This document shows positions 1 to 64,000 of a DNA stretch of 64,000 nucleotides, piece by piece; positions within the stretch are counted from its first letter, which is position 1, and every line of letters starts with the position of its first letter. The DNA is from Acidobacteriota bacterium (GTDB lineage Bacteria; Acidobacteriota; Terriglobia; Terriglobales; Acidobacteriaceae). A model generated the notes under the pieces. That model was not told where the DNA came from and made no database searches. It worked only from the letters and a program-made list of their open reading frames with translations. The position numbers were made by a program, and so were the translations under genes. The DNA lies in assembly GCA_021846275.1 (NCBI GenBank), contig JAJZBZ010000001.1:186001-250000 (forward strand), read 5' to 3'.

Positions 1-123
1 GGCGCGGGCAGCGTGATCGATCTGGCATATCGGGTGCGCGTGGACGAGCGCTGGCAGACGGGCAGAAGCGATGGACTGGGCGGCGTGGAGCTGGAGATTG
101 CCGGGATGCGGGCGAGCGCGTGA
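1..123 (+). CDS. recJ: Single-stranded-DNA-specific exonuclease RecJ, C-terminal fragment
   Basis: This is the last 40 codons of a gene that enters from the left edge and stops at TGA 121-123. The readable tail contains SVIDLAYRVRVDERW followed by GGVELEIAGMR. This closely resembles the end of the C-terminal OB-type domain of RecJ, where a VDLAYRLREN stretch is followed by GLELEIAG. RecJ is a 5'-3' single-strand exonuclease of recombination and mismatch repair. The catalytic DHH part lies outside the window, so the assignment rests on this short tail only. A strong hairpin terminator follows 22 nt after the stop. Confidence 0.6.
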   Translation, partial: GAGSVIDLAYRVRVDERWQTGRSDGLGGVELEIAGMRASA

Positions 124-145
124 TCGGCGCTCATGGGGTACGGCA

Positions 146-181
146 AAAATCCGCCGCCTGAAGGATCAGGCGGCGGATTTT
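146..181. terminator. Bidirectional rho-independent terminator
   Basis: A perfect 16-bp inverted repeat (arms 146-161 and 166-181) surrounds a 4-nt loop. The arms start and end with A/T runs, so a U-tract follows the stem on either strand. It lies between the end of recJ (+) and the converging WXXGXW gene (-), and can stop both. Confidence 0.9.
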
Positions 182-316
182 GTTTGCGGGGAGGGTGCGG
201 GTTACCAGCGACCGTGGGGGTGGGAGTCGGATTGCGTTCGCGGCTCTATTCCTCTCCGAGAGATGGCGAATACGGCCGCAAGTTTCACACTGGTCATCGT
301 GGAGTGCTGGTACGCC

Positions 317-1267
317 TCAACGGCGCGGACCGCTGGCCCCTCCATGTCGCTGGCGATAGATTTGGCGACTTGCGTTGTTCTGCCTGCGGTTAATGTTCTG
401 CCGCTGTTGCGGTGTCAGTCTGCCCCCGTTTGCGCTGCGGTCTGCTACGACGGAGTTGTGAATGTTCTGCTGCCGATTCAAGTCCCTGGCAGCCTGACCG
501 GAACTGAGTTGCCCGCTTCGCAGTCCTTGAGCGATTCTCCCTTGCTGGTTATAACTACGCCCGTTGATCGTGCTCTTTGCCGTGACGGCTGGCTGGCCGT
601 GGTTGGCGCTGAAGCGCTGCTGCGGACTGCTGGCGGCGGACTGCATGTGCTGGGCCTGAGCTGAGGTTGCGCCGACGTGCTGCTCGTTGGCGGCCATGCG
701 CTCCTGAGGCGTGGGCGGATGGTTGATGCCGCCGGGACCGCCGGAGTAGGCGACGTGGTTGTAGTTGTTGACGGTGTAACGGTTGACGACGGTGCGGTTG
801 ATGTAGGTGTTATGGACGAAGGTCGGGTTGACGTTCATGACGGCGCGGTTGTAGAAGAATCCGCCGCCGTGCCAGTAACCGCCGACGAAGCCGACGCCCA
901 TGTAGCCGAAGCCGTAGTTAATGCCGCCGTAGTAGCCGACGTGCGGACCCCAGTAGCCGGGGTGAAAGATGTAGGCACCGGCGCCCCAGCCCCAGTAGGG
1001 CGGTGTCCAGAGCATGCCGATGGCAGGCGGGGCGACCCATACGCCGGGAACCCAGTAGTAACCGGCTGGGCCGTAGCCCCAGTAGCCGGGGGTCCACATG
1101 TAACCCGGCTGTGGGCAGATGGGCTGGGTGTAAACAGGCAGCGCGGGCGGGGCGATGCCGACGCTGACGAAGACGGCGGCGCGGGAGGTCGCGGGAAAAA
1201 GCGTGGCGACGAGGGATAGAAGCAGAATCGGTATCCAACGGGAAGTTTTCAAGCGGGGAAAGTTCAT
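317..1267 (-). CDS. Secreted WXXGXW/YXXGYW-repeat protein
   Basis: A 316-residue protein. The chosen start, ATG 1265-1267, has GGAG seven bases upstream and begins directly with a signal peptide (MNFPRLKTSRW, a hydrophobic core, then AAVF). An upstream in-frame ATG at 1339 would add 24 residues before the signal and is less likely. Residues about 45-140 hold repeated aromatic/glycine motifs such as PGYWGYG, PPYWGWG and HPGYWGPH, of the WXXGXW repeat type known from proteobacterial and acidobacterial secreted proteins of unknown role. The middle part is rich in Asn, Tyr and Val. The C-terminal 120 residues are Gln/Asn/Arg-rich and low in complexity, with QQRQNINRRQNN near the end. The product is probably exported or surface-associated; no enzymatic motif is visible. 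Confidence 0.8.
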   Translation of the reverse strand: MNFPRLKTSRWIPILLLSLVATLFPATSRAAVFVSVGIAPPALPVYTQPICPQPGYMWTPGYWGYGPAGYYWVPGVWVAPPAIGMLWTPPYWGWGAGAYIFHPGYWGPHVGYYGGINYGFGYMGVGFVGGYWHGGGFFYNRAVMNVNPTFVHNTYINRTVVNRYTVNNYNHVAYSGGPGGINHPPTPQERMAANEQHVGATSAQAQHMQSAASSPQQRFSANHGQPAVTAKSTINGRSYNQQGRIAQGLRSGQLSSGQAARDLNRQQNIHNSVVADRSANGGRLTPQQRQNINRRQNNASRQIYRQRHGGASGPRR

Positions 1268-1488
1268 GGTCGTGCTCCAGTCTGTGGTATCCGCTTCGTG
1301 CGGGATGCCTGCATTGGCCGCTTCGGTTGCGTCCTGCACAGTTCAGACGGGAAATTCTGAAGCAGGTTGACAGGACCGAGGACGGCGTTTCTGGCGGGAT
1401 AGACACATGGGTACGGGGAAAGTTGCCGCTGGTTGTGGAAAACCGGCGGCGGGTGGTTGGGAATACGGATGGCGCGGTAGGAGAAAGC

Positions 1489-2589
<1,101 letters not shown>

Positions 2590-2960
2590 GGATGTGTCCT
2601 TAGCTGTTAAGAAAATGGGCCGGGCAGAGCGTGTGCAAAGAGCGACCGGATGTGAGCTGGCGCGCGCGGAGATGCACGGACCAGCCTGTTCCATCATAGG
2701 GCATTGCATGCAGCAGCCGCGCGCTCTTCGCGCCACGGACGGTTGCGGCGCTTCCGCTGGGCGCGGGTGGTCGGTGGTGGAGGTTGACGGAAACAGCAGA
2801 TTCCCTGCGGGAATGACAACCAAAAGGCAACGGCAACGGTAAAAGCAACAGCAAAAGCAGATTCCCTGCGGGAATGACAACAAGAAAGGCAACGGCAACA
2901 ACAGCGGCGGCGGCAGAATCGCGATTCGCAGGTTGGAGAGACGGGATATGGAGGATGCGG
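2590..2960. other. 371-bp gap between ychF and the next reverse-strand gene
   Basis: No credible gene is visible. The gap holds the ychF promoter region on its left side and, on its right side, the two copies of a G/C-palindromic repeat annotated separately. The right part is also rich in short GCAACGGCAAC-type runs. Confidence 0.6.
2795..2899. repeat. Two tandem-like copies of an intergenic repeat, period 61 bp
   Basis: Copies begin at 2795 and 2856. Both contain AGCAGATTCCCTGCGGGAAT followed by GACAAC and then a GGCAACGGCAAC stretch. The core TTCCCTGCGGGAA is a small inverted repeat (TTCCC/GGGAA). The two copies diverge only after the core, in A-rich and CAACGGCAAC segments. This resembles the dispersed palindromic repeats of bacterial intergenic DNA rather than CRISPR, because only two units are present and no conserved spacer length can be judged. 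Confidence 0.75.
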
Positions 2961-3890
2961 CTAGAAGCGGTAGGTGCCGCCGAAGCCGATGACGTGGCGG
3001 GCGTCGAGGTTGACGGGGACGACGGCGAGGCTGGAGGTGGTGGGGATGGTGGTGGAGCCGATGTTTCCGGCGACCTGGCCGATGCCGAAGTCGATGGAGA
3101 AGCGGGCGTTCTGGCGCTGGGTCCAGCGGACGGCGTAGTCGAGCGTGGTGGGGATGCGTCCGCCGCCGGGGATTTCCTGGTTGAGGTTTTTGACGTGGTA
3201 GGGTTCCTGAGTGAATCCGGCGGCGGGAACGAGCGCGGTGTGCCATGGGCCGGGCAGCGGGAAGCCGACGCCGCCGAACCAGCGTCCGCCGAAGCGCGTG
3301 GCCTGACCGCCGAGGCCGAAGATGGAGGCGTTGGTCATCTTGAAGCCGACGTTGAGGAGCAGCGGAACCCTGAGGTCGAGAGCGGTTTTGGTGGCGGCGA
3401 TGTAGACGTCTTCGTTGTTGTAGGTGGTGTTGGCGATGGCGCCGGAGACGAAGGGATCGTTGAGGCGGAAGACGAAGCCGGAGCCGAGTGCGGGCATCCA
3501 TTTGCGATGGAAGGCGTTTTCGCGCAGGAGGATGGTTTTGGCGTGAAAGATGCTCATGCCGCTGTAGTTCCAGAGGGTGCTGAAGTCGGGATTGGAGCCG
3601 TCGGTGTGGATGCTGCGGGTGTAACCGAATTCGACGAGGTTGTGGATGCCCTCGGTGACGCTGACGGTCTGGACATCGCCGATGACGGAACCCGCGGCGA
3701 CGAAGTGGTAGCCGAGTTCAGGGATGGAAAAGAGCTTATGCGGCGCGACGGGGACGACGTAGGCGGTGGGGGTGATGAAGCCGCCGGTCTGGCCCTCAAG
3801 GGTGAGGTTTTGCGCGCGGAGCGGGCTGTGAGCGGCAAGCAGAAGCGCAGTGAAAACAACGGCAAGCAGGCGAAAGCTGGGACGAGGCAT
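2961..3890 (-). CDS. Putative outer-membrane beta-barrel protein
   Basis: A 309-residue protein. The start ATG 3888-3890 is preferred because GGAGGAG lies 8 nt upstream; an ATG at 3920 would put that ribosome-binding site inside the gene. The N-terminus MPRPSFRLLAVV, with a hydrophobic run ending in LRAQN, is a signal peptide. The rest shows alternating hydrophobic/polar strands with many Gly and aromatic residues. It ends in GGTYRF, and the terminal Phe is the classic outer-membrane barrel insertion signal. No specific porin or transporter family is recognised, so the substrate is unknown. Confidence 0.75.
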   Translation of the reverse strand: MPRPSFRLLAVVFTALLLAAHSPLRAQNLTLEGQTGGFITPTAYVVPVAPHKLFSIPELGYHFVAAGSVIGDVQTVSVTEGIHNLVEFGYTRSIHTDGSNPDFSTLWNYSGMSIFHAKTILLRENAFHRKWMPALGSGFVFRLNDPFVSGAIANTTYNNEDVYIAATKTALDLRVPLLLNVGFKMTNASIFGLGGQATRFGGRWFGGVGFPLPGPWHTALVPAAGFTQEPYHVKNLNQEIPGGGRIPTTLDYAVRWTQRQNARFSIDFGIGQVAGNIGSTTIPTTSSLAVVPVNLDARHVIGFGGTYRF

Positions 3891-4139
3891 GGGGATTGCT
3901 CCTCCGGGAGCGTGTTTCATCGATGCGGTGGTGACTTCGGCTGAACTCGTCAGACCCGATTTGCGGGCGGGCGTGATCCGGGTTGTTTTCTGCCTAGTCC
4001 CGTCATGAAACGCGCTCGGTAAAGACCATTGATTTTCGCGCGAGGGATGGATGGTTTGTCAACTGGTATTCACGATGGTCGGGCGGAAGGAATCGGAGTG
4101 GTAGACTCCGGCGTAAGAGGATGGGCGGAAGGGATGGAA

Positions 4140-4808
4140 ATGGCGAGCGGATTTTTCCTGAGCTTCGAGGGCGTGGATGGGTCGGGCAAGACGACGCAGA
4201 TGCGGCTGATGGAGGCGTGGCTGCGGGAGCGCGGCGTGGAGCCGGTGGTGACGCGGCAGCCGGGCGGGACGGCGGTGGGCGAGCGGATACGGGCGCTGCT
4301 GCTGGATAGCCGGACGGGGAGTCTGGACGCGCGGGCGGAGCTGGCGATGATGTTTGCGGATCGTGCGCAGTCGCTGGCCGAGGTGATCGAGCCGGCGCTC
4401 GCGGCCGGGCGCGTGGTGCTGTGCGACAGGTTTACGGACTCGACGGAGGCGTATCAGGGGGGTGGTCGCGGGCTGGGTGCCGAGCGCGTGAGGGCGATGC
4501 ACAGTCTGGTGTGTGGCGAGCGGATGCCGGACCTGACAGTGATGCTGCTGCCGCCGCTGAAGGTGGCGCTGCGGCGGGCGCGACGGCGCAACGAGCACGC
4601 GCAGAGCGAGACGGGTGCGGATGAAGGGCGGTTCGAGGCGGAGCAGGATGCGTTCTTCGAGCGCGTGCATGGGGCGTATCGGGCGATTGCCGAGCGCGAG
4701 CCTTTGCGTGTGGTGGTAATGGAATCCGCCGGGGACGCGCAGGCGGTGCATGGCGCGGTTATAACGAAAATAGAGCCGAGGCTGCGCGCGGCGGGGGTTT
4801 TGCGCTGA
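4140..4808 (+). CDS. tmk: Thymidylate kinase
   Basis: The enzyme phosphorylates dTMP to dTDP. The 222-residue product shows the P-loop FEGVDGSGKTT near the N-terminus, the TMP-binding DRFTDSTEAYQGGGR motif around residue 97, and an Arg-rich lid region (RRARRRNEHAQ) near 142, all typical of Tmk. Two ATGs at 4134 and 4140 compete. GGAAGGG at 4127-4133 is 6 nt before the second and directly abuts the first, so 4140 (MASGFFLSFEG) is chosen. The next gene, a P450, follows after 12 bp and may be cotranscribed. Confidence 0.95.
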   Translation: MASGFFLSFEGVDGSGKTTQMRLMEAWLRERGVEPVVTRQPGGTAVGERIRALLLDSRTGSLDARAELAMMFADRAQSLAEVIEPALAAGRVVLCDRFTDSTEAYQGGGRGLGAERVRAMHSLVCGERMPDLTVMLLPPLKVALRRARRRNEHAQSETGADEGRFEAEQDAFFERVHGAYRAIAEREPLRVVVMESAGDAQAVHGAVITKIEPRLRAAGVLR

Positions 4809-4820
4809 GCGGCTGGCGGT

Positions 4821-6371
4821 GTGGCGAGTGCGCTGCCAAGAGGCGGAACTTCTGTGCGAGGCGGAATTTCAGTGAACGAGAGAACGGGTGGGGATGCTGC
4901 GGCGGCGGTGGTGCGGCGCGGGCGGCTGCGGCTGCCGCGCGGGCTGCGGTGGAATCTGCCGTTTTATTTTTTCAGCCGGTTTTTCAAGCCGGGGAATCCG
5001 ATTCTGCTGTTTGAGCATTTGCGGCAGTTTGGGCGGGCGGCGCACTATCGGCTGCTGTGGAATGACATTGTGCTGCTGAACGATCCGGAGGATATACGCG
5101 AGGTGCTGGTGGACAAGGCCGGCGTCTTTGTGAAGGAGCGGACGCAGCGGCGGATGCGGATTCTGCTGGGTGAGGGGTTGATTACGGCCGATGGCGAGAG
5201 CCACAGGCGGCACCGGCGGATTGCGGCGCCGGCCTTTCACAGGCAGCGGATTCAGGCGTATGCGGGGACGATTGTGGAGCTGGCCGAGCGGCGCGCCGAG
5301 CGGTGGCGCGACGGCCAGCGGCTGGACGCGGCGGCGGAGATGATGGCGCTGGCGCTGGAGGTGACGGCGCGGACACTGTTCGACACGGAGGTGACGGCGG
5401 AGATCAAGGCCGTGAACGACGAGACGAACGCGGTGATGGAGATTTACAACACGCTGATTGCGATGCCGCGGGCGGAGTGGCTGTTGGCGGCGCATGTGCC
5501 GGTGCCGGCGCTGATGCGTTTTCGGCGGGCGAAGCGCAGGCTGGACGCGGTGGTGGATGGGATGATTGCCGCAAAGCAGAGGGAGATGGACGAGCGGCAG
5601 GCGCGCGGCGAGGAGATTGGCGGCGATGTGCTGTCGATGCTGATGGCGGCGCGGGACGAGGTCGGCGGGACGGATGTGGGGAATGGGATGGCGCGGCAGG
5701 CGGGAAACAGGCTGAATGAGCGCGAGCTGCGCGACGAGGTGTTGACGATCTTTCTGGCCGGGTATGAGACGGTGGCGAATGCGCTGACGTGGATGTGGAA
5801 GCTGGTGGGCGAGCACGCGGACGTGGAAGCGCGGCTGATGGCCGAGGTGGATGCGGTGTTGGGCGGGCGCAGGGCGACGCTCGACGACGCGCAGCGGCTG
5901 AAGTACGTGGAGATGGTGGTGGCGGAGGCGATGCGGCTGTATCCGCCGGCGTGGGCGATGGGCAGGCAGGCGATCGAAGAGGTGGAGATTGGGCCGTATC
6001 GGCTGCCGAAGGGATGCTTTGTGTTCTTCAGCCAGTACATGGTGCATCGGGATGAGCGGTATTTTCCGGAGCCGCTGCGATTTGATCCGGAGCGGTTTGA
6101 ACCGGAGGCCAGGGCGGGGCGACCGAAGTTTGCGTATTTTCCGTTTGGCGGCGGGGGCAGGCAGTGCATAGGCGAGGCGTTTGCGTGGATGGAGGCGGTG
6201 CTGGTGGTGGCGGCGCTGGCGCAACGCTGGCGTCTGCGGCTGGAGCCGGGGCAGCGGATCGGGTTGCAGCCGAAGATTACGCTGAGGCCGGACGGGGCGG
6301 TGTGGATGGTGGCCGAGGCTCGCGGCGAGGCGGCGAAGCCGGAGATGGACGAGATGGAGGCGCGGGCGTGA
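4821..6371 (+). CDS. Cytochrome P450
   Basis: A 516-residue soluble-type P450 monooxygenase. Visible signatures are the I-helix oxygen-activation motif [11 protein letters not shown] (Tyr where many members have His or Asp), the K-helix EAMR of the ExxR pair, the PERF-type FDPERFEPE and the haem-ligand loop [16 protein letters not shown]. The start is GTG 4821. A later in-frame GTG at 4872 (GISVNERT region) is a possible alternative and gives a start closer to the usual length. There is no transmembrane anchor; the first 50 residues are basic. No ferredoxin partner is adjacent, so substrate and redox partner are unknown. The gene lies between tmk and mqnC. Confidence 0.95.
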
Positions 6372-6394
6372 GGCGCGTGAAGCGCGGATGACCG

Positions 6395-6406
6395 TAGAAT
6401 GAGAGC
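6395..6406 (+). promoter_or_regulatory. Leaderless-type -10 element of mqnC
   Basis: TAGAAT at 6395-6400 is followed by exactly 6 nt and then the ATG of mqnC. GAGAG is the only weak purine stretch between them. Confidence 0.6.
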
Positions 6407-7453
6407 ATGGGAATTTCGCGAGAGCAGGCGATGGAGTTTTTCCGTTCCGATGACCTGATTGGTCTGGGGATGGAAGCGGACGCGGTGCGGCGCAGGCTGC
6501 ATCCGGAGAATGTGGTGAGCTACATCATCGACCGGAATATCAACTACACGAATTTCTGCACGGAGTACTGCACGTTTTGCGCGTTTTATCGGCCGCTGAA
6601 GGGGGCGCGCTCGGAGGAGGGTTACATTCTGGACTTCGAGACGATCTACGAGAAGATTGCCGAGACGGAGGCGCTGGGCGGGACGGGCGTGCTGATGCAG
6701 GGAGGGATCCATCCGGAACTGAAGATTGACTGGTTTGAGCGGCTGTTTCGCGGGATCAGGGAGCGGTTTCCGCGGATATGGCTGCACTGCCTTTCGGCGT
6801 CGGAGATTCTGGCGATTGCCGAGTACTCGGAGCTGAGCCTGCGGGAGACGATTGCGCGGCTGCGAGAGGCGGGACTGGACTCGATTCCGGGCGGCGGCGC
6901 GGAGATTCTGGACGACGAGGTGAGGCACAGGATTGCGCGGCTGAAGTGCAGGACCGAGGACTGGGTGAGCGTGCACAGGACGGCGCATGAGCTGGGGATG
7001 CGCACGACGGCGACGATGATGTTTGGGGTGGGCGAGACGATGGAGCAGCGCGTGAATCACTTCGAGGTGGTGCGGCAGTTGCAGGAAGAGACGGGCGGAT
7101 TTACGGCGTTTATTCCGTGGAGCTTTCAGCCGAATCACACGGCGCTGGGCGGACGCGGCTGGGACGAGGCGACTTCCGTCGAGTATCTGAAGGTGCTGGC
7201 GATCTCACGGCTGTATCTGGACAACATTCTGAATGTGCAGGCGAGCTGGGTGACGCAGGGGCTGAAGGTGCTGGAGCTGGGGCTGCACTTTGGCGGGAAC
7301 GATGTGGGTTCGGTGATGCTGGAAGAGAATGTGGTGAAGGCGGCGGGGACGAGCAACTGCACGACGGAAGAAGAACTGCGACGGATTATTCGCGACGCGG
7401 GATTCAGGCCGGTGCAGCGGGACACGCTGTATACGACGATGTTTCTGAATTGA
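6407..7453 (+). CDS. mqnC: Cyclic dehypoxanthinyl futalosine synthase (radical SAM)
   Basis: MqnC is a radical SAM enzyme that cyclises dehypoxanthine futalosine in the futalosine route to menaquinone. The 348-residue protein has the cluster motif [11 protein letters not shown] at about 55-65 (Cx3Cx2C), the MQGGIHPEL segment, the [10 protein letters not shown] motif and [12 protein letters not shown], all characteristic of the MqnC/CofH group. [12 protein letters not shown] and the absence of a CofH partner favour MqnC. mqnD, a later pathway enzyme, lies at 13.4 kb. The start is set by a TAGAAT box 6 nt upstream instead of a clear Shine-Dalgarno sequence. Confidence 0.93.
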
Positions 7454-7495
7454 GGGCTGCGCGAAGGGATTGGCTGCGCGTGGCTGCGCCGGCTT

Positions 7496-8317
7496 TCAGT
7501 AGTGTTTGTAGGCCTGGTTGAACGCCGGGTGGGGCTGGTTGTGGATGAATGCCGCCACGTCCCAGGCTTGCTGCGCGGTGATGGTGCCGGGGCGATTCTG
7601 CGGCATGTTGTGGTAGACGAAGGCGGCCATCTTCGGAATCTGGTTCATGCCGGCGCCGTCGTTGTAGGCGTCCGGCCCCCAGAGCGGCGGAAACTGCGGC
7701 GTGTAGCCAGCGCCGATGGGTCCGTGACAGCCGGCGCACTGAGCGACGTAGAGGCGCTGGCCGCGCGCGGGATCGGGCGTGAGCGCGGGCATGGGAACGA
7801 GGCCGCGTCCGATGAATTTGCGGCGCGTGGGCTGAGGGGTGGAAAGCCAGTCGATGTAGGCGAGCAGGGCGCGCATTTCCCTGCCCTGCGGGTCGAGCGG
7901 AGTGCCGTTTTCGCTGCGCACGAAGCACTCCTGGATGCGTTCGGCGAGGGTGATGACGCGGCCGGCGCGTTTGTTGTAAGTGGGGAAAATCGCGGGCAGG
8001 CCGACCATGGGCGAAGCGTAGGGACGGATGCCGCCCTGCATGTGGCAGTCGGAGCAACTGACGAGCGCGCGGGCGTGGTCAGAGGCAAACTCCGGCGTGG
8101 CGATGAAGATGCGTCGGCCCTGGCGGATGAGTTCGCCCTGAGAGTCAGCGGAGACGGATTCGATGGACGGCGCGTGCCAGGGCATGGTGCCGGGTGGCTC
8201 AGTGGGCAGGCTCCACCAGGTGGACAGGCGCGGGTGGCTGAAGCCGAACCAGAGAATGCCGCCATAGAACGCGGCGCAGAGCAGGCCGAGCAGCAGGATG
8301 GAGTGCTTGCGGATCAA
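7496..8317 (-). CDS. TsdA-like dihaem cytochrome c (putative thiosulfate dehydrogenase)
   Basis: A 273-residue protein with an N-terminal signal anchor (residues 7-27) and two haem-binding sites, CSDCH at 88-92 and CAGCH at 194-198. The order and content around them match the TsdA/SoxA-like family: a GGIRPYASP segment after haem 1, AERIQECFVRSENGTPL at 125-141, and PPLWGPDAYNDGAGM at 210-224. Cys131 is placed where TsdA-type enzymes supply an axial Cys ligand to haem 1; this placement is inferred, not modelled. Family members oxidise thiosulfate to tetrathionate or run the reverse reaction. The start overlaps the upstream gene's stop by 4 nt, so the two are translationally coupled. It is the third gene of a periplasmic operon. 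Confidence 0.8.
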   Translation of the reverse strand: MIRKHSILLLGLLCAAFYGGILWFGFSHPRLSTWWSLPTEPPGTMPWHAPSIESVSADSQGELIRQGRRIFIATPEFASDHARALVSCSDCHMQGGIRPYASPMVGLPAIFPTYNKRAGRVITLAERIQECFVRSENGTPLDPQGREMRALLAYIDWLSTPQPTRRKFIGRGLVPMPALTPDPARGQRLYVAQCAGCHGPIGAGYTPQFPPLWGPDAYNDGAGMNQIPKMAAFVYHNMPQNRPGTITAQQAWDVAAFIHNQPHPAFNQAYKHY

Positions 8318-9324
8318 TGTTCGCGCTCCGTGGGCTGAGGCTGCGTTGCAGCGGCGGGCGCGTAGGGACGGAAGCCGAAGCTGCGGTAAGCGGCTTGCGC
8401 GTCGGGGGATTGGAGGAAGCGGACCCAGGCCTCGGCGGCGGCGCGGTGAGGCGCGTTGCTGAGGACTCCGGCGGCGTAGATGGCGGTGACGTTCTGCGCG
8501 GCGGGGATGGCGACGCCGGTGATGGGGTTGCCGATCTTCTGCTGGAAGGCGACTTCAGAGGACCAGGTGACGCCGGCATCGGCCTGACCGGCGAGGATGC
8601 GCATGGGCGTCTGGCGGTGGTGAATCTGGGTGAGGCGCGTCTGCCCGGTGGCGACTTTGGAGACGTAGACGGACTGGTAGAGCGGGTCGTCGCCGGCGTT
8701 GCGCAGGGCTGCGGCGATCTGGCGCGCGACGCCCTCCCAGGCGGGATTGGGCATGCTGAGGCGCAGATCGGGGCGGGCGAGATCGTTGAGCGAGTGAATC
8801 GCTTTGGGATTGGCGGCGGGGATCATGATGGCCAGATCGTTGGTGGCGTAGCGGGTGACATGATCGACCTGATGGGCGGATTGCATGGCGTCGAGGACGC
8901 GCGCGCCGGCTTCGTAGACATCAGGGGTGACGCGGAGGGTGAAGTTGCCAAGCGTGACGGTGTTGTTGTGCGCGATCTGCTGGCGGAGGATGCCGGGCGG
9001 CAGGGTTTCGTAGAAGATGTGGCCGCGGAGTTCGGGGTGAAGCTGCTCGAAGCGGGCGACGAGCTGGGGCAGGACGAAGAACTGGTTGCCGCCGATGAAG
9101 AGGACAAGCTGCGCGTCGGCGGGATTGCCGTGGAGATCGGGCGTGTTGTCGATGTCGCCGACGGGGAAGGCGTAGCCGTGGTCGGCGGCGGGATCGTTGT
9201 GTCCGGCGGACCAGGGCGGCAGCGGCTGCGAGCTGGCTGGGACGGCGGGCAGGAGCGGTTGCTGCGCAGGGAGGGCGTGCGCGGCAGCCAGTAGGACTGC
9301 CGCGAGAGTGAGCGTGCGTTTCAT
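8314..9324 (-). CDS. Periplasmic ModA-like substrate-binding protein
   Basis: A 336-residue protein with signal peptide MKRTLTLAAVLLAAAHALPAQ. The body has the type 2 periplasmic binding fold seen in molybdate/oxyanion binders: a first strand with LVLFIGGN, then NDLAIMIPAANPKAIHSL, LARPDLRLSMPNPAWEG, and ILAGQADAGVTWSSEV near the C-terminus. No ABC permease or ATPase gene is near, so it may not serve uptake but instead sense or present a ligand to the coupled cytochrome (inference). The next gene overlaps it by 4 nt. The ligand is unknown; a sulfur or molybdenum oxyanion is plausible from fold and context. Confidence 0.8.
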   Translation of the reverse strand: MKRTLTLAAVLLAAAHALPAQQPLLPAVPASSQPLPPWSAGHNDPAADHGYAFPVGDIDNTPDLHGNPADAQLVLFIGGNQFFVLPQLVARFEQLHPELRGHIFYETLPPGILRQQIAHNNTVTLGNFTLRVTPDVYEAGARVLDAMQSAHQVDHVTRYATNDLAIMIPAANPKAIHSLNDLARPDLRLSMPNPAWEGVARQIAAALRNAGDDPLYQSVYVSKVATGQTRLTQIHHRQTPMRILAGQADAGVTWSSEVAFQQKIGNPITGVAIPAAQNVTAIYAAGVLSNAPHRAAAEAWVRFLQSPDAQAAYRSFGFRPYAPAAATQPQPTEREH

Positions 9325-9361
9325 GGTCGTGCTTCCTTGTGCGTTTGAGTGTCCGTGGAGG

Positions 9362-10081
9362 TTAGACGACCTTCAGGTAGCTGTAATGGCCGACGGACTG
9401 GAGCATGGTGACCGTGCCGACGACGCCGGGGACGACGATGACGCCGGGGACAGTGTGGGCGAGCATTTCGTGGACGATCTCCTCGGGCTGCGCGGTGAGG
9501 CTGAAGCGCTTGATGAGGACGCGAGCCTGAGCTTCGGTGGCCATGTGGCAACTGAGGAAGGTGACGCCGCGCGCCTGAAGACCCTGGACGCTGGTGTCCA
9601 TTTCGGCGGAGCCGGGGTTGTTGGGGTCGGTGGAGGTGTAGCTCAGTTTGGCACCGGCTTTGCTGGGGTAGAAGATGTTGCGGACGGCGGGCTTGCCGGT
9701 TTCCGGGTCGTCCACCTTGAACCACTCGCCGACCTTGTACTTCTGCCAGATGTAGTCGTCGTAGTTGATGAGGTTGGCGGCGCCGTGAAGAGCTGCGGCG
9801 ACCTGGATCTCGTTCATGGGAACGGCGAAGCCGTAGTGCATGGCGTTGAGGGCGTTGCGGAGCGCGCCGAGGACTTCGCCGTCGGCGATGATGTTGCACT
9901 CGGCGACGAGACGGACTTTGCGCTTGCTGTGGAGGATGGGATCGAACTCTGGAAACTTCCACTGGTTCTCGGTCCAGACGATCTGGGATTCGGCGGGAGC
10001 GGTGGCGACGAGCGCGGCGGCAACGCCGATGGCGGCCTGACCGAGAAATCCGCGGCGCGAGGTGGATATAGACTGACTCAT
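9362..10081 (-). CDS. Tat-exported DsrE-like protein
   Basis: A 239-residue protein. The N-terminus carries a twin-arginine signal (SRRGFLGQAAIG at 8-19). The mature part has features of the DsrE/DsrF-like fold: AAALHGAANLI at 95-105, a GVTFLSCHMA strand with Cys178 where related proteins have a conserved Cys, and the C-terminal PGVIVVPGVVGTVTMLQSVGHYSYLK typical of the family's last strand and helix. DsrE-like proteins are sulfur-carrier or sulfurtransferase relatives, usually cytoplasmic; export makes this one unusual. A second Cys is at 62. GGAG precedes the ATG by 8 nt. It is the first gene of a three-gene reverse-strand operon. Confidence 0.72.
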   Translation of the reverse strand: MSQSISTSRRGFLGQAAIGVAAALVATAPAESQIVWTENQWKFPEFDPILHSKRKVRLVAECNIIADGEVLGALRNALNAMHYGFAVPMNEIQVAAALHGAANLINYDDYIWQKYKVGEWFKVDDPETGKPAVRNIFYPSKAGAKLSYTSTDPNNPGSAEMDTSVQGLQARGVTFLSCHMATEAQARVLIKRFSLTAQPEEIVHEMLAHTVPGVIVVPGVVGTVTMLQSVGHYSYLKVV

Positions 10082-10176
10082 GCGAGTGACTCCATGAAAA
10101 AAGCTTTGAGATACAGGGGCGGGAATCTGTCCCTGAGCTTGCTGATACCTTATCGCGCTGGCGTGGGCGAAGGCTA

Positions 10177-10191
10177 ATCAGAAATTCTGAT
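10177..10191. promoter_or_regulatory. 15-bp perfect palindrome, putative operator
   Basis: ATCAGAA-A-TTCTGAT lies in the 167-bp region between the divergent DsrE-like operon and the frataxin gene, 96 bp before the former's start and 46 bp before the TACACT box of the latter. Its position suits a repressor or activator site; the regulator is unknown. Confidence 0.5.
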
Positions 10192-10236
10192 GGGAGATAA
10201 AAAGGCTGGCCCCGCGCACGGTTCAAAGGCAGTTGT

Positions 10237-10248
10237 TACACTAGGCGG
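10237..10248 (+). promoter_or_regulatory. Leaderless-type -10 element of the frataxin gene
   Basis: TACACT at 10237-10242 is followed by 6 nt (AGGCGG) and ATG 10249. Confidence 0.6.
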
Positions 10249-10587
10249 ATGAGCGAGCCGATGATGGACGAGGGCGTGTTTCGCCGCGCAGCCGATGAGT
10301 CGATGGAAGAGCTGAAGCAGGCGCTGATTGAGGCCGAGGAGACGGCTGAGGATGACGGTGGTTTTGAAGTGGAAGAGCAGGCCGGGGCGATCTATGTGGT
10401 GTTTGAAAAGCCGGCGGGAAAGTTTGTGATTACGCCGAATGCGCCGGTGAGGCAGATCTGGATTTCGGCGCGGAATACGAGCTTCAAGCTGGACCTGGCG
10501 ACGGAGGGGTTTGTGCTGGCGAAGACAGGCGAGACGCTGACGCCGCTGGTGATGCGGCTGATTGACGATCATCTGCACTATCGCTGA
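10249..10587 (+). CDS. cyaY: Frataxin/CyaY-like iron-binding protein
   Basis: The 112-residue product has the right size and layout for bacterial frataxin. An acidic N-terminal helix (residues 10-35, many Glu/Asp) is followed by strands including IYVVFEKPAGKFVITPNAPVRQIWIS. The IW pair with a following SxxxSFKLD matches the family core, where NxQxPxxQIWLS is usual. CyaY supplies or gates iron for Fe-S assembly by binding IscS. No isc or suf gene is adjacent, so function is inferred from fold only. The start is preceded by TACACT at 6 nt spacing. Confidence 0.8.
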   Translation: MSEPMMDEGVFRRAADESMEELKQALIEAEETAEDDGGFEVEEQAGAIYVVFEKPAGKFVITPNAPVRQIWISARNTSFKLDLATEGFVLAKTGETLTPLVMRLIDDHLHYR

Positions 10588-10622
10588 GCGCAGCCGCGCG
10601 GCGGAGTCGAAAAGAGAGAACG

Positions 10623-11387
10623 ATGAGCCTGTCGATTGCACTGCTGGCCTGCAATGAAGCGGCGACGATTCGCCGGGTGCTGGAGAGCGTGCGGTGGGCC
10701 GACGAGATTGTGCTGGTCGATTCCGGATCGACGGACGGGACGATTGCGATTGCCGAGGAGTTTGGCGCGAAGATTTTCCGCGAGCCGTGGAAGGGTTACG
10801 GTCCGCAGATGAATTCGGCGATTGACAAGTGTTCGAGCGAGTGGATTTTTTCGCTCGACGCCGATGAGGAACTGACGCCGGAGCTGGGCGCGGAGATTCG
10901 CGCGCTGCTGGCGGGTGGGCCGAAGCTGGATGCGTGGTGGGTGCCGCGGCGGAATCAGGTTTTCGGGCGGTGGATGCGGCATGGCGGGCAGTATCCGGAT
11001 TACAAGCTGCGGCTGTTTCGGCGCGGGACGGCGCGGCTGCGCGAGGATACGGAGCCGCATGCGACGCCGAAGTGGACGGGCGCGACGGGCAGGCTGAAAA
11101 GCGATCTGCTGCACTATCAGTATCCGACGATTGCGCTGTATCTGGAGCACATGAATCGGTACAGCTCGGCGAGCGTGCCGCTGGTGATGCGCAGGGGGCG
11201 CGGCTATCGCAGGCTGGGTGGGTTTCTGGCGATGGGGGTGGTGAATCCGCTGCTGACGTTTGTGAAGAATTATGTCTTTCGGCTGGGATTTCTGGACGGA
11301 CGCGAGGGGTTGCTGTTTCACCTGTACCACTCGGGGTATGTGAGCTGGAAGTACGCGAAGGCGTGGGAGGCAGATCGCCGCAAGTGA
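10623..11387 (+). CDS. Family 2 glycosyltransferase (WaaE/KdtX type)
   Basis: The 254-residue product begins SLSIALLACNEAATI, followed by ADEIVLVDSGSTDGT and a DADEEL metal-binding motif near residue 80, all of the GT-A fold. The later segments WWVPRRNQVFGRWMRHGGQYPD and LFRRG resemble WaaE/KdtX-type lipopolysaccharide core glucosyltransferases. A hydrophobic C-terminal stretch (FLAMGVVNPLLTFVKNYV) suggests membrane contact. GAGAGAAC precedes ATG 10623. It lies 35 bp after cyaY and may share its transcript. Acceptor sugar is unknown. Confidence 0.85.
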   Translation: MSLSIALLACNEAATIRRVLESVRWADEIVLVDSGSTDGTIAIAEEFGAKIFREPWKGYGPQMNSAIDKCSSEWIFSLDADEELTPELGAEIRALLAGGPKLDAWWVPRRNQVFGRWMRHGGQYPDYKLRLFRRGTARLREDTEPHATPKWTGATGRLKSDLLHYQYPTIALYLEHMNRYSSASVPLVMRRGRGYRRLGGFLAMGVVNPLLTFVKNYVFRLGFLDGREGLLFHLYHSGYVSWKYAKAWEADRRK

Positions 11388-11406
11388 CAGTGAGAAAGAA
11401 AGAATG

Positions 11407-11444
11407 ATTTCGCCGCGAAATGCCTATCGTATGGATAGCGAAAT
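11407..11444. promoter_or_regulatory. Palindromic putative operator of the LacI-type regulator
   Basis: A perfect palindrome ATTTCGC-C-GCGAAAT occupies 11407-11421, and an extra half site GCGAAAT recurs at 11438-11444. Between them is an inverted repeat, CTATC (11424-11428) and GATAG (11434-11438). The cluster ends 16 bp before the regulator's start, a common place for LacI-family autoregulation. Confidence 0.5.
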
Positions 11445-11460
11445 CTGCTAGAAGAATGGA

Positions 11461-12528
11461 ATGCCAAGAATCAAGAGCGATCCAAAGGCCGGACATGTGA
11501 ACCTGAAGGCGCTGGCGGAGTATCTGGAGCTGTCGCAGACGACGGTTTCGCTGGTGCTGAACGATTCGCCGTCGGCGAAGTCAATTCCGCAGGAGACGCG
11601 CAGGCGCGTGATGGAGGCGGCGCAGAAGCTGAATTATCGCCCGAATTATTTTGCGCGTTCGCTGCGACAGAACCGAAGCATGAGCGTGGGCGTGCTGGCC
11701 CCGGACCTGAGCGAGGGCTACTTTACGCGGGTGATGAGCGGCGTGGTGGCGGAGCTGACGGCGGCGCAGTACTTCTATTTCACGGCGTGCCACGACTGGC
11801 GGCAGGAGCTGATGGTGGAGTATCCGAAGCTGTTTCAGGAGCGGGCGGTGGATGGAATTCTGCTGCTGAATACGCCGGTGGAGTTTGAACTGACGATGCC
11901 GATTGTGGCGATTTCGGCGCATGAGTCCAAGCCGAATGTGACGAACGTGATGCTGGATCACGACCGCGCGGTGTTTCTGGCGATGGAGCACTTGTACGCG
12001 CTGGGACACAGGCGGATTGCGTTCATGCGCGGGCCGAAGGCGATTCCGGATTCGGAGTATCGATGGGAGGCGGTGCAGCACGCGGCGCGGACGCTGGGGC
12101 TGAAGCTGGATCCGGCGCTGATTCTGCGCATTGACGCGACGGGGTGGAAGATGAAGGCGGGGTTGCATCCGATGTCGCCGGAGATTGGATATGAACCGAT
12201 GAAGCACCTGGTGGAAAGGACGCGGGAGTTCACGGCTGTTTTCTGCTTCAACGACATTGCGGCGATCGGCGCGACGCGGGCGCTGTCCGAAGCCGGTCTG
12301 AAGGTGCCGACGGATGTTTCGGTGGTGGGATTTGACGACATACAGTCTGCGGCGTTTTTTACGCCGAGCCTGACGACGGTGAGGCAGCCGCTGCAGGAGA
12401 TGGGCCGAAGCGGCGCGCGACTGCTGCTGGAGCGGATCGCGAATCCGAAGGGGGATTATGCGGCGGCGGTGGTGATGCAGCCGGAGTTGGTGGTGAGGGA
12501 ATCGACGGGAGCGGCGAAGGCCGGCTGA
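11461..12528 (+). CDS. LacI-family transcriptional regulator
   Basis: A 355-residue protein. The N-terminal helix-turn-helix (NLKALAEYLELSQTTVSLVLND, about 16-37) and hinge (YRPNYFARSLRQNRS, about 60-74) are typical of the LacI family. The rest is a periplasmic-binding-protein-like effector domain, with SVGVLAPDLSEGYFTRVM at its first strand, CFNDIAAIGATRALSEAG and VSVVGFDDIQSAAFFTPSLTTV near the end. The effector is probably a sugar, but no sugar operon is adjacent, so the target is unknown. A palindrome cluster just upstream may be its own operator. A TAGAAG box lies 6 nt before the ATG, one base off the window's usual leaderless signal. Confidence 0.93.
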   Translation: MPRIKSDPKAGHVNLKALAEYLELSQTTVSLVLNDSPSAKSIPQETRRRVMEAAQKLNYRPNYFARSLRQNRSMSVGVLAPDLSEGYFTRVMSGVVAELTAAQYFYFTACHDWRQELMVEYPKLFQERAVDGILLLNTPVEFELTMPIVAISAHESKPNVTNVMLDHDRAVFLAMEHLYALGHRRIAFMRGPKAIPDSEYRWEAVQHAARTLGLKLDPALILRIDATGWKMKAGLHPMSPEIGYEPMKHLVERTREFTAVFCFNDIAAIGATRALSEAGLKVPTDVSVVGFDDIQSAAFFTPSLTTVRQPLQEMGRSGARLLLERIANPKGDYAAAVVMQPELVVRESTGAAKAG

Positions 12529-12640
12529 GCGGCAAAGAGCAGGCAGCGGAAACAGGGATGAAGCTCTGGTATGCTCAGGTTGGAAGCCGAGCGGCGGCGC
12601 CGAACGCGCGGGGCGCAAAGCGGGAACGGAGACAGAAGCG

Positions 12641-13222
12641 ATGCGACAGAGGATGAAGACAGCAATCGAGACGATGCCGGTGATGGATGAGCGGGTGCGC
12701 AGGGCGGCGACCGTGGCGGCGGCTACGCTGCTGATTGCGGCTTGCGCTCATGTGGCGTTTCCGCTGTGGTTCACGCCGGTTCCGGTGACGCTGCAACCGT
12801 TTGCGGTGCTTCTTCTGGGGTTGATGATGACGCCTGGAATGGCCGCGACGACGATGGTGGTTTATCTGGCGGAAGGCGCGATGGGGCTGCCTGTGTTTAC
12901 GCCGCACGGGCTGGGCGGCGTGGCACAGTTGGTGGGGCCGACAGGCGGCTATCTGATGAGCTATCCGGTGGTGGCTCCGCTGGTTTCGTGGCTGTGGCGG
13001 ATGGGTTCGCGGGGACTTGCTCGGACGCTGGCGATTACGGCGGCGGGCAGCGTGGTGACGCTGGGGATGGGCGCGCTGTGGATGGGCGCGCTGACGCATG
13101 CTTCGATGGCGCTGCTGCTGAGCCATGCGGTGATTCCGTTTCTGCCGGGCGATGCGGTGAAGGTCGTGGCGGCGGCGGCGCTGGCCTGCTCCTGGCAGCG
13201 GGCGCGAGTGAGCCAGCAGTAA
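12641..13222 (+). CDS. bioY: Biotin transporter BioY
   Basis: The 193-residue membrane protein has five to six hydrophobic segments and the BioY landmarks FTPVPVTLQPFAVLLLG, AEGAMGLPVF and LVGPTGGYLMSYP. BioY is the substrate-specific S component of the ECF-type biotin transporter and can work alone in some bacteria; no bioM or bioN is next to it. A TATGCT box lies about 70 bp upstream. I see no BirA-type operator in the 110-bp leader. Confidence 0.92.
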   Translation: MRQRMKTAIETMPVMDERVRRAATVAAATLLIAACAHVAFPLWFTPVPVTLQPFAVLLLGLMMTPGMAATTMVVYLAEGAMGLPVFTPHGLGGVAQLVGPTGGYLMSYPVVAPLVSWLWRMGSRGLARTLAITAAGSVVTLGMGALWMGALTHASMALLLSHAVIPFLPGDAVKVVAAAALACSWQRARVSQQ

Positions 13223-13389
13223 ATCCGTGCCGACGACGGAATCCGCAAGGAAATCGTGGCGCATTGCAGGACTGACGACGGGCGAAAAGAAGCCCGGAAT
13301 GGTGGTTGCGCATCCAATCGAAGGATGAGCGCCAATCGAGTTGGGTGGAGGATGTTTTGAGAGTGAGTGAAGCAAGCGAAGGAGTGGCA

Positions 13390-14235
13390 GTGGCGGAGAA
13401 GCAGCGAACGATTACGATTGCGCACAGTCCGGACTCGGATGATGCATTCATGTTTTATGGACTGGCGACGAACAAGGTTCGCGTGCCGGGTTTTCGGTTT
13501 GAGCACACGCTCTGCGACATTGAGACGCTGAATCGGCGCGCGATGGACGAGGTGTTCTTCGATGTGACGGCGGTGTCATTCCACGCGTATCCGTACATCC
13601 AGGAAAACTATGCGCTGATGGGCTGCGGCGGGAGCGTGGGCGAAGGCTACGGACCAATGATCGTGGCCAGCCGGAAGATTGCGCTGGAAGACCTGAAGCG
13701 CGTGAAGGTGGCTGTGCCGGGAACGCTGACGACTGCGTATCTGACGCTGAAGATTTTCAATCCGGAGATTGAGACGGAGGTTGTGCCGTTTGACCGGATC
13801 ATTCCGGAGATTCTCACCGGGCGATTCGATGCGGGGCTGATTATTCACGAGGGGCAACTGACGTATGCGAACAACGGGCTGACGAAGGTCATCGACCTGG
13901 GCGTGTGGTGGCGCGAGCTGACGGGTCTGGTGCTTCCGTTGGGAGGGAATGCGATCCGGCGCGAACTGGGAGCCGAGGTGATGCGCACGGTGACGCAGGC
14001 GCTGCGCGAGAGCATTCAGCATGGGCTGGACAATCGCGAGCAGGGGCTTGAGTATGCGATGCAGTTTGCGCGCGACCTGGACGCGAATCTGGCGAATCGG
14101 TTCGTGAGCATGTATGTGAATGAGCGCACGCTGAGCTATGGCGAGGACGGCCGCGTGGCGATAAGGAAGCTGCTGGAAGCGGGCCACGAGCGCGGGATCA
14201 TTCCCGTGGCTCCGCGTGTGGATTTCATCGACTGA
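13390..14235 (+). CDS. mqnD: 1,4-dihydroxy-6-naphthoate synthase
   Basis: MqnD converts cyclic dehypoxanthine futalosine to dihydroxynaphthoate in the futalosine menaquinone route. The 281-residue product starts with ITIAHSPDSDDAFMFYGL and carries LCDIETLNRRA, DVTAVSFHAYPYI, PGTLTTAYL and GLIIHEGQLTY, matching the periplasmic-binding-like MqnD fold. The start is uncertain. GTG 13390 has GAAGGAG 5 nt upstream and gives a compact N-terminus; TTG 13357 has GGAGG 5 nt upstream and adds 11 residues. The pathway partner mqnC is at 6.4 kb, and a clear terminator follows. Confidence 0.93.
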   Translation: MAEKQRTITIAHSPDSDDAFMFYGLATNKVRVPGFRFEHTLCDIETLNRRAMDEVFFDVTAVSFHAYPYIQENYALMGCGGSVGEGYGPMIVASRKIALEDLKRVKVAVPGTLTTAYLTLKIFNPEIETEVVPFDRIIPEILTGRFDAGLIIHEGQLTYANNGLTKVIDLGVWWRELTGLVLPLGGNAIRRELGAEVMRTVTQALRESIQHGLDNREQGLEYAMQFARDLDANLANRFVSMYVNERTLSYGEDGRVAIRKLLEAGHERGIIPVAPRVDFID

Positions 14236-14271
14236 GCAGCGCGGCGGATGAGCCGGGCAGCAGCGAAGCGG

Positions 14272-14305
14272 ACAGGGCGACCGATGGTCGCCCTGTTGCT
14301 TTTTG
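14272..14305 (+). terminator. Rho-independent terminator after mqnD
   Basis: Perfect 11-bp arms (14272-14282 and 14286-14296) surround a 3-nt loop and are followed by TGCTTTTTGC. It sits 37 bp after the mqnD stop. Confidence 0.85.
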
Positions 14306-14393
14306 CGACAGTAGCGCGAGGGCGGCGAAAGAGAGATGAGAAAAGGTTAAGGGAATTCTTAGAACAACCGATAAGCGTGGTGCGGAGGAGAGT

Positions 14394-15410
14394 ATGCGAG
14401 AGCGGCCACGTTGTGAAGTGTTGGTGTTGACGGAGGATGAGGCGCTGCGGGAGCGGTTGCGCGTGGTATTGCGCTCGCCGGAGATTGGACTGGAGATGAC
14501 TGCCGACGCAACGGAGATGCTGGAGCGGGTGCCACGGATGCGGGTGGGGTCGGTGATCCTGCTGGACGGAGCCATGAGCGCGGTGGAGAGCGGACAACTG
14601 CTGGCGGCGCTGCAGGAGAGTGGCGCGGCGACGCGGAGTGCGATAGGCGTGATCGGGTCAGCAAACCGTGAAGACGAAGAACAGGATCGCAGCGCTGAGA
14701 TGTGGAGCAGGCGGCTGCGCGAGGGTGTGGTGGACGACATGCTGCCGCGAGAGACGGCGCGGCAGCAGTGGTCGTTGCGGCTGGGCGCTCTGCGGCGCAT
14801 GCACCTGCTGCGCAGCGAGTTGACACATTTGCGAGACAGCTCGCTGGCGCAGGCGGAGCGGGACCGGCTGACGGGTACGCTGAATCGCGATGCGATTCTA
14901 TCGATTTTGTTTCGCGAGACGGATCGGGTGCAGCGGATGAACTATGGCCTGTGCGTGATTCTGCTGGATATTGATGACTTCGGGCACTGGAACTCCGAGC
15001 TTGGGATTGAGGCCTGCGACGACCTGCTGCGGAGGGTTTCGCAGCGGATTCAATCTCTGCTGCGCAGCTATGACATGCTGGGGCGGATGGGCGATGATGA
15101 GTTTCTGATTGCGCTGCCCGGGTGCAGCACGGTGAATGCGGTGCTGCTGGCGGAGCGGCTGCGGTCGGATATTTTTGAGGTTCCGTTTGAGATGAGTGGG
15201 CGAAGCATTCGACTGAGCGCGTGCTTTGCAGTGGCGGAGAGCAAGGGACGGTCTCCGGTGGTGGTGCTGCGCGAGGCGGAGCAGGCGCTGAACGAGGCGC
15301 GGCTGCGCGGGCCGGATCAGATTCGCAGTGCAAATCAACACAGCACGCGCTGGAATGCGGAGCTGATGCAGGATATGAGCGTGTTACAGATCGACGCGAC
15401 GCGCGGCTAG
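14394..15410 (+). CDS. Receiver-like/GGDEF protein with variant GDDEF site
   Basis: A 338-residue protein. Residues 6-115 look like a response-regulator receiver (CEVLVLTEDEALRERL, with VILLDGAM giving Asp58 as the possible phosphoacceptor). A coiled linker (130-155) leads to a diguanylate cyclase domain beginning DRLTGTLNRDAI. The metal-binding Asp192 is present (LLDIDDFGHWN). The active-site loop reads RMGDDEF (232-237), so the second Gly of GGDEF is Asp. An RxxD inhibitory site, RSYD 224-227, lies five residues before it. Activity is therefore uncertain: the enzyme could be weak, or act as a c-di-GMP sensor. The ATG has GGAGGAG close upstream. Confidence 0.85.
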   Translation: MRERPRCEVLVLTEDEALRERLRVVLRSPEIGLEMTADATEMLERVPRMRVGSVILLDGAMSAVESGQLLAALQESGAATRSAIGVIGSANREDEEQDRSAEMWSRRLREGVVDDMLPRETARQQWSLRLGALRRMHLLRSELTHLRDSSLAQAERDRLTGTLNRDAILSILFRETDRVQRMNYGLCVILLDIDDFGHWNSELGIEACDDLLRRVSQRIQSLLRSYDMLGRMGDDEFLIALPGCSTVNAVLLAERLRSDIFEVPFEMSGRSIRLSACFAVAESKGRSPVVVLREAEQALNEARLRGPDQIRSANQHSTRWNAELMQDMSVLQIDATRG

Positions 15411-15483
15411 GCGAATCGCGGGAGAATGCGGCGGCGAACCGGGCGCGGCATCTGCGCGATAGACTGTTTGCAGGCTGAATTTT

Positions 15484-17919
15484 GTGCGCATCCTGACCCG
15501 CTACATTCTCGGCGAGATTGCAACGCATGCGATCCTGGGCTGCGCATTGTTCACATTCATTCTGTTCATGCGCCCGCTGGAACAGATTCTGGACATGGTG
15601 GTGCGCAACAGCTCAAGCCTGTCGGCGCTGGGCGAGATCATCCTGTTCACGCTGCCGAATACATTTCTGCTTACGATTCCGATGGCGGTGCTGGTTGGCG
15701 TGCTGCTGGGGCTGAGCAGACTGGCCGCGGATTCGGAGATCATTGCGATGCGCGCGACCGGAATGGGCATCTGGTATCTGGTGGGCGTGGCGACGATTGT
15801 GGCGGGGCTGGGAACGGCATTTGGGCTGGTGAACTCGCTCTATCTGTCGCCGGTGGCGAATCGCGCGATTCTGACGCTGCAGGATTCGTTGGCGAAGACG
15901 CAGGCTTCGTTCGAGGTGCAGCCGCGCGTTTTCTATGAAGACTTTCGGAACACAGTTGTGTATGTGCAGGACGCGCGATCGAGCGGCGGCGTGGCGAACT
16001 GGAAGCAGATGTTCATTGCCGACGTGACGAATCCGATCACGCCGCAGATTACGACGGCTGAGTCGGCGACGATCACTGACGACAGCGAGCAGGGGCTGCT
16101 GATCCGGCTGCGCAATGCGTCGCAGCATACCCTGGACCCGAAGCAGCCGGATGATTACACGATTTCCACCTACGCAACGACGGATCGCCCGCTGACCTTC
16201 AGCCCGCAGAGCGATGTTCATCTGGGACGCATGGATACGCCGCTTTACGCGGAGGGAAATCGACAGCTGCTGCGGGAAGCGCGGATTGCGCACGGCACAG
16301 AACGCAGGCGCGACCTGATCGAACTGAATCGCAGGCTGGCGTATCCGATGGCGTGCCTGGTGCTGATGCTGGTGGGCGTGCCGCTGGGCGCGGCCTCGCG
16401 GCGCGGCGGCAAGAGCATGGGCTTTGTGTATACGCTGCTGCTGGTGCTGACGTACTATCTGCTGTCCAATCTGGGCATCGCGTGGGGACGGACGGGCAGG
16501 CTGCCAGCGGTGCTCGCCGTATGGCTGGCGAATCTGCTGTTTGCTTCGGCGGGAATTTTTCTCCTGACGGAGATGGCCAACGGCGGGCGAGTGAAGCTGG
16601 CGATGCGGCGCTGGCTGGGGCGGATTGCGGAGCGAGTGGTGGACGCGCTCCCGACGGCCGCAGTTGAAGGGCACGAGGCCAACGGCGCTGCGGCGGATGC
16701 GGCGACACATGGGATCAGCCGCAGGCTTCGCTGGTTGATTCGGCTGCGGCTGAAGAGCAGGCGCGTGCGCAGCCAGCTCACGCATTCGTTTCCACGCTGG
16801 AAGCGACGCGGGTTTCCTCTGATTCTGGATCAGTATGTGCTGCGTGAATTCGTGAAGATGTTTGGGATGATCCTGTTCGGGTTTGTGCTGATGATGTTGA
16901 TCTTCACGTTCTTCGAACTGGTCGGGGACATTCTGCGCAACCATGTGGCGCTGTATGTGGTGGGCGATTACCTGGTGCATCTGGCGCCGAGCATGATTTA
17001 CCAGATCACGCCGCTGAGCGTGCTGATCGCGGTGCTGGTGAGCTTCAGCATACTGAATCGCAACAGCGAACTGACGGCGATGAAGGCGACGGGCGTGAGC
17101 CTGTATCGGCTGGTGGTTCCGGTGTTTGTGATTGCGGCGGCGCTGGCGGTGAGCCTGTTCGCGTTTGACCAGTCGTATCTGCCGCAGGCGAATCGCGAAC
17201 AGGAGGCGCTGCGCAATACGATCAAGGGCAGGCCGCCGCAGACGACGCTGCATCCGGACCAGAAGTGGATTGTGGGCGATGCGCACGGTGCGGGCGAGGC
17301 CAGCATTTTCTATTACCAGTTCTTTGATCCGGACCAGAATGCGTTTGCCAATCTGACGCTGTTTGAGTTTGACGCAAAGACGTTCGCCATGAAGCGGCGC
17401 ATCTTTGCCGAGCGCGTGCTGTGGAATGACGATGCGCACGGTTGGGTGTTTGAAAACGGATGGGAGCGGAGTTTCGATGGCGCTTCGCAGACATCGTTTC
17501 GCTCGTTCCTGAAGGCATCTTTTCCCGAAGTGACGGAGCCGCCGGGATACTTCAAAAAGGAAAATCTCCAGTCTCAGGAGATGAACTTCTCGCAGCTTGG
17601 GCGATACATTCACGACCTGCAGCGAAGCGGGTTTGACACGATGCGGCTGCGCGTGGAGCTGTATCACAAGATTGCCTATCCACTGGTGACGGTTGTGATG
17701 GCGGTGCTGGCGGTTCCGTTTGCGCTTTCGATGGGCAAGCGCGGATCGCTGACCGGGATTGCGGCGGCAATTGCGATTGCCGTTGGATATTGGGTGATCG
17801 CCGGATTGTTTGACGCGATGGGCAGCGTGAACTATCTGCCGGCGGCGCTGGCGGCGTGGTCGCCGGATATTTTGTTTGGGCTGACGGGCGGTTATCTGCT
17901 GCTGCGCACGCCGACGTAG
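15484..17919 (+). CDS. Fused LptF-LptG lipopolysaccharide-transport permease
   Basis: An 811-residue protein made of two YjgP/YjgQ permeases in one chain. The first half (about 1-365) runs from MRILTRYILGEI through PNTFLLTIPMAVLVGVLLG, a periplasmic beta-rich domain and RRLAYPMACLVLMLVGVPLG. The second (about 440-811) repeats the plan with ILDQYVLREFVKMFG, YQITPLSVLIAVLVSFS, a second periplasmic domain and HKIAYPLVTVVMAVLAVPFALS. A basic linker (around 370-440) joins them. LptF and LptG normally are separate proteins that form the inner-membrane part of the LptB2FG exporter. The start is GTG 15484; a TAGACT box is at 15460-15465. The downstream ABC exporter begins 20 bp later. Confidence 0.92.
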   Translation: MRILTRYILGEIATHAILGCALFTFILFMRPLEQILDMVVRNSSSLSALGEIILFTLPNTFLLTIPMAVLVGVLLGLSRLAADSEIIAMRATGMGIWYLVGVATIVAGLGTAFGLVNSLYLSPVANRAILTLQDSLAKTQASFEVQPRVFYEDFRNTVVYVQDARSSGGVANWKQMFIADVTNPITPQITTAESATITDDSEQGLLIRLRNASQHTLDPKQPDDYTISTYATTDRPLTFSPQSDVHLGRMDTPLYAEGNRQLLREARIAHGTERRRDLIELNRRLAYPMACLVLMLVGVPLGAASRRGGKSMGFVYTLLLVLTYYLLSNLGIAWGRTGRLPAVLAVWLANLLFASAGIFLLTEMANGGRVKLAMRRWLGRIAERVVDALPTAAVEGHEANGAAADAATHGISRRLRWLIRLRLKSRRVRSQLTHSFPRWKRRGFPLILDQYVLREFVKMFGMILFGFVLMMLIFTFFELVGDILRNHVALYVVGDYLVHLAPSMIYQITPLSVLIAVLVSFSILNRNSELTAMKATGVSLYRLVVPVFVIAAALAVSLFAFDQSYLPQANREQEALRNTIKGRPPQTTLHPDQKWIVGDAHGAGEASIFYYQFFDPDQNAFANLTLFEFDAKTFAMKRRIFAERVLWNDDAHGWVFENGWERSFDGASQTSFRSFLKASFPEVTEPPGYFKKENLQSQEMNFSQLGRYIHDLQRSGFDTMRLRVELYHKIAYPLVTVVMAVLAVPFALSMGKRGSLTGIAAAIAIAVGYWVIAGLFDAMGSVNYLPAALAAWSPDILFGLTGGYLLLRTPT

Positions 17920-17927
17920 CTTCCCGA

Positions 17928-17939
17928 TACAATACAGTC
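17928..17939 (+). promoter_or_regulatory. Leaderless-type -10 element of the ABC exporter
   Basis: TACAAT at 17928-17933 is followed by 6 nt (ACAGTC) and ATG 17940. No Shine-Dalgarno sequence is present. Confidence 0.65.
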
Positions 17940-19709
17940 ATGCTGCGAGATCTGAAGCCGCTGTTTCGGTACATGGCGCGTTATCGCTGGGGCTACCTGC
18001 GCGGAACGCTGGCTCTGATTGCGACGAATGCAATCTGGGTGCTGTTTCCGCTGGTGATCGAGAGAGCGATCAATGAACTGAATCGGCATCGCGGATCGGT
18101 GGCTGCGATGGAGCGGCTGGTGCTGGAATACGCGGCGCTGCTGGTGGGCATTGCGCTGCTGAAGGGCGTTTTTCTCTACGCTTCGCGATGGATACTGATC
18201 GGCATCTCGCGCGATATTGAACTGGACCTGCGGAATGATCTGTTTGCCACGCTGGAGACGCTGGATACTGCGTACTACCAGCGGAACCGCACGGGCGACA
18301 TCATGGCGCGGATGACGAATGATCTGAATGCCGTGCGGCAGTTGCTGGGACCGGCGATCATGTACAGCGCAAACACGATTCTGTTCAGCGTGGGCGCACT
18401 GTATTTCCTGCTGCGCATCAGTCCGTGGCTGACGCTGGTGGCGCTGGCACCGATGCCGGTGGCAAGCATTCTGGTGCAGTACTTCGGCGCGCGGATTCAT
18501 GAACGATTCGAGCGCATCCAGGCGAGTTTTTCCGAGATCACGGCGTTTGCGCAGGAGAATTTTTCGGGAGCGCGGCTGGTGCGCGCCTTTGCTCGCGAGA
18601 AGGTTCAGATCGCTTCGTTTGAGAAAGCGAACAAGGAGTACATTCGGCGCGCGCTGCGGCTGGTGCAACTGATGGGGATGCTGTGGCCGACGCTGGAGTT
18701 TGTGCTGGGCGTGGCGATGGTGATTACGTTGTGGGTGGGCGGACACGAGGTGCTGAGCCATCGGATCAATGTTGGCAGCTTCATCGCCTTCAACACCTAC
18801 ATGATCATGCTGACGTTTCCGATCATTGCCGTGGGATGGGTGGTGAATATTTTTCAGCGCGGAACGGCTTCGGTGAAGCGCATCGATGAGATTCTGCGGG
18901 CGCGGCCGGAGATCGATGATCGCCATGCCGAGATGGCGCTGGGCGAGAGTTCGGAGCCGCTGCGCGGCGAGATCGAGTTTCGCAATCTGAGCTTCAGCCA
19001 CGGCGAGCGCGAGGTGCTGCACGAGGTCTCGCTGAAGATTCCGGCTGGCAAAACGCTGGCGATTGTCGGCCCGACCGGCGCGGGCAAAACGACGCTGGTG
19101 AACCTGATTCCACGCCTGCTGGAAGCTCAGGACGGGGCGATGCTGATTGATGGGGTGCCGGTGAAGCGATACCCGATTCAGCGGCTGCGCAGGAATATCG
19201 GCATGGTGCCGCAGGAGACATTTCTGTTCAGCGAAACGATTCGCGAGAATATCTGTTTTGGCGCGCCAGATGCCGACGAGGCCGCCATTCTGGATGCCGC
19301 CGAAGCCGCGCATATTCGCACGGAATTTGCGGAGTTTCCCGACGGCATGCGGACGCTGGTGGGCGAGCGAGGCGTGACGCTCTCCGGCGGGCAAAAGCAG
19401 CGAACATCGATCGCGCGCGCGCTGTTGCGCAGACCGGCAATTCTGATTCTGGACGACGCGCTGGCGAGCGTGGACACGTATACGGAAGAGCGGATTTTGC
19501 AGGGCCTGAAGCGATATACCAAGGGATGCACGACGATCCTGATTGCGCATCGGATCTCGACCGTTCGCGAAGCGGATCAGATTGCGGTGCTCCGGGAGGG
19601 CCGGATCGCGGAGACGGGAACGCACGAGGAACTGATCGCGCTGGGTGGCTACTACGCGGACCTCCATGCCAAGCAACTGCTGGAAGAGGAACTGGCTGTG
19701 GCAGGCTGA
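17940..19709 (+). CDS. ABC exporter half-transporter (MdlA-like, degenerate Walker B)
   Basis: A 589-residue type IV (exporter) ABC protein. Six transmembrane helices fill residues 1 to about 310. The nucleotide-binding domain has Walker A GPTGAGKTT (about 376-384), Q-loop MVPQETFLFSETI, signature LSGGQKQR (about 480) and the H-loop IAHRIST. Walker B reads ILILDDALASVD, so the catalytic Glu after the Walker Asp is Asp. This is typical for the degenerate subunit of heterodimeric exporters such as MdlA or TM287. No second subunit is adjacent. It follows the fused lptFG gene by 20 bp. The substrate is unknown; lipid or drug is likely. Confidence 0.88.
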   Translation: MLRDLKPLFRYMARYRWGYLRGTLALIATNAIWVLFPLVIERAINELNRHRGSVAAMERLVLEYAALLVGIALLKGVFLYASRWILIGISRDIELDLRNDLFATLETLDTAYYQRNRTGDIMARMTNDLNAVRQLLGPAIMYSANTILFSVGALYFLLRISPWLTLVALAPMPVASILVQYFGARIHERFERIQASFSEITAFAQENFSGARLVRAFAREKVQIASFEKANKEYIRRALRLVQLMGMLWPTLEFVLGVAMVITLWVGGHEVLSHRINVGSFIAFNTYMIMLTFPIIAVGWVVNIFQRGTASVKRIDEILRARPEIDDRHAEMALGESSEPLRGEIEFRNLSFSHGEREVLHEVSLKIPAGKTLAIVGPTGAGKTTLVNLIPRLLEAQDGAMLIDGVPVKRYPIQRLRRNIGMVPQETFLFSETIRENICFGAPDADEAAILDAAEAAHIRTEFAEFPDGMRTLVGERGVTLSGGQKQRTSIARALLRRPAILILDDALASVDTYTEERILQGLKRYTKGCTTILIAHRISTVREADQIAVLREGRIAETGTHEELIALGGYYADLHAKQLLEEELAVAG

Positions 19710-19754
19710 GAAGGAATGGGCAGGAGTCGGCGCGTCCGTCGGCGCTGGCTTTGA

Positions 19755-20207
19755 TCAGGCAGTCCATCGAGGCGCGTCGGAGGCGGCATGCGCTGAAGAG
19801 GCGGAACGTGGACGCGCGGCGGGGAATGGAACGGAGACGGGCGATTGCTGCAACTGCTGTTGCGCTACCTGTCGCCAGGCATCACGCACGTTGCGCACGC
19901 AACGAATGGCTTCATGGAAACGCTCGACGGAGGCCGTTTGCGAGGCCTGAAGAGTGAGGGCAAAGATGGACGCATAGAACTCGCTGAGCACCTCGGCGGG
20001 ACGGCCACCAATGTCCATGCGCAGCCGGGCCTGGAGGTGAATCATGATGTCGAGGGCGCGCTTGACCGCGGCGCGGCGCGCGGCGACATCCCCAGCCTCG
20101 ACAGCGGCGGCGGCGGCGTAAAGGAAACGAACCATTCCGTCGTAAAGCGCGACGACGAGTTCGACGGGCGATGCTCCCTCGAGCGTGTGCTGTTGATAGG
20201 ACGACAT
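19755..20207 (-). CDS. fliS: Flagellar export chaperone FliS
   Basis: The 150-residue product begins MSSYQQHTLEGASPVELVV, close to the FliS consensus in which a short YxxxxxxxASPxxLvxxLYdg segment leads into helices. It continues ALYDGMVRFLYAAAAAVEAGD and, near residue 75, LRMDIGGRPAEVLSEFYASI. FliS binds the C-terminus of flagellin and prevents premature polymerisation. The start at 20207 fits the family; an upstream ATG at 20237 adds ten residues. The C-terminal 30 residues are Ala/Pro/Ser-rich and not conserved. It lies 69 bp downstream of fliD, probably in one transcript. Confidence 0.9.
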   Translation of the reverse strand: MSSYQQHTLEGASPVELVVALYDGMVRFLYAAAAAVEAGDVAARRAAVKRALDIMIHLQARLRMDIGGRPAEVLSEFYASIFALTLQASQTASVERFHEAIRCVRNVRDAWRQVAQQQLQQSPVSVPFPAARPRSASSAHAASDAPRWTA

Positions 20208-20276
20208 AGGGCGCGTGTGCAACCTCCTCGGGCGCATCGGCTGTGGACAGCGGGAACAACGATCAGAACGTCGGGA

Positions 20277-21662
20277 TTAGAGAGTCGGGTTGACGTAACC
20301 TGTGACGGCCGAGTAGATCATGCTCATGCTGTTGATATTGGTGGGAATCTGCTGAAGGGTCTCGTTGGCCAGATTCAGTTCCGTGGTGAGGCTGGACTGC
20401 TGCTGGGAGATGAGCAGATTCTCATTGGAGATATTCTGATTCAGCGAGGAGATGATGGCGCTGTTGGCATTGAGGTCGAGCGTAAGCATGCCAGTGGGCG
20501 AACTGTTGCCCAGATTGTCGAGCGCGGTGGAGAAGTTGAGTCCCCAGCTTCCGGCATTCTGAAAGAAGCTGGTGACGCCGGAGTAGTCCTGATTGAGTTC
20601 CGTGTTCAGGGTGCTGGTGTCAAGGGAAAGCGTGCCATCATTGTTGATGGTGATGCCCAGTTGAGTGACGCTGTTGATGTCTCCCTGGGTATTGGACTGA
20701 TTGATGGAGCTGAGTAATTGCTCCTGAAACATGGCGAGTGTGGGTGAGCCGAAGAGCGGCTGAGGAGTGCCGGAGGTGGTGTTGGTTTCCTGGGCGTTGA
20801 CGGCGCTGATGACCGAGTTGTAATCGGAGACAAGCTGGCCGATGGAGCTGACAACGGCGCTGTTGTCATTGAGTATCTGCACCTGGACCGTTTCCGGTGT
20901 GCCGCTGGTGACCGGGGATGGCGCGAGAAGTTGAAAGGTGACGCCGGGAATCACGGTGCTGACGGTGTTCGAGGATGCCGAGACGCTGACGCCATCAACA
21001 ACCAGGCTGGCATTGGCGCCGGTTATGGCTGTCGTGTAACTGAGCGCGGTGCCTGTCGTGGAGTCCGTGACGCTGGAGGTGACGGTGAGGTTGCCGCTGG
21101 AGCCGGAGGTGCCGGAGACAAGCGAAAGTCGCGACCCGTTGGCGTCGGTGATGACGCTGGCGTTGACGCCGATGCCGGCGGAGTTGATGGCTGTGGCGAG
21201 CGTGGAGAGCGTGTTGCTGGTGGAGCCGATGGTGATGGTCTGCGCCGTGCCGGAGCCGACCTGAATCGTGATGGAGCCGGAGAGCGTGTCGGAGCTGTTG
21301 GCGATCTCCGTGAGATAACCGGACGAGGTCGCGGCCAGGGAATTGACGACGATGGTGTGAGTGCCGGCGACGGCGGAAGAGGACGCCGAAGTGAGCGCAA
21401 TGACGTTGGGATCCGAACTGGAACCCTGCTTGCCGGCCAGGACGCCCTGAAAGTTTGTGAGCGAACTCATGTCGGTGGAGACCTGCGAAAGCAGCGTACC
21501 GAGATTGGAGATCACAGTGTCCTGCGCGTTGGTGGCGCTGAGCTGGGTGTTCCAGGGAGTTTCCACGTTTTGAAGATTGGCGACAATTTCGCTGACGGTC
21601 TGGCTGACGTTGAAGCCAGTGCCGCTGATCGGCGAGCCGAAGTTGATTCCTACCGCTCCCAT
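20277..21662 (-). CDS. fliD: Flagellar hook-associated protein 2 (filament cap)
   Basis: A 461-residue FliD. The N-terminal region holds GTGFNVSQTVSEIVANLQNVETPW (about 14-37), a variant of the IxxLV motif region. The Ser/Thr-rich middle includes AGTHTIVVNSLAATSSGYLT, the usual flagellin-hook beta domain. A C-terminal helix (NENLLISQQQSSLTTELNLA) supports capping. GGAGG stands 5 nt before ATG 21662. The gene is transcribed in the same direction as fliC, but a strong terminator separates them, so fliD-fliS probably has its own promoter. Confidence 0.92.
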   Translation of the reverse strand: MGAVGINFGSPISGTGFNVSQTVSEIVANLQNVETPWNTQLSATNAQDTVISNLGTLLSQVSTDMSSLTNFQGVLAGKQGSSSDPNVIALTSASSSAVAGTHTIVVNSLAATSSGYLTEIANSSDTLSGSITIQVGSGTAQTITIGSTSNTLSTLATAINSAGIGVNASVITDANGSRLSLVSGTSGSSGNLTVTSSVTDSTTGTALSYTTAITGANASLVVDGVSVSASSNTVSTVIPGVTFQLLAPSPVTSGTPETVQVQILNDNSAVVSSIGQLVSDYNSVISAVNAQETNTTSGTPQPLFGSPTLAMFQEQLLSSINQSNTQGDINSVTQLGITINNDGTLSLDTSTLNTELNQDYSGVTSFFQNAGSWGLNFSTALDNLGNSSPTGMLTLDLNANSAIISSLNQNISNENLLISQQQSSLTTELNLANETLQQIPTNINSMSMIYSAVTGYVNPTL

Positions 21663-21763
21663 GCGAACCTCCGGGCAAACTGGAGCACATCAAAACCCGT
21701 TTGCCGCGCGGAAAAATGAGTCAATCCCAATGCAAAACAAGACTGAAAGCCGACGCAAACAAT

Positions 21764-21802
21764 CCGCGACAGGGAAGAGCGGACGGCTCTTCCCTGTCGC
21801 GG
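21764..21802 (-). terminator. Terminator after fliC
   Basis: Perfect 17-bp arms (21764-21780 and 21786-21802) surround a 5-nt loop, placed 7 bp after the flagellin stop. A T-rich stretch follows on the reverse strand. It isolates the highly expressed flagellin gene from fliD. Confidence 0.9.
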
Positions 21803-21808
21803 TGGGAT

Positions 21809-23074
21809 TTACTGCAACAGCTTGGTGACTTCCTGTTGCAGGCTGTTGGCCTGAGCCAGGGCCGAGATGCCGGTCTGGCTGAGCACCTCGTACTTGGAAA
21901 GGTTCGAGGTTGCCTGCGCGTAGTCGGTCGCCTGGACGCTGTTCTGCGCGGCCAGGATGTTCTGCTGCTGCGTGGTCTCGACCTGCGAAACCGCGTTCAG
22001 CGTGTTGACCTGGGCGCCGAGGTAGCCGCGCTGCGCGGAGATATTGCTGATCGCGGAATTGATCTGCGTCAGGGCTGTCTGCGCATCGCCGGCGGTCAAC
22101 AGGTCCGTGTTCGACAGGTTGGTCGTGGACTCGTTGGCACCGCGCTGGTAGCTGATGGTTTCGATCGCCTTCGTCGAACTGAACGCCGTCGCCGTGACGC
22201 CGGTTGGGGTGTCGGCCAGCGTTGCACTGGCGATGGCGACCGAGGAGTTGGTGTTGGAGACGAGAATGCCGGTGTCAGCCGAGTTGACGCCCGTGTCGCC
22301 GACTGCGCCTGCCGTGGTGAGGCTGGCGCTGACGCCCGGGATGCCGTCCTTGTTGATCTCCTGAACCAGTGCGCCAACCGTGGTCGCGGTGGTGGTAATG
22401 GTGCTTGTCGTGCCGTCGGCGTTGGTGATGGTGAACTTCAGGCCGCCAGTGATTGCATCGCTGGACTGTGCCGCTGTCGTGAGGGCACCGCTGGTGTCCT
22501 TTGACAGGTCGAAGAACTGTCCGGCTGAACTCTGCACCACGGTGCCGCCTGAATCGCCGACCGTGGACGAGGACAGCGACGCGAAGTAGAGATTGTCAAT
22601 GGAAGCGCCGGTTGTGGAGGAGTCGCCGGTGTAGATGTTGACGCCGGCGGCGGATCCTGTGAAGACCTGGCTGGAGTTGTAGGTCGTTGTCTGGCCGATG
22701 GTGTTGATCTCAGAGAGGATCGACTGATACTCCTGGTTTGCCGCAGCAGCCTGCGAGCTGTCGAGGGTGCCGTTCGCTGTTTCCGTGGCCAGCGTCACAG
22801 CACGGTTGAGCAGGTTCGTCACTTGCGAGAGCGCGCCGTCGGCGACTTGCAGGATGCCGACACCTTCGCTTGCGTTGGTGGCCGACTGGGTGAGCGCGGT
22901 GGAGTTGGCCTGAAGGCCATCGATGAGGGACAGGCCGGCTGCATTGTCCGAACCGGAGTTGATCTGCGAACCGGAGGAAAGCTGCTCCAGGACGGTCTGC
23001 AGACTAGCCTGCGTGTTGTTCAGGTTGTTCTCTGCCGCCAGTGCGGAGAGGTTATTCAGTACGCCAAGAGGCAT
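21809..23074 (-). CDS. fliC: Flagellin
   Basis: The 421-residue filament subunit. The N-terminal D0/D1 helices read NLSALAAENNLNNTQASL, then LEQLSSGSQINSGSDNAAGLSL, the classical flagellin signature. The C-terminal D1/D0 helices include AQRGYLGAQVNTLNAVSQVE and end ALAQANSLQQEVTKLLQ. The variable centre is Ser/Thr/Ala-rich. GGGAG is 6 nt before the ATG. A textbook sigma-28 promoter lies about 125 bp upstream, and a strong terminator follows. Confidence 0.97.
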   Translation of the reverse strand: MPLGVLNNLSALAAENNLNNTQASLQTVLEQLSSGSQINSGSDNAAGLSLIDGLQANSTALTQSATNASEGVGILQVADGALSQVTNLLNRAVTLATETANGTLDSSQAAAANQEYQSILSEINTIGQTTTYNSSQVFTGSAAGVNIYTGDSSTTGASIDNLYFASLSSSTVGDSGGTVVQSSAGQFFDLSKDTSGALTTAAQSSDAITGGLKFTITNADGTTSTITTTATTVGALVQEINKDGIPGVSASLTTAGAVGDTGVNSADTGILVSNTNSSVAIASATLADTPTGVTATAFSSTKAIETISYQRGANESTTNLSNTDLLTAGDAQTALTQINSAISNISAQRGYLGAQVNTLNAVSQVETTQQQNILAAQNSVQATDYAQATSNLSKYEVLSQTGISALAQANSLQQEVTKLLQ

Positions 23075-23197
23075 GGGTAGCTCCCGTGGATGCTGGAATT
23101 AGCAGTGCGGGACGGAGTGGGAAAAGTCGGATCGGAAGGAAGGAGCAATCGATTCGACGACCCAGGCCCGAGACGGCTGCTGGTGCATCTGGCGGCT

Positions 23198-23224
23198 TTA
23201 TCGGCGCAGGGGGATTGAACTTTA
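23198..23224 (-). promoter_or_regulatory. Sigma-28 (FliA) promoter of fliC
   Basis: On the reverse strand TAAAGTTC (23217-23224) is separated by exactly 11 nt from GCCGATAA (23198-23205). The enterobacterial FliA consensus is TAAAGTTT-N11-GCCGATAA, so only one base differs. It predicts a leader of about 120 nt before the fliC ATG. Confidence 0.9.
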
Positions 23225-23319
23225 CCGGGCGGAAAAAGAATTCGGGAGGGGGATGGAATTGCAGCGCGAAAGGCAACTGCCGCGTATTGGCACAGCCGGT
23301 GGTTTTCCCGATCCGGAAC

Positions 23320-23347
23320 TCTTGTTTGCCATACAGATTGCCGATGA
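23320..23347 (+). promoter_or_regulatory. Weak sigma-28-like promoter before flbD-motAB
   Basis: TCTTGTTT (23320-23327) and GCCGATGA (23340-23347) with 12-nt spacing resemble a FliA promoter; the -35 half matches poorly. It is 25 bp before the flbD start. Confidence 0.3.
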
Positions 23348-23371
23348 GAGACACAGAAAGGTGCGGCGGCG

Positions 23372-23659
23372 ATGATTGAAGTCACTCGACTGAACGGGAA
23401 CATCATGATGATCAACAGCGATCTGATCAAGATTGCCGAGGCGTCACCGGATACGATGCTGACGCTGATTCACGGCGAGAAGCTGATTGTGCGCGAGAGC
23501 TGCGAGGAGATTGTGGCGAGGGTGCTGGCGTATCGTGCGCGGCTGCTGGCGGCGATGGCGCGCGAGCTGCACGACGCGGAGCCGGTGATGCGCATGTCGG
23601 GGATGATGAGCCAGGATGCGGCGGACAGGGCGGTGGAACCGTCGGCGGAAAAAGGCTGA
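23372..23659 (+). CDS. flbD: Flagellar protein FlbD/SwrD family
   Basis: A 95-residue protein starting MIEVTRLNGNIMMINSDLIK, followed by EASPDTMLTLIHGEKLIVRES, the hallmark of FlbD (SwrD), a small protein needed for full flagellar motor power and usually encoded just before motA. The last 40 residues are an extension beyond the usual 60-70. The gene is 68 bp upstream of motA on the same strand, matching that context. Confidence 0.88.
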   Translation: MIEVTRLNGNIMMINSDLIKIAEASPDTMLTLIHGEKLIVRESCEEIVARVLAYRARLLAAMARELHDAEPVMRMSGMMSQDAADRAVEPSAEKG

Positions 23660-23726
23660 CGCGGGGAATCAGCAGCGGTGAGGCGAGCCGGACGGAACGG
23701 AATCCGGAGAATTTCTGGAGGAAGAA

Positions 23727-24500
23727 ATGGACAAGGCGAGCATTGGTGGAGTCCTGGTTGCGGTGATTGGCATTGTTGCCGGTCTGTTGCTGGAGGGTGG
23801 AAACCTGGGACAGATTTTTCAGCCGACGGCGGCGATGATTGTCTTTGGCGGAACGATGGGCGCGGTGCTGTTGCAGTTTCCGATGAAGACGGTGGTGGAT
23901 GCGTTTCGCAGGCTGGCGGTGCTGTTTGTGGAGCCGCGGATGCAGGACGAGAAGCTGGTGCAGCAACTGGTGAGCTTTGCGAACAAGGCGCGGCGGTCTG
24001 GCGTGGTCTCGCTGGACGCCGACCTGCGCATGATTGACGATCCGTTTCTGCGCCAGGCGCTGACGCTGGCCGTGGACGGGACGGAGCCGACGGAGCTGCG
24101 GCGGATCATGTCGGTGAGCATGGAATCGCGCAGCGAGGGCGAGGAGCGGCAGCCGGCGGTCTTTGAATCCGCCGGTGGATTTTCACCGACGATCGGAATT
24201 CTGGGCGCGGTGCTGGGGCTGATTCAGGTGATGCAGCATCTGGACAATATCCAGGCTGTCGGCAAGGGCATCGCGGTTGCGTTTGTGGCCACGATCTACG
24301 GCGTGGGCGCGGCGAATCTCTTCTTTCTGCCTGCGGCGGGCAAGCTGCGGCTGCGCATCCGCGAGGAGCATCTGCGCCGGGAGATGATGCTGGAGAGCGT
24401 GATCTCGATTCTGGAAGGGATGAATCCGCGCATGCTGGAAGTGAAGCTGACCGGGTATCTGGAAGCGAATCGCGAGATGGCGCGGGAGCAGGCGGCATGA
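23727..24500 (+). CDS. motA: Flagellar motor stator protein MotA
   Basis: The 257-residue stator subunit has four membrane segments: residues 6-24, about 32-50, and the pair formed by PTIGILGAVLGLIQVMQHL and VAFVATIYGVGAANLFFLP. The Pro-bearing third segment and the charged cytoplasmic loop between segments 2 and 3 are as in MotA/PomA. Its stop overlaps the motB start by 4 nt (ATGA). GGAGGAAGAA precedes ATG 23727. Confidence 0.95.
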   Translation: MDKASIGGVLVAVIGIVAGLLLEGGNLGQIFQPTAAMIVFGGTMGAVLLQFPMKTVVDAFRRLAVLFVEPRMQDEKLVQQLVSFANKARRSGVVSLDADLRMIDDPFLRQALTLAVDGTEPTELRRIMSVSMESRSEGEERQPAVFESAGGFSPTIGILGAVLGLIQVMQHLDNIQAVGKGIAVAFVATIYGVGAANLFFLPAAGKLRLRIREEHLRREMMLESVISILEGMNPRMLEVKLTGYLEANREMAREQAA

Positions 24501-25318
24501 AGCCTCGCGAACCACACCACGGAAGCGGTCGCGAACGCTGGCTGGTCTCCTATGCGGATTTCATCACGCTGCTGTTTGCGTTTTTCGTTGTGCTCTACGC
24601 ATCGTCGAAGGCTGACCAGCAGAAGCAGGCGCAGGTGTCGCAGGCGATTGATTCGGCGTTTCACGCGCTGGGAATTTTTCCTGAGGCGGGACGCACGCCG
24701 AACCATCTGAAAGATATTTCCGCATTCAGCAAGGACCAGCCGATCTCGCCGATGACGATTGTGATGGGTGAGGACGTGCTGGCACCGGCGCAGGTGAAGG
24801 AGAATCTGGAGACGGTCGAGCAGCACATGCAGCGGCTGCTGGCGGACCAGATTGCCGAGCACACCGTGTCCGTGAAAATGGGCAAGGATGGGCTGGTGAT
24901 CAGTTTGCGCGAGGCCGGTTTTTTTCACTCCGGATCGGCGACGCCGGATGCGCAGACGCTGCCCATTTTGCGGCAGATCGCCGAGTCATTGGGCAAGACG
25001 CCCTATGATCTGCGCATCGAAGGGCACACCGACAATGTGCCGATTCATACTGCCGAGTTCGACTCGAACTGGGAGCTGTCGTCGGCGCGGGCGACGCGTC
25101 TGGCGCGGGTTTTCCTGAGCACGAACGCGATTGCGCCGACGCGCATCTCGACGGCGGGGTACGCGCAGTACCATCCCGTGGCCGACAACGATACGGCCGA
25201 AGGCAGGGCGCAGAATCGCCGCGTGGACCTGGTGATTGTGCCGCAGACGAAGGTGAATCTGGCGATGCCGGATGGCGACGCGACACACGCTGGCTGGCGA
25301 CGCATCACGGACGAATGA
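24497..25318 (+). CDS. motB: Flagellar motor stator protein MotB
   Basis: The 273-residue protein has a single transmembrane helix starting SYADFITLLFAFFVVLYASS, in which Asp21 is the expected proton or ion-carrying residue. An OmpA-like peptidoglycan-binding domain fills the C-terminal half (LRIEGHTDNVPI, then NWELSSARATRLARVF and NRRVDLVI). It is translationally coupled to motA. The ion specificity (H+ or Na+) cannot be told from the sequence alone. Confidence 0.95.
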   Translation: MKPREPHHGSGRERWLVSYADFITLLFAFFVVLYASSKADQQKQAQVSQAIDSAFHALGIFPEAGRTPNHLKDISAFSKDQPISPMTIVMGEDVLAPAQVKENLETVEQHMQRLLADQIAEHTVSVKMGKDGLVISLREAGFFHSGSATPDAQTLPILRQIAESLGKTPYDLRIEGHTDNVPIHTAEFDSNWELSSARATRLARVFLSTNAIAPTRISTAGYAQYHPVADNDTAEGRAQNRRVDLVIVPQTKVNLAMPDGDATHAGWRRITDE

Positions 25319-25334
25319 GCTTGCGCACCGGGCG

Positions 25335-25346
25335 TACAATCGAGGT
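25335..25346 (+). promoter_or_regulatory. Leaderless-type -10 element of the SprT-like gene
   Basis: TACAAT 25335-25340, 6 nt (CGAGGT), then GTG 25347. Confidence 0.6.
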
Positions 25347-26192
25347 GTGACCACGGCACAGCGGATGCAGGCCTTTTCGGAGTTTCTGTTTGGCAGCGCA
25401 GATCTGCGCGATGAGCAGGAGAACGTCGCAGCAGCCGCAGCAGAAAATGCACGGAAGCAGGCAAAGAAACGAAGTGCGGCGGCAAGGCATGAGCATTCTC
25501 ACCTCGCACACAAGGATGTGACACGCATCTTTGCCGAGGAGTATCGCGTGCTCAGACCGCGCGCGCCGATGCCGGAGATTGAGGTGCGGTTTCGCCGCTT
25601 CGTCTCGCTGAATACGACGATCCGGCTGCGCGAGGGACGGCTGCAGGTGAGCTTGTCTGACCTGCTGGAAGGCGCACAGGAGAGCGTGTTGCGCGCGATT
25701 GCGCATATTCTGCTGGCGAAGCTCTATCGCAAGCCGATCGACAAGACGCACAATCTGCGCTACAAGCGATTCCAGTACAGCGAGGCCGTGGCGCGGCAGA
25801 CGGAGCAGATTCGCTCGACGCGCGGAGCCAAGCGCTGGCTGGGTCCGGAAGGTCGCTATTACAACCTGAACGAGGTCTTCGACGCGCTGAATGAGCGTTT
25901 CTTTCACAATCTGCTGGGTCGGCCAAATCTGACGTGGAGCGAGCACTACGCCAAACGCCAGCTTGGGCACTATGATGCGGCGCACAACACGATTGTGATC
26001 AGCCGGGTGTTTGACCGTCCATCCAGCCCGCGCTACGCCATCGAGTATCTGCTCTACCACGAGATGCTGCACCTGAAGCATCCGGTGAAGGTGCATGGAA
26101 CGAGGCGATGCGTGCATGGCGCGGCCTTTCGGGCGGACGAAAAGGTCTTTCCGCAACTGGCCGAGGCGACGGCGTTTCTGAAGCGGCTGTGA
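25347..26192 (+). CDS. SprT-like/WLM-type putative zinc metalloprotein
   Basis: The 281-residue protein carries YHEMLHLKHP, an HExxH zinc motif, near residue 238, with a downstream His/Phe region (HGAAFRADEKVF) that can give the third ligand as in SprT-like peptidases. Upstream is IEVRFRRFVSLNTTIRLR and a Leu-rich helix. The N-terminal 60 residues are Ala/Gln/Lys-rich and probably helical. GTG 25347 is chosen because a TACAAT box lies 6 nt upstream and the DNA before it is the end of motB. Function is unknown; related families act on DNA-protein adducts or other proteins. Confidence 0.75.
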   Translation: MTTAQRMQAFSEFLFGSADLRDEQENVAAAAAENARKQAKKRSAAARHEHSHLAHKDVTRIFAEEYRVLRPRAPMPEIEVRFRRFVSLNTTIRLREGRLQVSLSDLLEGAQESVLRAIAHILLAKLYRKPIDKTHNLRYKRFQYSEAVARQTEQIRSTRGAKRWLGPEGRYYNLNEVFDALNERFFHNLLGRPNLTWSEHYAKRQLGHYDAAHNTIVISRVFDRPSSPRYAIEYLLYHEMLHLKHPVKVHGTRRCVHGAAFRADEKVFPQLAEATAFLKRL

Positions 26193-26256
26193 GCGCGCGT
26201 TTGCGCGAGCTGAACACGGCGCGGCGGAGAGCCGAGCGGGTGCGGCGCGACCAGAG

Positions 26257-27507
26257 CTAGTTTTCGTCGAGCGGGATGGGAACCTGTTCGACGATCTCCA
26301 GGCCAAAGCCGTGGAGCGCGGGCACGCGCATCGGTGTATTCGAGAGCAGGCGGATGCGGTGAATGCCGAGGTCGGTGAGGATTTGGCCGCCGAGGCCGAC
26401 GGCGCGCACGATGCGGCGATGACGATCCTCCTGCGCCTCGCGCGCGCGCTGGTCAGGGTGCAGCAGCATGCGGCGATCACTGCCTGCTGCGTCCCACTCG
26501 AATCCGCGGCTGGTGTTGTGGAGATAAAGGATGGCACCGCAGCCCTCCTGAGCGATGCGGCGCATGGAGGCGTCCAGAATTGCGCGGCAGTTGCAGTTGG
26601 CAGCAAAAACGTCGCCTGCCGTGCAGTGGGTGTGGACGCGGACGAGCACGGGCTGGGCGCTGCCGGCGCAGGCTTCGTCGAGGTTGCCGTGGACGAGCGC
26701 AAGATGGCTCTCGCCGCCGTTGATCTCACTCTCGTAGGCGATGAGCCGGAAGCTGCCGAAGCGATTGGTGAGCGTGCTTTCGCCCACGCGGCGGATGTAG
26801 CGCTCGTGGCGCAGGCGATAGCGGATCAGCTCGGCGACGGTGAGCATTTTCAGCCCGTACTGCTGGCAGAAGCGAATCAGGTCCGGCACGCGGGCCATGG
26901 TGCCGTCGTCGTTCATGATCTCGCAGATGACGCCGGCTGGTTCGAGGCCGGCCATGCGGGCGAGATCGACGGATGCCTCGGTTTGTCCGGCGCGGACGAG
27001 CACGCCGCCGCGACGCGCGCGCAACGGGAAGACGTGACCCGGTCGGGCAAGATCGGCGGCTGTGGTTTCCGGCGCGATGGCGGTGCGGATGGTGTGGGCG
27101 CGGTCGTGCGCGGAGATGCCGGTGGTGACGCCTTCGCGGGCCTCGATGGATTCTGTGAAGGCGGTGCCGAAGCGCGAGGAGTTCCGCTGGGTCATGGGCG
27201 GGAGGTGGAGATGGTCAGCGCGATCCTCGGTGAGCGTGAGGCAGATGAGTCCGCGACCGAAGCGGGCCATGAAGTTGATGGCCTCCGGCGTGACGAACTG
27301 CGCGGCCAGCGTGAGGTCGCCCTCGTTTTCGCGGTCCTCGTCATCGACCACGATGAGCATGCGCCCGGCGCGAATCTCTTCGATGGCGGCGGGAACATCG
27401 AGGAACGGCGACGGAATCGGATCGGCTACTTCGACGGCTACTGCTTCAGCCGCAACAGCGTCGGCAAGGACGGGATCTGGGGTCATTCGCACGGCTCCAA
27501 CACCCAT
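26257..27507 (-). CDS. ribB: 3,4-dihydroxy-2-butanone-4-phosphate synthase with degenerate GTP cyclohydrolase II half
   Basis: A 416-residue RibBA-shaped protein. The RibB half is intact: [11 protein letters not shown] (about 55-65), [32 protein letters not shown] and [11 protein letters not shown]. It makes the four-carbon riboflavin precursor. The RibA-like half keeps a Cys-rich stretch ([16 protein letters not shown]), but the Cys spacing is one shorter than usual. The catalytic RQEGRGIGL stretch is replaced by HNTSRGFEW, and the nucleotide-binding part is mostly missing; [17 protein letters not shown] and LEIVEQVP remain. It thus resembles the RibBX type, in which only RibB is active. A separate ribA must supply the first step. 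Confidence 0.88.
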
Positions 27508-27530
27508 TGTCTCCCAGGCGAGGACAAAGA

Positions 27531-27563
27531 GAAAGCGCCGGGCGGGATTCGCGCGGCGCTTTC
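27531..27563 (-). terminator. Terminator between the 75-residue gene and ribB
   Basis: Arms 27531-27540 and 27554-27563 (10 bp, GC-rich with AAA/TTT ends) surround a 13-nt loop. A TCTCTTTG tract follows on the reverse strand. It lies downstream of the small gene at 27592 and 24 bp before the ribB start. Confidence 0.7.
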
Positions 27564-27591
27564 GATGAGTTGCGTTCGGTATACAGGGAAA

Positions 27592-27819
27592 CTAGAGGGT
27601 GGATTCGATCTCGAATCCCCAGGCCTCCAGCAGCGCCTCGGGAATGTACTTGGAGTTGCGATTGCGACGCGCCCACTCGCGCAGGCGGGTGGAGCGAATG
27701 TACTGATCCGGGGTGAGCTTGAACTCTTTCACGATCTGCTCAAAGGAGGTGACAGTTGGAACCACAGGGCCAATCGGTTCGGGTTTGCCCCAGTTGGGAT
27801 TACCGCGACGTTTTGCCAT
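27592..27819 (-). CDS. Small conserved-looking protein of unknown function
   Basis: A 75-residue soluble protein, MAKRRGNPNWGKPEP at the start, then VTSFEQIVKEFKLTPDQYIRS and LREWARRNRNSKYIPEALLEAWGF. The basic N-terminus and two predicted helices suggest a nucleic-acid-binding or adaptor role, but I do not recognise a family. GAGG lies 11 nt before the ATG. It is bounded by its own terminator, which supports a real independent gene. Confidence 0.7.
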   Translation of the reverse strand: MAKRRGNPNWGKPEPIGPVVPTVTSFEQIVKEFKLTPDQYIRSTRLREWARRNRNSKYIPEALLEAWGFEIESTL

Positions 27820-28021
27820 GAATCAGATGTCCTCTTTCCAAGGTGTATTCGTACTCATGCGGGCGTGACTTGAAGGCGATGCCGGACAGAGGGTGAGCCT
27901 GGGGAAGGCCGAGATTTCTACAACCCCTCATACAAACCACGACTCAAGAGTACCAATTTTCATAGAAAAAAGCAAGCCCCGGCGGGACGAGGAAATCCTA
28001 TCGAGATACGATTCATGTGTT

Positions 28022-29398
28022 TTATTTTCTTTTGTTTATGGTTTTTTGATCCGAGGACGACAGAGGAATTTCAGGAGCCAATAGATCGGCCATCGTCTCG
28101 CGGCGGCGGATGAGACGCGCTTCCCTGCCCCGCACGAGCACCTCCGCCGGGCGCGGGCGGGAGTTGTAATTGGAGCTTTGCGCCAGGCCGTAGGCTCCGG
28201 CGTCGAGGATGGCGACCAGATCGCCGGGCTGGACTGGCGGCAGGCGGCGGTTGCGGGCGAAGAAATCTCCGGATTCGCAGACAGGGCCGACGACATCGAC
28301 GACGAGCGCTCGACCGGCTCGCGGCTGGACGGGCAGAATCTCATGCCATGCGTCGTAAAGCGCGGGGCGGATCAGGTCGTTCATGCCGGCGTCTGTGATG
28401 ACGAAGGTTCGGCGGCCGTTTTTCTTGACGAAGAGCACACGCGCCACGAGCACCCCGGCCTGGGCGACGAGAAAGCGACCCGGCTCCAGCACCAGGCGCG
28501 CGGGCAGGTCGTCGAGCGCCTGCGTGATTGCCTTGAGGTAGCTTTGCGCGGTTGCGGCGGGATCGAACGCGGAGGCGTGCTCGTAGTCGATGCCGAGGCC
28601 ACCGCCGGCGTCGACACAGCGAAGATCGATGCCGTCGGTGCGCAGTGAGCGGACGAGTCGAACGACGCGGCGCATGGCCGCGCCGAAGGGGTCGGCGGAG
28701 CGAATCTGCGAGCCGATGTGGACGCTGACGCCGTGAGGCGCGAGCCAGCGATGATGGCGCGCGGAGCGGTAGATGCGGCGCGCCTGCGCGATGGGGATGC
28801 CGAATTTGTGCTCGCTCATGCCGGTGGAGATGTAGGGATGCGTCTCGGCGAAGACATCGGGATTGACGCGCAGGGAAAATCGGGCCTTGCGGCGCAGTCT
28901 GGAGGCGCGCGCAGCGAGCAGTGCGAGTTCCGCTTCGCTTTCCACGTGGAACGCGAGTATTCCGGCTTCGAGTCCCAGATCGATCTCGTCGGCGGTCTTG
29001 CCCGTCCCGGAAAAGACCACGCGATCCAGCGCCTCCGGCGCTGCGGCTCGCACGCGCTCCAGTTCGCCGCCGGAGACGATGTCAAAGCCCGCGCCTTCGG
29101 CGGCGAGCAGTTGCAGAATGGCAAGCGCGGAGTTGGCCTTTACGGCGTAGCAGATCAGGTGGTCGCGATCCACGAGCGCGCGCTGAAAGAGACGGAAGCG
29201 GTCGAGAATCTGGTCGCCGCTGTAGACGTAAAGCGGCGTGGCAAACTCGGTGGCAAGCGCGGTGAGCGAACGCGTTCCGCACTGAAGCGCTGTCCGGCCG
29301 GAGGGGGTGGTTCGGTAATGAAACGGTCGAGCGGGGGATTCGCCGGATGCAAGCCGTTGCGTCACGTGAGTGCCTGTTCCCTCGAAGTGAAATCGCAT
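28022..29398 (-). CDS. lysA: Diaminopimelate decarboxylase
   Basis: LysA makes lysine from meso-diaminopimelate with PLP. The 458-residue protein has TPLYVYSGDQI then YAVKANSALAIL near residue 89 (the PLP Lys), GAGFDIVSGGELERV, HIGSQIRSADPF, DAGGGLGIDYEH, LEPGRFLVAQAGVL and VDVVGPVCESGDFFARNR, the order of alanine-racemase-fold decarboxylases. ATG 29396-29398 is the first plausible start; about 35 residues precede the conserved part. No ribosome-binding site is evident. A TATCGT box lies 11 nt upstream. Confidence 0.95.
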   Translation of the reverse strand: MRFHFEGTGTHVTQRLASGESPARPFHYRTTPSGRTALQCGTRSLTALATEFATPLYVYSGDQILDRFRLFQRALVDRDHLICYAVKANSALAILQLLAAEGAGFDIVSGGELERVRAAAPEALDRVVFSGTGKTADEIDLGLEAGILAFHVESEAELALLAARASRLRRKARFSLRVNPDVFAETHPYISTGMSEHKFGIPIAQARRIYRSARHHRWLAPHGVSVHIGSQIRSADPFGAAMRRVVRLVRSLRTDGIDLRCVDAGGGLGIDYEHASAFDPAATAQSYLKAITQALDDLPARLVLEPGRFLVAQAGVLVARVLFVKKNGRRTFVITDAGMNDLIRPALYDAWHEILPVQPRAGRALVVDVVGPVCESGDFFARNRRLPPVQPGDLVAILDAGAYGLAQSSNYNSRPRPAEVLVRGREARLIRRRETMADLLAPEIPLSSSDQKTINKRK

Positions 29399-29481
29399 TG
29401 CTTCTACTGACGATAGCAGAGAGCGAATCGGCGCGCGGAGACGCAGCGGGCGCGCGCAGGGCCGCGGACGGAAGCTGGCGG

Positions 29482-29784
29482 CTACAGAACTGGCGGCGCG
29501 GGGATTTCTTCGGGAATTCCGATCCAGCAGGCGATGTAGCAAATCTCCGTGAGCGGGAAGAGGAAGATGCCGCAGAGCACGGTGAGGATGCGCAGCAGGC
29601 CAATGTCCCATCCCCAGGCGCGGCTCATCGCGGCGCAGACGCCGCCGATGCGGCGATCGTAGAGCGGGCGGAAAAGCTGGCGCGTGGCCGTCGCGGCAAC
29701 ACGCACGACTGTGACTCCGCAGCCTGGGCAAAAACGAGCGTCTGGCGTAATCGCGCTTCCGCATGCGCTGCAAAAATTATTCAT
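29482..29784 (-). CDS. Zinc-ribbon/PspC-domain membrane protein
   Basis: A 100-residue protein. Residues 1-26 form a zinc ribbon with two CxxC pairs (FCSACG and FCPGCG). After a short linker comes a PspC domain, LYDRRIGGVCAAMSRAWGWDIGLLRIL, with two hydrophobic helices. PspC relatives sense or respond to envelope stress. The ATG at 29782-29784 has GGAAGG 6 nt upstream. It is 83 bp before lysA on the same strand and could share its promoter. Confidence 0.85.
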   Translation of the reverse strand: MNNFCSACGSAITPDARFCPGCGVTVVRVAATATRQLFRPLYDRRIGGVCAAMSRAWGWDIGLLRILTVLCGIFLFPLTEICYIACWIGIPEEIPAPPVL

Positions 29785-29904
29785 GGCTGACCTTCCTTTC
29801 AAGTCGGCACTGGCGACAGCAGAGGATACGCCTGGAGGGCGCGGGAAGTTCCGGAAAAAGCGAAGCTGCAAAAAACAGGCTCGAATGCCGCACTGCGCAT
29901 CGTC

Positions 29905-31152
29905 TCACTCATGATAGGGCGAGCGCAGCAGGCGGCGCGCAATCTGGCCCTGAGTCGTGTCGGCACCCATCGCCACGGCGGCCTGATAGTCGCGGATGGC
30001 CTCGGCGCGCTGGCCGGCGAGATCGCGCGCCTTGCCGGCAGCGACGAGGGAGCGGCGCTTGAGTTCGGCACCCGTGACCGGAAGCCAGGCACCGTGTTCG
30101 TAGGCTTCGGCAGCCTCCACGTAATGGCGCTGGCCCTTGAGCGCTTCGCCCAGGCCGAAGTAGGCAAGCTCCACATGTGCCAGCGGGAAATAGCCGGGAT
30201 GGTCGGCCTCGGACAGCAGCTTCTGATAGGCGAAGACTGCGGTCATTCCCTGCCCCGCATCCTTGCGCAGGTTCGCCTCTTCGAGCGCGAAAAGAAAATC
30301 ATGAGGATAGCGTGATTCCAGAGACTGGACGACCGTGATCGCCTGCGCGTATTTCGCTTCGCGACGCAGGAAGAGCGCAATCACGGTGGCCGCTTCGACG
30401 TGCGTCATCGGCCCGCGCGCGGCGTCGTCCTGCAGCAGTTGCATGCCGCGCGATTTGGAGCCGGTGATGCCGGCGAAGCCGAAGATGAGCTTGAAGGCAA
30501 ACGGCAGCGCGCCGATCACGTACTGATAGGTGCCGACGACCAGCTCTGCGTCCACATAGTCAGGATCGATCTGGAGGACGCGGGCTTCGTCGGAGTGAGC
30601 CTGGAGCGCGAGATGAAATGCGGTGCCAAACGACCGCTCCACCATCGCGACGTAGCTGGAGCGCAGGCTGCGCGCCCAGCCGCGCGCATAGAGCGCATCG
30701 ACATCGTTCGGGTTGCGCTGGAGCTGCGCGTCGGATTCGTGCTCGACTTCGCTTTCGAGCGTGAAGATGCGGTCGCGAATGGCGAGGTTTTCCGGCATTG
30801 GGTGCTTGCCAGTCAGAAATCCATCTGTGGCGTAGAAGGTCGTGTCCAGCAGATCCTGCCGATAGAGTTCCTGAAAGACAACCGCTTCGAGCAGGAGCGC
30901 CGTCGCCTCTGGATTGCCCGGATGCGCAGCCTGCACACGCTCCAGCGCAGCAATGCAGATGGGGTAATCGAGGTTGTAGAAATGCTGGAATGCGGCCTGC
31001 ACGTCCGGGTCATGATGGAGCGGATTGGTGTGAATTGGCGCTGGATTTGCCCATGCGACGGAAGCGGCGGCAAGCAAAGCAAAGATGGTGCAAAGCGGAA
31101 AAACGCGCGGAAAATCTGCGGATGGTCGGGGGCGTGGGTCTGAAGTCTGCAT
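29905..31152 (-). CDS. Exported TPR-type protein of unknown function
   Basis: A 415-residue protein. The start ATG 31150-31152 has GGAAG 5 nt upstream; two ATGs just before it would only lengthen the N-terminus. A signal peptide follows (FPLCTIFALLAAASVAWANP). The body is helical with TPR-like units, for example FYNLDYPICIAALERVQAAHPGNPEA, NPNDVDALYARGWARS, and near the end HYVEAAEAYEHGAWLPV and RAEAIRDYQAAVAMG. No enzymatic motif is visible. A hydrophobic GALPFAFKLIFGFAGITG stretch is odd for a pure TPR protein and may contact the membrane. Probably periplasmic. Confidence 0.75.
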   Translation of the reverse strand: MQTSDPRPRPSADFPRVFPLCTIFALLAAASVAWANPAPIHTNPLHHDPDVQAAFQHFYNLDYPICIAALERVQAAHPGNPEATALLLEAVVFQELYRQDLLDTTFYATDGFLTGKHPMPENLAIRDRIFTLESEVEHESDAQLQRNPNDVDALYARGWARSLRSSYVAMVERSFGTAFHLALQAHSDEARVLQIDPDYVDAELVVGTYQYVIGALPFAFKLIFGFAGITGSKSRGMQLLQDDAARGPMTHVEAATVIALFLRREAKYAQAITVVQSLESRYPHDFLFALEEANLRKDAGQGMTAVFAYQKLLSEADHPGYFPLAHVELAYFGLGEALKGQRHYVEAAEAYEHGAWLPVTGAELKRRSLVAAGKARDLAGQRAEAIRDYQAAVAMGADTTQGQIARRLLRSPYHE

Positions 31153-31230
31153 CGCTGCTTCCATCATATTTCGTCGCGTTCGACTGGTATCATCGCTGTT
31201 GCACACGGGATTCGCGAGGTTGAGACGGCT

Positions 31231-31659
31231 ATGAAGCGACTTGAAATTCTGGTGCTGGGACTGAAGCTGGCGCAAAGCAACGGCTTTGATTTTCAACACT
31301 GGTTTCAAACGCATATTCAGACCGAGTGGCCGGGTACGGCGGAGGCCATCCGCATGCTGACGCAGCAGGGTCGTTTCTATGGGCTGCTGTTTTCGCACGA
31401 ATTTGCACAGGCGATCTGGAAGCCGGGCGAGCAGATGCAGTTCCTGGTGCCCGCCACCACGTATCAGCAGCGAAATCGCAACGGCGAGTTCATCACGGTA
31501 ACGCGCAAGCCCTTCACGCGGCGCACGACCAAGAGCGACGCCTGGGAGTATCACCTGCAGAAGATGGTGGTCTGCCAGGATCCACTGAGCTATCTGAGAC
31601 GATTCCTGCCAACGCGAGAAGACGTTGCTCCGCGCAGCAGAACGAAGCTGAGGCGATGA
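31231..31659 (+). CDS. Hypothetical protein
   Basis: A 142-residue protein, MKRLEILVLGLKLAQSN then FDFQHWFQTHIQTEWPG, with no signal peptide, membrane helix or recognisable domain. The Lys/Arg/Thr-rich stretch VTRKPFTRRTTKSDAWEY suggests nucleic-acid contact but proves nothing. Codon composition is like the neighbours. It stands alone between the divergent TPR gene and a long AT-rich gap. Confidence 0.55.
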   Translation: MKRLEILVLGLKLAQSNGFDFQHWFQTHIQTEWPGTAEAIRMLTQQGRFYGLLFSHEFAQAIWKPGEQMQFLVPATTYQQRNRNGEFITVTRKPFTRRTTKSDAWEYHLQKMVVCQDPLSYLRRFLPTREDVAPRSRTKLRR

Positions 31660-32044
31660 AGCAGGCTTTTTTCACTGGTTTGCCACGGATGCGATATTCA
31701 TTCGCTGCATTTTCAGAAGATTTTTTGAGAACTCTCGCTCTTCCGCACACAAAATTGAGGTGACGGATTGAGCCTGTTTCCGCGCAAATCCATCCGATTG
31801 ACTTCGGGAGTTTGTTTTCATTCATTTGGATAACTTTCTGAGAATTATGAAATCGATAACTCATTACTTTTGGAAAGATATTGGTTACGATAAACTTCGC
31901 GTCATGTCTCATTTTCAAACACTGAATCCTGATGCCGGGAAAAATATTGGACGCTGATTTTACAAAGATTTAGGTCGAAAAGCATGGAAATACAATGGGC
32001 GATGACTTGAATGTTTTCTCCCGATATGTTCCCATTGTTAATGA
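31660..32044. other. 385-bp AT-rich intergenic region
   Basis: Clearly AT-richer than the rest of the window, with several poly-T and A-rich runs. A TACAAT box at 31991-31996 could start the rlpA transcript with a leader of about 40 nt. I see no gene, tRNA-like fold or insertion-sequence end, although it could hold an unrecognised small RNA. Confidence 0.5.
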
Positions 32045-32551
32045 ATGTTAAGAATTTCCGCCAATCGGTCCGTGCGCAACCTGGGTTGGACCACTTCCGT
32101 ATTTGTGCTGCTGGTGGCCGTGGCTGGCTCCTCTGGCACAGCCGCGCCCGGTACGCATCGACAGAAAAAGAAAAAAGCTGAGCCGTCTCACGTCTGGACA
32201 CAGGTGGGTCGGGCTTCCTGGTACGGTATGCGGTTCCAGGGGCAGCCCACGGCCAGCGGCGAGCCGTTTGACCGAACGCTGTTGACCTGCGCTCATCCCA
32301 CGCTGCCAATCGGCTCGGTGGTGAAGGTGACGAATCTGGCCAACCATCGCTCGATCATGGTGCGCGTGAATGATCGTGGCCCGATTGTGCCGGGACGCAT
32401 TGTCGATCTCTCCTATGCGGCGGCTCACGCGCTCGGTTTTCGACGCAGCGGACTCGCCCGCGTCAGGCTGGAGCGCGTTCAGGGAGCGGAACTGGCGCTG
32501 GTGAACTGGCCAGGCGTGAGTGCCGATACGCAGACGGCAGGCGGCCGCTGA
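32045..32551 (+). CDS. rlpA: RlpA-family septal-ring lytic-transglycosylase-like protein
   Basis: The 168-residue protein has an N-terminal hydrophobic signal (TTSVFVLLVAVAGSSG) and a double-psi beta-barrel RlpA domain: GRASWYGMRFQGQPTASGE near 55, TLPIGSVVKVTN near 95, and VRVNDRGPIVPGRIVDLSYAAA near 115. RlpA acts on peptidoglycan strands lacking stem peptides; no SPOR domain is present. A Lys-rich tract (HRQKKKKAE) follows the signal. The pyrF start comes 17 bp after its stop. Confidence 0.9.
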   Translation: MLRISANRSVRNLGWTTSVFVLLVAVAGSSGTAAPGTHRQKKKKAEPSHVWTQVGRASWYGMRFQGQPTASGEPFDRTLLTCAHPTLPIGSVVKVTNLANHRSIMVRVNDRGPIVPGRIVDLSYAAAHALGFRRSGLARVRLERVQGAELALVNWPGVSADTQTAGGR

Positions 32552-32555
32552 CGGC

Positions 32556-32567
32556 TACACTGGGAGT
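32556..32567 (+). promoter_or_regulatory. Leaderless-type -10 element of pyrF
   Basis: TACACT 32556-32561, 6 nt (GGGAGT), ATG 32568. The GGGAG is too close to act as a normal ribosome-binding site. Confidence 0.6.
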
Positions 32568-33317
32568 ATGAACACCTCCCGCTCGCAGGACTCCGCACTC
32601 ATCTCACATCTGCCCGCGCGGGAGCGGCTCATTGTCGCTCTCGACCTGCCGGATGCAGCGCGCGTGCGCGCCTTTCTGCCGCGACTGGAGGGCAAGTGTC
32701 GATGGGTGAAGATTGGCCTGGAGCTTTTCATCGCCGCCGGACCAGCAATTGTGGAAGAACTGGTCGGGAGCGGATACTCTGTTTTCCTCGACCTCAAGCT
32801 GCATGATATTCCCAACACTGTGGCCGGTGCGGTGCGATCCGCTTCCACGCTCGGCGCTTCCCTGCTCACGGTTCACGCGTCTGGCGGGCCGCAGATGCTG
32901 AGCGCCGCGCTGGAAGCAGCCGCTGCGCAGCCACACGCGCCGAAGCTGCTGGCCGTGACCGTGCTGACAAGCATGAATGCCGCGCAATTAACGGAAATTG
33001 GCGTGAGCCGCGAGCCGGGCGCGCAGGTGGAGGCGCTGGCGCGCATGGCACTTGCTGCTGGAATGCGCGGCTTCGTCTGTTCGCCGGAGGAAACTGCGCG
33101 GCTGCGCGAGATTTGTGGGGCGGAGACAACACTAGTGATTCCGGGCATACGTCCGGCTGGAGCTGCACGAGGCGACCAGCAGCGCGTGGCAACGCCTGCT
33201 GACGCTCTGCGCGCCGGAGCAAGCTCCCTCGTCGTTGGCAGGCCGATTGTGCAGGCGGAGAACCCGGCTGAAGCTGCCGCGAAAATCATGGCTGAGATGG
33301 ACGCGGCACTCGCGTAA
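32568..33317 (+). CDS. pyrF: Orotidine 5'-phosphate decarboxylase
   Basis: PyrF makes UMP from OMP. The 249-residue product has LIVALDLPDA at the first barrel strand, VKIGLELF, the catalytic FLDLKLHDIPNTV (Asp-x-Lys-x-x-Asp, about 75-87), TVHASGG, and the phosphate-binding VIPGIRP and SSLVVGRPI. The ATG is fixed by the upstream TACACT box and by homologous length. It converges on priA with 22 bp between the stops. Confidence 0.95.
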   Translation: MNTSRSQDSALISHLPARERLIVALDLPDAARVRAFLPRLEGKCRWVKIGLELFIAAGPAIVEELVGSGYSVFLDLKLHDIPNTVAGAVRSASTLGASLLTVHASGGPQMLSAALEAAAAQPHAPKLLAVTVLTSMNAAQLTEIGVSREPGAQVEALARMALAAGMRGFVCSPEETARLREICGAETTLVIPGIRPAGAARGDQQRVATPADALRAGASSLVVGRPIVQAENPAEAAAKIMAEMDAALA

Positions 33318-33339
33318 TGCTTCGCGAAGGCCGCTGGCG

Positions 33340-35808
33340 TTACATCAGCCGTTGTGGGTCGATGTCGATGACGAGATTGCGGCGCGGGATGGCGAGCGAT
33401 TCCAGGTTGCCGAGCAGTCCACGGAGCAACGCGTTGAGCGAACCGCGACTGGGAGCCTTCAGCACGAGATGAAAGCGCCATGTGTCCTTGACGCGCGCGA
33501 TCGGCGCAGGACACGGGCCGAGCACGCGGACATTCTGCGCGGCATGAGCGCGCATCCAGACATTGGCCTGCTGCGCCCAGTGCGCGGCCTCGTCGGCGTT
33601 GCGCGAACGGAAGAGCACGTTGGCGAGGAATCCGAAGGGTGGATAGTGCATCCAGCGGCGAAATTGCAGTTCGCGCCCGGCGAATCGCACGAAGTCATGC
33701 TGCGCGGCGGCGAGCACGGAGTAGTGGTCGGGATGCCACGTCTGCACGACGACGCGACCGGGCAGCGTGCCGCGTCCGGCGCGGCCGGAGACCTGGGTGA
33801 TGAGCTGGAAGACTCGCTCGGCGGCGCGAAAATCCGGCATCGCCAGCGCGTGATCGCAGCCCACGACGCCGACAGTGGTGACGCCGTGAATGTCGTGGCC
33901 CTTGGCGATCATCTGCGTGCCGACGAGCAGGTTGATTTCGCCGGAGTGAAGCCGCGCCAGCAGGGACTCCATATCCGCGCGGCCCCGCACGGTGTCGCGG
34001 TCCATGCGTCCGATGCGAGCCTCGGGAAATATCTCCTGCAAACGTTCTTCGGCCTGCTGCGACCCTACACCGAGATAGTAAAGATGCTCGCTTTCGCACT
34101 TTGGACAGCGCGCGGGAACGGCCCGGCGGTAGCCGCAGTAGTGGCACTCCAGCCGCTGTCCGACGGGCGCTGGAGCATCGGCTGAGGCGACCGGCTTGTG
34201 ATGTGTGAGCGCGATGGCGCAGTGCTCGCATTCCAGTTTTTCGCCGCAGCTTCGACAGAGAATTGCAAACGAGTAGCCGCGACGATTGAGCAGCAGAATG
34301 GCCTGCTCGCCACGCTCCAGCGTATGGTGAATTTCTTCGATGAGCAGACGGGAAAAGATTGGATCGCGGCCCACCTGACGGAACTCCTCGCGCATATCCA
34401 CGAGCTGGACCTCCGGGAGCGGGCGATCCGCAATGCGCGCCTCCATGCGCACGATGTGATACTTCCCGGCAGCGGCGTTCTGCCAGCTTTCAAGCGACGG
34501 CGTGGCCGAGCCAAGCACGACCGGAATGCCGTGCAGATGAGCCAGCATGACGGCGACATCGCGCGCGTGATAGCGCGGCGCCTCCTCCTGCTTATAGCTG
34601 GAGTCGTGCTCCTCGTCGACGAGAATCAGGCCGAGGCGCGGAACCGGCGCGAAGACGGCGGAGCGCGTGCCGACCACAATGGGTGAGTCTCCGCGACGGA
34701 TGCGATGCCACTGCTCGGCGCGCTCCTGGGGCGTGAGCGCGGAGTGAAGCAGGGCGACGCGCGCGCCGAATGCGGCGTCAAGCTGCGCGGCAATCGCGGG
34801 CGTGAGGCCAATTTCCGGCACGAGAAGCAGCGCGCTCTGGCCGCGATCAAGCGCGCGCTGCATCGCGGCCAGATACACAGCTGTTTTCCCGGAACCCGTC
34901 ACCCCATGCAGAAGAGTGACGCGAAAGCCGCCCATTGAGGCCGCGATCGCATCCAGCGCCGCAGCCTGGGCCTCGTTCAGGCGGTGCGTGATGGCGGGCG
35001 CTCCGAGAGTCGTGAGGCAAAAGGACTCCGGGCGCTCATCGATGCGGACGAGGCCGCGACGAACGAGCGTCTGCAGGGTGCTCTGCGATGGCAGCCGCTG
35101 GTAGAGTTCGCGCAGACGCGCCTCGCCTCCTGCAGCAGCCAACTCGGCCAGCACAAGCTGTTGACGATCGGTGAGCGCGGGCAGCCGCGCGTCTGGAACG
35201 AGGACGGCAAAGCGCTCCATGCGCCGCGCGTCGCGCTCTTCGGCGCAGGTCTCGCGCATAATCCACTTGCGACGGATCATTGCGTTGACCTGTTGCACGC
35301 TTGCTCCGGTCGCAGTGCGAACCGCAGTCAGCCTCGCTGGCTCGCCGTCTTCGAGCCGCGTGAGCAGGCGAAACTCGATCGAATCCGGAAGCAGCAGGAG
35401 CTTCCGCTTGCCGACACGCGGCGAGCCGCCGTCATAGCCCTGCGCGAGGGCGTCGAGGCCATCCTGAGTGATGCGAAGCTGTACGTGGCGGCGCAGCTCC
35501 GCCGTGAGCGGCAGCATGGCGCGCAGCACCTCACCGAGCGGCGTCAGGTAATAATCCGCAATCCAGCGAGCGAGATCAAGCAGAGATCGCGGCAGCAGCG
35601 GCTCTTCATCGAGAACCGTGGTCACCGTGCGAAGTTCAATATCGGCAGGCTCTTCCTCGTGCATGCCGGTGACGACGCCGATCAACTGTTCGCGGCGAAA
35701 GGGCACGATGACGCGCACGCCGGGCTGCGCCCGCGCACCCGCTGGCAGACGATAGGTGAAGGTCTGGTCGAGCGGCACGGGGAGCGCAACTTCACAGCAG
35801 CGGGGCAT
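33340..35808 (-). CDS. priA: Primosomal protein N' (replication-restart helicase PriA)
   Basis: The 822-residue helicase has the N-terminal 3'-DNA-end binding domain (PLDQTFTYRLPAG, then PGVRVIVPFRREQLIGVV), helicase motif I GVTGSGKTAVYLAA, motif II ILVDEEHDSSYK, GSATPSLESW, and a zinc-binding insert with eight Cys (for example CRSCGEKLECEHC and CHYCGYRRAVPARCPKC). LVGTQMIAKGHD and QVSGRAGRG close the motor domains. It reloads the replisome at stalled forks. It lies in the gmk-rpoZ-coaBC neighbourhood, separated from it by a divergent glucokinase gene. Confidence 0.97.
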   Translation of the reverse strand: MPRCCEVALPVPLDQTFTYRLPAGARAQPGVRVIVPFRREQLIGVVTGMHEEEPADIELRTVTTVLDEEPLLPRSLLDLARWIADYYLTPLGEVLRAMLPLTAELRRHVQLRITQDGLDALAQGYDGGSPRVGKRKLLLLPDSIEFRLLTRLEDGEPARLTAVRTATGASVQQVNAMIRRKWIMRETCAEERDARRMERFAVLVPDARLPALTDRQQLVLAELAAAGGEARLRELYQRLPSQSTLQTLVRRGLVRIDERPESFCLTTLGAPAITHRLNEAQAAALDAIAASMGGFRVTLLHGVTGSGKTAVYLAAMQRALDRGQSALLLVPEIGLTPAIAAQLDAAFGARVALLHSALTPQERAEQWHRIRRGDSPIVVGTRSAVFAPVPRLGLILVDEEHDSSYKQEEAPRYHARDVAVMLAHLHGIPVVLGSATPSLESWQNAAAGKYHIVRMEARIADRPLPEVQLVDMREEFRQVGRDPIFSRLLIEEIHHTLERGEQAILLLNRRGYSFAILCRSCGEKLECEHCAIALTHHKPVASADAPAPVGQRLECHYCGYRRAVPARCPKCESEHLYYLGVGSQQAEERLQEIFPEARIGRMDRDTVRGRADMESLLARLHSGEINLLVGTQMIAKGHDIHGVTTVGVVGCDHALAMPDFRAAERVFQLITQVSGRAGRGTLPGRVVVQTWHPDHYSVLAAAQHDFVRFAGRELQFRRWMHYPPFGFLANVLFRSRNADEAAHWAQQANVWMRAHAAQNVRVLGPCPAPIARVKDTWRFHLVLKAPSRGSLNALLRGLLGNLESLAIPRRNLVIDIDPQRLM

Positions 35809-35870
35809 GGGGATGTATCCAGTTTACTTGGCGCGCGAGTGGCGACGCGCAGGCAAGCGGCGATCTGCCA

Positions 35871-35882
35871 TACAATGCTGGT
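35871..35882 (+). promoter_or_regulatory. Leaderless-type -10 element of the glucokinase gene
   Basis: TACAAT 35871-35876, 6 nt, GTG 35883. The immediately following ATG at 35886 would be 9 nt away, so the rule favours the GTG start. Confidence 0.6.
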
Positions 35883-36674
35883 GTGATGAAAAACCAGAAG
35901 ACCACAGCCGCAAAGAAGCCCGCAAAAAAGCCGTCCGCCGCGCACGCGGGGGCGAGCGAAACTGCGAACGGACCGAAGCCCTGGACGCTCTGCATTGACG
36001 TGGGCGGAACTGGCCTGAAGATGATGGTGCTGGACGCGGCGGGAAAGCCTGTGACGGAGCGGCTGCGCGAGTTGACGCCGCCCCGCCCGACGCCGAAAAA
36101 GCTGCTTGCCATTCTCGACGCAATGCGTGCAAAGATTGGCTCGTTTGATCGCGTGTCCATTGGGTTTCCAGGAGTCATTCGCCACGGACACACGATCGCG
36201 TCGTTCAATCTTGGACCGGCGTGGGCGGAGTTTCCGCTGGAGCAGACGCTGCGCAAGCGATGGAAAAAGCCGGTGCGGCTGGCGAATGACGCGGCGATTC
36301 AGGGCTATGGTGCGATTCGCGGCAAGGGCGTGGAACTGTGCCTGACGCTGGGCACCGGACTCGGCTCATCGCTCTTCACGGATGGACGTCTGTGCCCGGG
36401 CCTGGAACTGGCGCATCATCCGTGGCGCGGGGACAAGACCTACGAGGATTATCTGGGCAAGCGAGGCCTGGAAAAATATGGCCACAAGCGATGGAATAAG
36501 CTGGTCGCCAAAGCCATTGAGCAGACGCATGCGCTCTTCAACTGGGACGAGCTGCACATCGGCGGCGGCAATGCCAAGCACCTGAGCATCGAACTGCCGA
36601 AGAATGCGCGCATTGTCCCGAACGATGACGGACTGCTGGGTGGGGTGACTCTCTGGCGCGATCCGGAGCGCTGA
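35883..36674 (+). CDS. ppgK: Polyphosphate-type glucokinase (ROK-like)
   Basis: The 263-residue sugar kinase has a Lys-rich N-terminus (about 35 residues), then TLCIDVGGTGLKMMVLDAAG, IGFPGVIRHG, LANDAAIQGYGAIRG and LCLTLGTGLGSSLF, the ATPase-core motifs of the ROK/PpgK group. Near the end LHIGGGNAKHL matches the PpgK adenosine site. Such enzymes phosphorylate glucose with polyphosphate or ATP. It is transcribed away from priA and towards udg. Confidence 0.88.
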   Translation: MMKNQKTTAAKKPAKKPSAAHAGASETANGPKPWTLCIDVGGTGLKMMVLDAAGKPVTERLRELTPPRPTPKKLLAILDAMRAKIGSFDRVSIGFPGVIRHGHTIASFNLGPAWAEFPLEQTLRKRWKKPVRLANDAAIQGYGAIRGKGVELCLTLGTGLGSSLFTDGRLCPGLELAHHPWRGDKTYEDYLGKRGLEKYGHKRWNKLVAKAIEQTHALFNWDELHIGGGNAKHLSIELPKNARIVPNDDGLLGGVTLWRDPER

Positions 36675-36686
36675 CGGCGGAGCAGG

Positions 36687-37547
36687 TTAACCGCGCTGCG
36701 GTGCGCGCAGGCCAAGCTCACGCATCGCAAGCTGAAGGTCTTCCCAGGCGAACTTTTTCTGGTTGGGGTCGCGCAGCAGATAAGCCGGGTGAAAGGTCAC
36801 GATGAGCTTTGCGCCCAGCACGCTGTGCAGGGTGCCACGCCAGGCGTTCAGCGGACGCTTCTGGCCGGTGAGCCAGGTGACTGCGGTCTGGCCAAGCGCA
36901 ACGACCACCTCCGGAGAGACAATCTCGATCTGGCGCATCAGAAACGGTGAGCAGGTTGCGCCTTCGTCGGCCTCCGGCGTGCGGTTGCCCGGCGGGCGGC
37001 ATTTGACGACGTTGGCGATGTAGACCTCTTCGCGGCGCAGGCCCATGGCGCTGATCATGTTGTTGAGCAACTGGCCGCCGCGACCCACAAACGGAATTCC
37101 CTGCGCGTCCTCGTCTGCTCCCGGGCCTTCGCCAACGAACATCAGCCGCGCGGAAGGATTGCCGTCGCCGAAGACGAGCTTGTTGCGGCCTGCGTGGAGT
37201 TTACAGCGCGTGCAGTCGCCGATCTCGGCGCGGAGTTGTTCGAGCGCGGCCGGTCGAGCAGCGGGTTCCAGCACGACGCGCGAAGGAGTGAAGAGCGTGG
37301 TTGGCGGTTTGGGCGAAATGGCAGCCTCCTGAACGGCGGTGTTTGCGGCGCCTGCGGGCGATGGCTGCGCTGAGACAGCCGCGCTGGCGGAACGCGCCAA
37401 GGCGGCCTGCAACTCCGCAGGCGTCTCGCGGCGATAGAAATCGGTGATGCCGAGATCGCGGTAAAAGCGCAGACGGCGGATCAGAGCATCCTGCCAGATG
37501 ATTTCATTCTCAGTTGCGGAGGCGGCGGAGTCAGGAGCGTCGTTCAT
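36687..37547 (-). CDS. Uracil-DNA glycosylase, family 4
   Basis: The 286-residue enzyme removes uracil from DNA. The conserved half begins CTRCKLHAGRNKLVFGDG; motif A is MFVGEGPGADEDAQGIPFVGRGGQLL, with IANVVKCRPPGNRTPEADE and motif B VTFHPAYLLRDPNQK. Four Cys (CTRC, KCRPP, ATCS) are placed for the [4Fe-4S] cluster of this family. An N-terminal 90-residue extension is Ala/Pro-rich. Its start is 5 bp from the coaBC stop, so both are cotranscribed. Confidence 0.93.
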   Translation of the reverse strand: MNDAPDSAASATENEIIWQDALIRRLRFYRDLGITDFYRRETPAELQAALARSASAAVSAQPSPAGAANTAVQEAAISPKPPTTLFTPSRVVLEPAARPAALEQLRAEIGDCTRCKLHAGRNKLVFGDGNPSARLMFVGEGPGADEDAQGIPFVGRGGQLLNNMISAMGLRREEVYIANVVKCRPPGNRTPEADEGATCSPFLMRQIEIVSPEVVVALGQTAVTWLTGQKRPLNAWRGTLHSVLGAKLIVTFHPAYLLRDPNQKKFAWEDLQLAMRELGLRAPQRG

Positions 37548-37552
37548 GCTGG

Positions 37553-38833
37553 CTACTCGATGAGAATCGCTTTGCGCGGCGGCGCGGGCTGCTCGCGCAG
37601 AGACTCCATCTCGGCGGAAGACATCTCCACCAGAAGCGACTGCGGACGGCGCAGGGCGACGATCTCGTCCAGAATCCGGTCGCCCAGTTTGCGCTTCGAC
37701 ATGCGCGGCAGATCGATGGCCGTGCTCATGGTCAGAAATGTCGCGGCGTTGTCATCGGAATCAAAACCGATGTCCTCGCGGCCCACATCGTTGACGACAA
37801 TCGCGTCAGCGCCCTTGCGCAGCAGCTTCGCGCGGCCCTGCTGCACGGTGTCCTCGGTCTCTGCGGCAAAGCCGACAATCAACTGCCCTGGTGCGCGCCG
37901 CCGGGCCACCTCGGCGAGAATATCTTCTGTTGGCTGCAACTCCAGTGTCAGCGGCCCAGAGCGGCGCATTTTCTGCGCAGCCACGGCGACAGGCCGATAA
38001 TCGGCCACTGCGGCGGACTTGATGACGATGGTGGCCTCAGCCTGCCGAGCCAGCACAGCCTGCCGCATCTCTTCGGCGGTGGTCACGCGCACCGTCTCGC
38101 AGTGAATCGGCGGGTGCAGCGACGAAGGGCCGCTGACGAGGATCACGCGCGCACCGCGACTCTGCGCCGCCTCAGCCAGCGCGTAGCCCATCTTGCCGCT
38201 GGAGCGATTTCCAAGGAAACGCACTGGATCGAGCGCCTCGCGCGTGCCCGCCGCGGTGATGAGAATGACTTCACCGGCCAGATCGTGACTGCGCCCCAGC
38301 GCGCCGAGCACGGCGCTGGCAATCTGCTCCGGCTCCGCCATGCGGCCGGGGCCAACCATGCCGCAGGCAAGCTGCCCGGCATCCGGTTCGACGACGCGAA
38401 CGCCACGCTGGCGCAGCGTTTCCACATTTGCCTGCGTCGCCGCGTGCTCCCACATGACGGAGTTCATCGCGGGCGCAACCAGGACAGGCGCGGGCGTGGC
38501 CAGATACATTGTCGTCAGAAAATCATCGGCGAGTCCATGCGCGAACCGCGCCAGAATATCGGCGGTTGCAGGAGCAACGACCAGAAGATCGGCCCACTGC
38601 GCCTCGGCAATGTGGTCTATCGGAGCATCCGAGGAGGCATCGGCGGATGCCTCCCAAAGCGAGGTCATGACGCGATGGCCGGTGAGCGCGGAAAATGTGA
38701 GCGGCTGGACAAACCGAGTGGCCGCGCGGGTCATCGTCACGCGCACATCAAGTGCGTGGCGCTGCAACGCGCGCACCAGTTCCACAGCCTTATAGGCTGC
38801 GATGCCGCCGGAGACGCCGACCATCACCTTCAT
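37553..38833 (-). CDS. coaBC: Bifunctional phosphopantothenoylcysteine decarboxylase/synthetase
   Basis: CoaBC makes 4'-phosphopantetheine in coenzyme A synthesis. The 426-residue protein starts MKVMVGVSGGIAAYKAVELVR. The CoaC half has the active-site His in HIAEAQWADL, the PAMNSVMWEH motif and GQLACGMVGPGRM (catalytic Cys). The CoaB half begins VILITAAGTREALDPVRFLGNRSSGKMG and includes ADAIVVNDVGREDIGF. A TACAAT box sits 6 nt before the ATG. udg follows in the same transcript, and rpoZ ends 54 bp upstream. Confidence 0.96.
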   Translation of the reverse strand: MKVMVGVSGGIAAYKAVELVRALQRHALDVRVTMTRAATRFVQPLTFSALTGHRVMTSLWEASADASSDAPIDHIAEAQWADLLVVAPATADILARFAHGLADDFLTTMYLATPAPVLVAPAMNSVMWEHAATQANVETLRQRGVRVVEPDAGQLACGMVGPGRMAEPEQIASAVLGALGRSHDLAGEVILITAAGTREALDPVRFLGNRSSGKMGYALAEAAQSRGARVILVSGPSSLHPPIHCETVRVTTAEEMRQAVLARQAEATIVIKSAAVADYRPVAVAAQKMRRSGPLTLELQPTEDILAEVARRRAPGQLIVGFAAETEDTVQQGRAKLLRKGADAIVVNDVGREDIGFDSDDNAATFLTMSTAIDLPRMSKRKLGDRILDEIVALRRPQSLLVEMSSAEMESLREQPAPPRKAILIE

Positions 38834-38845
38834 AGAGCGATTGTA
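38834..38845 (-). promoter_or_regulatory. Leaderless-type -10 element of coaBC
   Basis: Reverse-strand TACAAT (38840-38845), 6 nt, ATG 38833. It separates coaBC from the preceding rpoZ transcript. Confidence 0.6.
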
Positions 38846-38887
38846 TCCCGAATCTCGCCGACGAATCCCGTGGAGTGAACCTCGCAG

Positions 38888-39142
38888 CTACACCGCAAGA
38901 ATAGGGATGCCGGTGTCATCCAGTTCCGGTTTTTCCGGCGGCGGAGCAACCTGGACATAAGCGATTTTTCCAGCGCGAATCTCATCCTGCGCCGTGCGGC
39001 AGGGCTTGTTGCTTTTGCTGGCGACGAGCGGCGGCGCTCCGCCCTGCAACTGGCGCGCGCGACGCGCCGCAACCATCACCTTGCGGTAGTTGGAGTTGAA
39101 ATCCGTCTCAACCTTTGCTTCGCTGTGGTTCTCCCGGCTCAT
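38888..39142 (-). CDS. rpoZ: RNA polymerase omega subunit
   Basis: The 84-residue product contains NYRKVMVAARRARQLQGG and CRTAQDEIRAGKIAYVQV, the form of omega seen in acidobacteria, where VAARRARQL replaces the proteobacterial start. Omega helps assemble and stabilise RNA polymerase. GGAGGAG lies 4 nt before ATG 39142. The start overlaps the 3' end of gmk by 35 nt in another frame, so translation is probably coupled. Confidence 0.92.
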   Translation of the reverse strand: MSRENHSEAKVETDFNSNYRKVMVAARRARQLQGGAPPLVASKSNKPCRTAQDEIRAGKIAYVQVAPPPEKPELDDTGIPILAV

Positions 39143-39872
39143 CGGTCTCCTCCAGAAAAAGATTCCATTGTTCGCTGCCGTTTTTCCCTATGCCAAAAGC
39201 ATCCAGCACCGGCTGCAAACGCTCACGCACATTCTGTTGCAGGCAACTCTGAGCGATTTCAAAGTCCCGGCGATGCTCCAGATCAATCTCGCCGCCGGAC
39301 TGAAGGATGCGCTCGACAACGACAATCGCCTCCAGTTGAGCGACTGCGCGCTCCAGAACGTCATTGACCAGAATATATCGATATTCGTGGCAATTCTCAA
39401 TCTCCTTGCCAGCCTCGCTGAGTCGGCGAAAGAGCACCTGCTCATCCACATGGCCCTCGGCGCGGCTGCGGTTGCGCAGGCGAGTGCGCAGGACTTTGGG
39501 ATTGGGCGGCGCGACAAAGATGGTCACGGCTTCGGGCAGCTTTTTTACGACCTGACGCGCGCCCTGAACGTCGATGTCGAGCAGCAGATCACGCCCGGCT
39601 GCGCGCGCTTCGTCGAGAGATCGCCGCGCCGTTCCGTAGTAATTCCCGAAAACCTCGGCATACTCCAGGAACTCGCCGGCATCGCGCATCTCCTGAAAGT
39701 TTTCGCGGCTGGTGAAGTGATATTCCCTGCCATTCTCCTCCGAGCCGCGCGGCTGGCGCGTCGTCCACGAAATGGAAAAATCCAGTCCGCCCACCTGCGA
39801 GCGCAGCGCGTTGACGAGCGTGCTTTTGCCCGAGCCGGAGGGTGCGGAGATGATGAACAAAATGCCTGCCAC
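39108..39872 (-). CDS. gmk: Guanylate kinase
   Basis: Gmk phosphorylates GMP to GDP. The 254-residue protein starts AGILFIISAPSGSGKSTLVNAL (P-loop), followed by SISWTTRQPRGSEENGREYHF (GMP-binding), YAEVFGNYYGTARRSLDEAR, LLLDIDVQGARQV and IFVAPPN. It is about 45 residues longer than the usual 200-210; the extension (VRERLQPVLDAFGIG to the end) overlaps rpoZ. It is in the order yicC-gmk-rpoZ-coaBC. Confidence 0.95.
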   Translation of the reverse strand: MAGILFIISAPSGSGKSTLVNALRSQVGGLDFSISWTTRQPRGSEENGREYHFTSRENFQEMRDAGEFLEYAEVFGNYYGTARRSLDEARAAGRDLLLDIDVQGARQVVKKLPEAVTIFVAPPNPKVLRTRLRNRSRAEGHVDEQVLFRRLSEAGKEIENCHEYRYILVNDVLERAVAQLEAIVVVERILQSGGEIDLEHRRDFEIAQSCLQQNVRERLQPVLDAFGIGKNGSEQWNLFLEETDEPGEPQRSKG

Positions 39873-39945
39873 GAACGAGATTTCCCTTCCTTTCGACCAG
39901 CTTCCGTCGACTGATGAACACGACCCTGACTGCGCCCGCCGCGGG

Positions 39946-40953
39946 CTACTCCAGATTCTGAATCTGCTCCCGCACCTTCTCGATGCCGGCCTTGAGCGCT
40001 AGGCCAAGCTCCGTCACTTCTGTTCCCTTGCCTGCGACGCCGGTTGTTTTCGACAGCAGCGTGTTCGCTTCGCGGTTCAGCTCCTGCAGAAGAAAGTCCA
40101 GCTTTTTGCCCACTTCCCCGCCAAGCGTGAGCAGGTCGAGAAAATGCCGGATGTGCGTGCGCAGCCGCGCCAGTTCCTCGGAAACATCGCTGCGGTCAGC
40201 CAGCAGCGCCACTTCTTCAAGCAGGCGCTGGCGGTTGACCTCGCTGCCGATGAGGGATTCGATTTTCAGTTGCAATCGCTGCTCGTGGCGCGCAGTGATC
40301 TCCGGTTGCAGCCGCTCCAGGCGGCACACCACGTCCTCCATCATCGCCATCGCATCGCGCAGCACCCGCGTCAGTTCATCACCCTCCCGCGCACGCATGG
40401 ACCTGAGCGTGGGAATCAGGCGGCGCGTCTGCTCCAGCACAAACGCGCAGAGTACGCTCTGATCCTGCTCGCTGATTCCAGAATCCTGCTGCAAAATTCC
40501 GGGCAAGCGCAGCAGCATGTTGAGATCGGGCTGGGTCTCCAGCGCAAACTGCCTCGCCGCGCTGCGAAAGGATTCGAGGCATGCTTCGAGCGCAGCGGTG
40601 TTCAGCGTGGGCGCGCGCTGAGAACTGCGATCCAGCGACAGGTTGAACTCGATATGGCCGCGCACGAATTCATCCTTGAGCATGCGCCGCAGCTCCATCT
40701 CCAGCGCGTCAAATCCGGACGGCAAACGAAGCTGCAGGTCAAGAAATCGATGATTCACACTCTTCAGCGCAATCTGTAGCCGCATTTCGCCCGAGCGGGG
40801 AAGCCCGACAACGCAGGAAGCTCCGGCGAATCCGGTCATCGAACAGACAACGCCTTCGCCGCGATTCCGCGTCGCGACCTTGATCTCGCCGTCGGCAGCG
40901 GCTTCTCGAATTTCGGTTTCCTGAATTGCATTTTCCTGAATGGTTGCGCTCAT
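39946..40953 (-). CDS. yicC: YicC-family endoribonuclease-like protein
   Basis: The 335-residue protein has the YicC/YloC signatures SMTGFAGASCVV, LKSVNHRFLDLQLRLP near residue 65, EVALLADRSDVSEELARLRTHI near 245, and GKKLDFLLQELNREANTL at the C-terminus. Family members are stress-related endoribonucleases. The first 30 residues form a weakly conserved extension; the core may start at the later SMTGF. Its position directly upstream of gmk is widely conserved. Confidence 0.93.
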   Translation of the reverse strand: MSATIQENAIQETEIREAAADGEIKVATRNRGEGVVCSMTGFAGASCVVGLPRSGEMRLQIALKSVNHRFLDLQLRLPSGFDALEMELRRMLKDEFVRGHIEFNLSLDRSSQRAPTLNTAALEACLESFRSAARQFALETQPDLNMLLRLPGILQQDSGISEQDQSVLCAFVLEQTRRLIPTLRSMRAREGDELTRVLRDAMAMMEDVVCRLERLQPEITARHEQRLQLKIESLIGSEVNRQRLLEEVALLADRSDVSEELARLRTHIRHFLDLLTLGGEVGKKLDFLLQELNREANTLLSKTTGVAGKGTEVTELGLALKAGIEKVREQIQNLE

Positions 40954-40981
40954 GTTCGTTCTCTTTCTTCAGAATCCGGGA

Positions 40982-42838
40982 TCAATCGGTCGCCGCCAGC
41001 AGCGTTGGCTCGGGCAGTGTGAGGAACTGAAGCTGGCTGAGCCGCTGATACGTGGGCGAAATGCTCAGAAGCTCCTCATGCGGCGCAATCGCGGAGATGC
41101 GTCCCTCTTCGATGACGGCAATGCGATCCGCCTGACGAACGGTCGAGAGCCGGTGCGCGATCACAATCACCGTGCGCCCCTGCATCAGATTTGCCAGCGC
41201 TGCCTGAACGAGCGATTCACTTTCGGCATCCAGTGCTGACGTGGCTTCATCAAGAATCAGAATCGGAGCATCCTTCAGAATTGCGCGGGCGATGGCGATG
41301 CGCTGCCGCTCGCCGCCGGAGAGTCGAAAACCTTTTTCGCCGATCACGGTGTCGTAGCCCTGGGGCATGCGCAGAATGAACTCATGCGCCAGCGCGTTGC
41401 GCGCCGCTGCTTCCACCAGCCGCAGAGATGTTTCCGGCTGTCCGTATGCGATGTTGTTGCGCACCGTATCGTTGAAGAGAACCGTCTCCTGTGTGACCTG
41501 TGCGATCTGTCGACGCAGCGAATCGAGCGTGAGGTCGCGGACATCGTGGCCGTCGATCAGAAGCCGACCCGTGGTGACATCGTAAAAACGCGGCAGCAGA
41601 TTGACGAGTGTGGACTTGCCGGCGCCGCTCGGCCCCACCAGCGCCAGCATCTCGCCATGTCGTATCGTGAGCTGAATATCGTGGAGGATTGGATGCTCAC
41701 CCTCGGCATTGCTGTAGCGGAAGCCGACGTTGTCAAATTCGATGCCCTGGTGGAATCCGCGAAGAGCGTGAGCGCGCGGACGCTCGGCAACATCGTTCTC
41801 GACATCGAGATATTGAAAGATGGAAACCGAAGCGCCCATGGCCTGCTGAAAGCTGTTGTAAAAGAAAGCGAATTTGCGCACCGGGTCGTAGAGCTTGAAA
41901 AGCGCAATGATGAAGACGACGAAGGTCTGCATCTCCATGCGTCCGGCGCGAATCTCGGTGCGACCGATGAGCAGCAGCAGCGCGATGGCGATGGAGCCGA
42001 TGACGTCCATGAGCGGCGAACTGATCGACTGAACGCGCACGGAGCGAAGATTGGCGCGGAAGAGTCGGCGCGCGGCTTTCTTGAATCGCAGAATCTCCCA
42101 CAATTCCGTCGAAAAGGCTTTGACGATGCGATTGCCGGTGATGGTCTCGTGAAGAATGTTCTGAATCTCGGCGACGCGATCCTGCCCGGTGCGTGTGCGC
42201 ACACGCACGGAGCGCCCGATTTTGCGCGCCGAAGTGATGACGACCGGAACAAAGATCAGCAGCGCCCAGCTCAGGCGTCCACCGAGCGCGATGACGGCTG
42301 CGATGGTGAATAGGAAAGTGAATATCTGTTGCAGAAATTCGCCGAGAACCGCACTGACGGCCGTCTGGACGCGCTCGACATCGTTGATGAGCGTAGAGAG
42401 GATGGTACCCGTCGCATGGCGGTGAAAAAAGCTGGCCGAACTGCGCAGGATCGTCTCATAGAGGTCGTTTCGCAGATCGGTAATCATGCCGTATCCGGCG
42501 TAGTTCACCAGATATGTTCCGGTGTAATCGCAGATGCCCTTGAGGATGGTCGATCCGACCAGCGCAGCCGTGACCACGGCCCAGGCGTTGTGGAGATGAA
42601 TCGAATGCGGAATCCACTGCTGGAGATTGAGCTGCCAGCGCCCGTGGAGACTCGGCAGCAGCGTGATGCCGTTGCTCGGCGACGAGGGATTGAGCACCGT
42701 CTTCAGCACGGGGCCGAGAATCAGCAGCCGCAAAGCCTCCAGCCCGCCGACGGCGGCCAGCAGCGCGATGCCGAGAATCGCCTGAAACGAGTAGGGCAGG
42801 CAGTAGCGCAGCAGTCGGAAGTAGCGCGTCACCAGCAT
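40982..42838 (-). CDS. MsbA-like ABC exporter
   Basis: The 618-residue fused membrane/ATPase half-transporter forms a homodimer by analogy with MsbA. Six helices are in residues 10 to about 330, with a long periplasmic loop after helix 1 (LNPSSPSNGITLLPSLHG). The ATPase has Walker A GPSGAGKST (about 402), Q-loop VTQETVLFNDTV, signature LSGGERQR, an intact Walker B with catalytic Glu (LILDEATSALD) and IAHRLST. It may flip lipid A-type lipids, but the substrate is inferred. The ATG 42838 overlaps a 20-codon upstream ORF and a GC hairpin. An in-frame stop 24 bases upstream excludes a longer form. Confidence 0.9.
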   Translation of the reverse strand: MLVTRYFRLLRYCLPYSFQAILGIALLAAVGGLEALRLLILGPVLKTVLNPSSPSNGITLLPSLHGRWQLNLQQWIPHSIHLHNAWAVVTAALVGSTILKGICDYTGTYLVNYAGYGMITDLRNDLYETILRSSASFFHRHATGTILSTLINDVERVQTAVSAVLGEFLQQIFTFLFTIAAVIALGGRLSWALLIFVPVVITSARKIGRSVRVRTRTGQDRVAEIQNILHETITGNRIVKAFSTELWEILRFKKAARRLFRANLRSVRVQSISSPLMDVIGSIAIALLLLIGRTEIRAGRMEMQTFVVFIIALFKLYDPVRKFAFFYNSFQQAMGASVSIFQYLDVENDVAERPRAHALRGFHQGIEFDNVGFRYSNAEGEHPILHDIQLTIRHGEMLALVGPSGAGKSTLVNLLPRFYDVTTGRLLIDGHDVRDLTLDSLRRQIAQVTQETVLFNDTVRNNIAYGQPETSLRLVEAAARNALAHEFILRMPQGYDTVIGEKGFRLSGGERQRIAIARAILKDAPILILDEATSALDAESESLVQAALANLMQGRTVIVIAHRLSTVRQADRIAVIEEGRISAIAPHEELLSISPTYQRLSQLQFLTLPEPTLLAATD

Positions 42839-42891
42839 CCCCCACTGGGGGAAACTCGGTTATCGCCGCCTGCGATGGTTCGCTGACTCAT
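42829..42891 (-). CDS. Short upstream ORF overlapping the MsbA-like start
   Basis: A 20-codon ORF (ATG 42889-42891, stop TGA 42829-42831) starts 6 nt after a TACAAT box and reads through a CCCCC-AGT-GGGGG hairpin. Its stop lies inside codons 3-4 of the ABC exporter. The coding potential is not otherwise supported, but a leader peptide with translational coupling would explain the layout. Confidence 0.4.
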   Translation of the reverse strand: MSQRTIAGGDNRVSPSGGCW

Positions 42892-42903
42892 CTCAGTATT
42901 GTA
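42892..42903 (-). promoter_or_regulatory. Leaderless-type -10 element before the upstream ORF
   Basis: Reverse-strand TACAAT (42898-42903) followed by 6 nt and ATG 42891. It is the only promoter-like signal before the MsbA-like exporter. Confidence 0.55.
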
Positions 42904-42987
42904 TCCGCCGCAGGATGCAGGCGGAATTCTTTACGGAGCATCTTTTCGCCCGCACGGGATGATTCGCTCGGGCCATGGGCAGCCGCG

Positions 42988-43932
42988 CTAGCGAGGCAAA
43001 TCACGGTGCAGCGCCTTCACGCGAAAGCCACGCTCGCCGAGCCGCCGCGCAAACTCCTCGGCCATCATCACCGAGCGGTGCTGGCCGCCCGTGCATCCGA
43101 AGCCGATGGTCAGGTAGCTCTTGCCCTCGCGCAGATAGTGCGGCAGGAGAAAATCCAGCAGTCCCATCGTGCGCTCCACAAACTCACCCGACTGCGGAAA
43201 GCTGCGGACATAAGCGGCCACATCCGGGTCCAGGCCGGTCTGGCGCGTGAACTCCGGCACAAAATGCGGGTTGGGCAGGAAGCGCACATCGAAGAGCAGG
43301 TCCGCATCGAGCGGCACGCCATTTTTGAAGCCAAAACTCAGGCACGAGACGAGCATCTGGCTCCGCTCGGAGTCATCCGCATCCAGCGGATGGAAGCGGG
43401 CGTGAATGTAGGCGCGCAGTTCGTGAACGTTGAGGCCGGAGGTGTCGACGATGCTGTCTGCCACGTTGCGCACCGCATCCAGCATCTGTCGCTCGTCCGT
43501 GATGGAGCGCGTGACCACCTGAGACCGGCTGACTTCGGTGAAGCTGAGCGGATGCGGACGACGCGTTTCGGAGTATCGACGGATGAGCGCGGCATCGGAG
43601 GCGTCGAGAAACAGGACTGTCGTGCGCAGGCGCTGGCGCACTTCCAAAAGAATCGCGGGCAGACGGTCCAGCGCCTGGCCCTCGCGCACATCGACAACAA
43701 TCGCCGCACGCTCGATCTCCGGCGAATGGCGCACGAGTTCGGCAAAGGCTGAAAGCAGCTCCAGCGGGAGATTTTCGACGGAGTAATAGCCCATGTCCTC
43801 GAATGCCTTCAGCGCCGAGGCCTTCCCCGCACCGGAGATGCCCGTGACGACGACAAGCTGCTTTTCGTCGCAGGCCGTCGGCTGCGCGTGATCTTCGGAA
43901 GCATTCGCATTCGAAGAGGAAGGAACAGTCAT
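42988..43932 (-). CDS. rapZ: RNase adapter/nucleotide-binding protein RapZ
   Basis: A 314-residue protein. The N-terminal P-loop reads VVTGISGAGKASALKAFED (Ala where most have Ser/Thr after the Lys). YYSVENLPLELL, VVDVREGQALDRLP and VLFLDASDAALIRRYSETRRPHPL follow, then YVRSFPQSGEFVERTMGLLDFLLPHY and the C-terminal TIGFGCTGGQHRSVMMAEEFARRL. RapZ controls small-RNA decay and amino-sugar synthesis in enterobacteria. ATG 43932 has TACGAT 6 nt upstream; an ATG at 43947 would add five residues. Confidence 0.93.
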   Translation of the reverse strand: MTVPSSSNANASEDHAQPTACDEKQLVVVTGISGAGKASALKAFEDMGYYSVENLPLELLSAFAELVRHSPEIERAAIVVDVREGQALDRLPAILLEVRQRLRTTVLFLDASDAALIRRYSETRRPHPLSFTEVSRSQVVTRSITDERQMLDAVRNVADSIVDTSGLNVHELRAYIHARFHPLDADDSERSQMLVSCLSFGFKNGVPLDADLLFDVRFLPNPHFVPEFTRQTGLDPDVAAYVRSFPQSGEFVERTMGLLDFLLPHYLREGKSYLTIGFGCTGGQHRSVMMAEEFARRLGERGFRVKALHRDLPR

Positions 43933-43944
43933 GGGAATATCGTA
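43933..43944 (-). promoter_or_regulatory. Leaderless-type -10 element of rapZ
   Basis: Reverse-strand TACGAT (43939-43944), 6 nt, ATG 43932. No Shine-Dalgarno sequence is present. Confidence 0.5.
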
Positions 43945-44029
43945 CATGCCCTCGGATGCGATCAGGAATCGCGAAAGAACGAAAAATTACCCTGTTATGA
44001 GCGGAGTTGCCATGGTCTCGCGAGACGCC

Positions 44030-45769
44030 TCAGGCCTGCTCGACGGGCTGTTGCCAGATTCCACGCGCCAGAAGATCCATTGCCACCGCAGGCTCCACGG
44101 CGGGAGCAAACAGATAGCCCTGCACCATGTCGCAGCCCGCCGCGCGCAGAGCATCCATCTGGGCCTGCTGTTCGACGCCCTGCGCAATCACCCGCATTCC
44201 GAGCGAATGGCCGAAGTTGGTGATGGAACGCAGCGCCGAGAGATGACGGTCATCCCGGATGGACGAGGCAATCAGTTCCCGATCCAGTTTGATCACATCC
44301 ACGGGCAGTTGCAGCAGCGATCCAAGCGGGGCAAGCTGAGCGCCGAAGTTATCCACGGCAATCTGCACTCCGCGCTCGGCCAGCCGATTGAGAATGCGCA
44401 GCGCGGTCTGCGGATTTTCGTTCAGTGTGCTCTCTGAAATTTCAAAGATCAGCCGTTGCGGATCGATGGCCTGCGCATCGAGGACCGAAAACACCATGGC
44501 GATCATCTCCGGATGGTAGAACTGCCGTGCCGAAACATTGAGGCCCAGCGTGAACCTGGAATCGCTCACAGACTGCGACCAGTCCTGCAACTGCTCGCAG
44601 CTCTTCACGAGCGTCTCGCGGTTCAGTCTTATCGCCATTCCGCTGTCGTCAGCCATTTGCAGGATGTCGCGCAGCGGCTCGAAAGTTCCATTCTGTCGCC
44701 GCCAGCGCAGCAGCGACTCGAAGCCCTGCAAAGCGCCGGATTGCAGATGGTAGTACGGCTGATACCACATCGCGAAGTCGCGTTTGTCCAGCAGCGCGCG
44801 CATCTCCGTCTCACGCTCGGTGCGCAGAATCAGATGCACCTGCATCTGAGAATCGAACAGTTCGCATCGTTGTCCGCCATTCTGCTTGGCGCGATACATG
44901 GCATAGTCGGCGTCGCGCAGAAGCTGCTCCGGCAACTGATGATCGTCGGCGCAAATCGCCACGCCAATGCTCGCTCCAACCGAGAGCGCTTTTCCATCCA
45001 GCAGAAACGCGCCTTCAAACTCACGCAGAATGCGGCTCGCAATCGGACGCAGATCTTCGACAGATTGCAGATTTTCCAGCAGCAGGGCAAACTCGTCGCC
45101 GCTCAGCCGGGCGGCTGTATCATGCGGACGCAGTGCATCGCGCAGACGATTTGCCACCTCCAACAGCAGGGCATCGCCCACCGCATGGCCGTGCGTGTCA
45201 TTCACCTCCTTGAAGCGATCCAGATCGACAAACATTACGGCAAAATTCAGGTCTTTCCGTCGCGAGCGGCGCGCCAGCGCCAGTTTCAGCCGGTCCAGAA
45301 AAAGCGCACGATTGGGCAAGCCGGTAAGCACGTCGTGGAGCGCGTAATGCTGCAATCGCGCCTCGCTCTGCCTGCGGCTGCGGATATCGCGGTAACTGAC
45401 GACAAATCCGCGGGGCAATCCCGCCTGGTCAAATTGCGCCAGCGCAATCGAAACGTCCACCAGATTGCCATCCGCATCGAGACGGACGGTATCCACGGCG
45501 ACACGGCCACGCCGACGCGCCATCTCCAGCAACATTGTTGCCTCCTGGCGGCGATCTTCGGGAATCAGAAACTCTTCCAGCAACCGACCGTAAGCCTGTG
45601 CGGAGGAGTAGCCAAAAAGCTGGGTAAACTCCGGATTGACGAAGATAATCCGCTCACCGCTGGTGACGACAATCGCCTCCGGCAATGCCCTCACCATGCC
45701 GCGCAGCAGATGACAGCTTTCGCCCGCAATCTGATTCGACGATGGTTGATTCCCCAGTTGCTCACTCAT
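44030..45769 (-). CDS. PAS-GGDEF-EAL cyclic-di-GMP signalling protein
   Basis: A 579-residue soluble protein. A PAS sensor (about 22-130, with FVNPEFTQLFGYS) is followed by a GGDEF domain from DVLTGLPNRALFLDRL. Its active site is SGDEF (223-227), with Asp182 and an RPHD inhibitory site at 214-217. The EAL domain begins GFESLLRWRR (Glu351) and keeps NVSAR, FEISES and KLDRE, but loop 6 is DNFGAQLAPL rather than DDFGTGYSS, and AEGVE is AQGVE (Gln530). The diguanylate cyclase is likely active; the phosphodiesterase is probably weak or purely regulatory. ATG 45769 is chosen over TTG 45796. It lies between rapZ and hpf. Confidence 0.9.
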   Translation of the reverse strand: MSEQLGNQPSSNQIAGESCHLLRGMVRALPEAIVVTSGERIIFVNPEFTQLFGYSSAQAYGRLLEEFLIPEDRRQEATMLLEMARRRGRVAVDTVRLDADGNLVDVSIALAQFDQAGLPRGFVVSYRDIRSRRQSEARLQHYALHDVLTGLPNRALFLDRLKLALARRSRRKDLNFAVMFVDLDRFKEVNDTHGHAVGDALLLEVANRLRDALRPHDTAARLSGDEFALLLENLQSVEDLRPIASRILREFEGAFLLDGKALSVGASIGVAICADDHQLPEQLLRDADYAMYRAKQNGGQRCELFDSQMQVHLILRTERETEMRALLDKRDFAMWYQPYYHLQSGALQGFESLLRWRRQNGTFEPLRDILQMADDSGMAIRLNRETLVKSCEQLQDWSQSVSDSRFTLGLNVSARQFYHPEMIAMVFSVLDAQAIDPQRLIFEISESTLNENPQTALRILNRLAERGVQIAVDNFGAQLAPLGSLLQLPVDVIKLDRELIASSIRDDRHLSALRSITNFGHSLGMRVIAQGVEQQAQMDALRAAGCDMVQGYLFAPAVEPAVAMDLLARGIWQQPVEQA

Positions 45770-45946
45770 CGTTGTTGGCTGCCCACGTCGGATCAATCGC
45801 CAAAACCGGCTATCGATCAGACGAAGCTCACTTCCTCAGTCTCAAGGACCGTAAACGGTCAAGGAATACATCGGCCTGAAACGTGTTTAGCATAAACCGG
45901 GCAGTCCTGGCAGATGTTTTTTGAGCGGCATCGTCGAATCAACCGC

Positions 45947-46561
45947 TCAGGCCAGGGCGACCATGGCCATATGCCCGTCCCGGCGGCGGTGGAGCACAAA
46001 CTGCGTTCCCTCGGCCGTGCGGAAGATGAGCAGATCGCGATCCTCGCTCTCGGCTTTTTTCACGGCCTGCTCCATGGTGAGCGGATGCGGCTGAATCGCC
46101 TCCACGGCGCTGACCAGATGCGGCTCCCGGATCACTTTGCGTCCGGTGGGAATCACTGCCAGTTCCGGGCTGCGGCGACTTGGCTTCCTCGGCGCGCCGG
46201 CGGTCTTGCGGACGGTCTTTTCTTTGGCGCCGACCTGGGAATCGAGCACTGCGACATCGGGGGCGGCCTTGCGCTTGCGACTGCGCAGGCGATCACGGAA
46301 GCGCAGGGCCTGACTTTCCGCATGCTCCAGCGCGAGACGAAGTGCTGCGGCCTGAGTGGTGGAGCTGCCATGAGCCACGAGCTGAAATTTGCGGCTCTTG
46401 AGGTGAATCTCAAACCGCCGCAGATGGCGCTCGCCACTCAGAATGCAGGAGGCGGCAGTCAACGGGCCAAGCATCCGTGCCACGCGCGCAATGCCTTCCC
46501 GTGCCGCATCCTGCGCCGCTTTGTTGATCCTGATCTGTCTGCTGGTGAACTCAATCTCCAT
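45947..46561 (-). CDS. hpf: Ribosome hibernation promoting factor, long form
   Basis: The 204-residue protein starts MEIEFTSRQIRINKAAQ; GGGAGG is 5 nt upstream. The N-terminal S30-binding domain (about 1-90) includes LSGERHLRRFEIHLKSRKFQLVA. A Lys/Arg-rich linker (about 95-140) leads to the C-terminal domain (HPLTMEQAVKKAESEDRDLLIFR, then FVLHRRRDGHMAMV) that dimerises ribosomes into 100S. A TACACT box at 46582-46587 gives a very short leader. The gene is near rapZ as in the classical rpoN-hpf-ptsN-rapZ cluster, but rpoN and ptsN are absent here. Confidence 0.9.
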   Translation of the reverse strand: MEIEFTSRQIRINKAAQDAAREGIARVARMLGPLTAASCILSGERHLRRFEIHLKSRKFQLVAHGSSTTQAAALRLALEHAESQALRFRDRLRSRKRKAAPDVAVLDSQVGAKEKTVRKTAGAPRKPSRRSPELAVIPTGRKVIREPHLVSAVEAIQPHPLTMEQAVKKAESEDRDLLIFRTAEGTQFVLHRRRDGHMAMVALA

Positions 46562-46643
46562 AGCGTCCTCCCATGGCAACGAGTGTACGAGAACCGGAGT
46601 GCGGCTGTCACAAGCGCCTCCAACTTATGACCGAGAGCCGCTC

Positions 46644-46901
46644 TCAGTGCCCGCGCCGGTTCCCTGCCGTGACAGGCGTGGATTTCCGCGGCTGGCTGCG
46701 CAGTTTCCGCTCGGCTCGGCGTCCCATCAGAAACGTGCTGACGCCAAAGACCAGCAATACGACGCCCCAGCCCAGATTCACATCCACATTGTCGGCTCGC
46801 GCATAAAGCGCGCTGCCGCGCGTCGCCCAGCCATAAAGCGTAAGAATCACGCCGACAAGCGTAAACATGAGACCCATGGGAATTCTCAAATCCAGATTCA
46901 T
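46644..46901 (-). CDS. Small two-helix membrane protein
   Basis: An 85-residue protein with two membrane helices, MGLMFTLVGVILTLYGWATRG and LGWGVVLLVFGVSTFLMGRR, followed by a basic tail. It matches the small proteins commonly found next to sodium:solute symporters. Its ATG is 43 bp downstream of the symporter stop on the same strand, so it may be an accessory subunit. GAGGAG lies 9 nt before ATG 46901. Confidence 0.75.
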   Translation of the reverse strand: MNLDLRIPMGLMFTLVGVILTLYGWATRGSALYARADNVDVNLGWGVVLLVFGVSTFLMGRRAERKLRSQPRKSTPVTAGNRRGH

Positions 46902-46944
46902 GGCTGCCATCTCCTCTTCACGAAATCGTCCCCTTGTCGCACAG

Positions 46945-48777
<1,833 letters not shown>

Positions 48778-48947
48778 ATGCGAATCCTCGATGGCGCGGA
48801 AGAGTGTGCGGGAAAGCTGCGCCAATCTACTGTATCCACGGGAAGCAAGGAGAGTCCAGCAAAAAATGAAAACCTTTTCGGATCTCCGGAAATTGACTCG
48901 GAATCCTCCTGAATCACGGAACAACGAACCCAGCATACCCAAACGGA

Positions 48948-48960
48948 TACACTGGAAAGG
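48948..48960 (+). promoter_or_regulatory. Near-leaderless -10 element of mtnA
   Basis: TACACT 48948-48953, 7 nt (GGAAAGG), ATG 48961. Confidence 0.5.
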
Positions 48961-50010
48961 ATGATTCCCACGCTCGAATGGACCCCGGCTGGCGTACGCT
49001 TTCTGGACCAGACCAAACTTCCGCTTGAAGAGACCTATCTGCTGGCCACCACTCCGGATGAGGTGGCGACGATCATCACCACGATGGTCGTGCGCGGCGC
49101 TCCGGCCATCGGCGTGAGCGCGGCGATGGGGCTGGCGCTGGCGGCAAACAGCTCCACCGCCAGAACAGCCGCGGAGTTTGCCGAATCTTTCGCCACCAGC
49201 TGCCGACTGCTGGCCGACACGCGCCCCACGGCGGTCAATCTCTTCTGGGCCATCGAACGTATGCGGCGCGTCTTTGCCGGGTTGCTGGCAGCGGGCGCGA
49301 GCATGGATGCCGTTCGCTCGCGGCTGGAGGCTGAGGCGCGCGCGATGTACGAGGAGGACATTGCGGCATGCCGTGCGATGGGGGCGTTCGGCGCGGAACT
49401 CATGCCTGACGAAGGCACAGTGCTTACGCACTGCAATGCGGGTGCGCTGGCCACCTGCGGCTACGGAACGGCGCTTGGAGTGATCCGCGCTGCTGTCGAG
49501 CGCGGCAAAAGGATTCACGTCTTCGCTGATGAGACCCGCCCGTTTTTACAGGGTGCGCGGCTCACCGCCTGGGAGTTGATGGCCGACAACATTCCGACCA
49601 CAGTTCTCTGCGACAACATGGCCGCTAGCCTCATGCGACAAGGCAGGATTCAGGCTGTCGTGGTCGGTGCTGACCGCATTGCCGCAAACGGCGATGTGGC
49701 GAACAAAATCGGCACCTACGGCGTGGCCGTGCTGGCGCGCGAACACGGGATTCCGTTTTACGTGGCGGCACCCTGGTCCACCATCGATCCAGCAACGCCA
49801 ACCGGCGACGCCATCCCCATTGAAGAGCGGGCGGCGGTCGAGGTCACGCATCACGGCGGACGGCAGCTCACGCCACACGGCGTCGGCATCCGCAACCCGG
49901 CTTTTGACGTGACGCCTGCGCGTTACGTCACCGCAATCATCACCGAGCGCGGCCTGCTGCGCGCTCCTTATCTGGGGTCCATCGCGGCGGGTGTTTCCGC
50001 AACGCAGTAG
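48961..50010 (+). CDS. mtnA: Methylthioribose-1-phosphate isomerase
   Basis: MtnA works in methionine salvage. The 349-residue protein has [18 protein letters not shown] (about 44-61), [19 protein letters not shown] (catalytic Cys near 160), [18 protein letters not shown] and [26 protein letters not shown] (catalytic Asp near 240), all conserved in MtnA. A TACACT box is 7 nt before ATG. Its last 14 codons (including the stop) overlap the end of the converging NHL/MBG gene. Confidence 0.94.
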
Positions 50011-53000
50011 CGGCCTGGTTGCCTCTGTGCGACCGATGCCGCGCTGCCCGTGCGTGACTGCGAATCCGTTTGCTGCTGCGCTTCGTCGGCGCTCTGCCCG
50101 GTGCGTGGCGAACCGCTTGACTGCGAAGACGGGCCATCCTTCGACGCGCAGGCATCAGCCGCGCCATCGCCTGCGGCAGGAGCCGATGTTGGTTCGGGAC
50201 TGGCCTCCGGTGCGGACGCTGTCGGCGCTGGGTTCTCCACGCCTGGCGCAGCATTTGAGTCGGATGCTCCGACGACGGCAGGCATGAGTGCGCCGGGCGC
50301 GATTGGCGCCTGAATCGCCAGGCCATATCCCGCCGTGCGCGCCTGCGGCGCTACCGTCGTCAGCGGCAGAATCGGGCTGCCGTGCATGCGCACCGGCGGC
50401 GGCCCAAAGACGCCGGGCGGATTCACGTGGTCATTGCCGGACCAGATCACCTGCAGGAGTGCGGACCCCGGAAGAATCACATAATTCTTCGCGCTCATCT
50501 TTCCCTGCGCTGCCAGGATCGGATAATTCCCCGGCAGTGACTGCGGGGTGGCAGTCGTACTGATGCTGGCCACGCCGGTAGTCGCGGTGGTCAGCGTGTC
50601 GCCGCCCACGAGGCCCACAGCGTGGTAGGTGAGCGCGGGCACGGGCTGCCCCATCTGCATCACCTGTCCATCCGGGACAAGATAGAGATTTGCGGGCGAA
50701 ACGGTGAGCGTTCCGGGCTGGAAGACAAACTGATAGTTGCGCGCGAGCAGCGTGCCCGAAGAGATGGTGATCCCGTAGCTGCCGGTGCCCGCACCGGGAG
50801 TGTAGGTCGTGTTCAGCGCGGCTACGCCGCTGACAGCCTGCGCCGCTGACTCGCCATTGCTGAATCCGCTGATTGTATAGCTCAGCGCTGGTACCGCGCT
50901 GCCGTAACTGATATTCAGGTTCGTCGCTGCTACCGTCAGCAAGCCGGGAGTGATGGTGATAGTTCCGGGGACAAACTGAAAGCGGTAATTGGCAGCTGTC
51001 AGCGATCCCTGAGTCAGAGTGAGCGGATACGCGCCGACCCCCGATGTGCTTGTCGCAGCCGTCACAAACGCCGGCTGGCCACGCACGCTCGCGCCGCTGT
51101 CTCCATTGACGAAGCCAGAAAGGCTGAACCCGAAGATCGGCAACGCCTGTCCATACACACTTGACAACGATGTCGCCGCCACCTGTAAGACGGCGGGCGT
51201 CACCGTCAGATTTCCAGCCACGAATGCGAAGGCATAGTTCGCCGCGGCGAGCGTCCCGGCGCTGATCTGTATGGGATAACTTCCTGCCGCCGGATGCGCT
51301 CCCGCATTGCAGGTAATCACAGGATTGCCACTCACGACCGTTGCCGCCGAATCACTGCCCACAAATCCGGTAATCGTGTAACCAAATGAGGAGGTCGATC
51401 CTCCGTAAGTAATCTGCTGATTACTCGCAGCAACTGTGAGCGTGGCTTGCAGCACAAGGAATGTCTGCTCGACGGCAGTCGCTGCCGCATAGCTTCCGTT
51501 TCCAGCCTGCGTCGCCTGCACCACAATTGCTCCAGCGCCGAGCGCCTGCAATGTATTCCCGCTGAGCACGCCGGGACCGCTCACCACCGAGTAGCTGACC
51601 GGCAGCCGCGAGCTTGCTGTCGCATTCAGCGTGAAACTCGTATAGCCATTCATCATCTGCTGTCCATAGACAATCGACGACTGCGACGGAAACGCAATCG
51701 TCTGTGCAAGCAGATTCGTGCTGCTTCCCTGCGCCGACACCGTGTAGGACAGCGCTTGTCCGCTGCTCGTTTGCGCGGTAACTGTGATGCTCTCACTGAA
51801 TTGCGTATTCGCCGCATGAGGAGTGAAGATCACACTCACCATGCAGCCTTGCCCCTGGTTCAACTGCGTACCCGCGCTGCACGCCGTAGCCGCGCCAGCG
51901 CTACTGGAGGCTGCCGCAAAATCCTGTGGGTAGTTGATCGCTGTGATCGTCGCCGGTTCTGCCCCCACGCTCAGCAGCTCCACTGACTGCGCGGCGGTAG
52001 CCTTGCCCGCGCTCGTCGGCGCAAAGCTCAGCGGCGCAGCCTGCGACATCGTGATCTTCACCACGCGATGGTTGCCCGTATCGGCCACGTACAGATTGCC
52101 CGCCGCATCCACCGCCAGCCCCTGTGGCGCATTGAATCCCGAAGCAACCAGAATCGGCTTCTGATAGACGCCATTCACCGGAACCATCATCATCACGCGA
52201 TTGTGCCCCGAATCGAGCACATACAGATCACCCTCGCCATCCACGGCAACAGCGGTCGGGAACAGGAAGCTCCCCGACCAAAGATTTTCAATCAGGCCTT
52301 CACGATTGATGAACTCAGCCACCTCATTCCCATACGACTGCGCCCAAAATACATCTCCCTCACTGTCGATCGCCGTCGAGACGGGAAAATGCGCATCGAA
52401 TGATCCTCCTGCCGCGTAGTTCACTCCCGGCGCCTCACGAATATAACTTGCACCTGTCCAGTTATAGCAATTCACCTGATTCTCATAGGTGTTAGCAACG
52501 CACATCGACCCATTCGGCTGCACTCCCACGCCGGAAGGAACATACATCCCTGATCCAACCTCCTGTTGATCGGTAAATGCGCCTCCATTCCAGGCCATTC
52601 GAATCACACGATCATTTCCACTGGAGGCAATCAGGAGATTTCCGGCACCATCCACAGCCATGCCCATCGGGGCATTCACAGCATTGATTGCGACTTCTCC
52701 GGATTGCGCGACCGGGCCGGAATTCTGGCTATATTCGGTCACCGCATACGTCTCGCCATCTGCTACAAATAGATTTCCCATCCCATCGACTATCACTCCG
52801 GTTGGCATTGGCAAGCCGCTGACGATCGTGCTTATCGAAGCTGACAGGGCAACCAAACGACTGGCGATTCCTGTTCCATAAAGATAGGATGTCAGCAGAG
52901 GATTGCCGCTGCCATCCACGAACGTAATCGCTCCTGACCTGACTCCTGAATGAGAGGGTGAAAAATCAGCCACTACCTTGCAGTCTGTCGCGGTTGAGTA

Positions 53001-54095
53001 GCTCTGCGGAAGACAGGTGCTTCCCGGCCCGGACTGAAAATCGCTCGTTGGATTTCCCTGCGTCGCAACGTTAACCGCGCTGATGTCGGTCCCCTGCGAT
53101 ACAGAAAATATAAAAGTCTGCGTGGAAACCGGCGAACCTACCGGCTGATTTGAAAATGGCAGAGCAGTCGTCGAGAACAAGATCAGTTCGCCACTTCCGC
53201 TATCGGCCAACACCTCATTTCCAGCAGGATTCAGAGCAACCTGCCCCGGACTCTGCAACCCGCTTCCGATGTCCCAGGAAGAAGTGGGATGTGAGATGAG
53301 GTGATTCAGTTGATAGGCAATCACCTGATGTGCCACCTGATCCGTGACAAAGAGAACCATAGACGCATTCATCGTAAGACTTCCCGGTGATCCCGGCTGA
53401 CCGTTTGCTCCTGGAACGGCCAGGTAGCCCACAGGCGCGGCATAGACTCCGTTCACCTGTTTGCTGGTGAAGACGACATGCGCAGCCACATCTGAGATAT
53501 ACATCGTGTAATAGTCGTCAAAGGCGATTCCAACCGGCTCCCGGAATCCCCGCAGAACTGCAACTGGCGATCCGAAATGACCACTGAGCAATGGCATTTC
53601 CACGATCTCTCCGCTCCCCGCAACCGCCGCGTAGAGATTGCCCCCTGGGTCAAGCGCGACCGCTTCCGGATCATCGAGCGATTCTGCAAGGGTGATCGGT
53701 GCGCTGTATCCGGATGACGCATGCACAATTTCCAGAACAGCTCCCTCGCCAGCATCCGCCACGAAGATATCGCCTTGCGCGTCGATTGCCATGCCTTTGG
53801 GCTGGCTGATGTCTGTCTGCATCGGAAACGGCGCGCCACAAGCCGCATTTGCCGCCGTGTAACAGGCGATCTCATGCAGCGCCGGATCGGAGACATAGAC
53901 GTTTCCGGCCGTATCCGCCACGACTCCGTATGGTTGCTCCAGCGTCGTGCCCGGCACCACGTTCTGCGTTCCTAGAAAGCTGACCTGCGCGACCACTCTC
54001 AGCGGAGTCAGCAGCACAGCACATGCGAGAACCCAGAAAGCTCTTCCGGGCAATTGAGCAATGCAAACTGTTCCGCTTTTTTGACGCCGGGCCAT
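49968..54095 (-). CDS. Giant secreted NHL/MBG-domain protein
   Basis: A 1375-residue protein. ATG 54095 (MARRQKSG) precedes a signal peptide ([18 protein letters not shown]). Residues about 35-690 contain NHL-type propeller repeats, for example [19 protein letters not shown] and [20 protein letters not shown] middle section (690-880) has Ig-like bacterial features. Four MBG-like domains of about 80 residues follow (885-1215), each starting LTVAA or LQVAA with a YG motif and ending near NYxFxF. The last 100 residues are Ala/Ser/Pro/Gln-rich and low in complexity. The protein is probably extracellular or surface-attached; no anchor motif is obvious. Its 3' end overlaps mtnA by 43 bp. Confidence 0.85.
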
Positions 54096-54420
54096 GATGC
54101 AAGCTGCTCCTGCGAAACCGCGCGCCAGGCTTGATCCGCGCTCACTGACCCGCGCCGCGCACACTTACAGCTTTTTCATCGTTCGTCAGAAGAACTCTGA
54201 ACAGTTCCCGCCGTCATTTGCGATTTTTCAGATGTCGCATGCTTCCCAATCGAAATCGATAAGACAAACCCCACATCGCATGCTCGTGTCCTGATACTTG
54301 TCCAATCTTTTGCGTTGGCAATCGGACCAATCCTCACCCGCCGGAGAAAATTCTCATCATCCCTGCAGCGGATGCCCTACAATGGGCCAGAGTCTGAGAG
54401 CTTCTTCATGAGGAGCAGGC
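54096..54420. other. 325-bp divergent intergenic region
   Basis: Contains the promoter region of the NHL/MBG gene on the left and of the YbdK-like gene on the right (TACAAT at 54378-54383, leader of about 30 nt). No gene or clear palindrome is seen. Confidence 0.5.
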
Positions 54421-55533
54421 ATGCAGCCATCGTTCACACTGGGCATTGAAGAGGAGTACCAGACCATTGATCCGGTCACGCGCGACCTGCGATCCCACAT
54501 CGCCACCGAGATGCTCGCGCAAGGGAAGATGCGGCTGGAAGAGCGCGTCAAGGCCGAGATGCATCAATCCGTGGTCGAGGTGGGCACGCGGATCTGCCGC
54601 AATATCGACGAGGCCCGCGCTGATCTCTACGACCTTCGCCGCAACATGATTCGCCTGGCGGAAGAGCATGGATTGCGCCTCGTGGCCGGGGCCACGCATC
54701 CCTTCGCCGACTGGCGCACGCAGGAGATTTATCCCGACCCGCGTTACCGTCAGGTGGTCAAGGATCTCCAGCTCGTTGCGCGCTCCAACCTCATCTTTGG
54801 CCTGCACGTCCACATCGGCATCGAGGACCGCGAGGCCGCGATTCGCATCATGAACTCGATGCGCTATTTCCTGCCGCACATCATGGCCATCACCACCAAT
54901 TCGCCCTTCTGGCTCGGGCTGAACACGGGCTACAAGGGCTATCGCGCCAAGGTCTTTGAAAACTTTCCGCGCACCGGAATTCCCGATGCCTTCGCCAGTT
55001 ACTCCGAATTTGAAAACTACGTCAATCTGCTGGTGAAGACCAATTGCATCGACAACGCGAAGAAAATCTGGTGGGACATTCGCCCGCATCCGCATTTCGA
55101 CACCGTCGAAGTACGCGCCTGCGATATTCCGCTGCGCGCCTCGGAGTCGATCGCCGTCGCCGCGCTCATCCAGGCAACGGCCGTTTATCTTCATCGCCTT
55201 CATGAGAAGAATCAGGACTTCCGTCAGTTTGCCCGTCCGCTGCTGATGGAAAACAAATTCCGCGCCGTGCGCTACGGTCTTGACGGCAAGCTCATCGACT
55301 TTGGCAAGCAGACAGAGGTGCCGGAGCGCGAGCTGATCCGCGAATATCTGGCGCTCATCGATCCTGTTCTCGACGAACTCGGCAGCCGCGACGCTATTGG
55401 TGAGATTGAGCGTATCCTCGAAGACGGCACAGGAGCGGATCGCCAGCTTGCGGCCTTCGAGCGCCATCACGGCGATCTGAAGGCCGTCGTCGATTACATG
55501 GCCGAGGAAACCGCGACCGGACTGGACCTTTGA
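54421..55533 (+). CDS. Carboxylate-amine ligase, YbdK/GCS2 family
   Basis: The 370-residue protein resembles YbdK-type glutamate-cysteine ligase 2 relatives: LGIEEEYQTIDPVT near the start, HQSVVEVGTRICRNI, HPFADW near 91, NLIFGLHVHIGIEDRE near 122, TNSPFWLGLNTGYKGYRA, and RPHPHFDTVEVRACD. It would ligate a carboxylate and an amine using ATP. True GshA activity is not established for this group. GAGGAG is 5 nt before the ATG. It is followed by an unrelated housekeeping gene. Confidence 0.88.
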   Translation: MQPSFTLGIEEEYQTIDPVTRDLRSHIATEMLAQGKMRLEERVKAEMHQSVVEVGTRICRNIDEARADLYDLRRNMIRLAEEHGLRLVAGATHPFADWRTQEIYPDPRYRQVVKDLQLVARSNLIFGLHVHIGIEDREAAIRIMNSMRYFLPHIMAITTNSPFWLGLNTGYKGYRAKVFENFPRTGIPDAFASYSEFENYVNLLVKTNCIDNAKKIWWDIRPHPHFDTVEVRACDIPLRASESIAVAALIQATAVYLHRLHEKNQDFRQFARPLLMENKFRAVRYGLDGKLIDFGKQTEVPERELIREYLALIDPVLDELGSRDAIGEIERILEDGTGADRQLAAFERHHGDLKAVVDYMAEETATGLDL

Positions 55534-55620
55534 TCGAATCTGTAGAATGCTGAAAAGAGGCGCCGGGGCGAATTTCCTTGTCGTCGCGCTACGCGAGAGT
55601 TTTACCTTCGAGGAAGAGCT

Positions 55621-56265
55621 TTGTCAGCAGAGATGATTCGGGTCAATCCCGACGAGCCTGAGGTCGAGCGCATCGCTTACATCGCCTCATGCCTGCGTCG
55701 TGGCGATGTGGTTGCGCTTCCCACGGATACGTTTTACGGACTCGCCGTCGATCCCGTGAACTTGCATGCGGTCGAGCAGATATACCGGATCAAATCCCGC
55801 CAGAAGCACAAGCCCTTGTCGCTGCTCATCGCCAACGTGGCGCAGGCGTATGAGTTGGCTCGCGACATCGATGATCGCTTTGACCGCCTGGCCGAGCGCT
55901 TCTGGCCCGGGCCGCTGACCATCATTGTCCGCGCCGGCAGCAAGTTGCCGCTCCGTTCGACGGCAAACACCGGCAACGTGGCGCTGCGCGTGCCCGACGC
56001 GGCAATCCCGCGTGCGGTCGTCGAGCAGTACGGACTGCCCATCACGGCCACCTCGGCCAACCTGCACAACGCCAGCGAATGCTCCCATGCCGCCTGTGTG
56101 CGCGACCAGATCGGGGACCGCATACCGCTCATCGTCGATGGCGGTCCATCGGCGAACACCCTGCCCACCACGATCGTAAATCTCGCCGAGCATGAACACT
56201 CCTGGGAAATCCTGCGCGAAGGCGTCATTCCCACGCATGAAATTGTCATGACTCTGCAGAAGTAG
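55621..56265 (+). CDS. L-threonylcarbamoyladenylate synthase
   Basis: The 214-residue protein has the YrdC/Sua5 signature VVALPTDTFYGLAVD near residue 30, RIKSRQKHKPLSLLIA, FWPGPLTIIV, VALRVPD and ITATSANL. It makes the threonylcarbamoyl-AMP needed for the t6A tRNA modification. TTG 55621 with GAGGAAG 4 nt upstream is the best start; ATG 55633 is possible. A TAGAAT box lies about 75 bp upstream. The next gene starts 11 bp after its stop. Confidence 0.93.
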   Translation: MSAEMIRVNPDEPEVERIAYIASCLRRGDVVALPTDTFYGLAVDPVNLHAVEQIYRIKSRQKHKPLSLLIANVAQAYELARDIDDRFDRLAERFWPGPLTIIVRAGSKLPLRSTANTGNVALRVPDAAIPRAVVEQYGLPITATSANLHNASECSHAACVRDQIGDRIPLIVDGGPSANTLPTTIVNLAEHEHSWEILREGVIPTHEIVMTLQK

Positions 56266-56276
56266 CGTGGCGCGCC

Positions 56277-56933
56277 ATGATCGGATCACCTTTGAAGCAC
56301 GCGCGCGGGAATCACTCAGGCATCCAGCGCGTTCTGCTGGTTCTGCTTGCCGCCGTGCTGCTCGCTCTGGCCATTGCGCTCGCGCTCTGGTTCCACTGGC
56401 TCTATCTTCAAATTGACCGCGCGGCGCACACCGACGAGGCCGCGCACGCTGATCTGATCTGCGTCTTCGGCGCCGCCGAATACAACGGTCGGCCCTCGCG
56501 CGTCCTGCGCGCGCGGCTTGAACACGCACTCGATCTCTATCGTCGCGGCATGGCGCCGGTGATTCTCACGCTCGGCGGCAGCGCGCCCGGCGATCTTTAC
56601 TCCGAGGGCGAGGTCGGTGCTTCCTTTCTTCACGCCAACGGAGTGCCGATGAGCGCGATCATCGCCGAAACGGAGAGTCGCACCACGGAGGAATCCGTGC
56701 AGCGGGTGCTGGCCATTGCGCGCAAAAACGGATTCCGCACGATTCTCGTCGTCAGCGATCCGGAGCATGTCTTCCGCATCCAGTCAATCTTCGCGGCCGA
56801 TGGAGTACGCGTACTTGCGTCGCCCCATCAACCGATCCGCGACGACGGCGGACTGGAGCCGGAGACGCGCGAAATCGCTCACGAGATGCTGGCCTATACG
56901 CTCTGGCGCGCGCAGCGCGCGCTTTCTCGATAG
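56277..56933 (+). CDS. YdcF-like (DUF218) membrane-anchored protein
   Basis: The 218-residue protein has an N-terminal transmembrane helix (about 17-40) and a YdcF/SanA-type domain: DLICVFGAAEYNGRPSRVLRARLEHALDLY, ILTLGGSAPGD, SEGEVGASFLHANGVP, ESRTTEESVQRVLAI and TILVVSDPEHVFRI. The family is linked to envelope barrier function or polysaccharide handling, but its reaction is unknown. The active domain is periplasmic if the helix is an N-terminal anchor. It is probably cotranscribed with the preceding gene. Confidence 0.88.
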   Translation: MIGSPLKHARGNHSGIQRVLLVLLAAVLLALAIALALWFHWLYLQIDRAAHTDEAAHADLICVFGAAEYNGRPSRVLRARLEHALDLYRRGMAPVILTLGGSAPGDLYSEGEVGASFLHANGVPMSAIIAETESRTTEESVQRVLAIARKNGFRTILVVSDPEHVFRIQSIFAADGVRVLASPHQPIRDDGGLEPETREIAHEMLAYTLWRAQRALSR

Positions 56934-56955
56934 CCCTGAATCTGAGGCGAGTCTA

Positions 56956-58281
56956 TCAATCCCCTGCTGCGGGATTCCTTGCCGCGCGACGCGACGCGCC
57001 CAGCGCCGACGCCAGGTTGAGCAGCCGCGCATCGTCATCCCGCGCAGCCAGCATCTGCATTCCGCCAGCCGAATAGGGCACAGCCAGCGCTGGCATGCCA
57101 GCCAGGCTTGCCGGAGCCGTATAACGCAGCAGCCGAGGACGAATGCCGGTGTGATCTTCGCCAGCGACGAGCCGCGCCACCGGGGCACAGGGCAGCAGCA
57201 CGAGCGTGTGCTCGGCCAGCAGATCGTCCATGCGCGCGCGGAACTCCGCGTGTCGCTCACGCAGCGTCTGCAACTCCGCGGCGCTGAGGCCTGCGCCCCA
57301 CTCCAGCCGCTGCCGTATCGGGCCTTCAAATGCATCGAAGTGACCGTCGTGAATTCGTGCCGCCTCCGCCGCCTGAATTGGCGCGAAAATTTCCTGCGCA
57401 TCCTCCCACCACGGCAGATTGACCTCTTCGCCGCGCATACCGAGCGAACGCAGTTCCCCGACCGCCCGCGTGAACGACTCGAAGACATCGCTCTCGCAGT
57501 CGCGGAGAAACGCAGGACTGACAAACGCAAACCGCTCCAGCCGCGCTTCGTCGTCTCGGCGCAGATTGCCTGCAAAAAGCTGCGCCAGTAGCGGTGCGTC
57601 TTCAAGATCGCGGAAGAGCCAGCCGATTGTGTCAAAACTTTCGGCCAGGTGACCGGCACCCTGCCAGTTTCCCCATCCAAGCGAGGAGCGATAGCCAACG
57701 AGTCCGCACAGCGCCGCAGGCACACGCACGGAGCCACCCGTATCGGTTCCAATCGCTGCGAGCGCCGAACCCTCCTGCACGCTGGCCGCGGCTCCGCTCG
57801 ACGAGCCGCCTGTCAGCAGCCGCACATCACACGGCTGGAGGCAATCGCCGTAGTCGCGGTTTTCTCCTGTGATTCCATAGGCCAGCGCGTGAAGATGCGT
57901 CTTTCCAGTGATGACCGCGCCCATCGCACGCAACCGCGCCGCAACCCAGGAATCCGCCTCGGCAATCGGCTCGCGCTCGGCGTAGAAACGAGAGCCAAGC
58001 GTCGTGCGCGTGCCCGTCAGGTCAAAGCAATCCTTCAGAGAAACCGGCACGCCGGCCAGTGGCAGGGTCGCCGCAGCATCGCCGTTTGCCGCGCTTTCCC
58101 GCACACGCCGCTCCACGCGCAGCAGCTCGCTCCGCGACCACTCCGCATCCTGCCACAGATATGTGTTCCGGCTCTGATTTCCATTCGAGCGGCTCAGGCA
58201 CTGCCCCAGCATCTGCTGAAAAAACGGCTCGAAATCTCTGCTGCTTCGAACTGACTTCAGCATTCCGGTGATCGATGACAT
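56956..58281 (-). CDS. Amidase-signature family hydrolase
   Basis: The 441-residue protein shows the Ser-cisSer-Lys amidase core: the catalytic Lys in GVPVSLKDCFDLTG (about 80), the Gly/Ser-rich GGSSSGAAASVQEGSALAAIGTDTGGSVRVPAA (about 155), and LTGGSS. The C-terminal half is divergent. It may hydrolyse an amide or act like a GatA relative; no gatB or gatC is near. A TACAAT box at 58314-58319 (reverse strand) predicts a leader of about 27 nt. Start ATG 58281 fits the family length. Confidence 0.9.
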   Translation of the reverse strand: MSSITGMLKSVRSSRDFEPFFQQMLGQCLSRSNGNQSRNTYLWQDAEWSRSELLRVERRVRESAANGDAAATLPLAGVPVSLKDCFDLTGTRTTLGSRFYAEREPIAEADSWVAARLRAMGAVITGKTHLHALAYGITGENRDYGDCLQPCDVRLLTGGSSSGAAASVQEGSALAAIGTDTGGSVRVPAALCGLVGYRSSLGWGNWQGAGHLAESFDTIGWLFRDLEDAPLLAQLFAGNLRRDDEARLERFAFVSPAFLRDCESDVFESFTRAVGELRSLGMRGEEVNLPWWEDAQEIFAPIQAAEAARIHDGHFDAFEGPIRQRLEWGAGLSAAELQTLRERHAEFRARMDDLLAEHTLVLLPCAPVARLVAGEDHTGIRPRLLRYTAPASLAGMPALAVPYSAGGMQMLAARDDDARLLNLASALGASRRAARNPAAGD

Positions 58282-58438
58282 CGGTCCCACACACTCCCTG
58301 AATTCCTCACTGATTGTATCGGCCGCCGCTTGGCTTCGGCGCGCGCATGGAATCACGGCGACTCGTTGCGGTTTCCATTCCACGCCGGGCAGGATACTCT
58401 GAATGCTGCACACTCTCGAACCGGAGACCGAATCCCCC

Positions 58439-59275
58439 ATGATCCGCATAGAAACCCAGCACGGCTGGTGGCTCGTCACGCACTCCGACCACGCGCGGCT
58501 GGCCGCGGCCATCGCCCGCGAATGGGGCAACGAATCCTTTCGTCGGCCTGAGCCACGCACCAGCCTGCTCTCCGCCATCCAGCGCCATGAGGACGCAATG
58601 CACCCGCTCGACCAGACGCCGGAGATCACAGCCGACGGCCAGCCCCTCGGCTTTTCGCACGAGATGCTCGGCAAAAAACTCCCCCTGGACGGGGCCAACC
58701 TGGATCAGAATCTTGCGCTGCGCACGCAGGCCGTGCGACTGGTCGCGGCCGATGATCCCTACGCCGCGCTATTGATTGCCATGCAGACCGAGCACGAACT
58801 GGCACATCTGGCCGATCGCTCTGCGCTCACTGCCCAGCAAGACTCTCTGCTCGATCAATTTCTCGATGAAGAGGTCCGATTTCGCGATCAACTGCGCCTC
58901 GAAATCGAAGAAGATCCGTTCATCGCAGCACGACAAAAAACCACACACTGGATCGGGGAGAACTTCGCGCTCTTTCAGGCCTGGGATCGCCTGTCCATGC
59001 TGCTGTGCCTGAGCCTGAATGGAGCGGCACCGGAGCAAGGCACGGGCCATCTTCCCGCTCTGCCACAGCAGTCCGGCAAAGCAATCTCTGTTCGTGTCGA
59101 GTCGCCTGGCCCTCGCCATTTCCGGCTCGATCCCTGGCCACTGGCACAGCCCGAGCTGCGGCTGGAGCTTGCCGCGCGACAGGTGATCGGACGCCAGTTC
59201 AGCGGTCGCGGAACTCTTGCCGACGCGTACAACGCCGCGCCGGAAGAGCGATTCATCGTGCGCCTGAGCGCCTGA
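58439..59275 (+). CDS. DUF3891-like protein
   Basis: The 278-residue protein begins MIRIETQHGWWLVTHSDHARLAAAIAREWG, then LLSAIQRHEDAMHPLDQTP, a His/Asp arrangement like an HD-type metal site and resembling DUF3891. FRRPEP and EHELAHLADRSA further on fit the family. ATG 58439 is preferred to 58403 because the family starts near this MIR. A TACTCT box lies at 58395-58400. The function is unknown; the amidase gene is divergent on the left. Confidence 0.65.
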   Translation: MIRIETQHGWWLVTHSDHARLAAAIAREWGNESFRRPEPRTSLLSAIQRHEDAMHPLDQTPEITADGQPLGFSHEMLGKKLPLDGANLDQNLALRTQAVRLVAADDPYAALLIAMQTEHELAHLADRSALTAQQDSLLDQFLDEEVRFRDQLRLEIEEDPFIAARQKTTHWIGENFALFQAWDRLSMLLCLSLNGAAPEQGTGHLPALPQQSGKAISVRVESPGPRHFRLDPWPLAQPELRLELAARQVIGRQFSGRGTLADAYNAAPEERFIVRLSA

Positions 59276-59307
59276 CGCTGCGCGGGTTCAGCACGTATCC
59301 CCGCGAC

Positions 59308-60057
59308 TCAGTGAATCAGCTTCAGGTCCGACTGAAGTTGCGCGAGATCGAAGCCGACGGGCGATCCCTTCGCGTCCATCCAGTCCTCGGCCAGCAGCGC
59401 GTGGGCCTCGTCCACATACTCCGACCAGAAGGCATTCGTGATCGTCTTCAGCATCCCCCAGGTGATGCAGGTGAATCCATTCTGATCATACGCAGGAACG
59501 AAGACGCAGTGACCACCCCACGACCCTGGCCGCGTATCTGGACCGCCGCCGGGAATCACATCCCAAACGTCCTGCGTCTGGGCGGAAAGCGGCAGATTCA
59601 GGCCGATGTATACACCGCCAAAGAGATGAATCGCCTGCCGCACCTCTTCCAGATTCGACCACTGGGGATCGGCGAAGGCAATCAGCTTGTGTCCATCAAA
59701 CTCCTGCTTCTGCCAGTCGTTCAGCACGTCGATCTCGATGCCGCCATCGTCTGTCGCCGGGTTCGCCGGATTGTAGCCGTCCCACTTCTCGTAGTAGCTC
59801 AGAATCACCGGATCCGGCACCGTGACCATCGTGCCCGTATTTGCCGTCCACACCTGAACAGCATGACCGGCTCCTGCGATGGTGCAATCTCCCAGCTTGT
59901 CGTTGAGCATGAATCCCCACTCCGTGATTCCCTTTGTCCAGTCCGCCGTCGGCGGAGCCGGGGGGAGCGTGGGCTTCACGTAACTGGCGAGTTTCAGCGT
60001 CCGGCTGTCGGTCTTCACCGCGCGCCGTCCGAGTTTCATCTTCGAGTGATCCGCCAT
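59308..60057 (-). CDS. Putative papain-fold-like protein
   Basis: A 249-residue protein without signal peptide. NDKLGDCTIAGAGHAVQVW (Cys58, His65) and PGSWGGHCVFVPAYDQNG (His183) are arranged like the Cys and His of papain-like or transglutaminase-like enzymes. A possible third residue lies in the TNAFWSEYVDEAHAL helix. It may be a cysteine hydrolase, but I cannot name a family. GGAGG is 6 nt before ATG 60057. Its stop faces the DUF3891-like gene's stop at 33 bp. Confidence 0.6.
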   Translation of the reverse strand: MADHSKMKLGRRAVKTDSRTLKLASYVKPTLPPAPPTADWTKGITEWGFMLNDKLGDCTIAGAGHAVQVWTANTGTMVTVPDPVILSYYEKWDGYNPANPATDDGGIEIDVLNDWQKQEFDGHKLIAFADPQWSNLEEVRQAIHLFGGVYIGLNLPLSAQTQDVWDVIPGGGPDTRPGSWGGHCVFVPAYDQNGFTCITWGMLKTITNAFWSEYVDEAHALLAEDWMDAKGSPVGFDLAQLQSDLKLIH

Positions 60058-60215
60058 GGTCATCCTCCGTCTTCCGGGTTGAGGTCCAGCATACCGAAAC
60101 TGCTTCAAACTGTCCTGCTGGAGAAAACATCTCCCGCTGCACATGAATTTTTCTCCATGGGCGCAGCCACTTGGCAGGGAGGCTATTAGAATAGCGAAAC
60201 GGAGGATGCGCCTGT

Positions 60216-60797
60216 ATGTTTCGTCTGCTGTTTGGAATCATCGTGGGAGTGCTGCTGTGCCCGGTGCTCATTTATCTCTGGTTCACGCACGGCAACCCTC
60301 CCGTTGCCGTGGCCGATCCGCCGCTACCCTTCGAGCGCCAGATCACGCACATCCCACTGCACGCGCGCATTGACCGCGATATGCCCCGGACCGTGCCCAT
60401 TCAGCCGAGCGCGGACAACTTCATCGCAGGCGCGCACATCTATCGCGAGCAGTGCTCCTTCTGCCACGGCATCTATGGAGCGCCGTCCACGGTTGGCGCT
60501 CACATGTTCCCGCACGTACCGCAACTCTGGCAGTCGCACCGCCCGGGTGTCGTCGGCGTCAGCGACGATCCGCCGGGCGAAACCTTCTGGAAGGTTGCCA
60601 ACGGCATTCGCCTCACCGGCATGCCCGCATACGACAAGATTCTGACCGAGACGCAGATGTGGCAGGTGAGCGTGCTGCTGGCCAACGCCGACAAACCGCT
60701 GCCGCCGGAGGCTCTGACGCTGCTCAGGACGCCGCTCAGCTATGACGTTCCGGCTCCGGTAGCCATGCCCGCGATGCCGCCCAAGCCCAGGCGCTGA
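60216..60797 (+). CDS. Monohaem cytochrome c
   Basis: The 193-residue protein has an N-terminal membrane helix (about 3-24) and one CSFCH haem site at about 80-84. Downstream, near residue 130, is IRLTGMPAYDK with a Met likely to be the sixth ligand, then QMWQVSVLLANADKPLP. It is membrane-anchored and periplasmic. The next gene starts 9 bp later and is probably cotranscribed. Its electron partner is unknown; the TsdA-like cytochrome is 52 kb away. Confidence 0.88.
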   Translation: MFRLLFGIIVGVLLCPVLIYLWFTHGNPPVAVADPPLPFERQITHIPLHARIDRDMPRTVPIQPSADNFIAGAHIYREQCSFCHGIYGAPSTVGAHMFPHVPQLWQSHRPGVVGVSDDPPGETFWKVANGIRLTGMPAYDKILTETQMWQVSVLLANADKPLPPEALTLLRTPLSYDVPAPVAMPAMPPKPRR

Positions 60798-60806
60798 CTC
60801 CTGCCC

Positions 60807-61343
60807 GTGAGCACGACCATGCGCGGACGCATCCTCATCCTCGCCGCAGCGTTGGCGCTGGTCGCGCTGGTGGTCGCTTTCTCGGCCATTTTTGTCCGCA
60901 ACGCAACCCACGCGCAGTCGGCTGCCACGCCCACGCTCAACGGCGATGCCGCGCACCCGGCGCATGCAACTCACTGGGTCGATACGCGGCTCTACTTCGA
61001 GCTTGGCCCCTGCCCTTCGGCAGCCGCGTCCGCTGTTCGTCGCGGCCGTGCCGCGCACGGCGCAGGCCACTGGCCAGTCTCTGACGCTGAGTGGATGCAG
61101 TTTCTGGACAGCGAGGTGACGCCACGCTTTCCGAACGGCCTCAGCGTGCAAAATGTCTATGGCCAGTGGAAGGGCGCGCACGATGCCGCGCCGGAGTGTG
61201 GCATCTCGAAGCTGCTCATCATCGACTACCCGGAGAATGTGGAGAATGAAGCTCGCATCAACGCCATTCGAGCTGCATGGAAGCGGATGACCGGCGAGCA
61301 GTCTGTGCTGAAGGTAACCATACCCGCCGAAGTTTCCTTTTAG
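60807..61343 (+). CDS. DUF3574 protein
   Basis: The 178-residue exported protein has a membrane helix (about 8-28), then THWVDTRLYFELG and, after an Ala/Arg-rich insert, SDAEWMQFLDSEVTPRFPNGLSVQNVYGQWKG and QSVLKVTIPAEVSF, which match DUF3574. Its function is unknown. GTG 60807 or ATG 60819 may start it. The stop overlaps the end of rdgB by 4 nt. Confidence 0.75.
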   Translation: MSTTMRGRILILAAALALVALVVAFSAIFVRNATHAQSAATPTLNGDAAHPAHATHWVDTRLYFELGPCPSAAASAVRRGRAAHGAGHWPVSDAEWMQFLDSEVTPRFPNGLSVQNVYGQWKGAHDAAPECGISKLLIIDYPENVENEARINAIRAAWKRMTGEQSVLKVTIPAEVSF

Positions 61344-61972
61344 AGCAGCTTCGTTAGCAGCTCATCCAGCGCCCGCCCACGATGGCTCAGCGAGAGCTTT
61401 ACTGCCGGATCAAGATCGGCCATCGTCTGGTCGAGTTCGGGCAGGTAAAAGAGCGGATCGTAGCCAAATCCGCCGGTTCCGTGCGGAGATGTGAGGATCA
61501 TGCCTTCCACCGAACCGCTGGCCGTGGCAATCACCGCGCCGTTGCGCGCCGCAGCCAGCACGCACTGGTAGCGCGCGCCGCGATCCGCCTGCGCCACATC
61601 CTCCAGCTTCTGCAGCAGCACGATGTTATTCCACACGTCAGTATTGTCATTCGCATCGGGCGAATCCACCAGCCCGGTGTCAGCGGCAAAGCGGGCCGAG
61701 CGAATTCCCGGCGCCCCGTCCAGCGCATCCACCTCCAGCCCGGAGTCGTCCGCAATCACAATCTGTCCTGGCGCGAACTGACTGTAATAGACAGCCTTCA
61801 GAATGGCGTTTTCCTCGAAGCTGGCTCCATCCTCCGCCGGAGCCGGAATCGTCCGCAGCGCGGGCAGAGGATCGATTCGCACCACCTCGGCATGCAGCGC
61901 CTCGCCAGCGGCGGCCAGGCGGAACTCCTCAAGTTTTCCGGGATTGGAGGAGGCAACCAGCAATTGCAGCAT
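61340..61972 (-). CDS. rdgB: XTP/dITP pyrophosphatase
   Basis: RdgB removes non-canonical purine triphosphates. The 210-residue protein has LLVASSNPGKLEEF near the start, SFEENAILKAVYYSQ, VIADDSGLEVDALDGAPGIRSARF (about 72-95) and, near the C-terminus, GTGGFGYDPLFYLPE and KLSLSHRGRALDEL. A TACACT box is 6 nt before the ATG. Confidence 0.95.
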   Translation of the reverse strand: MLQLLVASSNPGKLEEFRLAAAGEALHAEVVRIDPLPALRTIPAPAEDGASFEENAILKAVYYSQFAPGQIVIADDSGLEVDALDGAPGIRSARFAADTGLVDSPDANDNTDVWNNIVLLQKLEDVAQADRGARYQCVLAAARNGAVIATASGSVEGMILTSPHGTGGFGYDPLFYLPELDQTMADLDPAVKLSLSHRGRALDELLTKLL

Positions 61973-61984
61973 ACTCGCAGTGTA
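61973..61984 (-). promoter_or_regulatory. Leaderless-type -10 element of rdgB
   Basis: Reverse-strand TACACT (61979-61984), 6 nt, ATG 61972. Confidence 0.6.
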
Positions 61985-62014
61985 TCCGGGATTTCCCTCT
62001 TTTGTGCGGCAGCG

Positions 62015-62425
62015 TCAATGAGCAATTAAATAGACGCCGACACATACCAGCACGGCCGCCACCCATCGCCTGCGATCCACGTTCTCATGCAGAAAGAGCT
62101 TCGCCGCGACAGCGTTCGTCACCAGGGTGAGCGAAGCCGAAGCCGGTGCTGCGAGGCTGAGGTCGAGATGATTCAGCGCGAAGAGCAAGGCGAAAAACGC
62201 AAGCGCCAGAAAGCTGACGCCGGCAAAAAACAGGGGACAGGTGAGCACCGCGCGAATCGCGCCCCTCAGCCCGTTGCGCGCGCGAATTGCGTCCAGATCG
62301 CCAATCGACTTCATCGCCGCCGCCGTCAGCACCTCGCCAATTGTGGACGTGATGGATACGGTAACGATCATCGCGGAAGCGGGCCAGAAGCCGACACCGT
62401 TCGGCAGTGCCACCGGCGCGATCAT
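62015..62425 (-). CDS. Half-size EamA/SMR-like membrane protein B
   Basis: The 136-residue protein has four predicted membrane helices and resembles half of an EamA drug/metabolite transporter. Its last helix pair ends RRWVAAVLVCVGVYLIAH. Its ATG overlaps the stop of the preceding gene by 4 nt, so the two form a coupled pair that probably makes a heterodimer like paired small multidrug-resistance proteins. It lies downstream of hpnJ on the same strand, so a hopanoid- or lipid-related role is possible but not shown. Confidence 0.75.
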   Translation of the reverse strand: MIAPVALPNGVGFWPASAMIVTVSITSTIGEVLTAAAMKSIGDLDAIRARNGLRGAIRAVLTCPLFFAGVSFLALAFFALLFALNHLDLSLAAPASASLTLVTNAVAAKLFLHENVDRRRWVAAVLVCVGVYLIAH

Positions 62426-62877
62426 GCGTTCTCCTCGCTGGCTTGCTGAGTGGCCGACGCGACGTTCGCCTCGGTCAGCGATGGTCCGCGCGCCACAAAA
62501 CCCACACCCAGCGTGATCAGAATTATCCCCGCCCAGCGCCAGACCGAGATGTGCTCATGCAGCCAGAATCGCCCGAGCAGCGCGATCAGCACGTAGCCAA
62601 AGGCCGTGGTCGGCAATACGTAGGTCAGGTCAGCCCAGGAGAGCGCCGTCAGGTAACAGGCGAAGAAGGCAATCAACAGCAGAATTCCACCAGCAATCCA
62701 AGGCGTGAAGACCGCATGAAGCAGCACGAGCGGATGAGTCAGAGAGATTCCCGGCAGCGCGCTCATCCCACGCGAAAGGCAACTGTCGCCGAGCGGCGCG
62801 CAGAGAGCCACCAGCAGCAGAATCAGATACTGGCCCGGCTTCAATCGCGCCTTCGGTTGCGCCTGCGAATGAGACAT
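62422..62877 (-). CDS. Half-size EamA/SMR-like membrane protein A
   Basis: The 151-residue protein has four membrane helices (start PGQYLILLLVALCAPLGDSCLSRGM; end WRWAGIILITLGVGFVARGP), the EamA half-unit plan. The last 20 residues are a soluble Ala/Ser tail. It is coupled with the following gene by an ATGA overlap, and hpnJ is 96 bp upstream. Confidence 0.75.
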   Translation of the reverse strand: MSHSQAQPKARLKPGQYLILLLVALCAPLGDSCLSRGMSALPGISLTHPLVLLHAVFTPWIAGGILLLIAFFACYLTALSWADLTYVLPTTAFGYVLIALLGRFWLHEHISVWRWAGIILITLGVGFVARGPSLTEANVASATQQASEENA

Positions 62878-62973
62878 GCTCCGGTCGGTTTCTCCGTGCG
62901 GGCGCTGGTGCGTGCCCGCTCTTGCGTGCCAGGGAATGGAATGCGCCGAAGGAAATCTCCCGCGCCGAAGGAA

Positions 62974-64000
62974 TCACGCGCTGACGGGATTCGCCCCTTG
63001 CAGTTTCTTGGCTTCCTTTACCATGCGATTCCGCTCCGCGCGCAGCTTCAGGAAGGACTTTGCCTCCACGTAAAGCCGAGGCAGATCGCGATTCACAATC
63101 GCCTTCCAGATCACGCGGAAGGCCGCCTTCGGACGGAAATAGTACGCATCATAGAACCGATGCACCATCTCCAGCACGTACTCCTTCGGCAGGCCCGGAT
63201 ACTCGATGTGCGCCATCTGATGACCGCCGGAGTCGCTCATCGCGTCCTCGTTGGTGATGAAGCCACCTTTTTCCGCGAAGTCGAAGAACTCCGTGCCCGG
63301 ATAGGCATGCGCGATCGAGACCTGAATCGTTTCCACGTCCAGCGATTTGGCAAATTTGATCGTGTTCTGGATCGACTCCTTCGTCTCGCCCGGCAGGCCC
63401 AGAATGAAGTCGCCATGAATCGTCAAGCCCAGGTCGTTGCAATCCTTGGCAAAGGCGCGCGCCCGCTCGACCGTCGCACCCTTCTTGATGTTCTTGAGAA
63501 TCTGCGGATCGCCCGACTCGAAGCCCACGATCAACAGGCGGCAGCCGGCATCCTTCATCGCCTTCAGCGTCTCGCGATCCGTGGTCACGCGCGAGGTGCA
63601 GCTCCAGGTGAGCTTCAGCGGCTTCAGCTTTTCGCAGAGTTCAATGGTGCGCGCCTTCTGGATATTGAACGTGTCGTCGTCGAAGAAAAATTCCTTCACT
63701 TCCGGGAAGTTTTCCTTCGCCCACTTCAGCTCCGCCGCCACGTCGTCGGTCGAGCGCTTGCGCCAGGCATGGCCGGAGAGCGTCTGCGGCCAGAGGCAGA
63801 AGGTACACTGCGCCGGGCAGCCCCGCGTCGAGTAGAGCGCGATGTAAGGATGCAGCAGAAACGGCACGTTATAGCGGGTTACGTCGAGATCGCGCTTATA
63901 AATCTTCGTTGCCCACGGCATCGCGTCCAGGTCTTCAATCTGCGGGCGATCCGGGTTATGCACCACACGGCCATTCTCGCGATAGCTGATGCCGAGAATC
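62974..64000 (-). CDS. hpnJ: Hopanoid-associated radical SAM protein HpnJ, 5'-truncated by the window
   Basis: The reading frame is open to the right edge; about 340 codons are inside. GTG 63966 is internal, because coding text ISYRENGRVVHNPDRP continues before it. The radical SAM cluster motif is STRGCPAQCTFCLWPQTL (Cx3Cx2C). FFFDDDTFNIQKARTIE, SRVTTDRETLKAMKDAGC, LLIVGFESGDPQIL and IHGDFILGLPGETKESI follow, typical of the B12-binding-type radical SAM group. The overall sequence agrees with HpnJ, which helps form the cyclitol/ribose-derived head group of composite hopanoids. The N-terminal B12-like part lies outside the window. Confidence 0.85.
   Translation of the reverse strand, partial: ILGISYRENGRVVHNPDRPQIEDLDAMPWATKIYKRDLDVTRYNVPFLLHPYIALYSTRGCPAQCTFCLWPQTLSGHAWRKRSTDDVAAELKWAKENFPEVKEFFFDDDTFNIQKARTIELCEKLKPLKLTWSCTSRVTTDRETLKAMKDAGCRLLIVGFESGDPQILKNIKKGATVERARAFAKDCNDLGLTIHGDFILGLPGETKESIQNTIKFAKSLDVETIQVSIAHAYPGTEFFDFAEKGGFITNEDAMSDSGGHQMAHIEYPGLPKEYVLEMVHRFYDAYYFRPKAAFRVIWKAIVNRDLPRLYVEAKSFLKLRAERNRMVKEAKKLQGANPVSA

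Follow-up and report, generated by a model that had tools for sequence, protein, structure and literature searches.

The window is a stretch of 64,000 nucleotides from a bacterium of the family Acidobacteriaceae (assembly GCA_021846275.1, contig JAJZBZ010000001.1, positions 186,001 to 250,000), in which three adjacent reverse-strand genes encode a putative DsrE-superfamily protein with a twin-arginine (Tat) signal (gene 1), a solute-binding protein (SBP; gene 2) and a TsdA-like dihaem cytochrome (gene 3) (Table 1). A preliminary description had placed three open reading frames here, the last two overlapping by 4 nt, and had read them as a DsrE-like protein behind a Tat signal, an oxyanion-type SBP without an ABC permease and a cytochrome with the TsdA pattern; the positions and the overlap were confirmed, and all three readings are supported by the comparisons given below. 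The overlap is also found in three relatives (L003, L004 and L008), given the gene starts chosen. Gene calls and family searches revealed no oxyanion permease or ATPase gene among the 11 genes called between positions 4029 and 14235.

Table 1. Positions in the window of the three genes and of their principal sequence features.
Feature	Position	Strand	Remarks
Gene 1, DsrE-superfamily protein (by profile comparison) with Tat signal, distant Tsd relative	9362..10081	-	239 aa, ATG start
Gene 1, twin-arginine signal region	9983..10081	-	About residues 1-33, RR at residues 9-10; cleavage point is a guess
Gene 1, Cys178 codon	9548..9550	-	Invariant; aligns with conserved Cys of DsrE proteins
Gene 2, SBP of the SBP_bac_11 family (ModA/sulfate-binding class)	8314..9324	-	336 aa, ATG start
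4-nt overlap between gene 2 (end) and gene 3 (TTG start)	8314..8317	-	ORF calls
Gene 3, TsdA-like dihaem c-type cytochrome	7496..8317	-	273 aa, TTG start
Gene 3, first haem motif CxxCH, residues 88-92	8042..8056	-	33/33 rows of alignment A4
Gene 3, Cys131 codon, equivalent of the TsdA haem-1 Cys ligand (Cys138 of C. jejuni TsdA)	7925..7927	-	33/33 rows; aligned to A. vinosum TsdA
Gene 3, second haem motif CxxCH, residues 194-198	7724..7738	-	33/33 rows
Gene 3, Asn237-Met238, haem-2 Met ligand	7604..7609	-	Met 33/33, Asn 28/33 rows

The signal of gene 1 is seen in a match of residues 7-27 to TIGR01409 (23.1 bits; cut-off 16.7), and the RR motif is present in 58/58 aligned relatives. The protein matches NF052225, the thiosulfate dehydrogenase Tsd family of the AFE_0042 type, at 98.2 bits (E = 4.7e-28), which does not reach the equivalog cut-off of 300; judged by this score, it is a homologue of the family and not a member. 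All 58 aligned relatives match NF052225, one of them above the cut-off. When the alignment of gene 1 (A1) was compared with an alignment of DsrE proteins (A8) by hhalign, a probability of 97.3 (E = 2.5e-11) was obtained, with Cys178, which is kept in 58/58 rows of A1 and 19/19 rows of alignment A7, falling on the DsrE cysteine; A7 against A8 gave 96.7, with the conserved Cys again aligned. In control comparisons the single DsrE protein L126 scored 46.5, against at most 27.1 in 529 other proteins and at most 21.4 in 100 shuffles; the protein scoring 27.1 (L050, 5828-6382) is itself a DsrE protein and the next score is 26.7, and L121, a Pfam-DsrE protein, reached only 14.0 and was not recovered. 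The Pfam families listed for the 58 aligned relatives, with E values of up to 1, did not include DsrE (PF02635), and the gene 1 profile gave only sub-threshold matches to PDB sequences, including 1l1s (MTH1491; E = 0.64), which we take to be DsrE-like. Because these searches gave no DsrE match above threshold, the assignment draws on the profile-profile comparison and on two genomes in which a DsrE protein is substituted for gene 1. By that comparison gene 1 is a DsrE-superfamily protein, and the system as a whole suggests that Tsd, too, adopts the DsrE fold and has a single essential thiol. AlphaFold2 with seven close sequences returned an unusable model (pLDDT 32.8).

The preliminary description had noted that DsrE relatives are sulfur carriers. 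Gene 1, however, is at the same time distantly homologous to a family of thiosulfate dehydrogenases identified by biochemistry, and may thus act as an enzyme rather than solely as a carrier. Furthermore, a branch of 3.2 changes per column parts gene 1 from the Tsd clade in the tree, and this long branch, together with a score far below the Tsd cut-off (98 of 300), means that its function may differ from that of Tsd; the placement of the Tsd clade beside that of the window hangs on this very long branch and was not used. The copies of gene 1 borne by trios do not form one clade in the tree. His99 is present in 33/34 copies adjoining gene 2 and in 5/24 other copies, which suggests a divided family. 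A universal link of gene 1 homologues to the trio was rejected, as lone paralogues exist with unrelated neighbors (chaperonin, MurJ, GidA, nitrite/sulfite reductase, hexosaminidase and others), and 7/53 genomes with gene 1 have no gene 2 match. One of these seven, G175, has a weaker, truncated gene 2 match at a contig end.

Gene 2 matches SBP_bac_11 at 155.5 bits (Pfam gathering cut-off 25). In NCBIfam it scores highest with ModA and sulfate-binding proteins, in every case below the cut-off (36.2 bits for ModA TIGR01256, with an equivalog cut-off of 62.5), and its closest PDB relatives by sequence are SubI and a sulfate-binding protein. AlphaFold2 with six close sequences again gave an unusable model (pLDDT 33.8). 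Directly after the other SBP_bac_11 gene of the genome come ORFs that, on inspection by eye, look like ModB and ModC.

Gene 3 has an N-terminal hydrophobic stretch (by eye), matches PF21342 (SoxA-TsdA) at 47 bits (cut-off 27) and is close to A. vinosum TsdA (4wqc; phmmer E = 9.6e-43). Every TsdA residue checked, namely the two CxxCH motifs, the Cys ligand, the surrounding RxxxCxxRS and the haem-2 Met, is present in 33/33 aligned relatives; according to PMC5146829, the Cys and Met are ligands of haem 1 and haem 2, respectively. Asn237-Met238 aligns with Lys208-Met209 of A. vinosum TsdA and with Asn254-Met255 of C. jejuni TsdA, so that Asn stands where the former has Lys, as it does in the latter.

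The preliminary description had set conservation of the gene order as a check, and this conservation was found. Two of its refuting conditions, a trio not kept together and a first protein unlike DsrE, were checked, and neither refuted the reading. Gene 2 is present in 48 of the 300 Acidobacteriaceae genomes searched, and among these 48 gene 1 occurs somewhere in 46 and gene 3 in 47. Gene 2 is immediately preceded by gene 1 in 45 and immediately followed by gene 3 in 43; the three stand next to one another in the order gene 1-gene 2-gene 3 in 40/48. A DsrE protein occupies the place of gene 1 in two further genomes of the 48, and a Tsd or DsrE gene adjoins gene 2 in 47/48. Homologues of gene 3 that are accompanied neither by gene 1 nor by gene 2 were found in 8/300 family genomes. 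Across the phylum, gene 2 is present in 7/396 genomes; the same seven have the strongest Tsd-family matches, and all carry the trio. In G301, from another family, the Tsd match reaches 382 bits, above the cut-off of 300, and the order is DsrE, Tsd, SBP, TsdA-like cytochrome, a 248-aa ORF and a c554-type cytochrome. The trio is real and is conserved beyond chance. At 14 of the 29 trio loci read in the family, the trio is preceded on its own strand, at a distance of 183-249 bp, by a fused CcoN-CcoO-cytochrome c (cbb3-type) oxidase. A search for the fused oxidase in the window's own genome gave no match, although it had no positive control and the empty answer thus shows little; two further COX1 genes are present in this genome.

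The SBP clade of gene 2 also occurs on plasmids from other phyla, where it adjoins Tsd or DsrE and is accompanied by TsdA-type cytochromes or by DoxD. By sequence gene 2 is placed in a distinct clade of SBP_bac_11, sharply set off among the plasmid records: 22 are 45-51% identical to gene 2, and the other nine 24-31%. The SBP gene adjoins a Tsd or DsrE gene at 16/16 plasmid sites read, in 14 of the 22 high-identity records. At some loci the pair lies within sulfur islands (sulfite exporters, YeeE/YedE, Blh sulfur dioxygenase) and at others beside DoxD or oxidase genes, the latter adjoining four plasmid versions. The order Tsd-SBP-DoxD was directly seen on Gluconobacter, Acetobacter and Kozakia plasmids, and the Tsd and SBP pair is common to the DoxD clusters (L142, L146 and L148) and the TsdA-type clusters.

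In print, only one version of such a set was found. According to PMC6335251 and PMC2754497, the Acidithiobacillus ferrooxidans genes for Tsd (AFE_0042; Kikumoto 2013, as cited in PMC6335251), a periplasmic SBP (AFE_0043) and DoxDA (AFE_0044) are consecutive and more highly expressed on sulfur, and this relative oxidizes thiosulfate. There, as in the window, the gene for a Tat-signal protein of the Tsd kind directly precedes that for a periplasmic SBP, and a thiosulfate-oxidizing electron unit adjoins the pair, whereas a TsdA-like dihaem cytochrome stands in the window in the place of DoxDA; AFE_0042 and AFE_0043 were likened to genes 1 and 2 via their descriptions and NF052225, and gene 1 reaches 98 bits against the cut-off of 300. 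The preliminary description knew of no described system of this composition; its reading was largely right, but the combination of genes 1 and 2 is already partly in print. Gene 3 shares two CxxCH motifs, the haem-1 Cys ligand and the haem-2 Met with A. vinosum and C. jejuni TsdA; unlike these, it sits with a putative DsrE-fold protein and an SBP. DsrE, DsrF and DsrE3A (PF02635) share with gene 1 the superfamily, by profile comparison, and the aligned catalytic Cys, but gene 1 differs in its Tat signal, in roughly 40 additional residues ahead of the Cys and in having no Pfam DsrE match of its own, and no TusA gene is among its annotated neighbors. The Cys of DsrE3A from Metallosphaera cuprina carries a Cys-S-thiosulfonate, and this protein reacts with tetrathionate and not with thiosulfate itself (PMC4175335); the likeness to gene 1 is the aligned Cys. 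Gene 2 is of the SBP_bac_11 class like ModA, SubI and CysP, but differs from them in lacking a nearby permease or ATPase, in scoring below the curated NCBIfam cut-offs and in forming its own clade.

The trio is probably a periplasmic thiosulfate-oxidizing cassette, which would deliver thiosulfate electrons to the respiratory chain through its cytochrome c branch. The protein families, the conserved residues, the gene order, the exchange of Tsd-like for DsrE proteins and, in other bacteria, of DoxD for TsdA-type cytochromes, and the recurrent cbb3-type neighbor were observed; the substrate, the product, the direction, a covalent intermediate on gene 1 and each protein-protein hand-over are inferred. 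The SBP would capture thiosulfate and present it to this machinery rather than to an ABC importer, and gene 1 would act on it through the single reactive thiol of Cys178, to which it would probably be bound covalently as a Cys-S-thiosulfonate. Gene 3 would then take two electrons at the Cys/His haem and pass them via the His/Met haem to a cytochrome c oxidase, with tetrathionate as the expected product. In our best reading, the DsrE/Tsd and SBP pair would be the constant core of the cassette, and DoxD or the TsdA cytochrome its exchangeable electron exit. The system suggests that electrons can leave one and the same loading unit either through DoxD or through a TsdA-type cytochrome. Because TsdA alone makes tetrathionate, gene 3 may be able to dispense with genes 1 and 2, which would then be helpers. 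The gene 3 homologues and gene 1 paralogues that occur outside the trio, and the lack of a match to the fused oxidase in the window's own genome, also count against the cassette.

Somewhat doubtful, but worth weighing, is the proposal that the thiosulfate dehydrogenase of the set is gene 1, in the manner of AFE_0042, with gene 3, though TsdA-like, mainly its electron acceptor and DoxD the acceptor in Acidithiobacillus and acetic acid bacteria. The presence of Tsd and SBP in DoxD and TsdA-type clusters alike would fit this proposal; however, the TsdA active-site residues kept throughout the gene 3 relatives exceed the needs of a plain acceptor, a thiol protein needs a redox partner and, to our knowledge, no cofactor of gene 1 is known. 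The direction could also be reversed, as gene 3 has Asn and not Lys before the haem-2 Met: tetrathionate would be the electron acceptor reduced by gene 3, and genes 1 and 2 would bind tetrathionate or the released thiosulfate. The Asn-Met pair resembles that of C. jejuni TsdA, which in vivo reduces tetrathionate (PMC5146829), and the reactivity of DsrE3A points the same way, but the cbb3-type oxidases at trio loci and the oxidase genes beside four plasmid versions point to aerobic oxidation, the direction also of the published relative, and we regard reverse operation as improbable. It is very improbable that gene 2 serves a distant permease as an ordinary binding protein for molybdate or sulfate, its position beside genes 1 and 3 being non-functional. 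Its top NCBIfam matches are of that kind, but all lie under their cut-offs; moreover, the apparent ModB and ModC ORFs follow the other SBP_bac_11 gene, the clade is sharply set off and its Tsd or DsrE neighbor is nearly constant.

Within the preferred reading of a thiosulfate-oxidizing cassette, a covalent relay is a speculative and rather unlikely extension: thiosulfate would pass from the SBP to Cys178 of gene 1 and, as a thiosulfonate, to the haem ligand Cys131 of gene 3, so that two thiol sites, one haem-free (Cys178) and the other haem-bound (Cys131), would couple two thiosulfates to tetrathionate. If this were true, the DsrE/Tsd and SBP pair would serve generally as a loading unit of the periplasm, docking on an oxidase linked either to quinone (DoxD) or to cytochrome (TsdA). 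The cassette itself would offer Acidobacteriaceae a thiosulfate route to extra energy, hidden by annotation; the plasmid Tsd genes read are labeled 'hypothetical protein' or 'transcriptional initiation protein Tat'.

The three adjacent genes, encoding a DsrE-like protein (gene 1), a substrate-binding protein (SBP; gene 2) and a TsdA-like cytochrome (gene 3), were confirmed in the sequence to lie on the reverse strand where the preliminary description had placed them, in a genome of 3.34 Mb in 13 contigs with a completeness of 98.6%. Genes 2 and 3 overlap by 4 nt, and the same overlap occurs in the related loci L003, L004 and L008. None of the neighbours resembles a sulfur gene: thymidylate kinase, P450 and mqnC genes lie on one flank, and the opposite flank carries a CyaY-like gene, a glycosyltransferase, a LacI-type regulator, BioY and a menaquinone biosynthesis gene. 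The region is flanked on both sides by menaquinone biosynthesis genes.

Coordinates of the trio and of other features discussed in the text (positions in the window unless a locus is named)
Feature	Position	Strand	Description
Gene 1	9362-10081	-	twin-arginine signal
His99 of gene 1	9785-9787		candidate partner of C178
Gene 2	8314-9324	-	SBP_bac_11 binding protein
Gene 3	7496-8317	-	TTG start; SoxA/TsdA-type dihaem cytochrome
Menaquinone genes	6407-7453, 13306-14235		mqnC and PF02621 gene
Gene 1 tandem duplicates	L067:6005-7566, L078:6033-7589		ahead of genes 2 and 3
Gene 1-gene 3 pair	L091:5318-6799		genome G047
Gene 3-gene 1-gene 2	L176:19-2395		genome G175
Tsd gene of pGOX1	L142:5175-5822		ahead of SBP
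Smaller second SBP	L145:11062-11826, L139:5079-5843, L143:4422-5138, L149:5922-6692, L150:5857-6630		plasmids

Three hundred Acidobacteriaceae genomes, apparently the same ones each time as their handles agree, were searched for each gene, which gave 53 genomes with gene 1 (E up to 0.001), 48 with gene 2 (1e-40) and 57 with gene 3 (1e-20). Genes 1 and 2 occur together in 46 genomes, genes 2 and 3 in 47 and all three in 45 (Fisher p = 4e-44 for genes 1 and 2 and 9e-44 for genes 2 and 3, uncorrected for kinship). Conservation of the gene order in other acidobacteria, which had been proposed as a check, was found: with adjacency taken as within 400 bp, of the 48 gene 2 genomes, 45 have gene 1 immediately upstream, 43 have gene 3 immediately downstream and 40 have the trio in order. 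A Pfam-DsrE protein replaces gene 1 ahead of genes 2 and 3 in G021 (L126) and in G038 (a relative 54% identical to L126); gene 3 is located elsewhere in G138, G186 and G224; gene 2 stands at a contig end in G243, and the contig stops shortly after it in G268; and G169 has a broken gene 3, with gene 1 on a different contig. Counter-cases are gene 1 without a gene 2 match (7/53 genomes) and gene 3 without one (10/57). Across the phylum, gene 2 was found in seven of 396 genomes, all with the trio, and these gave the strongest matches to NF052225, the NCBIfam model of thiosulfate dehydrogenase (Tsd), at 88 bits or more versus 57 or less in the other 15 matching genomes. G047 carries a gene 1-gene 3 pair, 3 bp apart and without gene 2, as well as a full trio elsewhere (L069). 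In G175 the order begins with the cytochrome, as it also does on Bosea and Hymenobacter plasmids; its gene 2 is cut by the contig end and its gene 1 is just 29% identical to that of the window.

Gene 2 scores under the NCBIfam cut-offs for ModA and sulfate-binding proteins. Among 31 plasmid records matching it, 22 are 45-51% identical across 84% or more of the length and the remaining nine 24-31% identical across 70% or less; on sequence grounds, gene 2 forms a clade of its own. The only other SBP_bac_11 match in the window's genome is followed by open reading frames readable by eye as ModB and ModC.

Seventeen plasmid stretches from other phyla were read and scored. Tsd adjoins the SBP in 11 of them, from Paraburkholderia (2), Methylobacterium, Bosea, Bradyrhizobium (3; two on one plasmid), Gluconobacter, Kozakia, Acetobacter and Burkholderia, and all eight plasmid Tsd proteins scanned exceeded 300 bits (371-421). 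A Pfam-DsrE protein immediately precedes the SBP in Komagataeibacter, two Hymenobacter, Spirosoma (with the SBP frame broken in two) and, at another site, one of the Paraburkholderia stretches; the Methylocella and Caballeronia stretches contain Tsd and, within the stretch, no SBP of the gene 2 type. Gluconobacter, Kozakia and Acetobacter have DoxD as the electron unit. Cytochromes of the TsdA type were detected by similarity in 13/17 stretches, some kilobases off in Bradyrhizobium, and PF21342 was confirmed in all four scanned; no electron unit was found within the Methylocella stretch. Oxidase genes are nearby in Methylobacterium, Komagataeibacter, Hymenobacter GOD-10R and Spirosoma, sulfite exporters and YeeE/YedE in the Bosea and one Paraburkholderia stretch, a Blh sulfur dioxygenase in the Bosea stretch and thiol-disulfide proteins in several. 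On several plasmids a further SBP of smaller size (about 240-260 aa) adjoins the pair. On G. oxydans pGOX1, a Tsd gene ahead of the SBP is absent from the PLSDB gene table; its DNA gives a 57% match to Tsd across 217 aa.

In 14 of the 29 trio loci read from Acidobacteriaceae, a same-strand gene 183-249 bp upstream encodes a protein of ∼870 aa, some of the other 15 loci stopping too near gene 1 to tell. The one copy scanned (L057) combines COX1, FixO and cytochrome c domains, a fused cbb3-type oxidase, and the remaining 13 are 66-83% identical to it. No match to this fused oxidase was found in the window's genome, where two other COX1 genes are present. In G301, from another family, the order is DsrE, Tsd, SBP, TsdA-like cytochrome, a 248-aa open reading frame and a c554-type cytochrome.

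Gene 1 matches NF052225 at 98.2 bits (E = 4.7e-28) and is not claimed as Tsd because the cut-off of 300 was not reached. All 58 aligned relatives match this model (E up to 0.01), one of them, from G301, over the cut-off (382 bits), and none matches Pfam DsrE. The DsrE-like character attributed to gene 1 was nevertheless upheld by profile comparison. The 58-row profile matched L126, which belongs to Pfam DsrE, comes from the same bacterial family and begins with a signal-like stretch, with a score of 46.5 (probability 91.4); in the controls, 529 other proteins reached at most 27.1 and 100 shuffles at most 21.4. A second DsrE protein, L121, was missed (14.0). Aligned with nine L126-type DsrE proteins, of which the majority, judged by eye, start with a signal-like stretch, gene 1 gave a domain-wide profile-profile match (probability 97.3, E = 2.5e-11) that places its C178 on the conserved DsrE cysteine, gene 1 being longer by ∼40 residues before it. 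A set including true Tsd proteins matched the same nine with a probability of 96.7. C178 is the sole invariant cysteine (58/58 rows, and 19/19 in the set with true Tsd). His99 is present in 33/34 copies adjoining gene 2 versus 5/24 others, and is a candidate partner of C178 and marker of the working gene 1 type. AlphaFold2 from seven sequences gave an unusable model. Two genomes from a single genus carry gene 1 in tandem duplicate; in L067 gene 3 is present twice as well, and the second gene 1 copy of that locus groups in the tree with solitary copies, L091 among them.

In terms of sequence, what stays constant across three phyla is the pairing of a DsrE-fold thiol protein with an SBP from one clade, and the electron unit is variable, either DoxD or a TsdA-type cytochrome with an oxidase; such a combination would be the expected look of a thiosulfate loading or oxidation unit. 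We hypothesize that gene 1 works like Tsd or like a DsrE carrier. Gene 1 might be the enzyme and gene 3 its acceptor; alternatively, gene 3 might be the enzyme, loaded by genes 1 and 2. For A. ferrooxidans, a Tat-signal protein (AFE_0042), a periplasmic SBP (AFE_0043) and doxDA (AFE_0044) are placed in one operon, with expression ratios on the sulfur side (PMC2754497). M. cuprina DsrE3A acquired thiosulfonate from tetrathionate and did not react with thiosulfate (PMC4175335), and the mechanism proposed for TsdA proceeds through a cysteinyl thiosulfate at the haem ligand (PMC9562282). Among titles and abstract openings, with few subscription journals covered, no description of the DsrE/Tsd, SBP and TsdA set was found beyond the A. 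ferrooxidans papers, nor of an Acidobacteriaceae thiosulfate dehydrogenase.

Gene 3, the sole PF21342 match of its genome, retains both CxxCH motifs, C131 (equivalent to the haem-1 ligand), R127, R134, S135 and the haem-2 Met, M238, identically in 33/33 aligned relatives. Asn precedes M238 in 28 of these, like Asn254-Met255 of C. jejuni TsdA and unlike Lys208-Met209 of A. vinosum TsdA (PMC5146829). Since a lipobox-like motif occurs in 11/33, about a third may be lipoproteins. Gene 3 homologues separate from genes 1 and 2 also occur in Acidobacteriaceae (L168-L175 and L177-L179), and L169 has a gene for a TauE/SafE sulfite exporter two genes upstream of the solitary homologue.
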